Below are positions 1-48,134 of a stretch of DNA of 48,134 nucleotides, piece by piece (position 1 is the first letter of the stretch; each line of letters starts with the position of its first letter). Below the pieces are notes generated by a model. The model was not told the DNA's origin, searched no databases, and was given only the letters and a program-made list of their open reading frames with translations. The stretch is taken from positions 1 to 48,134 of the forward strand of contig CAIQHB010000044.1 of NCBI GenBank assembly GCA_903871465.1, read 5' to 3'. Source of the stretch: an uncultured Methanosarcinales archaeon (GTDB lineage: Archaea; Halobacteriota; Methanosarcinia; Methanotrichales; Methanotrichaceae). A program made the translations under genes and the position numbers.

Positions 1-270
1 ACCAAGAAATGACATGAATGAGATGCGGTCGGACATTTGCCTTTCAATCTCCAAATCACTCAAGCCGTACCATTGTTGAAGGATGAGAATTTTGAACATC
101 AAAATAACGTCGCAGTTCGGTCTTCCACCCTTCTCGGTCTTATTGTTATACATTTCATCGAGGATCAGGCGGATCGGCACCCAGTTGATCAAGTTCGATA
201 TCCTTAACAACCGAGACGTTCCTTGCTTTTCACTAAGCCCTCGCAACATCCAAGTAGTAAAAGAATCCAT
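1..270 (-). CDS. IS5-type transposase, N-terminal part (runs off left edge)
   Basis: An open frame reads leftward from an ATG at 270-268 through the window edge without a stop, giving 90 residues. The protein starts MDSFTTWMLRGL and contains a GGRPNCDVILMFKILILQQ stretch followed by YGLSDLEIERQMSDRISF. This is the N-terminal DUF772-type region of IS5-family transposases, upstream of the DDE catalytic core, which lies outside the window. A TATA-like run on the minus strand at about 289-299 could be its promoter. Whether the element is intact cannot be judged. The family call rests on motif recognition only. Confidence 0.8.
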   Translation of the reverse strand, partial: MDSFTTWMLRGLSEKQGTSRLLRISNLINWVPIRLILDEMYNNKTEKGGRPNCDVILMFKILILQQWYGLSDLEIERQMSDRISFMSFLG

Positions 271-494
271 ATTATGTAATAGTTTTATTAGTATATAAAC
301 ATTTTCATATTAAAAGGCAAGGTAGGTTTATAGGAATCCTCAGATAGATGTTATTAAAAAATCTTTTATATATTAACCATTGGCAAATTCCAGAGTATCG
401 GATGCGAAGCGAGGAATGTGGGCTTCATGATTAAGATATTTCATAAATTATTTGCAAATAATTGGAATTTCTTTAGCATATTCAGGAATATTCT

Positions 495-2186
495 TTATCG
501 AGTAATATTATCCAGGTCAATTTCGATACAAGGAATCTCCATCTCAATATGTTTCTTCCTGACAGAAAGAACATTTTTCTGGCTTAATGTCAAGATATTG
601 TGGTTCCAATCTTTCATAAATATCAGATATGTATAAATTTCCCTGAATTTAAGAAATTTAGGTATTAAGTAAATCCAATATTGATCTAGATGGTTTTCTT
701 TATTGTATCCTAAGAAGAAATTCCTGATTATCCGCACAGCAAACTCATTTCTTTCAGAATAGGGAACCGTCCAGAGAGCTTCATATAATGCAATGGCGAT
801 ATCGCAGGCAAACCAGTTGTATGCGCAACCATCAAAATCGATTACAGTTATTTGCGAACCAGAAGCAAGAATATTATTATAATGCATGTCATTATGAACG
901 AGTCCATAATTTTCGTCATCTTTTGGTAGCGATGACAGTTCATCCAATAGATCCCACCATAGTTTCAGGACTTTACTTTCTTTGGGAAGAAAATCTAGTT
1001 CACCCTGGAAGAAACGTCCCGTATTCCAATCGTTTCTCTTGATAAATCGGCCTGATTTATAGTTCTTAGTTAGACAATGCAGCAGCCCCATAATTTGTCC
1101 CCATTTTTGGAAAAGATCGTCATTCCAATCCCAGTCATTTCTTGTATCAATGTTATGCCCGCTTACTTTTGTAAAGCAGGATATTATAAATGAAGTGTTT
1201 GGCCTTGTTATTATCTCCACTTTTTTCCCATTTATGGAAGGCAATGCTATTGGAGCTGGAACGCCCCGGTCGGTTAGGTAGTCAATCCAATCGATTTCGC
1301 ATTCAACTAAATCCACATTGGCAGAAGGTCGCTCCAGGATTCTTAATATTCTCTTTTCGTTTTCTATTTCACATTCATAAACAGAATTTTTAGATTTTTT
1401 CAAGCATTTCAAAGTATCCGGATTGGCATTGAATATTCTCGCGGCTTCGGTCAGAACATCAAATTTATATAGCAAATTGCGGGCGGAAAAATTGAGATCA
1501 TTGTTAACATAAGGCTCTGAGATGAACTGGTCATCAAAGCCACCAAATCCTACAATCCAGTCCCTTTTTGCCAAAAAGATATCTGAAGATAGAAAAGCAG
1601 GACCCTCTCTTCGAGCAGAGACTTTTGAAGGATCCTGAATGAAAATGCCCCAATTATTATGTTTAACCGACTTACTTAAATAATTTAGCAATTTTCTTTT
1701 GTCAAGGGATGAATCTTTTGAAAAGAATAGAACCGATTCTCCTGAACAGGCCAGTGTTGCATCATTAAGTGCTTCAGAAAAGCTCAGGTTATCATCTCTC
1801 TTTATTAGCTTAAATTTATCGCTGATCCTCAGATCATCTTTGTAGTCTAAGATTACAATTTCCAAAAAAATTGTTTTATTCAACCAGGGATCATTTAATA
1901 ACTCTAATTCCGTGGAAGAATCCTTATAGATAGGAGCTACAATTGAAAATCTCATTGGATTCACTCTGAACCCTTTGCTGGACAAAAAACGCACCAATTG
2001 AATAAGAAATTCGCGCCAACCACAATTAAGGATACTATTGCCACCTTTTAAAACGAGGTCGAAATTCTGTCGTCTTCTTGTGCCTTGCGGGAAGACATGC
2101 TCATCGAAGTATCGCATATATTGCGTTGTGATTTGGAAGATAGCGCTTCCATTATCAGAAGGAATTTGGTCTGGTTCCAGGGACAT
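495..2186 (-). CDS. Glycosyltransferase-like / aminoglycoside phosphotransferase-like fusion protein
   Basis: A 563-residue protein with two recognisable parts. Residues about 75-250 look like a GT2-type (GT-A fold) domain: RFSIVAPIYKD at the first strand and a run of acidic residues, but no clean DXD was found, so activity is uncertain. The C-terminal half resembles the APH/choline kinase fold: LVHNDMHYNNIL gives the HxDxHxxN catalytic loop and VIDFDGCAYNWFACDIA the metal-binding Asp segment. The first 75 residues contain GTRRRQNFDLVLKG and a GWREFLIQL stretch, like linkers between domains of multidomain glycosyltransferases, so the N-terminus may be a truncation. The next gene is divergent. 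The likely role is in surface glycan synthesis, with the kinase half acting on a sugar or small alcohol; the substrate is unknown. Confidence 0.8.
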   Translation of the reverse strand: MSLEPDQIPSDNGSAIFQITTQYMRYFDEHVFPQGTRRRQNFDLVLKGGNSILNCGWREFLIQLVRFLSSKGFRVNPMRFSIVAPIYKDSSTELELLNDPWLNKTIFLEIVILDYKDDLRISDKFKLIKRDDNLSFSEALNDATLACSGESVLFFSKDSSLDKRKLLNYLSKSVKHNNWGIFIQDPSKVSARREGPAFLSSDIFLAKRDWIVGFGGFDDQFISEPYVNNDLNFSARNLLYKFDVLTEAARIFNANPDTLKCLKKSKNSVYECEIENEKRILRILERPSANVDLVECEIDWIDYLTDRGVPAPIALPSINGKKVEIITRPNTSFIISCFTKVSGHNIDTRNDWDWNDDLFQKWGQIMGLLHCLTKNYKSGRFIKRNDWNTGRFFQGELDFLPKESKVLKLWWDLLDELSSLPKDDENYGLVHNDMHYNNILASGSQITVIDFDGCAYNWFACDIAIALYEALWTVPYSERNEFAVRIIRNFFLGYNKENHLDQYWIYLIPKFLKFREIYTYLIFMKDWNHNILTLSQKNVLSVRKKHIEMEIPCIEIDLDNITR

Positions 2187-2411
2187 CTATTCGCTATCTT
2201 GCTCGTACAGGGGATATATGTTACGGGACTTTGGCGAACGTATTTCATGACCACATTCCATTGGCTTTCGTGCGTGCAAAGATTGCCGCGTCAAGCTATG
2301 TCTTCGTCCATTATCGAGAAGCCAATGATGTTGGGAACATGTTTATAAAAGCCAAGGTTCTTAGAACTCTATTTGGCTGAAACATAAGCTTGGTTAGGAA
2401 TTGGTCCTAGG

Positions 2412-3464
2412 ATGCCCAAGATGACGCCTAAGTATGCATTGCTAAAATATAGCACAAGAAATCTTGGAGATGAGATTCAAAGTATTGCAGCTAGACAATT
2501 CCTCCCCAAGGTCGATTATTACATAGATAGGGATCATATTAATTATAGCAATATAAATAAGGTTACGCACATCATACTTAACGGATGGTTTACTCATAAT
2601 CCAGAGAACTGGCCAATAAAGAAGGACAATTTAAAGCCGCTAATCATTTCATTCCATATTTCAAATAATTACGGCAGTTCGATTGATAAACTTACCAATG
2701 AAGAATCACTTAGATATTATAAAAATTTCGAACCAATAGGTTGTAGGGATCTATCCACATTAAACGTCCTTAGAAACAAAGGAATTAATTCATATTTTTC
2801 GGGTTGCCTAAGCTTAACCTTAAAAAATAGATTTAAGAATAGAAGAGATGACGTCTGTTTAGTAGATGTGGATGACGAGGTCAAAGATCTGATTCCGGAG
2901 AATATAAAGGAGAATGTAAAATTTATAACTCATTCGCATGACGGCACATCAGGCCATTTAGCAAATTTTGCCAAAGCGCAAAGCTTACTCGATAATTATG
3001 CTCAGTCTAAAATGGTCGTAACCTCACGGTTGCACTGTGCTTTGCCTTGCCTTGCTTTTGGAACTCCGGTTGAATTTATAAATAGCGATCTTAATGATCC
3101 TCGCTTTGGCGGTCTAATCAATCTAATGAGACACTATTCATTGGACGATATAAAAGATGGGAAGGTTAGCATAAATTGGGATAATCCGGAGCCGAATCCT
3201 GTTGATATAAGCGAGATACGAGATGAACTAGTAAGGATATGTAAAGCTTATATTTCTGGAAACAAAAATGATCATTATATTGATGCAATGATGAGGACTT
3301 TATCTAAAAGAGATCGGCAGATAGAAGAACTCTCAAGTGAGCTCGAAAGAGCAAAGGAGAATTTATTATCTACAGAAAAGGAACTTACCGAATTACGCAA
3401 AAAAACAATTAAAGGCTTTGCATTGGCTTTGTCCCGAAGTCTTGGCTGGCATAGAAACAGGTAA
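2412..3464 (+). CDS. Polysaccharide pyruvyl transferase family protein
   Basis: A 350-residue protein that begins KYALLKYSTRNLGDEIQS, the typical opening of the PF04230 polysaccharide pyruvyl transferase family (GT-B-like fold). Later segments fit too: IGCRDLSTLNVLRNKGI, SYFSGCLSLTL, and MVVTSRLHCALPCLAFGTPV, the last being the conserved C-terminal nucleotide/substrate loop. These enzymes add pyruvate ketals to sugars using phosphoenolpyruvate, or act as glycosyltransferase relatives. The last 60 residues form a charged coiled coil (KRDRQIEELSSELERAKEN). The start could be the ATG at 2412 or the one at 2421; neither has a strong Shine-Dalgarno. It sits in a run of glycan genes on the same strand. 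Confidence 0.85.
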   Translation: MPKMTPKYALLKYSTRNLGDEIQSIAARQFLPKVDYYIDRDHINYSNINKVTHIILNGWFTHNPENWPIKKDNLKPLIISFHISNNYGSSIDKLTNEESLRYYKNFEPIGCRDLSTLNVLRNKGINSYFSGCLSLTLKNRFKNRRDDVCLVDVDDEVKDLIPENIKENVKFITHSHDGTSGHLANFAKAQSLLDNYAQSKMVVTSRLHCALPCLAFGTPVEFINSDLNDPRFGGLINLMRHYSLDDIKDGKVSINWDNPEPNPVDISEIRDELVRICKAYISGNKNDHYIDAMMRTLSKRDRQIEELSSELERAKENLLSTEKELTELRKKTIKGFALALSRSLGWHRNR

Positions 3465-4085
3465 ATCGGATAAACGAGAATTTTCTAAGAGGACAGCATT
3501 TCCTTTCTTGTTCCCATACTTAAAAAAAAAGCATTACATATTCACAGCAGGCTCACCTTCTCGCCTTCAGTAAATCGCATTCTACTTCTGAACTCTTGCA
3601 CATCGTTGTCCCAATAGACCGCAAGAATCGCTAAACCTGCGATTATGGGTGTAGATATTGACGCGGAAGTCCACTATGATTGTGGTGGTTGAAGTAGGTA
3701 GCATTCATTTTGCGAGAGTCGGATCAGATTCACGGAGGGACTGTGAGGAGCCTGCCATTTCCTATCTCGATTATTCCGGCAAATGTTGTGATGAATGCAG
3801 CGCAGATGAAAGTCCCAATATTGCTTCAATTCCTGCCTCAAATTAAGATCTCCCCTTTCGCTAGCCTTTGCGTGCATATATTTGCATTTCTTGCAAGCAC
3901 ACTTTTGTAAGTCTGGACTGTAAATTTTGGATCTAAAGCGACTTGACTGGAATGCATTCACAAACGGCCGATCACTTTAAGTACTATCGAACATCTCAGC
4001 CAGGAATAAGGTAGTGACGAATGGTCCAGTGCGGAAAATGATCCTTAAAGCCACAATGTAAAATTTTGTAATATGTTCGAGGCAT
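3465..4085. other. Intergenic stretch with no recognisable gene
   Basis: About 620 bases between two glycan genes. All open frames here are under 100 codons and overlap each other. A minus-strand frame at 3674-3961 has a CACKKCKYMHAKASERGD stretch that hints at a decayed zinc-binding protein or transposase, but I cannot place it in a family. The stretch is probably old inserted DNA. A GAGG at 4079-4082 serves as the Shine-Dalgarno for the next gene. Confidence 0.5.
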
Positions 4086-5456
4086 ATGAAAGATCTGAAA
4101 AGTATTGAAATCAAAAATATCAGTGCAAATGGTAATAAGATTACCGCAGAATTAGCATGCTCTGCGGGGATTCAAAAATACATCATAAACAATAAATTTT
4201 TTGCTGAATATGACACGGATATAGAAAGCATTGACGAAAGCATTTTGTGTATCCCGATCCTTTCTACAGTAATTACCTTGGCGTGGGCTACCGGATCGGA
4301 TATTTATCTAGACTCGATCGATTCAAATTATCTGAAAAGTCTAGAGGCAATTAAATTGAATTATAAAGCTAAATTCAATTCATTTCAATCTTCGACGAAA
4401 TTTCATATCAATAAGGTTCATGAATCGAAATACTCGACGGGAAAAGATGCACTTTTATTTAGTGCAGGAATCGATTCATTATATTCCTATTCGATAAAGA
4501 AGAGCTTAGAACTAGATCTTATCACAATATGGGGTTCAGATATACCCCTAAACAAACATGAGTACTGGAATACATATAAAGAAAGGATAACTCAATTTTC
4601 AGAGAACGAAGGAAAAAAAGCTCACTTTATTAAATCGAATATGAGGCATATTGTTGATGATTCTATCCTTAAGCGTGAGCATACTATCCGTTCCTGGTGG
4701 GGGCTTGTAAGTCACGGTTTGATGCTGCTAGGCCAATGTGCACCTTTAACTGCATACAACCATATCGGTAATCTCTTTATCTCGTCTTCGGGCAAAGATA
4801 TTACGGGTGCCGTAAGTATCTTAGCCGATGATGGAGGATCGTGGGGCGCAACAAAATGTTCCGTTGTTGGGTTAGATAAGTCCCGGCAGGAGAAAATTAA
4901 GCAGATTGTTAAAACTCCATCGTATTTAAAATATATAAAAGTTTGCTGGGAATCACGAACACACTATAATTGCGGGAAGTGCGAAAAATGCTCAAGAACT
5001 CTTTTAGGGCTAATGACAGAGGATGTCGATATCTCCTTATGCGATTTTTCGGTTGATGAAAATATGCAAGATACGATAAAGAAGTTTATCATAAATAAGG
5101 ATAAATATCTAAGCCGCAATGAACGCCTTTTTTGGGAGGATATTCAGAAGAATATCCCGGCAAATTTGGAGAAGATAAGCCCTCAAAATAGAGAAATACT
5201 AGCTTGGTATAAGAATTGTGACTTGCCAAACCTATTCTCCGAGAAAATTGAATATGCATTAATAAAACGTGAAAACGATATCATTAAGCTAACGAGTCAA
5301 TTAGACGAACTTTCCTCTCAAAATATCGATAGCGGTACTCAGGCATCTAAAAACCGCGATAAAATTAAGGGTGCGCTAACTAAAATAATCTTATTTAAGG
5401 AGGAGCTAAAGAATATCCGCAATAGCCCTGCACGGAAAGATAAAGACGACCTATAG
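4086..5456 (+). CDS. PP-loop (adenine nucleotide alpha hydrolase-like) ATPase, unknown substrate
   Basis: A 456-residue protein with a PP-loop at residues 123-131 (LLFSAGIDS, a variant of SGGxDS) and a cysteine cluster C296-x2-C299-x2-C302 inside YNCGKCEKC. This resembles the zinc-binding end of QueC-like and related ATP pyrophosphatases. Such enzymes adenylate a carboxyl or carbonyl group and then ligate or thiolate it. No queuosine genes are nearby. The neighbours are a pyruvyl transferase-like protein and glycosyltransferases, so I infer modification of a sugar or glycan precursor. Residues 390-456 are charged and helical, like the tails of the neighbouring glycan proteins. The family call is firm; the substrate is unknown. 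Confidence 0.8.
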   Translation: MKDLKSIEIKNISANGNKITAELACSAGIQKYIINNKFFAEYDTDIESIDESILCIPILSTVITLAWATGSDIYLDSIDSNYLKSLEAIKLNYKAKFNSFQSSTKFHINKVHESKYSTGKDALLFSAGIDSLYSYSIKKSLELDLITIWGSDIPLNKHEYWNTYKERITQFSENEGKKAHFIKSNMRHIVDDSILKREHTIRSWWGLVSHGLMLLGQCAPLTAYNHIGNLFISSSGKDITGAVSILADDGGSWGATKCSVVGLDKSRQEKIKQIVKTPSYLKYIKVCWESRTHYNCGKCEKCSRTLLGLMTEDVDISLCDFSVDENMQDTIKKFIINKDKYLSRNERLFWEDIQKNIPANLEKISPQNREILAWYKNCDLPNLFSEKIEYALIKRENDIIKLTSQLDELSSQNIDSGTQASKNRDKIKGALTKIILFKEELKNIRNSPARKDKDDL

Positions 5457-5599
5457 CAGGTGACTAATTGAACAAGGAGCGCTATATGTACAAAAAAGGG
5501 ACTAATTGCATTCTTATATATTAAACTCGCAATTCCAAATTGAATCCTTTTGAATGTATTTTGGAATGATATGGCAGAGAGAAGAATTCAGGTGACACA

Positions 5600-7360
5600 A
5601 TGAATAAATGCATATGCATTGCAACAACGAAGAAGGGAGAACAGATTACTGAGGGTGATCTACCTCCAGATTGCCATAGAACTGCTAAATTGTTATCGAA
5701 AAATGGGTGGGATATAGTCGTTCTCATTGGAGGAACGGAGAATATCGAGCTGGTAGCGGAAAAGTATAAAAATATCTATGGCATATCCGTATTTAGCGTT
5801 CATAAATTATGTAAAGATTCAAATACATCTTCATTGGGATTTTTGGATAATGCAGATTGTCAAAACTCTGAAAGCCTGAAACTGCAGATGAATAGTATTC
5901 TTTTCCATGAAGCTCTTCAGATCCTAATAAACAAGAACAATTATCGCTTCGATGTTATTGAATTTTCAGATCAACAAGGAATAGGCTTCATCCCGATAAG
6001 GATGAATAAAAATCTTAAATCATATAAGGGATCAACTATCGTTGTGAAGCTTCAGAGTCCCAGGATCTGGATAAAGGAGATCAGTGAGATCTATCCCAAT
6101 TCTGAGGACATTAAAATAGACTATATGGAACGATACGCGTTTGAAAATGCAGACCTCCAGATATCATCTAATGAGGTGCTTCTCAAATGGGTTGAGCTTC
6201 GTGGATGGAAACACGGAAATGATGTTTGTATTTTAAATAATGAGTTTTCTGATACTAAACCAGGAGATAATGAAGAATCATCTGAAATCGATAATTCAAA
6301 TAGAGTTCTTGATCTGTATGGCTCTATGATGCAAACAAGAGAAAAACGAGTGACGTTTGGTAAAGAACACAATCAAAAATTGCCGTGGGTAACAATCATA
6401 ATACCCACTCGCGATATAACAACGGCAGCATATCTCGAAAAGACTTTAAGTGCATTAACCAATCAATCATATAAAAACATGAAAATATTGATTAACGATG
6501 AAAGCGTTGATCCTGAAGCTATATTCGCCCTAAATAAAATAGAAAAAAATTATCCGCAAATAAGTATCCTCCGTGGAGAACCTAATGGCATTGGCAAAGC
6601 CCTCAACCGCGCCCTGCAACTGGTCGATAGCAAATATGTAATTGAAGTGGACGCGGATAATTTGCCCATGTCGGATATGGTGGAGACATTTGTAAGATGT
6701 ATGGAAAATCGAAGTGATGTTGCGGCTCTATCTTGTTATAACATAATCTTTAAGGATGAAGAAGAAAATAAACTAGAAGAATATCTATCAGACCATCCAG
6801 GAAGCATCTACATGACAGATCGCTGCTACAGGCCACTTGGGCCCTGCATGCCTTCATTATTCTTTGAAAATGCGCAGGGAGATGCAAATAGTATTTTTTT
6901 ATCCAAGGCCTTAAGATCAATTGGAGGATGGCCAGAAGACAACAAAGGGCCACAGGATTGGGGACTTTGGTTAAAGCTACTCGCTAATGGTTTCGAGATG
7001 GATGTAATTCCTAAATATTTATATTATTACAGAGATCGGTTAAATAGTGAATGCAAAAAATTGGACATTCATCATGCTGATGAAGCAAATATAAATATAA
7101 TAATCTCAATTATTAGAAATAGGCCAGAATATTTTTCGAGATATTGCTATGGTGATATGCATCGATTGATGAGATCAATTATAACCGACTCCAATAGACA
7201 GCAAAATGAAAGCTCTGCCGCATTTGATGAACTCAATTCCATCAAAGAAGGGGCGTTATATGTTGTAGGTATAAAATTGGGAAATATGGCAGCAAGAAGC
7301 AAAATTTTGAAAAAATTTTTTATAAATATGAGATATATCTTGAGAGAATTATTAGAATAA
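5600..7360 (+). CDS. Two-domain glycosyltransferase (GT4-like N-terminus, GT2 C-terminus)
   Basis: A 586-residue protein. Residues 1-215 resemble the N-terminal donor-less half of GT4/GT-B enzymes (EGDLPPDCHRTAKLLSKNGW, then VIEFSDQQGIGF). Residues from about 262 form a GT2/GT-A domain: PWVTIIIPTRDITTAAYLEK, LSALTNQSYKNMKILINDES, and YVIEVDADNLPM carrying the D-x-D motif, then GGWPEDNKGPQDWGLWLKL as the acceptor-side ED-like motif. It probably adds a sugar to a surface polysaccharide or S-layer glycan. GGTGA at about 5591 lies a few bases upstream of the ATG. The GT4-like half may lack its nucleotide-binding C-terminal half. Confidence 0.85.
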   Translation: MNKCICIATTKKGEQITEGDLPPDCHRTAKLLSKNGWDIVVLIGGTENIELVAEKYKNIYGISVFSVHKLCKDSNTSSLGFLDNADCQNSESLKLQMNSILFHEALQILINKNNYRFDVIEFSDQQGIGFIPIRMNKNLKSYKGSTIVVKLQSPRIWIKEISEIYPNSEDIKIDYMERYAFENADLQISSNEVLLKWVELRGWKHGNDVCILNNEFSDTKPGDNEESSEIDNSNRVLDLYGSMMQTREKRVTFGKEHNQKLPWVTIIIPTRDITTAAYLEKTLSALTNQSYKNMKILINDESVDPEAIFALNKIEKNYPQISILRGEPNGIGKALNRALQLVDSKYVIEVDADNLPMSDMVETFVRCMENRSDVAALSCYNIIFKDEEENKLEEYLSDHPGSIYMTDRCYRPLGPCMPSLFFENAQGDANSIFLSKALRSIGGWPEDNKGPQDWGLWLKLLANGFEMDVIPKYLYYYRDRLNSECKKLDIHHADEANINIIISIIRNRPEYFSRYCYGDMHRLMRSIITDSNRQQNESSAAFDELNSIKEGALYVVGIKLGNMAARSKILKKFFINMRYILRELLE

Positions 7361-7960
7361 TATCGATGATTTTAAATACCACATCAGAAAACCAACTCAC
7401 CACCTGATAGGTAGCTTTCAAGAATCACGACAAGACTGTGGCGATGGGAGAGATGGAAGACATGCGGCGGAATGCGAGAGGATGAGCGCTGCCAGCAATT
7501 GAAGGACCACGTTCAGCAGAGTGCGAGGCTGCCAATCATTAAATCGAATTCCCCTCCGAATCTGCGAAAAAGGGACATTCGGCCAGAACAAAGCAGGCGT
7601 CTTCTGAAGAGCTTAAACTGCGCAAGAGCATTATTTCTAAATGATCCTTATCCCAGATCAGTAAGGCAAAATATATATTAATGCATCTATATTTTATTTG
7701 GGCAGATATAATTGCTAGGATTAGATAATCAAATTTCATTATATAAGAATATCCAAAGGCATTTCTTGGAGCTTCTTGGCAGATGTGTAACGTTCACTTA
7801 ATAGTGCCGTGCTCAACAACAGACCGAGGAAAGACAAAAAGGAGTTTGCTTATATGCTTAAGGATGCTCTTGAAGAAGAGGCCGAGATGTATCAATCTTA
7901 GAGACATCTTGTAGACTTCACCAGTCAGATATGTAATATATCCATTCGTCTAGAGAAGCA
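7361..7960. other. Intergenic spacer with repeat unit A; no convincing gene
   Basis: Six hundred bases without a supported coding region. The frame at 7472-7681 shows no family features. At about 7656-7750 is an AT-rich segment that recurs, imperfectly, at about 8977-9102. A short frame at about 7793-7900 reads SAVLNNRPRKDKKEFAYML, reminiscent of the C-terminus of IS30-type transposases, but it is too short to call. Confidence 0.45.
7656..7750 (+). repeat. Spacer repeat, copy A
   Basis: It begins with CAGATCAGTAA and ends near TTATATAAGAAT. The stretch TGGGCAGATATAATTGCTAG aligns with TGGGCTGATGTAATTGCTGG in copy B at about 8977-9102, and similarity continues through a TTAGA-AATC-AATTTC-TTAT core. 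Identity is about 80% by eye over the last 60 bases, with gaps upstream. Both copies lie in spacers beside genes for surface products. Confidence 0.6.
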
Positions 7961-8749
7961 ATGGTTAGCCCTCAAGTCAGCGTAATTCTCCCCATTTACA
8001 ATCGAGGTCATTTGATAAAAAGAGCCATTGTAAGCGTTCTGAACCAGAGCTTAAGGGATTTAGAGCTAATAGTAGTGGATGATGGCTCGACAGAAGAAAT
8101 AGAGAAAATTGTGACGAGCTTCGATGACGGCAGGATAAAATACATCAGACATGAGGCGAACCGGGGAGCTGGGGCTGCAAGGAACACCGGTATAAGGGCT
8201 TCACGCGGAGAATATATCGCTTTTCAGGATAGCGATGATGAATGGCTGCCGGAAAAATTGGAAAGACAGATTGAAGCATTTAGGAAAGCTGAGCCGGATG
8301 CGGGCATAGTATATACTGATATGCTGCGAATTGGCGAAGATGGCCGGAGTAATTACTGGACATCACCTACGGTGAGAATGGGATGCATTGTAAACCGAGA
8401 GACTCTGGATTATCAGGTTATTGGCCTGGGGATTCTGTCGGCCATGATAAAGAGAGAGTGCTTTGACAAAGTAGGACTCTTTGATGAAAGCTTTCCCAGA
8501 TTTATAGATTTGGAGTTTTTCATACGGCTATCCAAGAGATATGAATTCTATCACATCGGAGAGCCTCTTTGCAGATATTATTCCACAGTAGGGATATCAA
8601 GCGACATCAATGCACTATGTATCGCAAGAGTGTTATTATTAAAAAAGTATTTTAGTGATATAAAAGATGATAGCGCATTTCTTCTCAGCCAATTTAGCAT
8701 TTTGAATGAGAACCAGAGAAGTGAACGGGCATACATAAGTGCCCTGTAA
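7961..8749 (+). CDS. GT2 family glycosyltransferase
   Basis: A compact 262-residue GT-A enzyme. It starts VSVILPIYNRGHLIKRAI, has LELIVVDDGSTEE as the nucleotide-binding strand, ARNTGIRASRGEYIAFQDSD with the D-x-D metal motif at about residues 93-95, and a downstream GLFDESFPRFIDLEFFIRL acceptor motif. No membrane segments are visible, so it is a cytoplasmic or peripheral enzyme. It stands alone between two long spacers. The start at ATG 7961 fits the family N-terminus, with AGAGAAGCA as a weak upstream purine run. Donor and acceptor cannot be predicted. Confidence 0.9.
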   Translation: MVSPQVSVILPIYNRGHLIKRAIVSVLNQSLRDLELIVVDDGSTEEIEKIVTSFDDGRIKYIRHEANRGAGAARNTGIRASRGEYIAFQDSDDEWLPEKLERQIEAFRKAEPDAGIVYTDMLRIGEDGRSNYWTSPTVRMGCIVNRETLDYQVIGLGILSAMIKRECFDKVGLFDESFPRFIDLEFFIRLSKRYEFYHIGEPLCRYYSTVGISSDINALCIARVLLLKKYFSDIKDDSAFLLSQFSILNENQRSERAYISAL

Positions 8750-9175
8750 AGAGACATAATAGAGATGCAGAGTACCATCGTGTGGCAGGCAGTGATGTGG
8801 TTGCATGTCCATCTAATATGTTCTCTGCTGCCGCAGGGAACGGGAAGGCGGAGAAAATATGAACTCTGTTTAAAAAAAGCGAGGACATTGCTCAACGGGA
8901 AATGATCTTGGAGCCTTTCGAAAACAGGAACAATCCAATGGCAGGGAGGTCATGCAAGCAGTGCTTTTCGCTTTCAGATCAGTAACCATAATAGCAAAAC
9001 TTCATATATTATCCCACAAACCATATATATTAAGACAGCTATTCTTCATCTGGGCTGATGTAATTGCTGGAGTTAGAAAATCGAATTTCGTTATTTAGGA
9101 ATCGTTCTGAGAACACGCTTGCGAATCTGTTGATATCTGTTTTTGTTTATTTCAGTTTAAAATCAATGAGGTGTT
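8750..9175. other. Intergenic spacer with repeat unit B
   Basis: About 425 bases without a supported gene. The small minus-strand frames show no family features. Repeat unit B occupies about 8977-9102 and is followed by the promoter region of the secreted peptidase. A GAGGTG Shine-Dalgarno lies at 9168-9173. Confidence 0.5.
8977..9102 (+). repeat. Spacer repeat, copy B
   Basis: The counterpart of copy A at 7656-7750, sharing CAGATCAGTAA at the start and the TGGGC-GAT-TAATTGCT core near the end. The two copies flank the GT2 gene at 7961-8749 in direct orientation. Confidence 0.6.
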
Positions 9176-9181
9176 ATGATA

Positions 9182-11224
9182 ATGAATAACAAAATATGCA
9201 TTACGCTTCTTCTGGGCTTATTAGCCCTTCTATTGGTTGCGTCCACTGGTGCTTCTTTAGATCATGTCGAGAGTAACAATTCATATCCATCTGCGATTTC
9301 AAATAGTTCATCTCACGCAGAAGGAATCGGCTCCCGGAACAATATAACCATCAATCAGGATGCAACATCGTCGAAAAATATTCAAGGAACGACAGATGCG
9401 GCATTCCAGCCGGGCATTGCTCCTCAAAACGATTCCTCGAAATTGACCGGGGTCAGCTTATCAATAAGCGGGACGGCGTTTAATGATAGAAATGGTGATG
9501 GCATAAGAGCAGAAGATGAACCTGGCCTTCCGGGTTGGACGGTAATCCTGGAGCATGAAGGGAAGGAGGTCAGAACCACTACAAACGATTCGGGACGATA
9601 TATTTTCAATAACCTAGAGGCTGGAAAGTACACAGTAACAGAGAATAAGGTTTCGAAATGGAGCCAGACCAGTCCAGGCACAGGGAATTATACCATCAAC
9701 CTGGTCGATAAGGATGCAATCAATTACAATTTTGGCAACATTCTTGGCCATAATACCTATGCTCCTCAAAAGCATCCCATTATGGCAAAAGATGCATGGA
9801 ACCAGCGAACACAGGCCATTAAGAATCTGCCCAAAGCCGGAATAAGCCCGGAAGGCCTAGTTGGAGTCAGCTACCCCTCGTCTTTCAGCCTATTGAGCCA
9901 TATTCCATATCTGGGCAGCGAAAGAGATCAAGGCTCGTGTGGTAATTGCTGGGTTTGGGGTTGCATGGCCCCCATAGAGGTTGCTCACGATGTCCAGAAT
10001 GGGGTGCTTGATCGCCTGTCGATCCAGTACCTCAACTCAAACTACAATGGCGGATCAGGATATGGTTGGGCATGTTGTGGTGGCTGGGAGTCAGGCTTCC
10101 AGAACTTCTTTAGTACAAAAGGAAAGTTCATCCCCTGGTCTAATTCAAATGCCTATTATCAGGATGGAGGGAGACAATGCTCAGCTGGGACAAGCGTACC
10201 TGCCAGCTCTATCTCAACCACTCCAAACTACCCGATAACGTCAATCCAGTGGCATGAAATCCAAACTTCCGGTGTCGGTACAACTCAGGCGATCAGCAAT
10301 ATCAAGAGCTATCTTTATGCAAACAAGGCAGTGACTCTGGGTTTTTACTTGCCTGACTTCCAGCCATTCTGGAGCTTCTGGTCGTCCAATTCCGGTAACT
10401 GGAACCCGGATAGCTACTGTGGACAAGTCCAGGGAGCATATCCAGGCGGGCATGAAGTAACAGTAGTGGGTTGGGACGACTCTACTGATTCGTGGATCGT
10501 GCTGAACAGCTGGGGTATCGATTTTGCACATCCTAATGGGACTTTCAAGCTCAAAATGGATATGAACTACAACTGCGCTAACGGTGGATCCTATTCATAC
10601 AGCTTCGGATATTTCGATGTGGCCTTTAGTAATTCCAATCTTCCACCTAATACTCCCTCTATCCCATCCGGTCCAAGCTCGGGCGCTTCTGGCACTTCGT
10701 ACAGCTACTCCACATCGGCAACCGATCCTGACGGAGACCAGATGAATTACACCTTCGACTGGGGAGACGGGACTACCTCAACTACCATGCTTGTCAACTC
10801 AGGAACAAGTGCGAGTGCATCACATAGCTGGAGTGGTGCAAGGACTTACAGTGTTATGGCCAGAGCGACAGATAGCGAAGGTGCAACATCAGGATGGTCA
10901 AACTCACTGGCTGTATTCATAAGCGCTGTAAATGCACCGTTTCCAGTATATCGTATGTATAGCCCAACCTCAAAGGATCACTTCTATACCACAAATTACA
11001 ATGAATACAGCGTGACTGCCGTAAAAGTTGGTTATCAGCAGGAGGGAGTCTTAGGTTACATATACAGCAGTTCCCAAGCAGGCACCATACCGATATATCG
11101 CATGTATAGCCCAACCTCGACGGATCACTTCTATACCACAAACTATAATGAATACAGCGTGACTGCCGTAAAAGTTGGTTATCAGCAGGAGGGAGTCTTA
11201 GGATATGGGGCACAGCCCATTTAA
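9182..11224 (+). CDS. Secreted papain-like (C1A) cysteine peptidase with SdrD-B-like, PKD-like and YRMYSP repeat domains
   Basis: The protein has a signal peptide (ICITLLLGLLALLLVASTGA) and an Asn/Ser-rich linker. A prealbumin/SdrD-B-like domain follows (GTAFNDRNGDGIRAEDEPG ... TENKVSKWSQTSPGTGNY). Next is a C1A peptidase domain with the triad Cys256 (GSCGNCWVWG), His424 (GGHEVTVVGW) and Asn442 (VLNSWG). A PKD-like domain follows (ATDPDGDQMNYTFDWGDG). Two C-terminal repeats of about 45 residues (YRMYSPTSKDHFYTTNYNEY) match the DUF5648-type family. The ATG at 9182 is 8 bases after GAGGTG, better than the ATG at 9176, which is only 2 bases away. All catalytic residues are present, so an active surface or secreted protease is likely. 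Confidence 0.9.
   Translation: MNNKICITLLLGLLALLLVASTGASLDHVESNNSYPSAISNSSSHAEGIGSRNNITINQDATSSKNIQGTTDAAFQPGIAPQNDSSKLTGVSLSISGTAFNDRNGDGIRAEDEPGLPGWTVILEHEGKEVRTTTNDSGRYIFNNLEAGKYTVTENKVSKWSQTSPGTGNYTINLVDKDAINYNFGNILGHNTYAPQKHPIMAKDAWNQRTQAIKNLPKAGISPEGLVGVSYPSSFSLLSHIPYLGSERDQGSCGNCWVWGCMAPIEVAHDVQNGVLDRLSIQYLNSNYNGGSGYGWACCGGWESGFQNFFSTKGKFIPWSNSNAYYQDGGRQCSAGTSVPASSISTTPNYPITSIQWHEIQTSGVGTTQAISNIKSYLYANKAVTLGFYLPDFQPFWSFWSSNSGNWNPDSYCGQVQGAYPGGHEVTVVGWDDSTDSWIVLNSWGIDFAHPNGTFKLKMDMNYNCANGGSYSYSFGYFDVAFSNSNLPPNTPSIPSGPSSGASGTSYSYSTSATDPDGDQMNYTFDWGDGTTSTTMLVNSGTSASASHSWSGARTYSVMARATDSEGATSGWSNSLAVFISAVNAPFPVYRMYSPTSKDHFYTTNYNEYSVTAVKVGYQQEGVLGYIYSSSQAGTIPIYRMYSPTSTDHFYTTNYNEYSVTAVKVGYQQEGVLGYGAQPI
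10932..11215 (+). repeat. Tandem YRMYSP/DHFYTT repeats inside the peptidase gene
   Basis: Two nearly identical units encode VYRMYSPTSKDHFYTTNYNE and IYRMYSPTSTDHFYTTNYNE, each followed by AVKVGYQQEGVLGY. At DNA level the two units are almost the same, indicating recent duplication or conversion. Three diverged units in the opposite orientation occur at 14360-14780. Confidence 0.8.
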
Positions 11225-11309
11225 CGATGACTAGGTGAAGGACAGTGGAAGTGAACCCCCTTCGAGTGGGACTATGAGTTAAGCAACATCAACTCAGAGG
11301 GGGAAGTGC

Positions 11310-11676
11310 ATGAAGAAGACGAGGCAACGCTACGAACCAGACGTCAAGATATCGGAAATATCTGAGCTTGAAGATGGGCCAGTCTCCGGCTTAGATCGCC
11401 CGCGAAAGCGGTATCCATCCCGGTCTACCATCTCGATGGAGAGATGAATTGGCTGAGAATCCCGAAAAAGCGTTCGGCGGCAATGGCAAGTGGTATAAGC
11501 ACGAGGCACGGATTTCGAAGCTTGAGAGGCTGCTCTGCCAGGACCATGCCGAAAATGTGCTTTTTAAGAAAGTCTTTGCCATGACACAGTGTCCAATATA
11601 TACCAAATATTATGTTGATTGTCTCAAAAAGCATAGATCCAAATTAGCAGGTCCTGAAAGGAAATCCACACAGTAA
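11310..11676 (+). pseudogene. IS3-family OrfA transposase remnant, frameshifted
   Basis: The first frame (ATG 11310, after AGAGGGGG) gives MKKTRQRYEPDVKISEISEL, like the helix-turn-helix start of IS3 OrfA, and stops at 11445. The +1 frame then continues with RWRDELAENPEKAFGGNGKW, the middle of the same protein, and the leucine-zipper-like segment ISKLERLLCQDHAENVLFKK. The IS3 programmed shift is a -1 event between orfA and orfB; here the break lies inside orfA and no orfB follows. It is therefore a decayed fragment. The middle of the HTH appears diverged. Confidence 0.75.
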
Positions 11677-11741
11677 TGCGTTTGCTGAAAGCTTTATTTA
11701 GACTCAGACGGTAGAGGATGTATATTGAATGAATTCAAAAC

Positions 11742-12011
11742 GTGATGCCCTCAAACATACTTTATTTTATTTATAAGATATGCTATAAGAAAATATTGTA
11801 TTCAGCTCCGGGCTACAAATCCCCGGATCAGTACGAAATGGAGATCGCCTTAAATACTGTTGCCCAACTATCTGTCTACTATCAGGGGCGCAGTCCACTC
11901 CATGAGTTGATGTTGCTTAGCACATTATCCACGGGCATGTTTACTCCAAAGGGATACTATGATAGAAGCCAAAGATTGCTAGGGATCGGCTATAAATATG
12001 GGTTGAAATGA
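11742..12011 (+). CDS. Hypothetical small protein, possibly a gene fragment
   Basis: An 89-residue frame starting MMPSNILYFIYKICYKKILY and ending GYYDRSQRLLGIGYKYGLK. I recognise no family. It lies between the IS3 remnant and the next glycosyltransferase, 27 bases before that gene, and has similar AT-rich codon use. It may be a small helical partner or the C-terminal remnant of a larger glycan gene. No clear Shine-Dalgarno is visible. Confidence 0.4.
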   Translation: MMPSNILYFIYKICYKKILYSAPGYKSPDQYEMEIALNTVAQLSVYYQGRSPLHELMLLSTLSTGMFTPKGYYDRSQRLLGIGYKYGLK

Positions 12012-12038
12012 ATTAAAAATAACCAGAATGGAGAATCT

Positions 12039-14261
12039 ATGATCTCGAAGGTTACGTATTTAGCTGAGAAAAGCCTCAATCTCATCAGACAAGAGGGGAT
12101 AACTTCATTTATTCAAATAGCGATGAAGCGCTGCTCAAGGAAAAGGAAAACCACATGGAATATAATCAGGAATGATAATAGCAAGAAAAATAGGAGTATA
12201 GATATAATAATACCTGTCTACGACGCATACGAGGATTTTAAAAGATGTATCGAATCAATTTTGAGCACAGATAATAATATTGATTATAATATAATTGTTG
12301 TTGAGGATAAAAGCAAAGATGAGAGAATAAAAAGTTACTTGAGATATATTGAGAGTAGTGTTGATAATATACGCGTTATAAGCAACTCAACAAATAAAGG
12401 ATTTATAAAATCTGTAAATACAGCTGCATTGCGCTCAAAGAAAGATCTGATAATTCTAAATAGCGATACAGTTGTAACCAATCATTGGCTTGACGAAGTT
12501 TTCAATTGTGCCTATTCAAATGAAAAGATTGCCACAGTTACTCCGTTATCAAATAACGCCACGATATGTTCTGTGCCTAATCCCAATATATATAATAAAA
12601 TACCAAAAGGCCTTACAATACAAGATTTTGCTGATTTAGTGCTCAAAGCAGGAAGTGATTTGGCAATGGACTGTATTCAATTACCAACAGGAATTGGTTT
12701 TTGCCTATTCGTCAAGCGCAAAGTCATAGATGAGATTGGCCTTTTCGATGAAATATATGGGCGAGGTTACAATGAAGAAAATGATTTCTGTATGCGCGCA
12801 TATGAAAACGGATATATTCATGCATGTTGTACAAAAGCGTTTGTATACCATAAGGGTAAGGCCTCATTCAAGGATATACAGTCAATTTTGGAGGAGAAAA
12901 ATCGAAAAATCTTAATAGATAGATATCCACGATACACTGAACTCGTAGAGGATTTTTGCGAACACAATCCACTGAGGAACTTACAAAAGAGAATACTTGA
13001 AAGAGTATTATCACATTATGATGATTATATTACAATTGGGATCGATGGCCAGCTCCTAAAAAGAAATATTTTGACAGGCACAGAAAGATACATACTGGCA
13101 TTGATTAACTTTATACAAAACACAGATAAAAAAGAAAAATATATAGTATATAGCGCACAATTACCAGAAAAAGAAATAAAATTGAAAGACAATTTTACAA
13201 GAAGACATGGCACGGACTCAATGAGCATATTGCTAGATTCAGAAAAGATAGATGTCTTTCATAAGACATTTCAATGCTTTACCGTAGAAGACCTATTATT
13301 GCTGCTAAAGGCAAGAGCATCCGTGATCACTATGCATGATTTGATATTGTATAATAATAATAACTATTTTGATACAGAGATAGATGCAAAGAGGTACCGA
13401 ATGGTCATGCAGTTATCCGCCCAGTTAGCTGATAAGATCATTGCAATCTCCCACCATAATAAAAGAGAAATCATTGACAATCTTGGAGTTCCAAAAGAAA
13501 AGATTGAAGTAATTTATCATGGCATCGACGAGAAATTTAAACCCATCAGTAATATAAAGCTACTAGACGGTTTTAAACAAAAATATAAATTATCAGATGG
13601 ATATATATTGATTATCGGTACAGACTTTCCCCATAAAAATATAAAGAGAGCAGTCATCGCATACATGCGAATCATATCAGAAATGGCATCCCCACCACAA
13701 CTTGTTATAGTGGGCCCAAGTACATCTCGAAAAAGGAGACGCAATCTGGTAGAATTAACAAAGAAAGTAGAGGAAATAAGAATAATGAATTATATAGATG
13801 ATGAGGACATAGTTTTGCTATACAACTGTGCAAAAATGCTCATATTTCCATCCCTCTATGAAGGCTTCGGCTTGCCGATACTGGAAGCAATGGCTTGCGG
13901 AGTTCCTGTAGTGGCTTCCAATGCGACATCCATTCCTGAAGTAGCAGGCGATGCTGCAATATTGGTTGATGCAAAAAATGAAGAAGAATTATATGAAGCA
14001 ATGCTTGTAGTTCTAAGAGATGAGAAAATAAGGGAGAGCCTGATAAGAAAAGGGTTTGATAGAGCAAAAGAATTTAATTGGAACGATACAGCAAGAAGAA
14101 CAGTAGAAGTCTACAAAAAAGCATTGTTGTCATGCGAAAATCCTGAGGGAAAACTAAATCGGGAAAGATGGCGTACTATTATTGATCTGATTCGTGAGAG
14201 TTCTCATAACCATGAGGAGCTGATACTAGATTTATTAAACAAAAAAAATATTGAATATTAG
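12039..14261 (+). CDS. Bifunctional glycosyltransferase (GT2 + GT4)
   Basis: A 740-residue protein. Residues about 50-310 form a GT2 domain ([35 protein letters not shown] with the acidic motif, then [20 protein letters not shown]). Residues about 330-720 form a GT4 domain, with [19 protein letters not shown] near the start, [10 protein letters not shown] mid-domain, and [20 protein letters not shown] plus [14 protein letters not shown] as the EX7E donor motif. Such fusions add two sugars in sequence to a growing chain. GGAG lies 5-6 bases before the ATG. The gene is AT-rich compared with the right half of the window. The acceptor is unknown. Confidence 0.92.
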
Positions 14262-14350
14262 GGAATTCCTAAAGACCCCCCCAAACCTCTGCATGCCATC
14301 GCATATTTCCAATATGGCCAATGTTAACTGAAGGTTGTTTAGAATCCTCA

Positions 14351-16267
14351 TTAGTTGCTGTAATAAACATACCCTAGATAGCCTTCTTGATTGTAGCCAC
14401 ATTTGACCGCCGAGGTGCTGTATTCATTGAAATTCGATGTATAGAAATGATCGGTGCTAGTCGGACTATACATTCGGTAAAGCATACCAGTTCCATCGAC
14501 GATATTGGGATAGATATAGCTAAAAATCCCTTCTTGTTGATACCCACTTTTCACAGCACCTGTACTGTATTCATTATAGTTTGTAGTGTAGAAGTGATCC
14601 TTTGCTGTTGGGCTATACATCCTATACAACGGAATTGTTCCATCAATATCGCTCGAAGGGAAATACCCGAGGGCCCCCTCCTGCGAATATCCGTAGTTTG
14701 CCGCTGCATAGTTGTATTCATTTAGACTTGTTGTATAGAAGTGATCTGTTGCAGAAGGACTGTACATGCGATACACTGTCACAGTACCATCTGGTGCCGG
14801 TGCAATAGGTTGACCATACAACTTCTGCGCCCCTGTCATATCCCCGTTCCCCAGAGTCCTCTGCGGCGCGTCGTAAGCGTTCATCACCTGCGCAAAGTCG
14901 TTCTTGCGCGGATCGCTGCTCGGCAGTGTGTACAGATCGCCCATGCCGATACTATGACCCAGTTCGTGAACGGCGATGCTCTGCAGGTCCAGCTTCCCCG
15001 TATTTTGAGCGGTGTTCAAGTCAGTGGTCCACTGGTAATCCAGGTTGTACACGGTGTCCGCCTCCGTGAGGGAATAGTATCCGTTCACCTTCTGCCCGTT
15101 GGTCCAGTAGGCAGTCGCACCGAGATAGCTATTTCCAAAATTCCTCCACCCATTCACGCTGAAGGTATCGGCCGATGAACCGGCGAATATATTGGGCACC
15201 TGCTTGCTGTAATCGATCTTCACCGTTGTTCCATCGGCAAAGATATTCTGGGCTACGGCGTCATCCCAGGTATTGGCCGCGGCAGATATGGCACTTTGAG
15301 AGGATTCCGGAGTCAAGCCGGAGGGGGTACCAGTCGGGTTCAGGTAGAGCTGGACCTGAGGATCATTCTGGTTCCACCTGTATCCAGTCAAAGCATAAGA
15401 CGAATAGGATCCTCCCGAGGTTGCGGTTGCGGCGGCGACCTGGGAAGCATGATCGACACCATCCCTGGCATTCAGATTCGTATTGAGAATGCCTACATTG
15501 AAGTTGCCGATTCCGCCATCTACCACCCTGAGCCCTGCTATTCCCAACCCCCTGGTCTTGTCGTCCGATGATACGGCCTTGAAGGAATCGTCGTTCAGCA
15601 AACCCACTCCATCAAGGGCAGCCGTGCCTCCGGCTGAAGCATGATCCAGTACGGCTGAGTCAAGATGCGCGTCCATGATCCCGTAGCCCTCAAACCCTCC
15701 GTTGGCCACTATCACATTATCCTTTCCCAGAGCTCCGGCCACAACTCTGCCGCCCTGACCTGCCAGCTCCGTGCTCTGGCTGGCGGAAATCCCCTGCCCG
15801 GCAGAGAGGCTCTGCGCGCTTACCAGACGTCCGTCGGCGACGCTGGCCTCCTGGCCCGCATTTGTGGCCCCCTGTACGCCCTGCAAGTTGAGGCTCATGC
15901 TTCCTGTGCCACCAACATTCTGACCGAGGCTGGCGGCCTCTGGTGAGGCGGCAGATGATGTTGAGGCATGTAGGTCTCCCTGGCTGTCGATATCGTTTTG
16001 CAGAGAGTAACCGGTTCCCGAAAGCGACTGCTTCAGACTATTCTTTCCAGTGCCTGCGGCCAGGCGATCCATAGAGATGCTGCCGGAGCCAAGAACCAGG
16101 TTCTCCTTCAGTGATGTGGAGTCATCCAGATTGAAGCTCTCCGAGGAGGAGGCAGCCCCGCCGCCGTCTCCTGAAGAGCAACTTAAAGAAATGCCAAAAG
16201 CCGGTGAAGCAAACGCGCATACTATAACGATGCACGTCAACGTCGAGCTCAGGAGTTTGAAGATCAT
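14351..16267 (-). CDS. Secreted metzincin-like metalloprotease with C-terminal YRMYSP repeats
   Basis: A 638-residue protein with a signal peptide (LTCIVIVCAFASPAFG), then about 270 residues rich in Gly, Ser and Ala. A matrixin-like catalytic region has VHELGHSIGMGDLY with H434, E435, H438 and D444, followed by a Met-turn (QVMNAYDAP). The third zinc ligand is Asp instead of the usual His, as in snapalysin-type enzymes. Three repeats of about 45 residues (VYRMYSPSATDHFYTTSLNE and relatives) close the protein, the same module as in the papain-like peptidase at 9182-11224, which is on the opposite strand. A secreted or cell-wall protease is likely; the target is unknown. Confidence 0.87.
   Translation of the reverse strand: MIFKLLSSTLTCIVIVCAFASPAFGISLSCSSGDGGGAASSSESFNLDDSTSLKENLVLGSGSISMDRLAAGTGKNSLKQSLSGTGYSLQNDIDSQGDLHASTSSAASPEAASLGQNVGGTGSMSLNLQGVQGATNAGQEASVADGRLVSAQSLSAGQGISASQSTELAGQGGRVVAGALGKDNVIVANGGFEGYGIMDAHLDSAVLDHASAGGTAALDGVGLLNDDSFKAVSSDDKTRGLGIAGLRVVDGGIGNFNVGILNTNLNARDGVDHASQVAAATATSGGSYSSYALTGYRWNQNDPQVQLYLNPTGTPSGLTPESSQSAISAAANTWDDAVAQNIFADGTTVKIDYSKQVPNIFAGSSADTFSVNGWRNFGNSYLGATAYWTNGQKVNGYYSLTEADTVYNLDYQWTTDLNTAQNTGKLDLQSIAVHELGHSIGMGDLYTLPSSDPRKNDFAQVMNAYDAPQRTLGNGDMTGAQKLYGQPIAPAPDGTVTVYRMYSPSATDHFYTTSLNEYNYAAANYGYSQEGALGYFPSSDIDGTIPLYRMYSPTAKDHFYTTNYNEYSTGAVKSGYQQEGIFSYIYPNIVDGTGMLYRMYSPTSTDHFYTSNFNEYSTSAVKCGYNQEGYLGYVYYSN
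14360..14780 (-). repeat. Three YRMYSP/DHFYTT repeats inside the metzincin gene
   Basis: Three units of about 45 residues at the protein C-terminus, each with YRMYSP-DHFYT and a G-N/Q-EG ending (GYSQEGALGY, GYQQEGIFSY, GYNQEGYLGY). They are inverted relative to the two units at 10932-11215, with clear DNA-level similarity. Confidence 0.75.
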
Positions 16268-16327
16268 AAGGACGCCCTCGAATAGTAAGATAAGTTCTAA
16301 ACATTTGAATTCTTATTAAGATCTAAG

Positions 16328-17116
16328 AATACGAGTGAGAATCCATATTAATAAAGATATCGAGCCGTTTTGGGTTTCCCTTCACATCCAAACTTATTTG
16401 AAAGTCTTCGGATCAGGACCGGTTGCAGTCTTAGAGATCTTGCCCTCAGCAGGATACATATAGCAGGTGCAGTCAAAAACATCTTTAGGGCTAAACCCAG
16501 GGTCCCTCACTTCAAGTGGATTCATATCATTCATGCCGGAAAAGCAGCAAGGCAGCCAATCATCTTCCAACTCACTGTACGGGAAGTCGGACTTCATATG
16601 TATGCTCCTAGTGATATTGTAGATACCGCTGTATCTCTCATCGCCATCGCTAAGAACCGTATAGGTCCCGCGTTTGAAATCGTAGCTGGAGCTCGTCTGC
16701 CTGTATTTCATTTCAGCGATACCGGTGGTGTAAGTTCTGGTATCGTAGTACATCTCTTTGTTAGGCATGAAATTCGCAGAGAGTATGGCATCGTTAGTAG
16801 CGAGCACGGTGGCGTTCATGTTTCTCAGCAGCATACCCACATTTGTCTCCTTGGAGCTGTAGTTACCCTGCAGGGCAGAGGTTCGGTCACGCAGACGGAG
16901 ATCATTCACAAACACATCCTGGTAACCGGAGTAGAATGGGCTCAGGGATCTGCCGCCATAGTCTACGGGCGACACGGTTCCCTGGACCGACTGCGAGTAG
17001 TCGAAGATCAGGGATTCGCTTTGGCGGTTGACAGACCGGGTTGAGGAATTCGTTCCTATGGCGATGGACAGGGAGGTCGCGCCAGCAGCGGTGATGAAGA
17101 TTGGCAATAGTGTCAA
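16328..17116 (-). repeat. Long direct repeat, left copy (5' truncated, internal deletion)
   Basis: About 789 bases closely matching 24066-25076 in the same orientation. Similarity starts at AATACGAGTG downstream of the gene and ends near ATAGTGTCAA inside the signal-peptide region. Relative to the right copy it lacks 222 bases, matching 24595-24816 there. The two copies bracket the CDP-sugar cassette. Confidence 0.85.
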
Positions 17117-17188
17117 AGGCAATCTCAAATTCCTCAATAGTGAAAAATCAACCGATGGCGGCGCATCTGTAAAGCAAGCTGTGGGCAT
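16394..17188 (-). CDS. Truncated copy of a secreted protein of unknown function
   Basis: A 264-residue frame. From FITAAGATSL onward it is nearly identical to the 329-residue protein at 24132-25121, ending with the same cysteine-rich tail (DDWLPCCFSGMND ... DVFDCTCYMYPAEGK). Two differences matter. Its first 30 residues (MPTACFTDAPPSVDFSLLRN...) are unrelated to the signal peptide of the other copy, because the homology stops there. A 222-base in-frame deletion also removes about 74 residues after NYSS. The hydrophobic run LPLTLLPIFITAAGA could still act as a signal. It is probably a remnant without its own promoter; expression is doubtful. Confidence 0.6.
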   Translation of the reverse strand: MPTACFTDAPPSVDFSLLRNLRLPLTLLPIFITAAGATSLSIAIGTNSSTRSVNRQSESLIFDYSQSVQGTVSPVDYGGRSLSPFYSGYQDVFVNDLRLRDRTSALQGNYSSKETNVGMLLRNMNATVLATNDAILSANFMPNKEMYYDTRTYTTGIAEMKYRQTSSSYDFKRGTYTVLSDGDERYSGIYNITRSIHMKSDFPYSELEDDWLPCCFSGMNDMNPLEVRDPGFSPKDVFDCTCYMYPAEGKISKTATGPDPKTFK

Positions 17189-17299
17189 GCAGTGCGCCGC
17201 AGCAGATATACGTTATATTGGGCAGCTCGGGAGGCTTTGTGCGACTTGTGGATAATTCATGCTTTCAACTCATAGTCATAAGCAATTTCTCAAAAATAT
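17117..17299. other. Junction spacer between repeat and rfbH
   Basis: About 180 bases between the end of the left repeat and the stop codon of rfbH. Its first 72 bases supply the unrelated N-terminus of the truncated copy. No family could be recognised. Confidence 0.4.
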
Positions 17300-18613
17300 T
17301 CATAAATTATCTAAAAAACTATTAAATAGATCAATAACAAAACCGATCATCTCTTCTGTCAACCCGGGATACACTCCGATCCAGAATAGCCTGTTCATAA
17401 CTAAATCAGTGTTTTTCAAAGAATCCTGCATCCTGTAGACAATGCAATCGTATGCTGGTTGCTTGATCAAATTTCCACCAAATAACATTCGTGTTGCAAT
17501 ATTATTGTTTTCCAAATATTTCACAATATCGGCGCGCGTGAATGGCGCATCTTCTCTAACTAAGATTGGAAAACCAAACCAACTAGCTTTGGATTCGGCT
17601 TCACTAGATGGCAATACTAAATAAATCTCATATTGCTTTAATTTTTTATAAAGTAAATTGAAATTCTCCCGCCGTTTTTCGATAAAGGTGGGCAACTTTT
17701 TGAGCTGCTCAACACCTATCGCCGCCTGCATATCAGTTACCTTCAGATTATAACCAATATGAGAATAAATATATTTATGATCATAGCCTAATGGCAAAGA
17801 CCCAAGATGCCAATCAAATCGTTTCCCGCAGGTGTCGTCGCAGCCCGGATCACACCAGCAATCTCTTCCCCAATCACGAAACGATGCTATAATATTTTTC
17901 AGTAGAACATCATTAGTCAATACGGCACCACCTTCACCCATGGTAATGTGGTGCGCAGGATAGAAGCTGCAAGTGGAGATGTGACCAAAGGAACCGGTAT
18001 ATTGCCCCATATACTCGGAACCGAGGGCATCGCAGTTGTCCTCGACGAACCAGAGATCGTGCTTATTCACCAGTTCTAAAATTTTATCCAGTTTTACGGG
18101 ATTCCCGAGGGTATGGGGAACAAAGATCGCCTTTGTCTTATCTGTAATCGCCTCTTCGATCTTATCTGCCTGAACGTTGTAAGTCCCCAGCTCCACATCG
18201 ATAAAAACTGGGATCAGATTGTTCTGGATGATGGGATTTAGTGTGGTGGGAAAGCCGCACGCAGTGGTAATCACCTCATCGCCGGGCTGCAATCTCTTTT
18301 CCCCTAATTTGTGTGACGTTAGGGCAGAGATTGCCAGCAGGTTTGCTGACGACCCGGAATTGGTGAGCAAACAATATTTCACGCCAATGAATTTTGCCAG
18401 CTCTTCTTCAAACTGCTTAGCATATCTGCCCGTCGTAAGCCAAAAATCCAAAGAGGCATCGACCAAGCTGATCATCTCTTTCTCGTCGTAGACCCTGCCA
18501 GCGTAGTTGATTCGTGTCTTTCCGGGTATAAACTGAGCCTGAACTCTGCGCAACTCATAGAGCTCTTCAACCTTCTCAAAAATCTCCTCGCGAATTTCTT
18601 TTTCAGTCCTCAT
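17300..18613 (-). CDS. rfbH: CDP-4-keto-6-deoxy-D-glucose-3-dehydrase (RfbH/DdhC, E1)
   Basis: A 437-residue PMP-dependent enzyme of the DegT/DnrJ/EryC1 aminotransferase fold. It removes the C-3 hydroxyl of CDP-4-keto-6-deoxyglucose together with an iron-sulfur reductase. The lysine that normally holds PLP is replaced by His (SFYPAHHITMGEGG, His221/222), the hallmark of E1. The [2Fe-2S] ligands fit the E1 spacing exactly: C194-x57-C252-x1-C254-x7-C262, in DNCDALG and DCWCDPGCDDTCGKRF. The matching NAD(P)H reductase (DdhD/RfbI) is absent from this window. Two bases separate it from the preceding gene, so the genes are co-transcribed. Confidence 0.93.
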   Translation of the reverse strand: MRTEKEIREEIFEKVEELYELRRVQAQFIPGKTRINYAGRVYDEKEMISLVDASLDFWLTTGRYAKQFEEELAKFIGVKYCLLTNSGSSANLLAISALTSHKLGEKRLQPGDEVITTACGFPTTLNPIIQNNLIPVFIDVELGTYNVQADKIEEAITDKTKAIFVPHTLGNPVKLDKILELVNKHDLWFVEDNCDALGSEYMGQYTGSFGHISTCSFYPAHHITMGEGGAVLTNDVLLKNIIASFRDWGRDCWCDPGCDDTCGKRFDWHLGSLPLGYDHKYIYSHIGYNLKVTDMQAAIGVEQLKKLPTFIEKRRENFNLLYKKLKQYEIYLVLPSSEAESKASWFGFPILVREDAPFTRADIVKYLENNNIATRMLFGGNLIKQPAYDCIVYRMQDSLKNTDLVMNRLFWIGVYPGLTEEMIGFVIDLFNSFLDNL

Positions 18614-18615
18614 TG

Positions 18616-20370
18616 CTATTCCGGCTCCGGAAGGTTATCAATAAACATATTTGATTTAAGCTCTTCCCTGGACAAAAATGGGTCCTGATCTTCGAGGGGC
18701 TTGTTGACTGATAACTTAGGAGTGACTTTAGATCCCATCTCTATGCCTACCTCGAGAAACATGGGTCGCAGGTCCAAGAAAAGCTCATGCAAAGCACCGG
18801 ATACTTCATTGTTATGAGCTATTTTCTTGGCTCTTATCTTATAAGCCCTGACCACATCATGGAAGTTTGGATTGCTGTAGCCAATAACGGTTGACTGAAA
18901 TCTGCTGTTGAAATACTGTTCTTGAAACTGTCGCACCATGCCATAGCAATTATTGTTCAGCATGATTATCTTTATAGGCAGATTATGATGGTAGACCGTC
19001 TGCAGCTCCTGAAGGTTAAGCTGGAAACCCCCATCGCCAGTTATGGCGACAATAATTTTATCTGGCTTAGCGAAGGATGCACCGATTGCCATCGGCAAGG
19101 CCGAGCCCATAGATGCCATTCCGCCTTGCGTGAGGAACCTCTGGGTGGCCTTTATCTCCAGCGATTGAGCTGCCCACATCTGATTCTGGCCCACGTCAGC
19201 GCAAATAATGGCATCTTCCGGGATAGACTTGGATAGGAGATGCATGAAATGGTTTGGCTCGATAATATCGGTTGCAGGGTTGGTGAATGCGGGATAGCGA
19301 GTTTTAAATAGATTTATTGTCTCCATCCAGGAATCGATTCTATTTTTATCGGGCCTGAAATTGCGGATATTCAGCTCAGTCAAGAATTGCTTCACATCGG
19401 CATTTATAGAACGGTCTGCCTTAATCTTGGAATCCAGCTCGGAAGGATCTATGTCCACATGAACGATCTTTGCCCCTCTGGCGAAGGTCTCTGGCCGGGT
19501 TCCTGTCTGCCTGGAATCCAGTCTCGTTCCAAGAGCTATAACTAGATCGGAATTAGCAATAGTTAAATTAGCATAACGATTGCCATAAGTCCCAATCATG
19601 CCAACGAAGACGGGATGATCATGTGGAAATGAATCTAATCCCATCAAAGAGGCAACCACTGGTATTGCGGTTCTGCGGATAAATTCCAAGAGTTCTTTTT
19701 GAGCCTTGGATAGTCTGACACCGCCACCGACAAGGATAACTGGCCTGAAGGCAGAATTTATGAGTTGCACAACCTGCTCTAAAACGCCGTCATCAATTCC
19801 CTCTTCCCTTTGAGTCGGTTCTTCCGTATAAGTTTCAAGTGATTCTGGATCAATTTCGGCTCGTTGTATATTCAATGGAATATCAAGAAGGACGGGGCCA
19901 GGACGGGCCGTTTTTGCCGTATGGACTGATTCCTCAAGATAATATTTTATTTTATTTTCATCGGTAACTATGGTAGCCTTTTTTACAATTGGCTTTACGA
20001 TATTTACAATATCAGTCTCCTGGAAACCAACCTGTCTCACCTTCCGGTCAAACTTGAATTCATAGGTGTTGACTTGGCCTGTTAAAAATAAACAGGGAAT
20101 TGAATCAAAAAAACAGCTTCCGATGCCTGTGATCATGTTTGTAGCACCTGGACCGCTTGTCGCCATCGCAACCCCGATGTTCTCGCTGGCCCTGGCATAT
20201 CCCTCCGCTGCGATAGATGCCGCCATCTCGTGATGCATAGATATTACAGATATATCACTTCTACCATAAAGAGAATCTAGCAGATGAGCTAAGGAACCGC
20301 CACAGACCTCGAAGATATGTGTTACACCCTCTGATACTAAAAAATCAATAATATAGTGTGACAATTTCAT
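18616..20370 (-). CDS. Acetolactate synthase-like TPP enzyme, probably YerE-like in sugar branching
   Basis: A 584-residue ThDP enzyme with the usual three domains. Glu48 (SMHHEMAASIAAEGYARAS) activates the cofactor. The C-terminal domain has ITGDGGFQLNLQEL and LNNNCYG, the GDG-N cofactor motif. Size and layout match IlvB. The gene sits between rfbH and a reductase-like SDR in a CDP-sugar cassette, the context of YerE, which adds a two-carbon unit from pyruvate to a 3,6-dideoxy-4-ketosugar to make yersiniose. A branched-chain sugar role is therefore more likely than isoleucine/valine synthesis, and no IlvN small subunit is adjacent. The family is certain; the sugar substrate is inferred. Confidence 0.88.
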   Translation of the reverse strand: MKLSHYIIDFLVSEGVTHIFEVCGGSLAHLLDSLYGRSDISVISMHHEMAASIAAEGYARASENIGVAMATSGPGATNMITGIGSCFFDSIPCLFLTGQVNTYEFKFDRKVRQVGFQETDIVNIVKPIVKKATIVTDENKIKYYLEESVHTAKTARPGPVLLDIPLNIQRAEIDPESLETYTEEPTQREEGIDDGVLEQVVQLINSAFRPVILVGGGVRLSKAQKELLEFIRRTAIPVVASLMGLDSFPHDHPVFVGMIGTYGNRYANLTIANSDLVIALGTRLDSRQTGTRPETFARGAKIVHVDIDPSELDSKIKADRSINADVKQFLTELNIRNFRPDKNRIDSWMETINLFKTRYPAFTNPATDIIEPNHFMHLLSKSIPEDAIICADVGQNQMWAAQSLEIKATQRFLTQGGMASMGSALPMAIGASFAKPDKIIVAITGDGGFQLNLQELQTVYHHNLPIKIIMLNNNCYGMVRQFQEQYFNSRFQSTVIGYSNPNFHDVVRAYKIRAKKIAHNNEVSGALHELFLDLRPMFLEVGIEMGSKVTPKLSVNKPLEDQDPFLSREELKSNMFIDNLPEPE

Positions 20371-20384
20371 AATTTACCACTTTA

Positions 20385-21335
20385 TTATTCATACAAGAAT
20401 AAATTTTCTTCAAACCATTTTATGGTCGCTCGCAATCCAAGGGTTAAGTCATATTTAGGTTCCCAATTTAGGAGCCTCTTTGCTTTAGATATATCTGCTA
20501 CCCATTTAGCGGGCTCATTTGACCACCTCATTGAACCACCTATTTCTGGCACAACGTTGTTCCCGGTAAGCTTAATGATCTCATGGACCACATCTCCGAT
20601 TGAATGTTGGTGACCGGAGCCGATATTAATGATTTCCCCTTCGAGATCCTTCGCGTCCAATGCTTTTAAATAGGCCACCATAATATCTTCTATAAATAAA
20701 AAATCTCTTACAAATGCAAGGGAAGTTATCATAGGATTTTTCCCATGGAGGCAATCTAGAATTGCCGATGGAATCAGTCTTGTCCTTCCTTCATAACTAC
20801 CATAGGGCGAGAAAAGCCTCAAAGTGACTATCGGTAGTCTTTCACTTTTCGCTGCAAATCGGCAATATACCGTTGCTGCGGACTTTGCCACCCCATAATC
20901 ATTCATGGGCTCCAGCAGATCTTCTTCGCTCATAGGCAAATTTTTTATGCCATACTCAGAGGAGGATCCAGTATTTACGAAAAGTTCAAAATTCGATTTT
21001 TTGCAGGCATTTACCAGATTGGCAGTGGCAATATAATTAGAGGTTATGATCTTCTTGAAATCTTTCTGGGCAGGATTCCCCCCGTAGGCTGCAGTATGAT
21101 ATATTATCTCGGGATCGATATCTCGTATAGTCAACATCAACTTTTCATAATCTAATAGATCTACTTTATGCTGACTTACACACTCTAATTTATCATTTAT
21201 CCTCCATGTATCCGAAGACATTCGAGTAAAAATAGATACATCGGCACCAGCCCCAATGGCTCTTCGAACTAAATTGGCGCCGATAAATCCCGTAGCTCCT
21301 GTAATTAGAACCTTCCTGCCCTCTAGCGAACTCAT
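20385..21335 (-). CDS. NAD-dependent epimerase/dehydratase (SDR), probable nucleotide-sugar 4-ketoreductase
   Basis: A 316-residue extended SDR. The Rossmann motif VLITGATGFIGANL is at residues 9-22, the catalytic Ser/Thr region is NTGSSSEYG, and the Tyr-Lys pair is in DYGVAKSAATVY. The C-terminal RDFLFIEDIMVAYLKAL and INIGSGHQHSI are typical of sugar-nucleotide SDRs. It lies 14 bases from the TPP enzyme start. In the yersiniose pathway the last step is such a reduction (YerF), and abequose/paratose routes use similar reductases. I infer a final 4-keto reduction; epimerase activity is the alternative. Confidence 0.87.
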   Translation of the reverse strand: MSSLEGRKVLITGATGFIGANLVRRAIGAGADVSIFTRMSSDTWRINDKLECVSQHKVDLLDYEKLMLTIRDIDPEIIYHTAAYGGNPAQKDFKKIITSNYIATANLVNACKKSNFELFVNTGSSSEYGIKNLPMSEEDLLEPMNDYGVAKSAATVYCRFAAKSERLPIVTLRLFSPYGSYEGRTRLIPSAILDCLHGKNPMITSLAFVRDFLFIEDIMVAYLKALDAKDLEGEIINIGSGHQHSIGDVVHEIIKLTGNNVVPEIGGSMRWSNEPAKWVADISKAKRLLNWEPKYDLTLGLRATIKWFEENLFLYE

Positions 21336-21355
21336 TAGATAATCCCCTCAATCAA

Positions 21356-22300
21356 CTAGGTATTCAAATCAAATCCAATGACTTCATTAACTATGAAGCT
21401 TGGACGCTCTTTAACTTCATCATAGATTCTGGCGATATAGATACCAATAATTCCTAGCAGCGAAAAAAGTATGCCAAATAGAAAAAGAATTAATATTATC
21501 GTTGTAGTAAAACCAGGGACTACTTGACCATATTTAAAATATAAAGCAAGTTCTACCAGGATTAAAACGAAGGAGATTAATGAGGCCACAAAACCAAATA
21601 TGGTTGCAATCTGCAATGGGAAATATGAGAAAGAAAATATACCATTGATGGCCACATTGAATGCCGCGCAGAAACCTGCTTTTGGCTCACCTGCATATCT
21701 TGAAGGCCTCTCATAAGGAATGCCAACTTGTTTGAATCCCGTCCACGCAATAATTCCACGCAAGAATTTGTTCTTCTCTTCCATTTTATTTACCGTAGTA
21801 TAAACTTTTTTATCAATCAAGCGAAAATCGCTGGCATTTTTAGGTATCGTCGCATCAGTTAGGTGATAGATGATCTTGTAAGCAAGAGATGAGAGTATCT
21901 TTCTCACTAAAGAGACACCTTCTCTTTTCTGTATAACCCCATATATTATGTCGTAACCTTCCTCCCATTTACTAATGAATTGGATGATCATCTCCGGTGG
22001 ATCTTGAAGATCCGCATTCATTATTATAGCAGCGTCTCCTTTGGCGTATCTTAATCCCGCGGTGATTCCACCATCACATCCAAAATTTCTGGATAGTTGA
22101 ACTATTTTGAACCTGGGGTCATCATTATTTATTTGAAGAAGTTTTACAAAAGTTGAATCCCATGAACCATTCTCTACGATTATGACTTCAAAATCGTAAT
22201 TCTTGTTGATCTCCATGACTTGCTGTAACCGCCTTTTGAGCTCATCAAGCACCTCATCTTCGTTAAAGGCTGGTATAACTATGCTAATAAGTTTTTTCAT
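21356..22300 (-). CDS. GtrB/dolichol-phosphate-mannose synthase-like membrane glycosyltransferase
   Basis: A 314-residue GT2 protein: ISIVIPAFNEDEVLDELKRR, AAIIMNADLQDPPEMI with the D-x-D equivalent DLQDPPE, and DFRLIDKKVY. Two C-terminal membrane helices follow (about residues 225-250 and 263-290). This is the GtrB/ArnC/DPM1 plan: sugar is moved from a nucleotide to a polyprenyl phosphate at the cytoplasmic face. With the GtrA-like protein in the same cassette it makes a charge-and-flip pair that would export the modified sugar. It lies 8 bases downstream of rfbG. Confidence 0.92.
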   Translation of the reverse strand: MKKLISIVIPAFNEDEVLDELKRRLQQVMEINKNYDFEVIIVENGSWDSTFVKLLQINNDDPRFKIVQLSRNFGCDGGITAGLRYAKGDAAIIMNADLQDPPEMIIQFISKWEEGYDIIYGVIQKREGVSLVRKILSSLAYKIIYHLTDATIPKNASDFRLIDKKVYTTVNKMEEKNKFLRGIIAWTGFKQVGIPYERPSRYAGEPKAGFCAAFNVAINGIFSFSYFPLQIATIFGFVASLISFVLILVELALYFKYGQVVPGFTTTIILILFLFGILFSLLGIIGIYIARIYDEVKERPSFIVNEVIGFDLNT

Positions 22301-22308
22301 TCGAACCT

Positions 22309-23292
22309 CTAAATCGAATTCTTGAAAAAATTTTCATACCAGGATATAGTCTCTTTTACGCCTTCGTCAAGAGTATAAAGTGGCCTCCAATTCAGCAAAT
22401 TCCTGGCTTTCTGAGCCGAAAGATATTGATCCTTGATCTCATTCGTCGTTTGGTTCAATATGCTAGGCATCAGATCGCTTCCCATGGCCTCCAAGATTTT
22501 ATTCACGATCTCTATCACGCTAAGTGGTCGCTCTGTACTGAAGTTGAAAGCCTCTCCATGGATCTTTCTGTCATCCATTCGTTTCGCCAAAAGCAAATAA
22601 GCTTCAGCCCCATCTTTGATATAGAAATAATCACGCAGAAACGTTCCATCACTTCGAATTATTGGCCTTTCCTTGGAAAGAATAGATCGTATCGTCCCCG
22701 GTACAATCCTGTTAAAGTTCAGATCGCCTCCACCGTAAAAGTTCCCGCACCTTGTTACACAAACCGGCAGATCGTATGTCTCATAATAAGCTCTGCAGAT
22801 TAGATCCGCACAGCTCTTGGATACATCATAGGGATGCCTTCCTTCTAATGGAGTATCTTCGTCGTATGGTAGCTTCAACTTCTCTCCATAGGCCTTATCA
22901 CTGGAAGCAACCACTATTCTTTTTACAAGAGGAGCTCTTCGGCTTGCCTCCAATAGGTTCCAAGTGCCCTCGATGTTTGCCTTAAAAGTAGAAATAGGAT
23001 TTCTATTGGCGATGGTAACAATCGTCTGCGCAGCCAGGTGAAATATTGCGTCGATTTCGTATTCGTTTATGGTCCTCTCTAAAAGAAAGTAGTCTTCTAT
23101 ATCACCCCGAACGGTGATTATCTTGTCATCGAACCCGGACCACTTTAGGTTTGATCTCGGCACAGAATCTCTTATAAGCCCAACAACATTAGCCCCATTT
23201 TCTACAAGTGATTTGGTAAGCCATGATCCAAGCAAGCCAGTACAGCCTGTTACAAAAACGTTGCGATCTTTCCAAAAAGTATCAGACATCAT
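22309..23292 (-). CDS. rfbG: CDP-glucose 4,6-dehydratase
   Basis: An SDR that turns CDP-glucose into CDP-4-keto-6-deoxyglucose, the substrate of RfbH. Motifs: [70 protein letters not shown] (Tyr-x3-Lys), and [20 protein letters not shown], a signature of RfbG. The longer frame to 23349 is unlikely. GGAGG at 23300-23304 is 7 bases from the ATG at 23292, and the family N-terminus starts at MSDTFWKDR, so the start is 23292 or 23289. With that start it no longer overlaps gtrA. Confidence 0.93.
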
Positions 23293-23323
23293 ATTTTTTC
23301 CTCCGGCAATCCAGGTAAACCCA

Positions 23324-23773
23324 TTAAGAATCATAATGCAATTTCCCAAAACTCCAGTACTTATGACCGATAAAACTGATCACGGTTACGATCGGCAGAG
23401 CAACTAATTGCCCAATTCCGGGATCTACCTTTAATATATTTACAAAAAGTATCAATACAAATGCATTAGCTACGAACACAATAGCATAGACAGAATTAAA
23501 TTTTACAAATTCATCTAGTTTAATTTTGCTGGATTTAAAAGTCCAATACTTATTCCAAATAAAGCTATGGAGAACACCTATTATATGAGCAATGATCAAA
23601 GAAACCATATAATTTGTGTAATTTAAGAATAGGAGAAAAGCACCGTATCCCAATGCAGTATTTAGCAGACCTACAAAGCCAAACTTTGATAACTGCATCA
23701 GCGAGGAATTTTCCGTTAGTGCCCTATTGCACATCGTTATTGACGTGCAAACGATTTGAATTATATTCTTCAT
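23324..23773 (-). CDS. GtrA-like membrane protein
   Basis: About 150 residues of the GtrA family (PF04138) with four membrane helices: [20 protein letters not shown], then [19 protein letters not shown] (the conserved N-x-x-WTF motif), then [20 protein letters not shown], then [20 protein letters not shown], ending KYWSFGK. GtrA proteins are thought to flip polyprenyl-phosphate-linked sugars, partnered with GtrB. I prefer the start at MKNIIQ (23773) to the upstream ATG at 23788, but the evidence is weak. It lies between rfbG and the rfbF fragment. Confidence 0.88.
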
Positions 23774-23796
23774 TGATCCCCGGAGCATCTACATCC

Positions 23797-24063
23797 TTAT
23801 TTCCAAACTTTCCAAGGCGGTTTTGGCGTTGCCCATAAGTTGTTTAACGTCTTTAACTCTCTATAAGCATCGACGAATTGCCAAAATCCTTCCTGAGGAT
23901 AAACCATCAACTCCTCATTCTTCGCCAGGCGCTCTAGAGGCTCTCTTTCTAAAATGCAGTTGTCATCTTCATTTAAATAGCTGAAAAAGCGCCTATTGAA
24001 GACAAAATACCCGCCATTAATCAAACCCTCTTTTGTCTGGGGCTTTTCATTGAACTCCAACAC
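23797..24063 (-). pseudogene. rfbF: 3' fragment of glucose-1-phosphate cytidylyltransferase (rfbF)
   Basis: The 88 residues match the C-terminal third of RfbF: LEFNEKPQTKEGLINGGYF, FNRRFFSYLNEDD, EPLERLAKNEELMVYPQEGF and the closing LNNLWATPKPPWKVW. A full enzyme is about 255 residues and has its GGxGTR nucleotide-binding motif at the N-terminus, which is absent here and in the rest of the window. Homology to RfbF begins at the codon at 24063-24061, directly beside a TAA contributed by the flanking repeat at 24066. The gene was cut cleanly at the repeat border. CDP-glucose must then come from another copy elsewhere or the pathway is dead. Confidence 0.88.
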
Positions 24064-24065
24064 TT

Positions 24066-25076
24066 AATACGAATGGGAATCCCTATTAATAAAGATATCG
24101 AGCCGTTTCAGGTTTCCATTCACATCCAAACTTATTTGAAAGTCTTCGGATCAGGGCCGGTTGCAGTCTTAGAGATCTTGCCCTCAGCAGGATACATATA
24201 GCAGGTGCAGTCAAAAACATCTTTCGGGCTAAACCCCGGGTCCCTCACTTCAAGTGGATTCATATCATTCATGCCGGAAAAGCAGCAAGGCAGCCAATCA
24301 TCTTCCAACTCACTGTACGGGAAGTCGGACTTCATATGTATGCTCCTGGTGATATTGTAGATACCGCTGTATCTCTCATCGCCATCGCTAAGAACCGTAT
24401 AGGTCCTGCGTTTGAAATCGTAGTTGGAGCTCGTCTGCCTGTATTTCATTTCAGCGATACCGGTGGTGTAAGTTCTGGTATCGTAGTACATCTCTTTGTT
24501 AGGCATGAAATTCGCAGAGAGTATGGCATCGTTAGTAGCAAGCACGGTGGCGTTCATGTTTCTCAGCAGCATACCCACATTTGTCTCCTTGGAGAGTTCC
24601 TTGTTGTAGAGGAGATTGCTGCCGGCAAAGTCCTGATTATTTCCTGCGAACTCCCGGTCATTAATCTCTTTGCCCGAATACTTCATGGTTTTGCTGGACT
24701 TGAGAATCACAGGCCATTCTTGATAAATTTGGATAGTGAAAATTCCGCCGCTAGCTGTGGTATTAATCAGAGTCGGTTCAGTGGTGTCCGCCTGCAAGTT
24801 CATCCGCTCCTCGGAGCTGTAGCTGCCTTGCAGGGCAGAGGTTCGGTCACGCAGACGGACATCATTCACATTTACATCCTGGTAACCGGAGTAGAAAGGG
24901 CTCAGGGATCTGCCGCCATAGTCTACGGGCGACACGGTTCCCTGGACCGACTGCGAGTAGTCGAAGATCAGGGATTCGCTTTGGCGGTTGACAGACCAGG
25001 TTGAGGAATTCGTTCCTACGGCGATGTACAGGGAGGTCGCGCCGGCAGCGGTGATGAAGATCAGCGATAGTATCAA
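24066..25076 (-). repeat. Long direct repeat, right copy (full length inside the gene)
   Basis: About 1,011 bases matching 16328-17116 in direct orientation apart from 222 bases absent in the left copy. The left edge, AATACGAATG, abuts the rfbF fragment. The right edge is at ATAGTATCAA in the signal-peptide coding part; beyond it the gene continues normally. The two left edges are 7,738 bases apart. Confidence 0.85.
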
Positions 25077-25121
25077 TCCGATTGAAATCGTCCGCAGATA
25101 TCCGGTTTTGGACCTTCCCAT
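24132..25121 (-). CDS. Secreted protein of unknown function (full-length copy)
   Basis: A 329-residue protein with a good signal peptide (GLILSLIFITAAGATSL) and a Shine-Dalgarno run AGGGGTGAGG about 9 bases before the ATG. The mature part is rich in Thr, Ser and Asn with several N-x-S/T sites (GTNSSTWS, MNATVLAT), and ends with a cysteine cluster (WLPCCFSGMND, DVFDCTCYMYPAEGK) and a lysine tail. No known domain was recognised. It is the intact relative of the truncated copy at 16394-17188. A cell-surface role is inferred from the signal peptide. Confidence 0.82.
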   Translation of the reverse strand: MGRSKTGYLRTISIGLILSLIFITAAGATSLYIAVGTNSSTWSVNRQSESLIFDYSQSVQGTVSPVDYGGRSLSPFYSGYQDVNVNDVRLRDRTSALQGSYSSEERMNLQADTTEPTLINTTASGGIFTIQIYQEWPVILKSSKTMKYSGKEINDREFAGNNQDFAGSNLLYNKELSKETNVGMLLRNMNATVLATNDAILSANFMPNKEMYYDTRTYTTGIAEMKYRQTSSNYDFKRRTYTVLSDGDERYSGIYNITRSIHMKSDFPYSELEDDWLPCCFSGMNDMNPLEVRDPGFSPKDVFDCTCYMYPAEGKISKTATGPDPKTFK

Positions 25122-25301
25122 AGTCGATGCCTCACCCCTTCTGTATGATGGCTTCTTTCAAATTATATTCTATTTTGGTATTCAGTGGGTCACCAGCCGT
25201 ATCTTGAAAACCGCATTGTCCTTAAAGGCGGTCTGTTTCTATGGTATAAGTACTCTCGTTGAATTCAATTAGTGAAGGCTCATGCCGCCGTCAAATTGCT
25301 C

Positions 25302-26516
25302 CTAGCCGAAGTCGGACAGCGACTTTTGTCCAACCCTCACGGGCTCGCAAGTTGCCGCTCCAGGTAGCGATATCCTTCCGTACTTTCCTCCGCCGCCCGG
25401 ACAGACCTCTACTTTTCCTAACCGGAAGGCATCGATGGCCTCGATTACCTTCGGCTCGGCCTTCAGATCCGTGAGATCCGCCTCCACCAAAACCTCGATC
25501 TCCGTTCGCCCTCGAGTTAGCTCACTCCAGAGCTTCTGCACCCCGTGGGTCTCGGCACTCTTGTGGCCGAGAGCAAGTGCTATGATCTCTGCCAGGGGGA
25601 TGAGATGCAAATAGGGCGGCCGATGATCAGGGTGCTTGGGCTCTGCATAATCCGCCAAAAGATTCACCCGGTCGACAACCCCCAGTTTGATCTGGCCCTG
25701 GCATTTTGGGCAGCGTCCCGCCAGCTCATCCATTTGCGCCGCACTGAACTGCTGGTAGCAGCGCGTGCAACTGGTCCGGTTGTACTTCCCTTCCTCCGGA
25801 AAAAAGCCCACGTTGAGCCTGGAATGGCGGCCTTTCTCCCGCCTTATGGCCATGGCAATTTCCCTGAAGCCAAAGGTCTCTACTTCCATCTGATTAAACT
25901 CCCGGGCCAGCTTGTTGGAGCGAGGTGAATGTGCATCGGAGTTAGAGAGAAATGTCCGGCTGGATAATTCGCTAATTCGGTCGGCGTAATCGGTGTCGGC
26001 GCTCAGACCGAGTTCTATGAATGCAATTCTGTCCGCCTTCTCCTGGTAGCACCCGGCTAGAGACCGATAGTAGGCATAGATCCCAGTCCAGGGAGTGAAG
26101 GCATGGCTCGGCCCGATCAGGCCACCAGCTTCCAGAACCAGATCTGCAATTTGTGCGCCGTTCATGTGTAGTCTGGGCCTGCCGTCCGTCTGCAGGTTGG
26201 AGGAGTGCGGAGCAAATCCCTCCCGCAGCTCTTCCGCCTTGGAAATATCCGGCAGGAAGATAAGATGATGAACGCGACGGGAATCCTCAACTTCCACACT
26301 GAGGGCAAAAAGGGTCTCCTCCAAATGAAAAAGACCTTCATCTTCAGGAAGTTCTTTTACGGCATCAAGCCACAAAGGATGAAGGCAGTCACCTGTGCCC
26401 ACGATCTTTACGCCTTTACGAGCTGCTTCTCTCGCAATCGCCGGCAGCTCCATGTTCATCGATACCGCCATCGAATATTTAGAGTGGATATGAAGATCGA
26501 GGTTAACCTGCATCAT
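25302..26516 (-). CDS. Endonuclease Q-type PHP domain protein
   Basis: A 404-residue protein of the archaeal TIGR00375/EndoQ family. A PHP-type metal site is built from DLHIHSKYS, GTGDCLHPLW, the HAFTPWTGIY region and FLSNSDAHSPRS. A zinc finger follows (TSCTRCYQQF ... GRCPKCQGQ, four Cys) and then a helical C-terminal part (PYLHLIPLAEIIALALGH). EndoQ cuts DNA 5' of deaminated bases such as deoxyuridine and hypoxanthine, so it is a repair enzyme. The start is one of two adjacent ATGs at 26516/26513. It is divergent from larB. The last 30 residues (CPGGGGKYGRI...) look normal for the family. Confidence 0.88.
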   Translation of the reverse strand: MMQVNLDLHIHSKYSMAVSMNMELPAIAREAARKGVKIVGTGDCLHPLWLDAVKELPEDEGLFHLEETLFALSVEVEDSRRVHHLIFLPDISKAEELREGFAPHSSNLQTDGRPRLHMNGAQIADLVLEAGGLIGPSHAFTPWTGIYAYYRSLAGCYQEKADRIAFIELGLSADTDYADRISELSSRTFLSNSDAHSPRSNKLAREFNQMEVETFGFREIAMAIRREKGRHSRLNVGFFPEEGKYNRTSCTRCYQQFSAAQMDELAGRCPKCQGQIKLGVVDRVNLLADYAEPKHPDHRPPYLHLIPLAEIIALALGHKSAETHGVQKLWSELTRGRTEIEVLVEADLTDLKAEPKVIEAIDAFRLGKVEVCPGGGGKYGRISLPGAATCEPVRVGQKSLSDFG

Positions 26517-26649
26517 GTTATGGGTCCTTATGCGGACATAAACCCTTTACGGCTCGAAACCGGGCAATTGACCAGGGCTAAATCAGATCATCCCGAGACC
26601 TATTTTATGCAGGGATTAACCCTATATTCTCGGCAGTCAATTTTCGTGC
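26517..26649. promoter_or_regulatory. Divergent promoter region between endoQ and larB
   Basis: The only spacer between two divergent genes. TATTTTATGC at 26601-26610 is a TATA candidate for larB and would place transcription start about 15 bases before the GTG, giving a very short leader. An AGGGATTAACCCT palindrome follows it at 26612-26624. Confidence 0.45.
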
Positions 26650-27432
26650 GTGGAAAACGAAAACCTAAGGGAGATTCTGGAGATCTATGGCCAGGGATTG
26701 ATATCCCTGGAAGAAGCCCTGAGACGCATCAAAGTACAGAGCATCAGGACGGTCGGAGAGGTAGCCAAACTGGATGTATGCCGGCAGGACCGCGTCGGCA
26801 TTCCAGAGGCGATTCTTGCCGAAGGAAAAGATAAGGCTGATTTGATAGCCATCTCCCTGGCACATCTGGAGGCGACGGGAAGCGTGATCATCACTCGAGT
26901 CTCGGCAGAGCAGCTCGATGCCTTAAAGAGTGCGAAACTGCCGGCATTAAGCGTGCTGGAACATAATTCCCGGGCCAGGACTGTCGTCATCCGATCAGGA
27001 GAGCGATCGGCTAAAATGGGCAAGGTGGGCATCCTGGCGGCAGGAACTGCTGACATTCCTGCGGCAGAGGAGGCAAGAGTGACCGCAGAAGAGATGGGCT
27101 GCACAGTGGTCTCAGAGTACGATGTGGGGGTCGCAGGCATTCACAGGCTCTTTCCAAGCTTGGAAAAGATGATGGACGTAGACGCCTATGTGGTGGCGGC
27201 GGGACGGGAGGGCACCCTGCCTGCAGTGGTGGCTGGCCTTGTGGAAGCTCCCGTGATTGGTCTGCCTGTCTCTACAGGCTACGGCCTGGGAGGAGGCGGC
27301 CTGGCTGCCCTCTATTCGATGTTGCAGTCATGTTCCGTTCTCACAGTGGTTAATGTAGATGCAGGCTTTGTGGCTGGAGCTTTTGCTGCAAAGATCGCCA
27401 AACAAAAAGCGTATGGACAAAAACAGTCGTAA
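26650..27432 (+). CDS. larB: LarB-type nickel pincer cofactor biosynthesis protein
   Basis: A 260-residue protein with an N-terminal helical domain (REILEIYGQGLISLEEALRR) and a PurE-like C-terminal domain (KVGILAAGTADIPAAEEARV, VAAGREGTLPAVVAGLVEAP, PVSTGYGLGGGGLAALYSML). LarB carboxylates nicotinic acid adenine dinucleotide, the first step to the nickel-pincer nucleotide; older annotations call the family an AIR-carboxylase relative. The GTG start at 26650 gives the MENENL N-terminus. LarC and LarE are not next to it. Nickel cofactor use is plausible in a methanogen, but the client enzyme is unknown here. Confidence 0.9.
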   Translation: MENENLREILEIYGQGLISLEEALRRIKVQSIRTVGEVAKLDVCRQDRVGIPEAILAEGKDKADLIAISLAHLEATGSVIITRVSAEQLDALKSAKLPALSVLEHNSRARTVVIRSGERSAKMGKVGILAAGTADIPAAEEARVTAEEMGCTVVSEYDVGVAGIHRLFPSLEKMMDVDAYVVAAGREGTLPAVVAGLVEAPVIGLPVSTGYGLGGGGLAALYSMLQSCSVLTVVNVDAGFVAGAFAAKIAKQKAYGQKQS

Positions 27433-27444
27433 ATTATTGCCAGA

Positions 27445-27640
27445 AAAGTATTTATACGATCAAAAGATTGGGAAGCATGAGCGGGTAAACTCATCTTTTT
27501 TACTAACCCCCACTCCCCTACCCGCTCATCGCTAATTCTCATAGCATCTTCTTGGGAGATCCAGAGCGAGGGACTGCAAGATCGTAGACCCTCGCATCTG
27601 GTGCTGAATGGACGCATGGAATAACATGCTATTCCAATGC
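27445..27640 (+). ncRNA. Candidate structured RNA in the larB-xseA spacer
   Basis: The 341-base spacer holds three stem-loops in a row after a TATA-like AAGTATTTATACGA (about 27445-27458). They are an 11-bp perfect inverted repeat at 27477-27487 / 27519-27529 (ATGAGCGGGTA), a 7-bp stem at 27566-27572 / 27589-27595 (GCGAGGG), and a 10-bp stem with one bulge at 27614-27623 / 27630-27640 (GCATGGAATA, loop ACATGC). Such a density is unusual for a spacer. No known RNA family was recognised. A second TATA-like CTTTATAC at about 27648 could drive xseA. Confidence 0.4.
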
Positions 27641-27773
27641 ACTTTACTTTATACAACCTGGTTTTACTTAAGGATTTTGGTGCACACCTCCCGAACCCTG
27701 GCGCTGGTGTTCTACAGTTTCGGGCTGCGCTTGAATCGCCCTTAAATATTGAGCCAGTCCAGATGAATCTATC

Positions 27774-28982
27774 TTGACCCAGATATTCACCGTCACCGAC
27801 CTGAATGAGAGGATAAAGGACCGCCTGGAGAATGACCCCCGCCTGCACGACCTCTGGGCGCAGGGAGAGGTCTCCAACTTCGTCCATCACAGGTCTGGCC
27901 ATCGGTATTTCACGCTCAAGGACCGGGATTCACAAATCTCCTGCGTCCTCTTCAAGAATCAAGCCGATCGTCTCGGCTTTGATCTCAAGGACGGTTTAAA
28001 CATTCTGGTCTATGGAGACATCGCCGTTTACAGGCCACAAGGAAGGGTACAGCTCGTGGCCCGGGGCATAAAGCAAGATGTGGGCCTGGGATTCCGGCAT
28101 CTGCAATTCGAGGCTTTGAAGAAGAAGCTGGCCGGCGAGGGGCTGTTCGATTTGGAGCGTAAGCGTGCTTTGCCCCGCTATCCTGAGAGGATCGGCATTG
28201 TAACCTCTCCGCAGGGAGCTGCACTGAGGGATGTTCTGCGCATCATCGGCCCCTATCCGGCTCGCATTATTCTCTCTCCGGCACAAGTGCAGGGCGAGGG
28301 GGCGGAAGAAAGCATCGTTTCGGCGCTGCTGGCGCTGCAGGGCCAAACTGACCTCGTCATCGTCTGTCGCGGCGGTGGCTCCACCGAAGACCTATGGTGC
28401 TTCAACTCGGAAGCTGTGGCCCGTGCCATCATCGGATGCGACTCGCCCGTCATCTCGGCCGTGGGTCACGAGACAGACGTCACTATTGCCGATTTTGTAG
28501 CAGATATGCGGGCAGCAACGCCCACAGCGGCGGCAAAGATGGCTGTGCCGGATATCGGGGAATTGATCGAGGGGCTGCAGCAGAGCCAGGTTCGGATGAT
28601 GCGCGCCCTTTGGACGAGCCTGGAGCGAAAAGAGGAGCGTTTGGAGTACCTGCGGCACAGCATCTCTGCCAGAAGGATGTATTCCATGGCGGCAGACGCC
28701 CGGCAGCGGCTGGATTATCTTGGTGAACGCCTGGCGGCAGCCCTGGCGGCTGAGCTCGGGGCCAGGAGGGCGCGCCTGGAGCTGGCGCAGGGTCGCTTGG
28801 CCGCGGTAGGACCTCGTGCAACCCTTTTGCGGGGCTACGCGGTCGTAAGATCGAATCACGGCTTGATATTGAGGGCAAAGGATGCTAGCCCCGGTGAAGT
28901 GGTGGAACTGATCCTGGGAGAGGGAAGGCTCATGTGCCGGGTTCTGGAGATCAAAGACGGGAGCGAGGTGTTTCTAGATTGA
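27774..28982 (+). CDS. xseA: Exodeoxyribonuclease VII large subunit
   Basis: A 402-residue XseA. It has an N-terminal OB fold (LWAQGEVSNFVHHRSGHRYF, VLVYGDIAVYRPQGRVQLV region) and then the catalytic domain with IGIVTSPQGAALRDVL, VIVCRGGGSTEDLWCFN and ISAVGHETDVTIADFVAD. A long helical region follows (about residues 270-360). ExoVII degrades single-stranded DNA from both ends to oligonucleotides. It is a bacterial-type enzyme also found in some methanogens. The start is TTG at 27774; the only nearby ATG is out of frame. It overlaps xseB by four bases, a translationally coupled pair. Confidence 0.92.
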   Translation: MTQIFTVTDLNERIKDRLENDPRLHDLWAQGEVSNFVHHRSGHRYFTLKDRDSQISCVLFKNQADRLGFDLKDGLNILVYGDIAVYRPQGRVQLVARGIKQDVGLGFRHLQFEALKKKLAGEGLFDLERKRALPRYPERIGIVTSPQGAALRDVLRIIGPYPARIILSPAQVQGEGAEESIVSALLALQGQTDLVIVCRGGGSTEDLWCFNSEAVARAIIGCDSPVISAVGHETDVTIADFVADMRAATPTAAAKMAVPDIGELIEGLQQSQVRMMRALWTSLERKEERLEYLRHSISARRMYSMAADARQRLDYLGERLAAALAAELGARRARLELAQGRLAAVGPRATLLRGYAVVRSNHGLILRAKDASPGEVVELILGEGRLMCRVLEIKDGSEVFLD

Positions 28983-29188
28983 AGAAGGAAGAGATCAAAC
29001 TGGAGGCGGCGCTGGACGACCTGGAGCGCATCGTCTCAGAGCTTGAAGAGGGAAAGATGGGCCTGGAAGAGAGCCTGGATCTCTACGAGAAAGGAATGAA
29101 GCTGGTCAAGCTCTGCAACGTCCGGCTGGAAGGGGCCGAGAGAAGGATTGAAAGCCTGACGGGCGAGGTGCCGCCTGATTTGATATGA
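28979..29188 (+). CDS. xseB: Exodeoxyribonuclease VII small subunit
   Basis: A 69-residue helical XseB (LEAALDDLERIVSELEEGKM, LDLYEKGMKLVKLCNVRL). The start is TTG at 28979, overlapping the xseA stop in ATTGA, with GAGGTG 8 bases upstream at 28965-28970. The longer reading from ATG 28934 runs inside xseA and adds a non-family extension, so I reject it. Several small subunits bind each large subunit. Confidence 0.9.
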   Translation: MKKEEIKLEAALDDLERIVSELEEGKMGLEESLDLYEKGMKLVKLCNVRLEGAERRIESLTGEVPPDLI

Positions 29189-29219
29189 TTCTGCGATAAA
29201 GCTTAAATATAATGGTAGG

Positions 29220-29255
29220 TGTACTTTTTTATACATTATAGTATCAATTAGTACA
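29220..29255 (+). promoter_or_regulatory. trpBA promoter with candidate TrpY-type operator
   Basis: TGTACT (29220-29225) and AGTACA (29250-29255) are inverted and flank the TATA element TTTTTTATAC (29225-29234). TrpY of methanogens binds TGTACA boxes over the trp promoter and represses it when tryptophan is present. The match to one arm each is five of six bases. Function is inferred; no trpY gene is in this window. Confidence 0.45.
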
Positions 29256-29282
29256 TTGGAAGCATACTAAGCCGGTGATCCT

Positions 29283-30476
29283 TTGAAGTGTTTGACGCCC
29301 GAGAATTTCGCAATTAAGTTTGGGAGGTACGGCGGTCTCTTTGTGCCTGAAACGCTCGTGCAGCCCCTGACAGATCTGAGTGCCGCCTATGAGCGCCTGA
29401 AGGGAAGCGACCAGTTTAAGAGCGAGCTGGAGTCTCTCCGGAAGAACTTCGCGGGACGGCCAACGCCCCTATATTTTGCCCGGAATCTCAGTCGAAAGCT
29501 GGATTGCAAGGTCTACCTGAAAAGAGAGGATCTGGTTCACGGGGGGGCGCACAAGCTCAACAACACCCTGGGGCAGGCGCTGGTGGCGAAGAATATGGGC
29601 AAAACCCGGCTGATCGCCGAGACGGGCGCGGGCCAGCATGGTGTGGCTACGGCCATCGTCGGGGCCAATTTGGGTTTTGAGACGCAGGTCTACATGGGCG
29701 AAGTGGACATCGAGCGGCAGAAGATGAATGTCTACCGGATGGAGCTGATGGGCGCAGAAGTCATACCTGTCCGGTCCGGTTCCAGGACTCTAAAAGATGC
29801 CATCAACGAGGCCATGCGAGACTGGGCGGCAAGCTTCGATCACACTCATTATCTCCTGGGCACGGCCGCGGGCGCACACCCATTTCCATCAATGGTCCGG
29901 GACTTTCAAAGCGTGATCGGAATTGAAGCTCGAAGGCAGATTCAGGAAGCAGAAGGTCGTCTGCCGGACAGCATTGTGGCCTGCGTGGGTGGGGGCAGCA
30001 ATGCCATGGGGATCTTTGCCCCATTCTTGAAGGATGAGGTGCGGCTTTTGGCCGTGGAGGCTGGTGGCCGGGGCCCCGGCAAGAACGATAAGACAGCGGA
30101 CAGTGGAGCGTCTCTTGGTTACGGCACAGACGGCGTCTTGCATGGCGCTCTCACCAAAATCCTGCAGGACCCTTACGGCCAGATCCTGGAGTCGTATTCG
30201 GTGGCGGCTGGCCTCGATTATCCCGGCGTGGGGCCGGAGCTGGCTTTTTTGGCGGAGACGGGCCGCGTTCAGCCGAAGATTGCCGATGATCATACCGCCA
30301 TGCAGGGATTCCGGGCCCTCTCCCGGTTGGAAGGGATCATCCCGGCGCTGGAATCGGCGCACGCTGTGGGCTACGCCCTGCAGGAGCCCGAGGCACTGGG
30401 AGATCTCGTGATCATCAATATCTCAGGCCGCGGCGACAAAGATCTGACAACGGTGATGGAATATGAGAATCTCTGA
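29283..30476 (+). CDS. trpB: Tryptophan synthase beta chain
   Basis: A 397-residue TrpB1-type chain. PLP is bound by Lys91 in [15 protein letters not shown]. Other motifs are [15 protein letters not shown], the phosphate loop [12 protein letters not shown], and [19 protein letters not shown]. It joins indole and serine to make tryptophan. The start is TTG at 29283 with GGTGATCC upstream. It overlaps trpA by 14 bases, so translation is coupled. No other trp gene is present in the window, so this is a split trp locus. Confidence 0.95.
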
Positions 30477-31239
30477 AGCTTTTCTGGCAAGTCCCCTGCT
30501 CATCGTCTACATCTGTGCTGGGGACCCAACGCCAGAGGCTACGCCAGATCTGGTGCGACGGCTGGAAAAGGCAGGTGCGGACATCATTGAGATCGGACTC
30601 CCACACTCAGACCCCATCGCCGACGGGCCGACCATCCAGGCGGCGGCGCAAAGGGCCATTGCCGCCGGGATGAATACGGACAAATACTTCCAGGCGGCTG
30701 CCGTTGCGAAGGTCGCTGTCCCCAAGGTCTTCATGGGCTACTACAACATGATCTACGCGCGGGGTCTGGATAAGTTTGCCCGGGACTGCGCAAAGTCCGG
30801 CATCACGGGCATGATTGTTCCCGATCTGCCGCCTGAGGAGGCCGCGCCTCTGCAGGAAGCCTGCATCAAGAACGCTGTGGACCTCATCTTCCTGGTGGCG
30901 CCCAATACACCGCCAGCGCGGCTGAAGATGATCGAGGAAGAGACCTCCGGCTTCCTCTACCTGGTGGCCCGAACGGGTGTAACCGGCGCCCGAAGCGAGG
31001 TCCTGCAAGATACTCGCGACCTCATCGCCCGCGTTCCGGGCAGGAAGCCGAAGGCCGTGGGCTTTGGCATCTCCACTCCGGAACAGGCGGCCGAGGTGAT
31101 CCGCGCCGGGGCTGATGCCGCCATCGTGGGCTCCGTCTGCGTGGACCTGATTGCCAGAGGCAAGATAGAAGAGCTGGAGCAGCTGGTCCGCGAGATGAAG
31201 GCGGCGGTGAAGGGAGCAGCGAAGGCAAAGCTCCAATAG
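30463..31239 (+). CDS. trpA: Tryptophan synthase alpha chain
   Basis: A 258-residue TIM-barrel. The catalytic acids are Glu43 ([12 protein letters not shown]) and Asp54 (SDPIADGP). [31 protein letters not shown] and [11 protein letters not shown] match TrpA, and [20 protein letters not shown] closes the phosphate site. It cleaves indole-3-glycerol phosphate and channels indole to TrpB. The ATG lies within the last codons of trpB. Confidence 0.95.
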
Positions 31240-31260
31240 TCGGCGAACAGTAAGGCTGCT

Positions 31261-31878
31261 ATGCAGGAAGGGCAGAGGAGATTTGCGGAAAAGACGCGCC
31301 AGGATCTCGAAGCCGGCAGCAATGCCACCATTGTCGCTTTTGGAGACTCCATCACGGCCGGCTTCGCGGTAAGGCGAGGCTTTCCATCTTTTTGGCGGGA
31401 GAGGCTAGAGCAAAAGTTCCCCGAGGCAAAAGTGGAGATGATCAACTCCGGCATCTCGGGAGACACCAGCCAGGATGGCCTTGCCCGGCTGGACTGGGCA
31501 GTGCTCTCTTATGAGCCGGATCTGGTCACCATCAATTTTGGAATAAATGACGCTGTCCTGGACTTAAGCCTGGATGAGTTCAAGGCAAACCTGACAAAGA
31601 TGATCAGGCGCATCCGGTCAGAACCGGGGTCCGAGATACTGCTTCTATCTTCACAGCCACTGGAGACGCCGCCCTATGACAGGATCGTGCAGGACTACTA
31701 CCGTGCCATCGAGGACGTGGCCAGGGAGATGGAGGTCGGTTTCGTGGATGTCTACGGGGCCTGGATGGAGCGCGTGCGCGCCGGGACGCCTCTTGGCAGC
31801 CTGATAATCTCAGGTCTGGACCATCCCAACGAGGCGGGATACAGGATCATAGCCGAGGAGCTGATGAAGCTCTTCTGA
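31261..31878 (+). CDS. SGNH/GDSL-type hydrolase
   Basis: A 205-residue cytoplasmic-looking esterase: Block I FGDSITAGF with the nucleophile Ser, Block II GISGDTSQDG with the oxyanion Gly, Block III FGINDAV with Asn, and Block V SGLDHPNEAGYRI with the Asp-x-x-His pair. There is no signal peptide. It starts 21 bases after trpA and may share its transcript, though no link to tryptophan synthesis is known. The substrate (acyl ester or acetylated sugar) is not predictable. Confidence 0.9.
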   Translation: MQEGQRRFAEKTRQDLEAGSNATIVAFGDSITAGFAVRRGFPSFWRERLEQKFPEAKVEMINSGISGDTSQDGLARLDWAVLSYEPDLVTINFGINDAVLDLSLDEFKANLTKMIRRIRSEPGSEILLLSSQPLETPPYDRIVQDYYRAIEDVAREMEVGFVDVYGAWMERVRAGTPLGSLIISGLDHPNEAGYRIIAEELMKLF

Positions 31879-31923
31879 GCCCGATGCAAAAGTAGATTCA
31901 TTTGCAGATGATAGACATCTATT

Positions 31924-32112
31924 ATGGCTGAAAAGATCAGAGAAATCTGCCCGGTTTGCGGCAGCCCCGATTTATATTACGAGGCAGGCGGCTACACCGG
32001 CAAGATCTACCACTGCAAGGTCTGCGACTACATTGGGGCCCTGGTCGTCGAAGCAGATGAGGAGATGGCCAAGGCCATAAGAGAGGACTACGAGCAGAAG
32101 AAGAACGAATAA
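31924..32112 (+). CDS. Small zinc-ribbon protein
   Basis: Sixty-two residues with two CxxC knuckles (EICPVCGSPDLY and YHCKVCDYIGAL) 17 residues apart, then an acidic helical tail. Proteins like this are common and mostly uncharacterised in archaea. It starts 45 bases after the hydrolase gene, so it may be the last member of that operon. Its function is unknown. Confidence 0.8.
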   Translation: MAEKIREICPVCGSPDLYYEAGGYTGKIYHCKVCDYIGALVVEADEEMAKAIREDYEQKKNE

Positions 32113-32252
32113 GCCTAATATATCTTTTTCTTCAGAGAAATATTAATTCGTTTTCAGCCTATAAACAAAACTTTTATAGCATGTAAACATAATGAACCAC
32201 TATGTCATTCCGGTGATCTAGCTCCTTTTCGGGCATGAGCTGGCTCTACATC

Positions 32253-33107
32253 CTATTTTTCTGCTTCAGATATTCTCTTTTGTACCTTGATCCATTCCGC
32301 CCCAAACAGAAATATCTGGGCGGAGTAATAGATCCAGAAGAGGAAGACCGCCAGCGAGCCTGCAGCTCCATAAGCGGAGCCGATGTTGGCAAATTTCACA
32401 TAAGCCTCGATGCAAATGTTTCCCAATGCAAACAGAAGAGCCGCCAGGGCCGAGCCGGGAAGCACCTCACGCCATAAAAGCCTCACCCCGGCCAGGGTCT
32501 TGTAGGTGGCGGCGAAGAGCAGAGTGACAAAGATGAATGAGACAACGAATGTGAGAAGGCTGAGCAGTTCCAGGTGAACCGGCAGAAATCTCTCGATCTG
32601 CATTCCAGCCGGGATGAGCAGGGCGGTCAGGATGGACGTTGCCAGGAGAAGAAAGGCGACGAGACCGATGAGCAGATAGGACCACAGGTAGGAGAGGATG
32701 GTATCCAGGAATGGTATATCATTATCCGGGAGTCTCCAGATGATATGAAAGGCCTTCTTTGTGTGCACAAAGAGACCGGCGGAACCGAGCAGAAGGAGCA
32801 GGACGCTCGCTAATGTGAGGCGTATGGACGCGGCCAGAGTTCCGACCTGATCGATCAGCTCGCCCGCCGCCGTTGGCATCTGCTGGCCGGCCAGCCTCTC
32901 GGCCTGTGCCACCACGTCGTTCCCCAGAAACCCGTGCTGGAATAATGCATTTATGAATATTAACACCAAAATGAACAGCGGCACAAAGGAAAAGATTCCG
33001 TAATAGGCGAGGGCCGCAGCCAGGAGCGATGCATCGTCCTTCAGCCATTCGGAAAAGGCCTCCTGAATGTGCTTTGGGATCGTTTCCAGGCGCAAGAAGA
33101 GTGACAA
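32253..33107 (-). CDS. YihY/BrkB family membrane protein
   Basis: A 284-residue protein with about six membrane helices. It has the family hallmark SLLAAALAYYGIFSFVPLFI near the N-terminus, then LLLLGSAGLFVHTKKAFHII, SYLLIGLVAFLLLATSILTA, FVSFIFVTLLFAATYKTLA, PGSALAALLFALGNICIEAY and GAAGSLAVFLFWIYYSAQIF. It was once called RNase BN in bacteria, a name not supported for this family. The physiological role is unknown. It converges with the zinc-ribbon gene. Confidence 0.9.
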   Translation of the reverse strand: MSLFLRLETIPKHIQEAFSEWLKDDASLLAAALAYYGIFSFVPLFILVLIFINALFQHGFLGNDVVAQAERLAGQQMPTAAGELIDQVGTLAASIRLTLASVLLLLLGSAGLFVHTKKAFHIIWRLPDNDIPFLDTILSYLWSYLLIGLVAFLLLATSILTALLIPAGMQIERFLPVHLELLSLLTFVVSFIFVTLLFAATYKTLAGVRLLWREVLPGSALAALLFALGNICIEAYVKFANIGSAYGAAGSLAVFLFWIYYSAQIFLFGAEWIKVQKRISEAEK

Positions 33108-33178
33108 GCATCCTCAAATGTGACTTATGACCGCCACAAATCTCTTCAAGAATAAAAGGAAGATTAAAAGAAGTCCAC

Positions 33179-34387
33179 TCAGGACCCTTTCAAATCCTCT
33201 CTCTGGGTGATGTTCTTGATCTCCTGTTTCAATTCCTCGGGCAGCCCCTTGATCTCCACATCCAGGAAGCCGCGAACAATGACGCTGGTGGCCTCCTCGG
33301 ATGATAAACCACGGGACATGAGGTACTCCAGCTCTTCCTCGGAGATACGGCCCACTGCCGCCTCATGCGACATGTCCAGATCCCTGCTCTGGCCGTCCAG
33401 CTCGGGTATGGAGTAGATTCTGCCCTTGTCCGACAAGAGAAGTCCGACGCACTCCAGATGGGCGCGGGCGCCAGGGACTCTGCCCGTCATCCTTCCCCGG
33501 GCGATGACCTCCCCGCCCACACAGACCACGCGCGAGATGGACTCGGCGCTGGTGTCCGGTGCATTGAGGTTCACATTGCTTCCCACGTCGATGTTGCCCA
33601 TAGTGGCGTAGATGACCGTGTTGAAGCTGGCCACTGCTCCGCGACCGGCAAGCGTGGCCGTGGGGAAGGTCTGGAGGGTTTTCACAGGCCGGAGCAGGAT
33701 GTAGTTGTTGGAGAGAGATCCGCCCTCCGCGATGGTGATTCCTGTTCTCGGTCGAACCTCAACCTCCTTTCCCCAACTGTGCACCATGGTAAAACTCACC
33801 TTGGCATTCTTCTGGATGAAGAACTCCGAGACCCCCACGTGCAGTCCGCGCTGCACATGCGCCGGTGTGGTGCAGCCGGTGATGACATGCAGCTCCGAGC
33901 CTTCTTCGGCGATGATGATGTTATGCACACGCTGGTTGAGATTAGTGGACCCCAAATAAAGGCAGCTCTTCACCGGGAAGACGGTCTTCATGCCCTTCTT
34001 GGCGCGGATGAAATAGCCTGCAGGAGGCGACTTTGCCACATCGGCCGTGTACTTATCAGCGTCCGGCGCCACCAGCTTCCACCAGTAGTCCTGCAGATAG
34101 TCGTACTTCTCCAGGGCGGAAGCCATATCCATGATCTCCACGCCCTCAAAGAGAGACTTGGCCACCACCGGCGTCTGATCCATCTGCACATAAGCTCCCG
34201 ATGATTCTGAATCCAGCTTCACGCCCACGTCCATGGCCGCCTTCTTTACGACACTCGGAAGATCCTCGGCATCTTCGACAACGCTCTGGGGTTTGGCCTC
34301 CGATTCGTAGCTCTCTAGGTCCACATCCGTTCCGTAGAGGGCCTTCTTTTCTCGTGCCTTGCTGGCTTTTTCTTCTATGCTGGACAT
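33179..34387 (-). CDS. sufB: SufB/SufD family Fe-S cluster assembly scaffold
   Basis: About 402 residues of the SufBD family. The first part is an N-terminal helical domain (ALEKYDYLQDYWWKLV) and the rest a beta-helix (PARAHLECVGLL, SGLLLSDKG-like turns, LDGQSRDLDMSHEAAVGRIS). The end (EELEYLMSRGLSSEEATSVI) is the conserved C-terminal helix pair. In methanogens one such protein and SufC form the minimal ATP-driven Fe-S assembly system. I prefer the ATG at 34387 (MSSIEEKASKA), which overlaps the sufC end by 13 bases, to the one at 34402. Without a partner it cannot be told whether SufB or SufD fits better. Confidence 0.9.
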   Translation of the reverse strand: MSSIEEKASKAREKKALYGTDVDLESYESEAKPQSVVEDAEDLPSVVKKAAMDVGVKLDSESSGAYVQMDQTPVVAKSLFEGVEIMDMASALEKYDYLQDYWWKLVAPDADKYTADVAKSPPAGYFIRAKKGMKTVFPVKSCLYLGSTNLNQRVHNIIIAEEGSELHVITGCTTPAHVQRGLHVGVSEFFIQKNAKVSFTMVHSWGKEVEVRPRTGITIAEGGSLSNNYILLRPVKTLQTFPTATLAGRGAVASFNTVIYATMGNIDVGSNVNLNAPDTSAESISRVVCVGGEVIARGRMTGRVPGARAHLECVGLLLSDKGRIYSIPELDGQSRDLDMSHEAAVGRISEEELEYLMSRGLSSEEATSVIVRGFLDVEIKGLPEELKQEIKNITQREDLKGS

Positions 34388-35109
34388 AGGCATCCCACGC
34401 ACCCTTCGTATCCGCTCTTCTTGATCTGCTCCAGGATCTCGGTCGGGTTTCCGCTACAGACGATGGCACCACCGAGCATGACATGAGCCCGGTCAGCCTT
34501 CATATAATCTAGGATATGGCCGAAGTGGGTTATTATTATCCCCGACTTGGTCCGCAGGCTGGGCCGCTGATCCTTTTGCGTGAGCTGGTTGATAGCCTCA
34601 CCGATGAGCTTGATGTTCTCCAGATCCACACCGGAGTCTGGCTCGTCCAGCATTACTAAGTCCGGCTGCTGCGCCAGGAGCTGAACCATCTCGGAACGCT
34701 TTACTTCGCCACCAGAGAAACCACGGTTAACGTCTCGGTCCCCGAAAGCCTCGAAATCCATCTTCTTCAGGATAGCCGGAGCATCGGCATCAGGATTGAT
34801 GATCTTGATGAGGTCCTTGAGCCGCAGGCCACGGATGGCCGGTGGGCGTTGGAAAGCCATGCCTATGCCCAGTCGTGCCCGCTCATCCATGGACATGTGG
34901 GTGATATCCTCTCCTTTGAATACAATGCTTCCTCCATCGATTGTGTACCTGGGAATTCCTGCAATCACGTTTAGTAGAGTTGTTTTGCCCGTTCCATTGG
35001 GCCCGAAGAGAGCATGGGTCTCGCCACGGTTTATTCTAAGGTCGAAGTTCTTGAGAACCTGTTTACTGCCGATGCTGACCGACAGATCTTCAATCTCCAG
35101 CAGCCGCAT
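34375..35109 (-). CDS. sufC: SufC Fe-S assembly ATPase
   Basis: About 244 residues of an ABC ATPase: Walker A HALFGPNGTGKTTLLN, Q-loop GMAFQRPPAIRG, signature RGFSGGEVKRSEM, Walker B DLVMLDEPDSGVDLENI and the switch His in IIITHFGHILDYMK. The tail ends in a cysteine pair (GCVGCLCPA). SufC proteins usually start LLEIEDLSV, which supports the ATG at 35109, though GGAGG is only 2 bases away; a GTG (35112) or TTG (35118) is possible. sufB follows and overlaps it. Confidence 0.93.
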   Translation of the reverse strand: MRLLEIEDLSVSIGSKQVLKNFDLRINRGETHALFGPNGTGKTTLLNVIAGIPRYTIDGGSIVFKGEDITHMSMDERARLGIGMAFQRPPAIRGLRLKDLIKIINPDADAPAILKKMDFEAFGDRDVNRGFSGGEVKRSEMVQLLAQQPDLVMLDEPDSGVDLENIKLIGEAINQLTQKDQRPSLRTKSGIIITHFGHILDYMKADRAHVMLGGAIVCSGNPTEILEQIKKSGYEGCVGCLCPA

Positions 35110-35426
35110 CACCTCCAATGATTATATCAATCTGTCCAGGGAATATAATATCCTTTGCCGATAGCCTGGGAATCAGTGGACGTCACCTGAATGAACTCTA
35201 TGGTAGAATTTGGTTTTTTAGAGCCTGGACGGGAAGCGCAATTTGTGGTTCGATATCAATAGGAGCAATCCTCTGCAACATGTTATAAGACACATTATAA
35301 ATCAGGTCTGACAATCCCATTGCGCACTGACGGCAATCTGTCTGGAAAGTACCACAAATTTTTTATACGATAGAACCTATTTTGATATTAGAATCTTTGA
35401 ATACAGATGAATGCTGAGGTGAGCAA
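35110..35426. promoter_or_regulatory. Divergent spacer with TATA element before the secreted 189-residue protein
   Basis: About 300 bases between divergent genes. AAATTTTTTATACG at 35355-35368 is a good archaeal BRE/TATA match and would start transcription about 30 bases before the ATG at 35427. Nothing else is recognisable. Confidence 0.5.
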
Positions 35427-35996
35427 ATGAAACTAAGAAATAGTGTTATTCTATACCTTTTTGCAATCTTTTCTGTGATCGCAATCTTCCTTGGAACGGC
35501 AATTGCTCAGGAGTACAATGGGTCTGCACCAAGCGAAAATTTGGTAATGAAGTCCCCTATCATCAGTGCGAGCGCGCCGACTGCCTCCACCATCTTGGCG
35601 AGACCCGTTGCCCCTTCCAATTACTGCTTCAACTGCTTGCCGTCGCCAAACCTGGTCTATAAAGGCAAAGAGGATTACACCGTCCGTGGAGTTGCATACA
35701 CCCGGTATAATCTTGCGGTAGCCAACAGAGATGACTACCCAGCCAGCCTCTTCAAGCCCGCCCCGGATCTGTCGCCCTGTGGGCTTAACAATAATTCAGC
35801 CCGCACCTGGGTGAACATCTACAATTTGGAGGGCAGCTACATCTACGGTTTTTGCGCACTATCGAGCCCTGCTGATATGGACGGCCTCTGGTTCGCCATT
35901 GCTAAGGGAAAGACGCCGCCAAAGAGCGTCTATATAACCCTGAACGACCGCAGATGCAAAATTGTCCTGAAATCGAATCTGGTTACGATAAGTTAA
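35427..35996 (+). CDS. Secreted protein of unknown function
   Basis: A 189-residue protein with a clear signal peptide ending AIAQEYNG (cleavage after about residue 27). The mature part has five Cys (YCFNCLP, DLSPCGL, YGFCALS, DRRCKIV), which could form disulfides, and an immunoglobulin-like beta pattern. GAGGTGAG precedes the ATG closely. No family was recognised. A monocistronic gene with its own TATA element is likely. Confidence 0.8.
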   Translation: MKLRNSVILYLFAIFSVIAIFLGTAIAQEYNGSAPSENLVMKSPIISASAPTASTILARPVAPSNYCFNCLPSPNLVYKGKEDYTVRGVAYTRYNLAVANRDDYPASLFKPAPDLSPCGLNNNSARTWVNIYNLEGSYIYGFCALSSPADMDGLWFAIAKGKTPPKSVYITLNDRRCKIVLKSNLVTIS

Positions 35997-36075
35997 TCTG
36001 TCGGAGCCTCCTGGCTCTGACCATAGCCTTTTATTTTAGCGACGGCAGCTCATGATACGTCCAAATTTTTTGGTT

Positions 36076-36705
36076 TCAATCGATAGCTTGCATCGCCCGC
36101 ACCTCTACCTCCTCGATTGCCCGGCAGAGCCTTGTGTAGCTGAGCACAATTCTGCCCGCTAGAGTATCCTGGCAGGCCAGCATCTCGCAGAGCCGTCGAT
36201 CATACTCCTCCAGATCGATCTTTCTCGCCTTAAGGTACTGGTGCCCCCAGGGCCCGGCTACCAGATATTTGTTTAGCGGATCGGAGCTTGCGCGATAGTG
36301 CTCCAGCATGGCCTCCTGGGGGCTCGTCAGCCGGTCGAAGGTCTTCTTCAGGGCATCGGACTTCTTCTGCTCGTCCGTTTTGGTGGGATTCCGAGGTCTA
36401 GGGACCAATGCCTCCAACGCCTGCACCAGTACTGTATCCAGATTGAGGCGAGAGAAGGCCAGCGAGTTTTGCAGGGATTTTTGAAAACCGGCCTTTATCG
36501 CCGCTTTGGCCCTGCTATATCCCTCAGGATCTATGGCCCTCTTTTGCTCTAACGCCTGCTGAGCGGTACGCGATAAATCCCAGCTCTTTGCCACGGACTG
36601 CACATAGACTGATACTTTTCCGAGACCCTGAGAGAACTCACCCTGCCGCAGTGGCAGGACCATGTTCTGCAGGGCCTCGATGGCGCTTTCCAGCTCATCA
36701 CTCAT
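36076..36705 (-). CDS. Hypothetical helical protein downstream of lysA
   Basis: A 209-residue, mostly alpha-helical soluble protein (ALQNMVLPLRQGEFSQGLGK ... GPWGHQYLKARKIDLEEYDR). I recognise no family. It lies 15 bases after lysA on the same strand, so both are probably one transcript. The basic segment around ALVPRPRNPTKTDEQKKSDA may bind nucleic acid, but that is a guess. Confidence 0.75.
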   Translation of the reverse strand: MSDELESAIEALQNMVLPLRQGEFSQGLGKVSVYVQSVAKSWDLSRTAQQALEQKRAIDPEGYSRAKAAIKAGFQKSLQNSLAFSRLNLDTVLVQALEALVPRPRNPTKTDEQKKSDALKKTFDRLTSPQEAMLEHYRASSDPLNKYLVAGPWGHQYLKARKIDLEEYDRRLCEMLACQDTLAGRIVLSYTRLCRAIEEVEVRAMQAID

Positions 36706-36720
36706 ATTTTGCCCTCACAC

Positions 36721-38004
36721 TTACCACATGAGTTTGGGCAAGATCCTCTGCCCGGCCAGGAGAGCGCTCGAGTCCTCTCTCCGGCGAATGACCTCAGCCT
36801 CGTCTCCATAGACCAGAACCTCCGCCGGCCTGGGCTGGCCGTTGTACTGCGAGGCCATAGAAAAGCCATAGGCTCCGGCATCCAGGAATGCCAGCACGTC
36901 TCCCCTTTCCAGGGGTGGAAGATGGCGATCGCGGGCCAGCACGTCTCCCGTCTCGCAGATGGGCCCGACAACGGTGTAGGTCTCCTTTGCTGATGCATCA
37001 GCCCGGTTGACTGCCACCACATGGTGGTAGGAGTCGTAGAGCATGGGCCGGGCCAGGACGTTGAAACCGGCGTCGGTGGCCACGAAGTTGACGTGGGCCC
37101 TCTTGACCTCGTTCACGCCCGCCAGCATGATGGTGGTATCGGCCACTATGCTCCTGCCTGGCTCCAGAATGAGCTGGGGTGTGATGCCCAAGTCCCGGCT
37201 TCGATCCTGGAAGATGGGCAGCACTGCTTCGGCAAGGTCCGCGGGCTCTGGAGCTGGACTATCGGGATGATACTGGATGCCAAGACCCCCGCCCAGGTCG
37301 ATCCTCTTGATCTCGCCGCCTTTCTCCACCACTGCTCCGGCGATGTCCATCATCTTATTTGCGGCTTCTGCAAAGGGAGCAGTATCCAGAATCTGTGAGC
37401 CGATGTGGCAGTGCAGGCCCACCGGCTTTATGCCTATCAGGCTCATGGCCCTCTCGTAGGTCTCAGCCACCTGTTCCGCAGGTATGCCGAACTTGGAGGA
37501 CCGAAGGCCGGTGGCGATCTTGGGATGAGTCTTAGGAGATACATCAGGGTTGACACGGAAGAGGATCTCTGCCTCCAATCCCAGAGCCTGGGCGGTCCTA
37601 GCCAGGTGCTCCAGCTCTTCGCGCGAGTCAACGGACATGCGCACGCCTGCCTGCAGGGCAATCGCGTGATCGTTCTCGCTCTTGGAGTTGCCGTTGAAGA
37701 GGATCTTATCACGGGGGATGCCGACCATGCGAACTACGGATAATTCCCCTGCAGAGAATACGTCCGCCCCCATGCCCTCCTGGGCGGCAATACGCAAAAT
37801 TGTGAGGTTGCCGTTGGCCTTTACTGCGAAGTATTTGTCTGCATTGGGAAATGCGCTGTGATAAGCGCGAATGTTCTCACGCAGTCTTTTTTCGGAGGTG
37901 ACATAAAGGGGCGTGCCGTACTGCTGCGCCAGCAGGACAGAGTCCACGTCTTCGATAAAGAGGTGATTGCTGCGAATTATGAGATGTGATTTAGGTCCGA
38001 ACAT
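36721..38004 (-). CDS. lysA: Diaminopimelate decarboxylase
   Basis: A 427-residue PLP barrel enzyme of the alanine-racemase fold-III type: YFAVKANGN (PLP lysine), GLHCHIGSQI, IDLGGGLGIQYHP, ILEPGRSIVADTT, GPICETGDVLARDR (the catalytic Cys region) and DAGAYGFSMASQYNGQPRPA. It decarboxylates meso-diaminopimelate to lysine. The start at ATG 38004 gives a normal family N-terminus (IEDVDSVLLAQQYGTPLYV). It is divergent from the DUF555 gene across a 319-base spacer. Confidence 0.95.
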   Translation of the reverse strand: MFGPKSHLIIRSNHLFIEDVDSVLLAQQYGTPLYVTSEKRLRENIRAYHSAFPNADKYFAVKANGNLTILRIAAQEGMGADVFSAGELSVVRMVGIPRDKILFNGNSKSENDHAIALQAGVRMSVDSREELEHLARTAQALGLEAEILFRVNPDVSPKTHPKIATGLRSSKFGIPAEQVAETYERAMSLIGIKPVGLHCHIGSQILDTAPFAEAANKMMDIAGAVVEKGGEIKRIDLGGGLGIQYHPDSPAPEPADLAEAVLPIFQDRSRDLGITPQLILEPGRSIVADTTIMLAGVNEVKRAHVNFVATDAGFNVLARPMLYDSYHHVVAVNRADASAKETYTVVGPICETGDVLARDRHLPPLERGDVLAFLDAGAYGFSMASQYNGQPRPAEVLVYGDEAEVIRRREDSSALLAGQRILPKLMW

Positions 38005-38323
38005 GGTTTTAACTGATCTCTCGGATTACTAAATCGTTTCTATACCAATGGGAAAAATTCGAAAATGGCTATGCCAGATTCTGCGCCTGCGAGGCCAGGC
38101 ACAGAAGTATTGTAGCTAGTAAATTGGGAGTAGTCAGCGATGAATGGCCCAACTGCTCTTGCAAGCAGCTAATAAAGGAAGTCGAGGTCTTAGATCGATT
38201 TTGCAGATTGAATATATCCTTATGCAGCTCATCATTTGATATCTCATAAAATTCGGCCAAACGGAAGAAAACCCGGGGCCGACTGAAAAAGTAGATATGA
38301 TACATCCTCCTAGCATTTGAGCG
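38005..38323. other. Divergent spacer between lysA and DUF555
   Basis: About 320 bases without a supported gene. A minus-strand TATA-like element (GGTATAGAAAC, about 38036-38046) could serve lysA. A minus-strand frame over 38069-38305 was considered and not accepted. Confidence 0.4.
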
Positions 38324-38668
38324 ATGCCAAATTTCAACGTCTTGCTGGAGGGTGCCTGGCTGGTCAGAGATGTCAAGACTGAGGACGACGCCATTGGAGT
38401 GGCCATTTCTGAGGCAGGCAAGCGATTGAACCTGAGAAAGATGGATTTTGTGGAAGTAGAGATGGGCCAGTGGGATTGCCCGGAATGCAAGGAACCCCTT
38501 CCGGGCGTCTTTCTCGTCGCCAGCACGGCCCTGGTGGCGTTGCTCTTTGAGATGAAGATCTTCAATGCAGAGTGCGAGGAGCATGCAGGACGCATAGCCA
38601 AATCTTCTATAGGAAAAGCCCTGGGAACCATTCCCCTGCATGTTCTGGAGATAGACCCGATCAAATAG
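38324..38668 (+). CDS. UPF0212/DUF555 family protein
   Basis: A 114-residue archaeal conserved protein. It starts MPNFNVLLEGAWLVRDVKT, carries a CPECKEPLPGVF zinc-like knuckle, a hydrophobic VFLVASTALVALLFEMKIFN stretch and AECEEHAGRIAKSSIGKALG. The family is almost confined to euryarchaeal methanogens and relatives and has no known biochemical function. It is transcribed divergently from lysA. Confidence 0.9.
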   Translation: MPNFNVLLEGAWLVRDVKTEDDAIGVAISEAGKRLNLRKMDFVEVEMGQWDCPECKEPLPGVFLVASTALVALLFEMKIFNAECEEHAGRIAKSSIGKALGTIPLHVLEIDPIK

Positions 38669-38709
38669 AAGCCTTTCATTTCTAAGCCATACACGGATCT
38701 CTTGGGTGA

Positions 38710-41013
38710 CTATTTCTGGCCGACTCCCGAAATTCCCCGATTTCCGTTCCCTGGGGGAGCATGACTCTTACGACCCGAATCTCCCAGCCCCAGCGATTTT
38801 GCCAGCTCCCTGAGATCTCTCTTGCCGGGCTTTCTGGGCTTAATGCTCTTTGGCCTTGATGGTTCAGCACTGCAGATGGGTTTCGCGGGATTTTTCTCTA
38901 TCTTCCATTGCAGGACCTTCTCCTTGATCAAATCCCTTCCTTCGTTTGCGTCTGCCAATATCAGTTCCCCTCTCACCCAATCGGGAAGGAACTGGTTGAC
39001 GCCACCCAAACTATCGTCTCCAAAACGACGATCGCAAAACAGAAGGACGCCTCTCTCAGATTCAGCACGAATGACCCGACCCGCAGCCTGCAACCCCCTG
39101 TTTACAGCGGGCAGGGTATAGGCGATGAGCATCCCTTCTGTCTTGCCGTATTTTTTGGTATAATAGCCATTGATCTCTTTTTGAATCTCATCGTAGGCAG
39201 CCAGCGGCAAGCCCACCACGACCACGCCATTTAGAGCTTCTCCTTTGTAATCGATTCCTTCAGCCAGCTTTCCACCGCATACTCCCGTCAAGACCGCGCC
39301 GTCGCGACGACCCAGGGAGAAGAACTGCTCCAGGAGCTGCGGGACCTCGTCTGCGCTGCGTGGCTCAACACAGAGCTTTTTCCCCACCTTCTTGGAGGAG
39401 ACAAGACACACATCCCTGTAATTGTTCATCATCGGGTAGGAGGTGAAGAAGACTGCTACATTGCCGGGAACGAGTTCAATTAGCGATCTTATGTGTCCGG
39501 ATATCTCCTCCCTGTTATCCGCATCTTCCCTGATCTCAAGCTGAGTTGTTGCCCTTTTTGCCGCCAGAATGAGGCGGTTCTCCCTGGGAAAAGGATTGGG
39601 CAGGCTCAGCTTTTGCGCCCTGCCTTCTTCTCCCAGACAGTAGAGTTCGTACGCCTCCAGTGGCGAAAAGGTACCAGAAAGCATAACAGTGGCGTTGATG
39701 TTGTCAGTGATGCGTCTGATATTGGCAGCGGGATCGATATTGTTGACCTCCAGGCGGACGAACTTCTTTGTGCCCGTTCCGCTAACCACAATCTTTCTCT
39801 GGTAGGAGAGATCATTTTCTGCCGTCTCCACATCCCTGAGGAAGAGCAGCACCAGCGCAAGACTCGGCTGGATATCGCCTTGCAGGTTCTCTTTATCACC
39901 CTCGGCCAGATTCAGATCTGCGACAGCCACAGAGACATCTGAGAAGTAGGACAGCGCTTCGTCAATATCCTCCACACCATTGTAAAGGAAGGAGCGGAAA
40001 AGATCAGCATCCAGCAGAACCTCACCCTCCGGCGACCTCTCCATGCGACTCTGCAAAAATCTTTTCAGACGAGGTAGCAGCATCTGTATGACCTTGATTC
40101 CTTCTTTCCTCCAGCTAGCTCCCTCTCTTGTCTCTTCGAGCCTTGACTGGCCAAGAGTGCCTTCGAATTTTTCCACTTCCGTCAGGGCCATCTCGATCAT
40201 GCGCATGGTGAGAAGGCGCGAGTTCATGGCCCGCACAGCATCTCCCAGGTTGTGGGCTTCGTCAATAATTAAAGTCACTTTCTCCGAATCCATCTCCAGC
40301 CATTGAAAGATGATATCTTGAAAGTCAGGGCTGAAGAGATGAGAATAGTTCATGATCACCATGTCGCTGTTCTTGGCATAGAGGCTCATTATCTCGTAAG
40401 GGCAGATGCCCTGACAGGACTCCGTTAGCCCGGATGGAGGCGTGACCCTCTTCTTCAGTGCTTCCACAACATCCAGAGCCTGGCTACTTCGCCGGAAATG
40501 AACCTTTCCGTTCAGCTCGAAGCCCTCGCGGCTTCGGAGGTAGTATGGACAGAATGTCCTGTAGCCGGGCTCCTCCTCGGGTATGCTGTCGGAGCCTGGA
40601 TCGTAGACGCTTGCATTACTCTTGCCGATGCGAGAGGAGACATAATTTTTCGTCCACTCTCGAAGCCTGGAGCAGCCGGCATAAACGCTCTCGCCCCGAA
40701 ACTCGTTTTCCAGGGGGCAGATCCTCTGTTTGCCGACCATATAAGCAATCTCCGGCTTATGTCGGGTTTTGGACCATATCCGGTTTATCTCGTCGATGTA
40801 GATATCGATCTGAGATACCGTCCGCAGGGCTACAACGATCTTTCCCGGGGCCGCGGACAACGCCGCGCTGATAGAGCTCGTCTTTCCCGTGCCGGTGGGC
40901 GCGTCTATCATCAGCACGCCATGCTCTCCTTTGCTCACCACATCGTAGACCGCGTCCAGCATCTTATCCTGGTAGGGCCTGAGGGACTCGTATGGGAAGT
41001 AGTCCAGGTACAC
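38710..41013 (-). CDS. XPD/DinG-like ATP-dependent DNA helicase with Fe-S domain
   Basis: A 767-residue SF2 helicase. Motif I is APTGTGKTSS (G41-K44-T45), motif II DEAH at 251-254, and later motifs include TVMLSGTF, VAVFFTSYPM and QAAGRVIRAESERGVL (motif VI). Between motifs Ia and II are cysteines C99, C114, C155, C200 and C204, in the place of the XPD [4Fe-4S] cluster. These enzymes unwind DNA 5' to 3' in repair. The C-terminal 80 residues are basic (SRPKSIKPRKPGKRDL). The divergent promoter is shared with the secreted protein at 41123. Confidence 0.92.
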   Translation of the reverse strand: MYLDYFPYESLRPYQDKMLDAVYDVVSKGEHGVLMIDAPTGTGKTSSISAALSAAPGKIVVALRTVSQIDIYIDEINRIWSKTRHKPEIAYMVGKQRICPLENEFRGESVYAGCSRLREWTKNYVSSRIGKSNASVYDPGSDSIPEEEPGYRTFCPYYLRSREGFELNGKVHFRRSSQALDVVEALKKRVTPPSGLTESCQGICPYEIMSLYAKNSDMVIMNYSHLFSPDFQDIIFQWLEMDSEKVTLIIDEAHNLGDAVRAMNSRLLTMRMIEMALTEVEKFEGTLGQSRLEETREGASWRKEGIKVIQMLLPRLKRFLQSRMERSPEGEVLLDADLFRSFLYNGVEDIDEALSYFSDVSVAVADLNLAEGDKENLQGDIQPSLALVLLFLRDVETAENDLSYQRKIVVSGTGTKKFVRLEVNNIDPAANIRRITDNINATVMLSGTFSPLEAYELYCLGEEGRAQKLSLPNPFPRENRLILAAKRATTQLEIREDADNREEISGHIRSLIELVPGNVAVFFTSYPMMNNYRDVCLVSSKKVGKKLCVEPRSADEVPQLLEQFFSLGRRDGAVLTGVCGGKLAEGIDYKGEALNGVVVVGLPLAAYDEIQKEINGYYTKKYGKTEGMLIAYTLPAVNRGLQAAGRVIRAESERGVLLFCDRRFGDDSLGGVNQFLPDWVRGELILADANEGRDLIKEKVLQWKIEKNPAKPICSAEPSRPKSIKPRKPGKRDLRELAKSLGLGDSGRKSHAPPGNGNRGISGVGQK

Positions 41014-41122
41014 AAAAATGAGGATATTGCTAGGAAGAGATAAATGCTATCCATAGGGCGCAAATAGAAAAGTTGAAATTGTATTAGCGACTTCTTAATT
41101 TTGTAGCACTGAAGGTGGGGCG

Positions 41123-41668
41123 ATGAAGGGGGCAATCTTAGTCCTGATCATATTGATGTGTGCCGTTTTCTTTCCAGCATTAGCCGGTGGCCAGAATGAA
41201 AATTCCCGGGCACCGGCAACGGACGCAGATACAAAGAAGATTATGGAGAGGATGAATAAAGCGCTGAATGAGTTCATCGTTCATAGACTTGCTTTGATTG
41301 ATAAGAGAAATGCCTCCAAGGTCTCGCTCGTCGCAAATACATCCGCACTGAATTCTTCGTCCACAAATTCATCAGCCGCAAATTCTTCATCGATCAACTC
41401 GTCGATGGCCAATCTTCCCGTGAGCCGTAGCAGGGCATTGGAATCAGAGGGATCAGATAATGGGAAAGCATCTGGGGGCACTCTCGCCGAAAATAGTTCC
41501 GCCGATCCCAGTGGAATTGAATCCAATTCCAAGGCCGACTTCAAAGGCTATTACGGAATCACTGCCTCCCAGCATGGGATAGGCAAGAACAATATAGATT
41601 CCAAGACATTCCTAAGCGGGACATTTTCCCTGGACAAGTCGGTAAAATTCCAGGACAGAGGCATCTAG
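41123..41668 (+). CDS. Secreted Ser/Asn-rich protein of unknown function
   Basis: A 181-residue protein with a signal peptide (ILVLIILMCAVFFPALAGG), then a helical segment and a long low-complexity Ser/Asn/Ala region (SALNSSSTNSSAANSSSINS) with many N-x-S sites, suited to N-glycosylation. GGTGGGGCG precedes the ATG by a few bases. It ends 5 bases before the propeller gene, so the two form an operon. It may be a surface linker or stalk. Confidence 0.75.
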   Translation: MKGAILVLIILMCAVFFPALAGGQNENSRAPATDADTKKIMERMNKALNEFIVHRLALIDKRNASKVSLVANTSALNSSSTNSSAANSSSINSSMANLPVSRSRALESEGSDNGKASGGTLAENSSADPSGIESNSKADFKGYYGITASQHGIGKNNIDSKTFLSGTFSLDKSVKFQDRGI

Positions 41669-41673
41669 GTCCG

Positions 41674-42981
41674 ATGGAGAGCCAAATGATTTGGAACTGT
41701 CTGCCCCGATGGATCTTTTCGATCTGCTTAGTCTCTTTCATCCTGGTCTTTTTTGTTCTTTCAGAATCCAATTCTGCCTATGGAGCCGGGCCGGTCGAGG
41801 CATGGAATAAGACCTATGGGGGGCAGTATGGAGATGGGGCCTGGTCCCTGCAAGAGACGAATGACGGAGGCTACATCATAGTCGGCAATACGGCAACCAG
41901 AGGAGAGGGAAGCGACCTGTGGTTGATCAGAACAGATCAAGATGGAAATCCCATTTGGAGCAGGATCTTCGGGGGATCGGGCGAGGACATCGGATATTTC
42001 GTGCGAGAGACGAATGACGGCGGTTTCATTATCGCGGGAAGCACAAAGTCGTTCGGCATGGGTGAAGAGCGCCTCTGGCTCATCAAGACGGATGGCAATG
42101 GAAGCCGGATCTGGGATAAAACCTTTGGCGGCTTCGTATCCTCTTCCGGTGACGGAGGATGGTCCGTGTCTGAGACCGATGACGGCGGTTACATCGTAGC
42201 CGGCTATACCCGGTCCTTTGGCAGAGGAGGAAAAGACCTCTGGCTCTTGAAGACCGATGATCGAGGCAACAGGATCTGGGATCGCACTTACGGTGGGCTG
42301 CGGGATGATGTAGGCATTTCGGTTTTGCAGAGCCGGGATGGCGGTTACATTGCGGCAGGACGGACGGCGTCCTTTGGGAAAGGTGGAGACGACATCTGGC
42401 TCGTTAAAACCGATTCTCGGGGAGGAGATGCCTGGAATATTACTTTTGGCGGCAGCAAGGATGACGCCGGCTTTCAGGTAGTAGAACTCATGGACGGCTA
42501 TGCGCTGGTAGGCAGGACCGAATCAGGAACCGACGGCAATAGAATCATTCTCATCAGAACGGATCTCTCGGGTCGAGAGCTTTGGGAGAAGTCATACCTT
42601 GGAAGCTCAGGCACTTCGCTGCAGCTGACGAACGACGGCGGCTTCATCATAGCGGGACGGATCGATAGCAAGGAATCGGGAAAAGATGCCCTCATTATCA
42701 AGACCGATTCCACCGGGAAAGAGGAGTGGAGACGGATCCTTGGTGGCAGAGCAGATGATATTGGTACTTTTGCCATACAAAACCGTGATGGAGACTACGT
42801 TCTGGCGGGCATAACCAGTTCTTTTGGATCCGGAGCTGAAGACGTCTGGCTGGTTAAGATGCAAACGGAACTCCCTTCTCATGAAGACGCGACCAGGTTG
42901 CAGAACTTGACCAGATCATTTCAGGCTTTAGTTCTGCATCCTCGCGCATCAGGAAACGATTCTTTTTTAGGCAGGGAATGA
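41674..42981 (+). CDS. Membrane-anchored or secreted seven-repeat beta-propeller protein
   Basis: A 435-residue protein. A membrane segment or signal (WIFSICLVSFILVFFVLSES) is followed by seven tandem repeats of about 50 residues, each with a D-GG-[YF]I-AG-T turn, a W-[IL]-[IV]-KTD strand and a W-x-[KR]-x-[FY]GG turn, for example DGGYIVAGYTRSFGRGGKDL. Seven such units suggest a complete seven-bladed propeller. A short tail of 30 residues follows. It likely binds a surface or periplasmic ligand; no catalytic motif is visible. It is co-transcribed with the Ser/Asn-rich protein. Confidence 0.83.
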   Translation: MESQMIWNCLPRWIFSICLVSFILVFFVLSESNSAYGAGPVEAWNKTYGGQYGDGAWSLQETNDGGYIIVGNTATRGEGSDLWLIRTDQDGNPIWSRIFGGSGEDIGYFVRETNDGGFIIAGSTKSFGMGEERLWLIKTDGNGSRIWDKTFGGFVSSSGDGGWSVSETDDGGYIVAGYTRSFGRGGKDLWLLKTDDRGNRIWDRTYGGLRDDVGISVLQSRDGGYIAAGRTASFGKGGDDIWLVKTDSRGGDAWNITFGGSKDDAGFQVVELMDGYALVGRTESGTDGNRIILIRTDLSGRELWEKSYLGSSGTSLQLTNDGGFIIAGRIDSKESGKDALIIKTDSTGKEEWRRILGGRADDIGTFAIQNRDGDYVLAGITSSFGSGAEDVWLVKMQTELPSHEDATRLQNLTRSFQALVLHPRASGNDSFLGRE

Positions 42982-43071
42982 GCGATTCGATTTCGATCTG
43001 GTCGGGAATAGATCTCTCCCATTCGAGAAAAAGAAAAAATTTTTAAAAGATGAAATGCAATAGCTGAAAAT

Positions 43072-43788
43072 ATGCCCACAAACGTCAGGATCTCAGATAT
43101 CAGCCTCTATCTGCGTTGCCCACGGCTGGTCTATTTTGAAACCCTGGGAAGAATGACAAGAAAGAGCAGCGCTATGCAGCTCCTTATGCGCAGCCTGATG
43201 CTCTCTCTGTCACAAGAAAGCGATCTGGAAAGCCAGCTACGAGAGACCCTGCACAGGTTGGAAGAGGAGCTGCCTCTGGTCTATGAGATTGAGGTTGCAG
43301 AGCTCGGACCAGCCTGCCGGGAACTGGAGGATAAGATGGCACTGATTGCTCAAAGCCTTGCCGGATATATCGATTATCTCGTACCATTTGAACCGGATGT
43401 TGACCTATTTTCCGAAAGACTGGGTCTGTCGGGAAGGCTGGACCGACTGGCGCCAGGAGTCACTCCATCGCTCATCCGCTCAGGTCGAGCACCGGAGAGT
43501 GGGGTCTGGAAGAGGGATCGGATTGCAATAGCTGGCTACGCACTGCTATTAGGCGAGATGCATAAGACCAGAATTGATCACGGGCTTGTGGAGTATCCGA
43601 ACTTTGGCCTTATTCGAAAGGTTCAGATTCATAGCGTAGATAGAGTTCGAGTGCTGCGCATTCGCGACAGAATAAAACAGATAAAAGAAGGCAGGCTTCC
43701 CGAACGTCCGAATGACGCACCCTGCCAGAGATGCCTGGCATTGGAGATATGTGAGACAAGGCAAACCCTAGCTTCACGATTTTTTTAA
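43072..43788 (+). CDS. Stand-alone Cas4/Dna2-like (DUF83) protein
   Basis: A 238-residue protein with the Cas4 plan: an N-terminal ISDISLYLRCPRLVYFE segment with the first Cys, a GRLDRLAPG motif (the Asp of PD-(D/E)xK), a RIAIAGYALLLGEM segment like the QxxxYA motif, and a C-terminal cluster CQRCLALEICETRQ. The usual Glu-x-Lys pair is replaced by a SLIRSGRAP-like segment with Arg, so nuclease activity is questionable. No CRISPR array or cas gene is in the window. A TATA-like AAATTTTTAAAAG at 43036-43048 is 25-35 bases upstream. Confidence 0.8.
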   Translation: MPTNVRISDISLYLRCPRLVYFETLGRMTRKSSAMQLLMRSLMLSLSQESDLESQLRETLHRLEEELPLVYEIEVAELGPACRELEDKMALIAQSLAGYIDYLVPFEPDVDLFSERLGLSGRLDRLAPGVTPSLIRSGRAPESGVWKRDRIAIAGYALLLGEMHKTRIDHGLVEYPNFGLIRKVQIHSVDRVRVLRIRDRIKQIKEGRLPERPNDAPCQRCLALEICETRQTLASRFF

Positions 43789-43822
43789 CCCTTGGGCTTG
43801 ACCATAAGGGCCCCTGGAAGAA

Positions 43823-43838
43823 CCGGGCGGAAGCCCGG
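43823..43838 (+). terminator. Perfect stem-loop with GGAA tetraloop after the Cas4-like gene
   Basis: CCGGGC (43823-43828), loop GGAA, GCCCGG (43833-43838). A 6-bp GC-only stem with a GNRA loop about 35 bases past the stop codon, after a T-run that contains the stop. It could end the upstream transcript or belong to the long leader of the GTPase gene. Confidence 0.35.
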
Positions 43839-43906
43839 GCTAACCTATACCTTATAAAGGGGTAGCCTCCTTTTATTATACCAAACTCAGCAAACTTCAA
43901 GCTGAT

Positions 43907-43937
43907 GGCAGGGCCAGGCCCTCCTGGGCCGCCTGCC
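43907..43937 (+). promoter_or_regulatory. Long bulged hairpin in the DRG GTPase leader
   Basis: GGCAGGGCCAGG pairs with CCTGGGCCGCCTGCC with small bulges, leaving a loop of about four bases. It ends roughly 19 bases before the ATG at 43957. TATA-like CCTATACC and TTTATTATACC lie upstream at about 43843 and 43872. It may be a translational control element. Confidence 0.35.
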
Positions 43938-43956
43938 GACTAAGAGGACGTATAAA

Positions 43957-45060
43957 ATGGCAACCATCGAGGAGCAGATTAAGGCGCTGGAAGAGGAGAT
44001 CTTTAACACTCAGAAGAACAAGGCCACTGAGCATCATCTGGGTAAAATCAAGGCCAAGATCGCGAAGCTAAAGGCGCAACAAGAGCTTCAGAAGATCAAG
44101 GGCGGAGGAGGAGGCAGAAGATACTACATCAAGAAGTCCGGCGATGCAACCGTGGCCCTGGTGGGGTTCCCGTCTGTGGGAAAGTCCAGCCTGCTCAATT
44201 ATATGACCAACTCCAAATCGGCGGTTGCCGATTACCAGTTCACTACCCTCGAGGTCATTCCGGGCGTCATGAAATACAAAGGCGCCGAGATCCAGATACT
44301 GGATATGCCGGGCATCATTAAAGGTGCGGCGAAGGGCAAAGGAAGAGGCAGAGAGGTCATAACGGCAGCTCGCGCGGCAGACATAATATTACTACTGGGA
44401 GATGTATTCAACTACAAGCTGAATATCCTGGAGCGCGAGCTCTACGACGCAGGCATCCGGCTGAATCGGCAGCCTCCCAACATTCACATCACCCAGGAAA
44501 AGAAAGGCGGCATAATCGTGCGCAGTACGGTTCAGCAAACAAACATGACTGATTTCGAGATCGCAGAGATCATCCGGGCTTATGGCATAGTGAACGCCAA
44601 CGTCACCATCCGCGAGGATATCGACACGGATAGCCTGGTTGACTTCCTGGCCGGCAACAGAGTATACATTCCTTCGGTGGTGGCCATAAATAAGTTCGAT
44701 CTGCGGTACGGAGGCGTCGAGAACAAGATTAGAGAAGAGCTAGGCCGAGACTATCTTCCGGTATCTTGTGCGACATATGAGGGTTTGGAGGAGCTGAAGG
44801 ACCAGATTTACGAAAAGCTGGGCTTCATTCGTGTCTACCTCAAACCGAAAGGTGGCAAAGCGGATCTGGAAGAACCGCTGGTGCTCCTGGATGGAAGCAA
44901 TGTTAAGTCGGTCTGTGAGCATCTTCATCGTGACTTCGTGAGTCTCTTCCGCTATGCTCTGGTTTGGGGGAAGAGCGCCAAGTTTCCCGGCCAATCGATA
45001 GGTTTGGAGCACGAACTCAATGACTGCGATATATTATCCATAATCACGAAGAGAAGGTAA
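43957..45060 (+). CDS. DRG-family GTPase
   Basis: A 367-residue Obg/DRG-type GTPase. An N-terminal helical hairpin (EEQIKALEEEIFNTQKNKAT) and a glycine run precede the G domain: G1 GFPSVGKS (70-77), G3 DMPG (116-119), G4 NKFD (245-248), with an inserted S5D2L-like region after DMPG. A C-terminal TGS domain follows (GFIRVYLKPKGGKADLEEPL, FPGQSIGLEHELND). DRG proteins act on ribosomes during translation and are universal in archaea and eukaryotes. GAGG lies about 9 bases before the ATG, after the leader hairpin. Confidence 0.95.
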   Translation: MATIEEQIKALEEEIFNTQKNKATEHHLGKIKAKIAKLKAQQELQKIKGGGGGRRYYIKKSGDATVALVGFPSVGKSSLLNYMTNSKSAVADYQFTTLEVIPGVMKYKGAEIQILDMPGIIKGAAKGKGRGREVITAARAADIILLLGDVFNYKLNILERELYDAGIRLNRQPPNIHITQEKKGGIIVRSTVQQTNMTDFEIAEIIRAYGIVNANVTIREDIDTDSLVDFLAGNRVYIPSVVAINKFDLRYGGVENKIREELGRDYLPVSCATYEGLEELKDQIYEKLGFIRVYLKPKGGKADLEEPLVLLDGSNVKSVCEHLHRDFVSLFRYALVWGKSAKFPGQSIGLEHELNDCDILSIITKRR

Positions 45061-45176
45061 GCAAGGCGCAATTTTAGCGGCAAGTCACAGAACCCGGGTC
45101 AATCCATTGCCAAATGCGCCCTGTTGAGGATGCGAAAATGGTATGGTCGGACATCAGCCATCTTTTTAGGGTTGAT

Positions 45177-46415
45177 AATCATTGTGATTTTATTCGCGGG
45201 GTAAAGGGGTAGAGAAGACCGCATCCTTTAGGTTGCGGATGAATCGTACCCCTTGTATAACCACCAAAAAACTATAAATCTAATAAAAGTCCTTAACATC
45301 TATTAACATGTACCGCACTATCAAAATAAAGCTAGATAAGTCTAATGAACTCATCCAGACAGCTCGGCTTTGGAATGCCGCCTGTCAGGATGTCATAGAC
45401 TACGGCTTTGCGGCACATGATTACAACAAAACCAGACTTAACAAGGCTACATACAAAGACCTCCGACAGAAGTATTCTACGCTGCCTTCCGCTCTTCTCC
45501 AAACCGCGAGGGATCAGGCCAGTGATATGCTCAAGAGGCTCAAATTTGAGAAAAAGCCTTTCAAGCATCCTTTCGGAGCGGTCAGATTCGACGTTAGAAC
45601 CATGAAAGTATTCTTAGAATCGGGATACTGCAAGCTCACAACAGTTTTTGGAAGACTGCGATATGACTTTCAATTAGCAAAATACTATGAGAAGTATGCT
45701 ACATGGAAAGTCATGAATGCTCAATTGAAAATAACCAAGAATGCGTGTTACCTTAATGTTCAAGTAGATCAACCCGACCCCGAAATAATTGCAGGGGATA
45801 AGAGGATTGGCGTAGATCTTGGAATCAATAACATAGCTGTATGTAGCGACAATACGTTCTGGCAATCCGGCCCAGTCAAAGCGGTCAAAGGCAAATATCA
45901 ATATTTGAGATCTAAAATTCAGTCCATAGGCACTCGATCAGCTAAAAGGAAGCTTCAAACCCTTTCAGGTCGAGAGAGACGGTTTCAGAAGGACTTGAAT
46001 CACCAAATCGCAAACTGGATAATATCTAAACCATATGACGTAATCGCTCTGGAAGATCTAACTCATATCAGGAACGGTAAGAAGAATAAGAAGCTTGGAA
46101 AATGGAGCTTCGCAGAACTACGAAGCATTGTAGAATATAAAGCGGCTGCTATCGGGAAGAAAGTAGTTGCCATATATCCAAGATATACTTCTCGGACATG
46201 TTCTAAGTGTGGGTTTCAGAAGAAAGAAAACCGCAATGGTAGAACTTTCAAATGCAAGAGATGTGGCTTCCAGATCAATGCAGATTTGAATGCGTCCAGG
46301 AACATCGCTACCTTCAGTAGAGCTGACCGTAGTAGGCTGCCTGTCAACCAGCCAATCGTAGCGAGCTAACTAATCATCAGCTACAAGCCCCGGCCTTTAG
46401 GCGGGGGTAGTTGAC
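45177..46415 (+). mobile_element. IS200/IS605-type (IS1341-like) element carrying tnpB only
   Basis: The ends can be placed from the ISDra2 rule: the left end follows the target TTGAT (45172-45176) and the right end closes with TTGAC (46411-46415), giving 1,239 bases. Each end has a subterminal hairpin with a TTTA loop: CCGCA-CC-TTTA-GG-TGCGG at 45219-45238 and CCCC-GCC-TTTA-GGC-GGGG at 46388-46406. No tnpA is present, so movement would need a TnpA in trans. The borders are inferred by analogy. Confidence 0.75.
45308..46369 (+). CDS. tnpB: TnpB RNA-guided nuclease
   Basis: A 353-residue TnpB with all RuvC residues visible: Asp170 (IGVDLGINNIAV), Glu249 (VIALEDLTHI) and Asp326 (INADLNASRNIA). 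The zinc knuckle C298-C301-C316-C319 lies in CSKCGF and CKRCGF. TnpB is guided by the element's right-end RNA to cut DNA next to the TAM, which favours retention of the element. The N-terminus MYRTIKIKLDKS is complete. No frameshift was found, so it may be active. Confidence 0.93.
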   Translation: MYRTIKIKLDKSNELIQTARLWNAACQDVIDYGFAAHDYNKTRLNKATYKDLRQKYSTLPSALLQTARDQASDMLKRLKFEKKPFKHPFGAVRFDVRTMKVFLESGYCKLTTVFGRLRYDFQLAKYYEKYATWKVMNAQLKITKNACYLNVQVDQPDPEIIAGDKRIGVDLGINNIAVCSDNTFWQSGPVKAVKGKYQYLRSKIQSIGTRSAKRKLQTLSGRERRFQKDLNHQIANWIISKPYDVIALEDLTHIRNGKKNKKLGKWSFAELRSIVEYKAAAIGKKVVAIYPRYTSRTCSKCGFQKKENRNGRTFKCKRCGFQINADLNASRNIATFSRADRSRLPVNQPIVAS

Positions 46416-46435
46416 GCAGATCTGAGTGACAACGA
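46270..46435 (+). ncRNA. Predicted right-end guide RNA (omegaRNA/reRNA)
   Basis: In known TnpB systems the RNA scaffold covers the 3' end of tnpB and the right end, and the guide is the sequence just past the element. Here the right-end hairpin is at 46388-46406 and the guide would begin at 46416 (GCAGATCTGAGTGACAACGA). The 5' border is arbitrary. Confidence 0.5.
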
Positions 46436-46574
46436 TTTCAGATTTTGACCAACAGTTTTATAAATTAAGTCGTCCTTTATACGATGCTGCATTGCGTCGA
46501 TCAAAGTGATTTGTTGAGATGTTTTCTGTGGCAGTTTCGATTCTTTGAATCGATTCAAAAGGTACGTGAATTAA
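46416..46574. promoter_or_regulatory. Spacer with TATA and a palindromic leader before the small zinc protein
   Basis: TATA-like TTTATAAATT (about 46456) and CTTTATACGATG (about 46476) precede a perfect 7-bp stem TCGATTC-TTT-GAATCGA at 46537-46553 in the leader of the next gene. Confidence 0.4.
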
Positions 46575-46781
46575 ATGTTTGAGCGAAAATATGAAAACAG
46601 TGGTAGTAGCAGCAGCAGCAGAGGCGGCTACAATAGTGGTCCGAGAGAAATGACAGATGTCACTTGTTCAGAATGCGGGAAGCAAACCCAGGTTCCCTTC
46701 AAGCCGGATGGATCTAGGCCGGTTTACTGCAGTGAGTGCTATCAGAAGCACAGACCTGCCAGGGCACCCCGAAGATACTAA
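46575..46781 (+). CDS. CxxC-x-CxxC small zinc-binding protein
   Basis: A 68-residue protein with a Ser/Gly-rich head (NSGSSSSSRGGYNSG), then DVTCSECGKQTQVPF and VYCSECYQKHRP, two CxxC knuckles. This CxxC plan with an intervening FKPDGSRPVYC turn is common in archaea and candidate-phyla proteins, often annotated as a small zinc-binding protein; it may bind nucleic acid. The basic tail RPARAPRRY supports that. Confidence 0.85.
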   Translation: MFERKYENSGSSSSSRGGYNSGPREMTDVTCSECGKQTQVPFKPDGSRPVYCSECYQKHRPARAPRRY

Positions 46782-46825
46782 GCTGATTTGATTATTATTA
46801 TAATCGATCTGTTTTAATTTGACAG

Positions 46826-46842
46826 CGTCCGCAACACGGACG
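46826..46842 (+). other. Perfect inverted repeat in the spacer after the small zinc protein
   Basis: CGTCCG (46826-46831), loop CAACA, CGGACG (46837-46842). A second GC-rich region follows at 46852-46875. It is either a terminator or a short structured transcript; there is no T-run right after the stem. Confidence 0.35.
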
Positions 46843-46955
46843 TAAACAGGACGCGGGGCGGAAACTCGCACCGCGTAAATTTTTAAACTCATCGCCGCAT
46901 GGCGCGGCTCTTTGAAAAGTTGGAATTATTGGCACGGGCTGAATGGAGCGACAAA

Positions 46956-47399
46956 ATGGTTGAGCATAAGCAGATCACAGTTTTTGATCCGGCATCAAAC
47001 GGAGTGATTGAGGTGGACGAAGGAATAGCTCCACTGCTCAAAGCCATCTGGGATTTCGGAATTACGACCTGCAATTCCTGCCAGGAGAACAGGCCCGGTG
47101 TAGTCTGGATAGAGTTTCTCACGACAGAAGACGCAGAGGCATTCTTGACCCATGTGGTATCCGGCATGGACCCGCTTGCCTGTCCTGAAGCTGATAACTG
47201 GCTTTACTCCCGAATAATTGGGGAGATTGGGGGATGGCAGTACAAAGCTCATCCTCATGATACAAGAGAATACCTGGACGATGATTTAGGGATAATAGAA
47301 TTGAACGCCACCGAGGCGTGTTCAATAGCACTCTCGTTATCGGTTAGATTTCCAGTTGCAGATTACGAAAGGCTGCTCGAACTGGTGGGAAGAAGATAG
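46956..47399 (+). CDS. Hypothetical protein with TCNSCQ motif
   Basis: I prefer the ATG at 46956: GGAG at 46945-46948 is 7 bases upstream, and a TATA-like TTTTTAAA at 46880-46887 would place transcription start after the ATG at 46899. The protein is then 147 residues, starting MVEHKQITVFDPASNGVIEV. A conserved-looking ITTCNSCQENRPGVVWIEF segment could bind a metal or hold a disulfide. I recognise no family. The 166-residue version from 46899 is the alternative. Confidence 0.65.
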   Translation: MVEHKQITVFDPASNGVIEVDEGIAPLLKAIWDFGITTCNSCQENRPGVVWIEFLTTEDAEAFLTHVVSGMDPLACPEADNWLYSRIIGEIGGWQYKAHPHDTREYLDDDLGIIELNATEACSIALSLSVRFPVADYERLLELVGRR

Positions 47400-47610
47400 T
47401 GTTGCCAGGCTGGAATAATTGGATGGATAATAGAAGATGGACAATAGAATAATGACGGTGTTCAAGACAATGTTTAATGACATTCGTCTTAAATTAAAAA
47501 TGACAGTCATATGTAGTAATAGCGGTCAATTGTTCGATAATAATTTGCAGATATTTGATTAAAATAGGGCATGTGGAGGAATTTATATCAAACAATCAGA
47601 GTCACCAGAA
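47400..47610. other. Spacer of about 200 bases, nothing recognised
   Basis: AT-rich, with GGAGGA at 47575-47580 that would suit a start near 47587, not the GTG at 47611. Confidence 0.4.
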
Positions 47611-47916
47611 GTGGAAAAATTTGGCTTTATAATATCTGAGCTCGGAAAACGAGGCGTGGTGGTACTGATGCATCGTCCCACGCGCTGGGGCTATGTCGTG
47701 GATGCTGTAATCCCCTCGGCAAAGATAGTTATTCTGAAGATGCCGGATCTGACCAAGCAGGTCAAAGTGGCCATGAGTCAGTTCAGGGATCTGATTAATC
47801 GGTTGGAGAGCGATGGATATCAAGTAGTCGTAATTCCCAAGAACCGCATGAACCAAGAGCAGATCAAAGCCTTCTGTGATAGGATCGCAGTCGAGCCTGC
47901 TCTTGCCGCAGCATGA
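47611..47916 (+). CDS. Hypothetical protein, unusual start
   Basis: A 101-residue protein (MEKFGFIISELGKRGVVVLM ... AKIVILKMPDLTKQVKVAM). No family was recognised. The GTG at 47611 lacks a Shine-Dalgarno, while GGAGGA lies 30 bases upstream. The same frame stays open there, with ATT (47581) or ATC (47587) as possible non-standard starts adding about eight to ten residues. The body looks like a compact alpha/beta protein. Confidence 0.6.
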   Translation: MEKFGFIISELGKRGVVVLMHRPTRWGYVVDAVIPSAKIVILKMPDLTKQVKVAMSQFRDLINRLESDGYQVVVIPKNRMNQEQIKAFCDRIAVEPALAAA

Positions 47917-48010
47917 TGGAATTGGGCATTTGTGCAAAATGATCTGCGGAGAAGAATGCGCAGATCAGTTACCTTTTCTATTCTCACATTCCTCCCTGAC
48001 CTCCCCGTAA

Positions 48011-48078
48011 TTTAGGCATACTATGATACATTTCGCTATCTCTAACCGAAATATATAAATACTATTATGTGCCTAAAT
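48011..48078. repeat. Near-perfect inverted repeat around a TATA box at an IS end
   Basis: ATTTAGGCATACTAT (about 48011-48025) is inverted against ATTATGTGCCTAAAT (about 48064-48078), the shared core being TTTAGGCA/TGCCTAAA. Between them is a TATA-like ATATATAAATAC (about 48050). It may be part of the insertion sequence end or an operator for the transposase. Confidence 0.45.
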
Positions 48079-48134
48079 ATGCACATGAAATCATTCACTC
48101 GCATCAAGAAGATAAATGGCCAAGAATACCTATA
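48067..48134 (+). CDS. IS1634-like (IS4-type) transposase, N-terminal part (runs off right edge)
   Basis: The frame from ATG 48067, 48079 or 48085 reads MHMKSFTRIKKINGQEYLY to the window end, the typical start of IS1634-type transposases common in Methanosarcinales. Only about 22 residues are visible, so the call rests on this short motif. Confidence 0.6.
   Translation, partial: MCLNMHMKSFTRIKKINGQEYL

What the first reader, a model, noticed from the sequence alone, without database searches (positions are those of the whole stretch)
45172..46435. Complete TnpB-only element with definable ends and guide
TTGAT and TTGAC borders, matching hairpins with TTTA loops and an intact RuvC triad let the element and its guide (from 46416) be predicted directly. 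The predicted TAM is TTGAT. It is a ready natural case of RNA-guided retention without TnpA.
Basis: partly seen in the sequence, partly recalled or inferred. Interest (0 to 1): 0.56.

Follow-up and report, generated by a model that had tools for sequence, protein, structure and literature searches.

The report
TnpB-only jumping element with guide RNA
This is an ordinary but well-preserved archaeal mobile element that carries only the RNA-guided DNA-cutting protein TnpB; its right end and guide were called correctly, but its left end and target motif are TTTAT, not TTGAT.

Summary
Window 45194-46415 (1,222 bp) is an intact tnpB-only (IS1341-type) element of the IS200/IS605 family in a Methanothrix-group archaeon. 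The right end (TTGAC, 46411-46415) and the guide starting at 46416 are confirmed: 14 of 15 relatives in unrelated flanks lose homology exactly at 46415. The claimed left border TTGAT (45172-45176) is wrong. The border is TTTAT at 45189-45193, 17 bp on. Empty sites of two sister copies read TTTAT|flank with no duplication in 8 of 14 pairs examined. The DNA guide AAGA beside the left hairpin fits TTTAT and not TTGAT under the IS608 pairing rule. The predicted TAM is therefore TTTAT. The protein has the RuvC D-E-D triad and is under strong purifying selection (median Ka/Ks 0.065, 55 pairs). The 3' end folds as a conserved reRNA whose hairpin-loop GTCAAC pairs with the terminal GTTGAC. No copy carries a transposase gene nearby (0 of 33). 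The genome's only detected Y1 transposase has a 72-bp in-frame deletion. The family was probably spread by TnpA in trans. It is a new member of a known kind.

The parts
45189..45193 (+). Left cleavage site / target motif TTTAT (predicted TAM), stays in the left flank
   Evidence: Start of homology with sister copies, same motif at sister left ends, present at the junction of empty sites of two sister copies, fits DNA guide AAGA
45194..46415 (+). The element, 1,222 bp
   Evidence: Both borders from comparison with copies in unrelated flanks
45204..45254 (+). Outer stem of the left end (AAGGGGTA 45204-45211 with TACCCCTT 45247-45254)
   Evidence: DNA fold, z = -2.0
45215..45218 (+). Left DNA guide AAGA, predicted to pair with TTAT of the left cleavage site
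   Evidence: Pairing rule of IS608 checked
45219..45238 (+). Left subterminal hairpin CCGCATCC-TTTA-GGTTGCGG
45308..46369 (+). tnpB, 353 aa, RuvC D170/E249/D326 and two CxxC zinc knuckles
46307..46415 (+). reRNA (omega RNA) scaffold: hairpin 46307-46333, hairpin GGCTG/CAGCC 46335-46353 with loop GTCAAC 46343-46348, stem GTAGC 46358-46362 / GCTAC 46380-46384, right hairpin, pseudoknot GTCAAC/GTTGAC. 5' end not determined
46384..46387 (+). Right DNA guide CAAG, predicted to pair with TGAC of the right cleavage site
   Evidence: 30 of 30 right ends scanned obey the rule
46388..46406 (+). Right subterminal hairpin CCCCGGCC-TTTA-GGCGGGG
46411..46415 (+). Right cleavage site TTGAC, last five bases of the element
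46416..46431 (+). Predicted guide (about 16 nt; to 46435 if 20 nt): GCAGATCTGAGTGACA
   Evidence: Follows from the right border and from ISDra2 and S. islandicus TnpB (passages)

Best explanation
An IS1341-type (tnpB-only) member of the IS200/IS605 family, inserted 3' of TTTAT between a DRG-type GTPase gene and a small CxxC-protein gene in a Methanothrix-group archaeon. TnpB is expected to bind the RNA made from the 3' end of its own gene plus the right end. The next ~16 nt (46416 on) would act as guide, and the RNP would cut TTTAT+GCAGATCTGAG, that is, the empty site left when the element is excised or an allele that lacks it, so that repair from an occupied copy restores the element. The element is not cut itself, because the guide is preceded by TTGAC there. 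Excision and insertion must come from a Y1 TnpA in trans, which reads the ends through the DNA guides AAGA and CAAG. Shown here: borders of the family, empty sites of sister copies without duplication, guide code, reRNA fold conservation, intact triad, purifying selection, no tnpA in the copies. Inferred: transcription, RNA-guided cleavage, the TTTAT TAM, restoration, and mobilisation in trans.
For: Family models and PDB relatives Cas12f/TnpB. Right end at 46415 in 14 of 15 copies. TTTAT at the junction of empty sites: G021 copy against G010, and G008 copy against 7 genomes including the window's own (8 of 14 pairs examined). IS608-type pairing rule: TTTAT/AAGA fits and TTGAT/AAGA does not; 30 of 30 right ends fit. 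Among 40 left-end candidates scanned, GAAGA never goes with TTTAA and GAAGT never with TTTAT. reRNA: 33 pairs, 97.3% of cells paired, covariation score reached by 0 of 500 shuffles. Ka/Ks 0.04-0.19, median 0.065. No Y1 gene in the window or 32 loci, 4 of 4 positive controls found. Internally deleted copies that keep both ends, e.g. 272 bp in L066 and two more, L068 and L069, suggest that the ends suffice for movement.
Against: The window's own empty site could not be found. In the window the base after TTTAT is missing relative to most sisters (TTTATTCG against TTTATCTCG), so the exact cut could be off by one. In 6 of 14 empty-site pairs the junction was gapped, held another insert, or was unclear. 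The single-sequence RNA fold is only weakly better than shuffles (z = -1.64); the support is comparative. Pseudoknot pairs never vary within the subfamily, so covariation does not test them. No expression or activity data. TnpB-only genes of Sulfolobus islandicus lacked the overlapping reRNA transcript that its IS605-type genes have (PMC11043419 section 6), so a tnpB-only copy may be silent.
Confidence: 0.85

Rival explanations
1. One reading: the left border and TAM are TTGAT (45172-45176), like ISDra2.
For: A TTGAT stands just upstream of the real border; TTGAT is the TAM of ISDra2 (passages).
Against: Homology never reaches it (0 of 31 rows); sister copies and empty sites show TTTAT; the A at the 4th base from the foot of the left DNA guide pairs with T, not G.
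Confidence: 0.03
2. A decaying relic: TnpB is no longer active or mobile in this genome, and what looks like function is inherited from recent active ancestors.
For: Single copy; the genome's only detected Y1 TnpA lacks 24 codons; several relatives hold fragments only.
Against: ORF, triad, zinc ribbon, both ends, both DNA guides and the reRNA fold are all intact. Pairwise Ka/Ks of the window copy to 10 others is 0.05-0.09, though this mostly averages over the whole tree.
Confidence: 0.2
3. A TnpB captured by the host for another task, such as gene regulation or defence against incoming DNA, no longer a selfish element.
For: Strong purifying selection without tnpA; sits upstream of a small CxxC-protein gene.
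Against: Nuclease triad intact, not lost as in regulator forms (recalled); copies sit at unrelated loci in different species, so there is no conserved host context; the guide is the flank, with no other TTNAT+guide target in the own genome at up to 3 mismatches.
Confidence: 0.05

Closest known systems
IS605-type TnpB7 element of Sulfolobus islandicus (PMC11043419; section 6 and passages read)
   Same: Archaeal; 5-base AT-rich target TTTAA is insertion site and TAM; right end ends in TTCAC and the guide follows directly; reRNA overlaps the 3' end of tnpB
   Different: Carries tnpA; TTTAA/TTCAC against TTTAT/TTGAC here. The same S. islandicus genome has tnpB-only genes without the reRNA transcript. 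Elements with TTTAA left ends or TTCAC right ends also occur in relatives of this genome (L089 with tnpA; others)
ISDra2 of Deinococcus radiodurans (PMC8612924 and PMC10097598; passages read)
   Same: Single-strand insertion 3' of a 5-mer without duplication, reRNA with pseudoknot using the last bases before the guide, RuvC nuclease
   Different: Has tnpA; TAM TTGAT; TnpB of 408 aa against 353
IS608 of Helicobacter pylori (PMC5934647; passages read)
   Same: Cleavage sites read by tetranucleotide DNA guides 5' of the subterminal hairpins; the same pairing scheme fits both ends here
   Different: Has tnpA; TTAC / TCAA sites
IS1341 group of bacteria (PMC9956272; passages read)
   Same: tnpB alone between left and right ends, about 1.25-1.4 kb in the short class
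   Different: Archaeal; that paper says it is unclear whether such elements are autonomous or decayed copies
omega RNAs of Halobacterium (PMC12558985; abstract and section 3.3.3 read)
   Same: Pseudoknot between the loop of the second hairpin and the transposon-encoded motif, and a right-end hairpin
   Different: Other lineage; expression shown there, not here

Membership tests
IS200/IS605 family, IS1341 (tnpB-only) group | tnpB between left and right ends, no transposase gene | tested here: met
   (0 of 33 sequences with Y1; 4 of 4 controls)
IS200/IS605 family, IS1341 (tnpB-only) group | Subterminal hairpins with adjacent DNA guides complementary to the cleavage sites | tested here: met
   rule from passages
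IS200/IS605 family, IS1341 (tnpB-only) group | Insertion 3' of a short fixed motif with no target duplication | tested here: met
   For sister copies. For the window copy itself no empty site was found
IS200/IS605 family, IS1341 (tnpB-only) group | Transposition by a Y1 TnpA in trans | not testable with these tools
   Only indirect: movable copies without tnpA, Y1 genes in most host genomes
TnpB RNA-guided nuclease | RuvC D-E-D triad and zinc ribbon | tested here: met
TnpB RNA-guided nuclease | reRNA from 3' end of tnpB and right end, with pseudoknot to the last bases before the guide | tested here: met
   Sequence and fold conservation only, no RNA data:
TnpB RNA-guided nuclease | RNA-guided cutting next to a TAM equal to the left cleavage site | not testable with these tools
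   Predicted TTTAT

The most novel reading that the evidence does not exclude
A lineage of TnpB-only elements, seen so far only in Methanotrichaceae, that has kept an active nuclease and guide RNA over the split of genera without carrying a transposase. It would persist mainly by TnpB homing, that is, cutting alleles without the element next to TTTAT and being copied in, while TnpA passes through these genomes only now and then. Its last bases TTGAC would serve three codes at once: DNA guide pairing for TnpA, the reRNA pseudoknot, and not matching the TAM so as to avoid self-cutting.
Probability: 0.2. Interest if true: 0.55.

Novelty: new member of a known kind. Interest (0 to 1): 0.3.

Why it matters
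Whether tnpB-only elements are autonomous lineages or decayed IS605 copies is stated as unclear in PMC9956272 (passage). This subfamily gives a concrete case: defined ends, a corrected TAM prediction (TTTAT), natural empty sites for sister copies, retained selection on TnpB, short derivatives with only the ends, and a host whose only detected TnpA looks broken. It also shows that borders guessed from a familiar motif (TTGAT) can mislead by 17 bp, while the TnpA guide code gives a quick check.

Tried and rejected
Rfam scan of 44900-46900 gave only sub-threshold matches on the minus strand (HEARO 22.9 bits against gathering 83; isrJ 22.7 against 37): treated as chance, no family for this reRNA. 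Sigma-70 and terminator scans were at the shuffle level. The window's own empty site: DRG-gene loci of relatives were read and TTNAT+guide searched in 60 genomes; not found. Joined flanks of 12 sister sites were searched in 38 genomes, six sites per search; of 14 pairs inspected, 8 were clean, L133 has another insert at the junction, and L135, L138, L148, L174 and L177 were gapped or unclear. Of the 12 sites only 2 were resolved (G021C39, G008C319). A transposase with the exact TTTAT/TTGAC pair of ends was sought by the right-end pattern GGTAGTTGAC in the fetched loci: none of the Y1 loci L085-L113 or L002 matched; related left ends with TTTAT occur on Y1 loci L105 and L106. Literature: searches; no paper in the held library combined TnpB, transposon-adjacent motif and TTTAT, which does not show that none exists. 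Structure prediction was not run, since family models already settle the fold.

Full report
What was checked. The ORF 45308-46369 (353 aa) is TnpB by NCBIfam (NF040570, 170.6 bits over a cut-off of 100) and Pfam, with PDB relatives among Cas12f and TnpB. The triad D170, E249, D326 and the two CxxC knuckles are in motifs shared by the 12 ORFs compared, apart from substitutions outside the acidic and cysteine residues.

Relatives. The DNA of the element is single-copy in its own genome; two more distant TnpB relatives lie at C52 and, as a fragment, at C73. Of 60 genomes searched (own included), 44 hold some TnpB relative, and 11 hold copies or fragments at 80% identity or more (my count from the rows, whose list is cut: G000, G007, G008, G009, G010, G012, G015, G020, G021, G026, G027). 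A scan of genome contigs gave 19 loci, 18 from records titled Methanothrix, Methanosaeta, Methanotrichaceae or Methanocrinis and one from an 'uncultured archaeon'. So the host is a Methanothrix-group archaeon (inference from kinship labels and those titles).

Right end. Fifteen homologous right ends in unrelated flanks were aligned; 14 stop at 46415 and one at 46416, where a chance G extends the match. The border TTGAC|flank and the guide start 46416 are confirmed.

Left end. The BLAST query began at 45161, but none of 31 rows starts before 45187. The sister copies read TTTATCTCG..., TTTATCTTG..., TTTATATCG... and the like, with CTTAT and TCTAT as single-base variants. The window reads TTTATTCGCGGGG, so the motif is 45189-45193 and the element starts at 45194. 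TTGAT at 45172-45176 is flank.

Empty sites. Flanks of 12 sister copies were joined in a script and searched in 38 genomes, six sites per search. Of 14 pairs inspected, 8 are clean: the G021 copy against G010 (ACTATTTTAT|AAAGGTG) and the G008 copy against seven genomes, one of them the window's own genome at another locus, all reading TTTAT at the junction. No base is duplicated. Six pairs are gapped, carry another insert, or are unclear. The empty site of the window copy itself was not found.

DNA guide code. In IS608 the cleavage sites pair with tetranucleotides at the foot of the hairpins (passages of PMC5934647: GL AAAG with CL TTAC, GR GAAT with CR TCAA, A16:T-3, A17:T-4; the foot pairing with base -1 is my reading of these sequences). 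With this rule TTTAT fits AAGA (45215-45218) at all three tested bases, TTGAT fails at base -3, and TTGAC fits CAAG (46384-46387). Over 30 right ends found by pattern, CAAG goes with TTGAC in 23, GAAG with TTCAC in 6, AAAG with TTTAC in 1: 30 of 30 complementary at the free base. Over 40 left-end candidates, 27 have foot GAAGA (21 with TTTAT, 1 CTTAT, 1 ATTAT, 4 without a recognised motif), 11 have GAAGT (10 TTTAA, 1 without), and 2 others look like chance matches. The copies are related, so these are not independent counts.

reRNA. The last 150 nt of 21 copies were aligned. RNAalifold gives a right hairpin, a stem GTAGC/GCTAC and GTCAAC/GTTGAC pairing. With the named structure, 97.3% of cells pair, 23 cells have changes on both sides against 8.6 in shuffles, and no slid version comes near. 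GTCAAC lies in the loop of hairpin GGCTG/CAGCC and pairs with the element's last six bases; [quoted passage not shown] ISDra2 structure passages). Those pairs never vary in the subfamily. Three of four more distant TTGAC-type relatives keep a GTCAAC (L015, L017, L022; L020 has GTCAAT), while TTCAC types show no GTGAAC.

Selection and mobility. Over 11 full ORFs, 55 pairs, Ka/Ks is 0.04-0.19 with median 0.065 (the Methanocrinis copy McrA, close to McrB, was left out). No Y1-like gene lies in the window or in 32 loci of the subfamily, while 4 of 4 positive-control loci were found (some loci overlap and some are contig ends). Short copies that keep both ends but no tnpB exist, e.g. 272 bp in G021 (L066), L068 and L069. 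Y1 genes or pieces occur in 39 of 60 genomes, including 10 of the 11 with this subfamily. The window's genome has one: a solo IS200-like gene whose left end begins TTTATTACATCGGGAG, but it lacks 72 bp in frame against four relatives, removing the N-terminal strand. A full tnpA+tnpB element with related ends but TTTAA/TTCAC borders is in G011 (L089).

Reading. The best account is an IS1341-type element whose TnpB-reRNA would cut TTTAT+guide sites and so restore or copy in the element, moved by TnpA in trans. Cleavage, TAM and mobilisation are inferred. The closest studied case is S. islandicus TnpB7 (TTTAA TAM, UUCAC before the guide; section 6 of PMC11043419); that study also found its tnpB-only genes without reRNA transcripts, which is a caution here. 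Interest is modest: a clean new member of a known kind with a corrected target motif.

Noticed in passing
L193-L208, also left ends in L041, L067 and L002: A double hairpin (GTTAACTCGCGGAGTTAAC then GGGAGTTGCGACGAAGTCGCAAC, with variants) is grafted at the same place, before AGGATGA, in left ends of TTTAA-type, TTTAT-type and IS200-type elements in 5 of 41 genomes (16 hits; reversed-pattern control 0). It looks like exchange of left-end parts between IS groups.
   Followed up: partly
L002 (own genome C62:7160-7474): The only Y1 transposase detected in the own genome has a 72-bp in-frame deletion of its N-terminal strand and a right end TTTGAC where relatives have TTTGAT.
   Followed up: yes
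L133 (G020:C50) at the site of the L066 short copy: The orthologous site holds another short insert that resembles a left end of the same family in reverse orientation: perhaps repeated use of one site.
   Followed up: no
L139-L145 junctions: The insertion motif TTTAT is part of TTTTATA-like sequence some 40 bp upstream of a gene start, resembling an archaeal TATA box; 7 of the 14 right flanks listed begin with A (TTTATA). Insertions may favour promoters.
   Followed up: no
window 46575-46781: Small CxxC-x17-CxxC protein gene (TIGR04272) right downstream of the element; similar DNA occurs at several places per genome in this genus.
   Followed up: no
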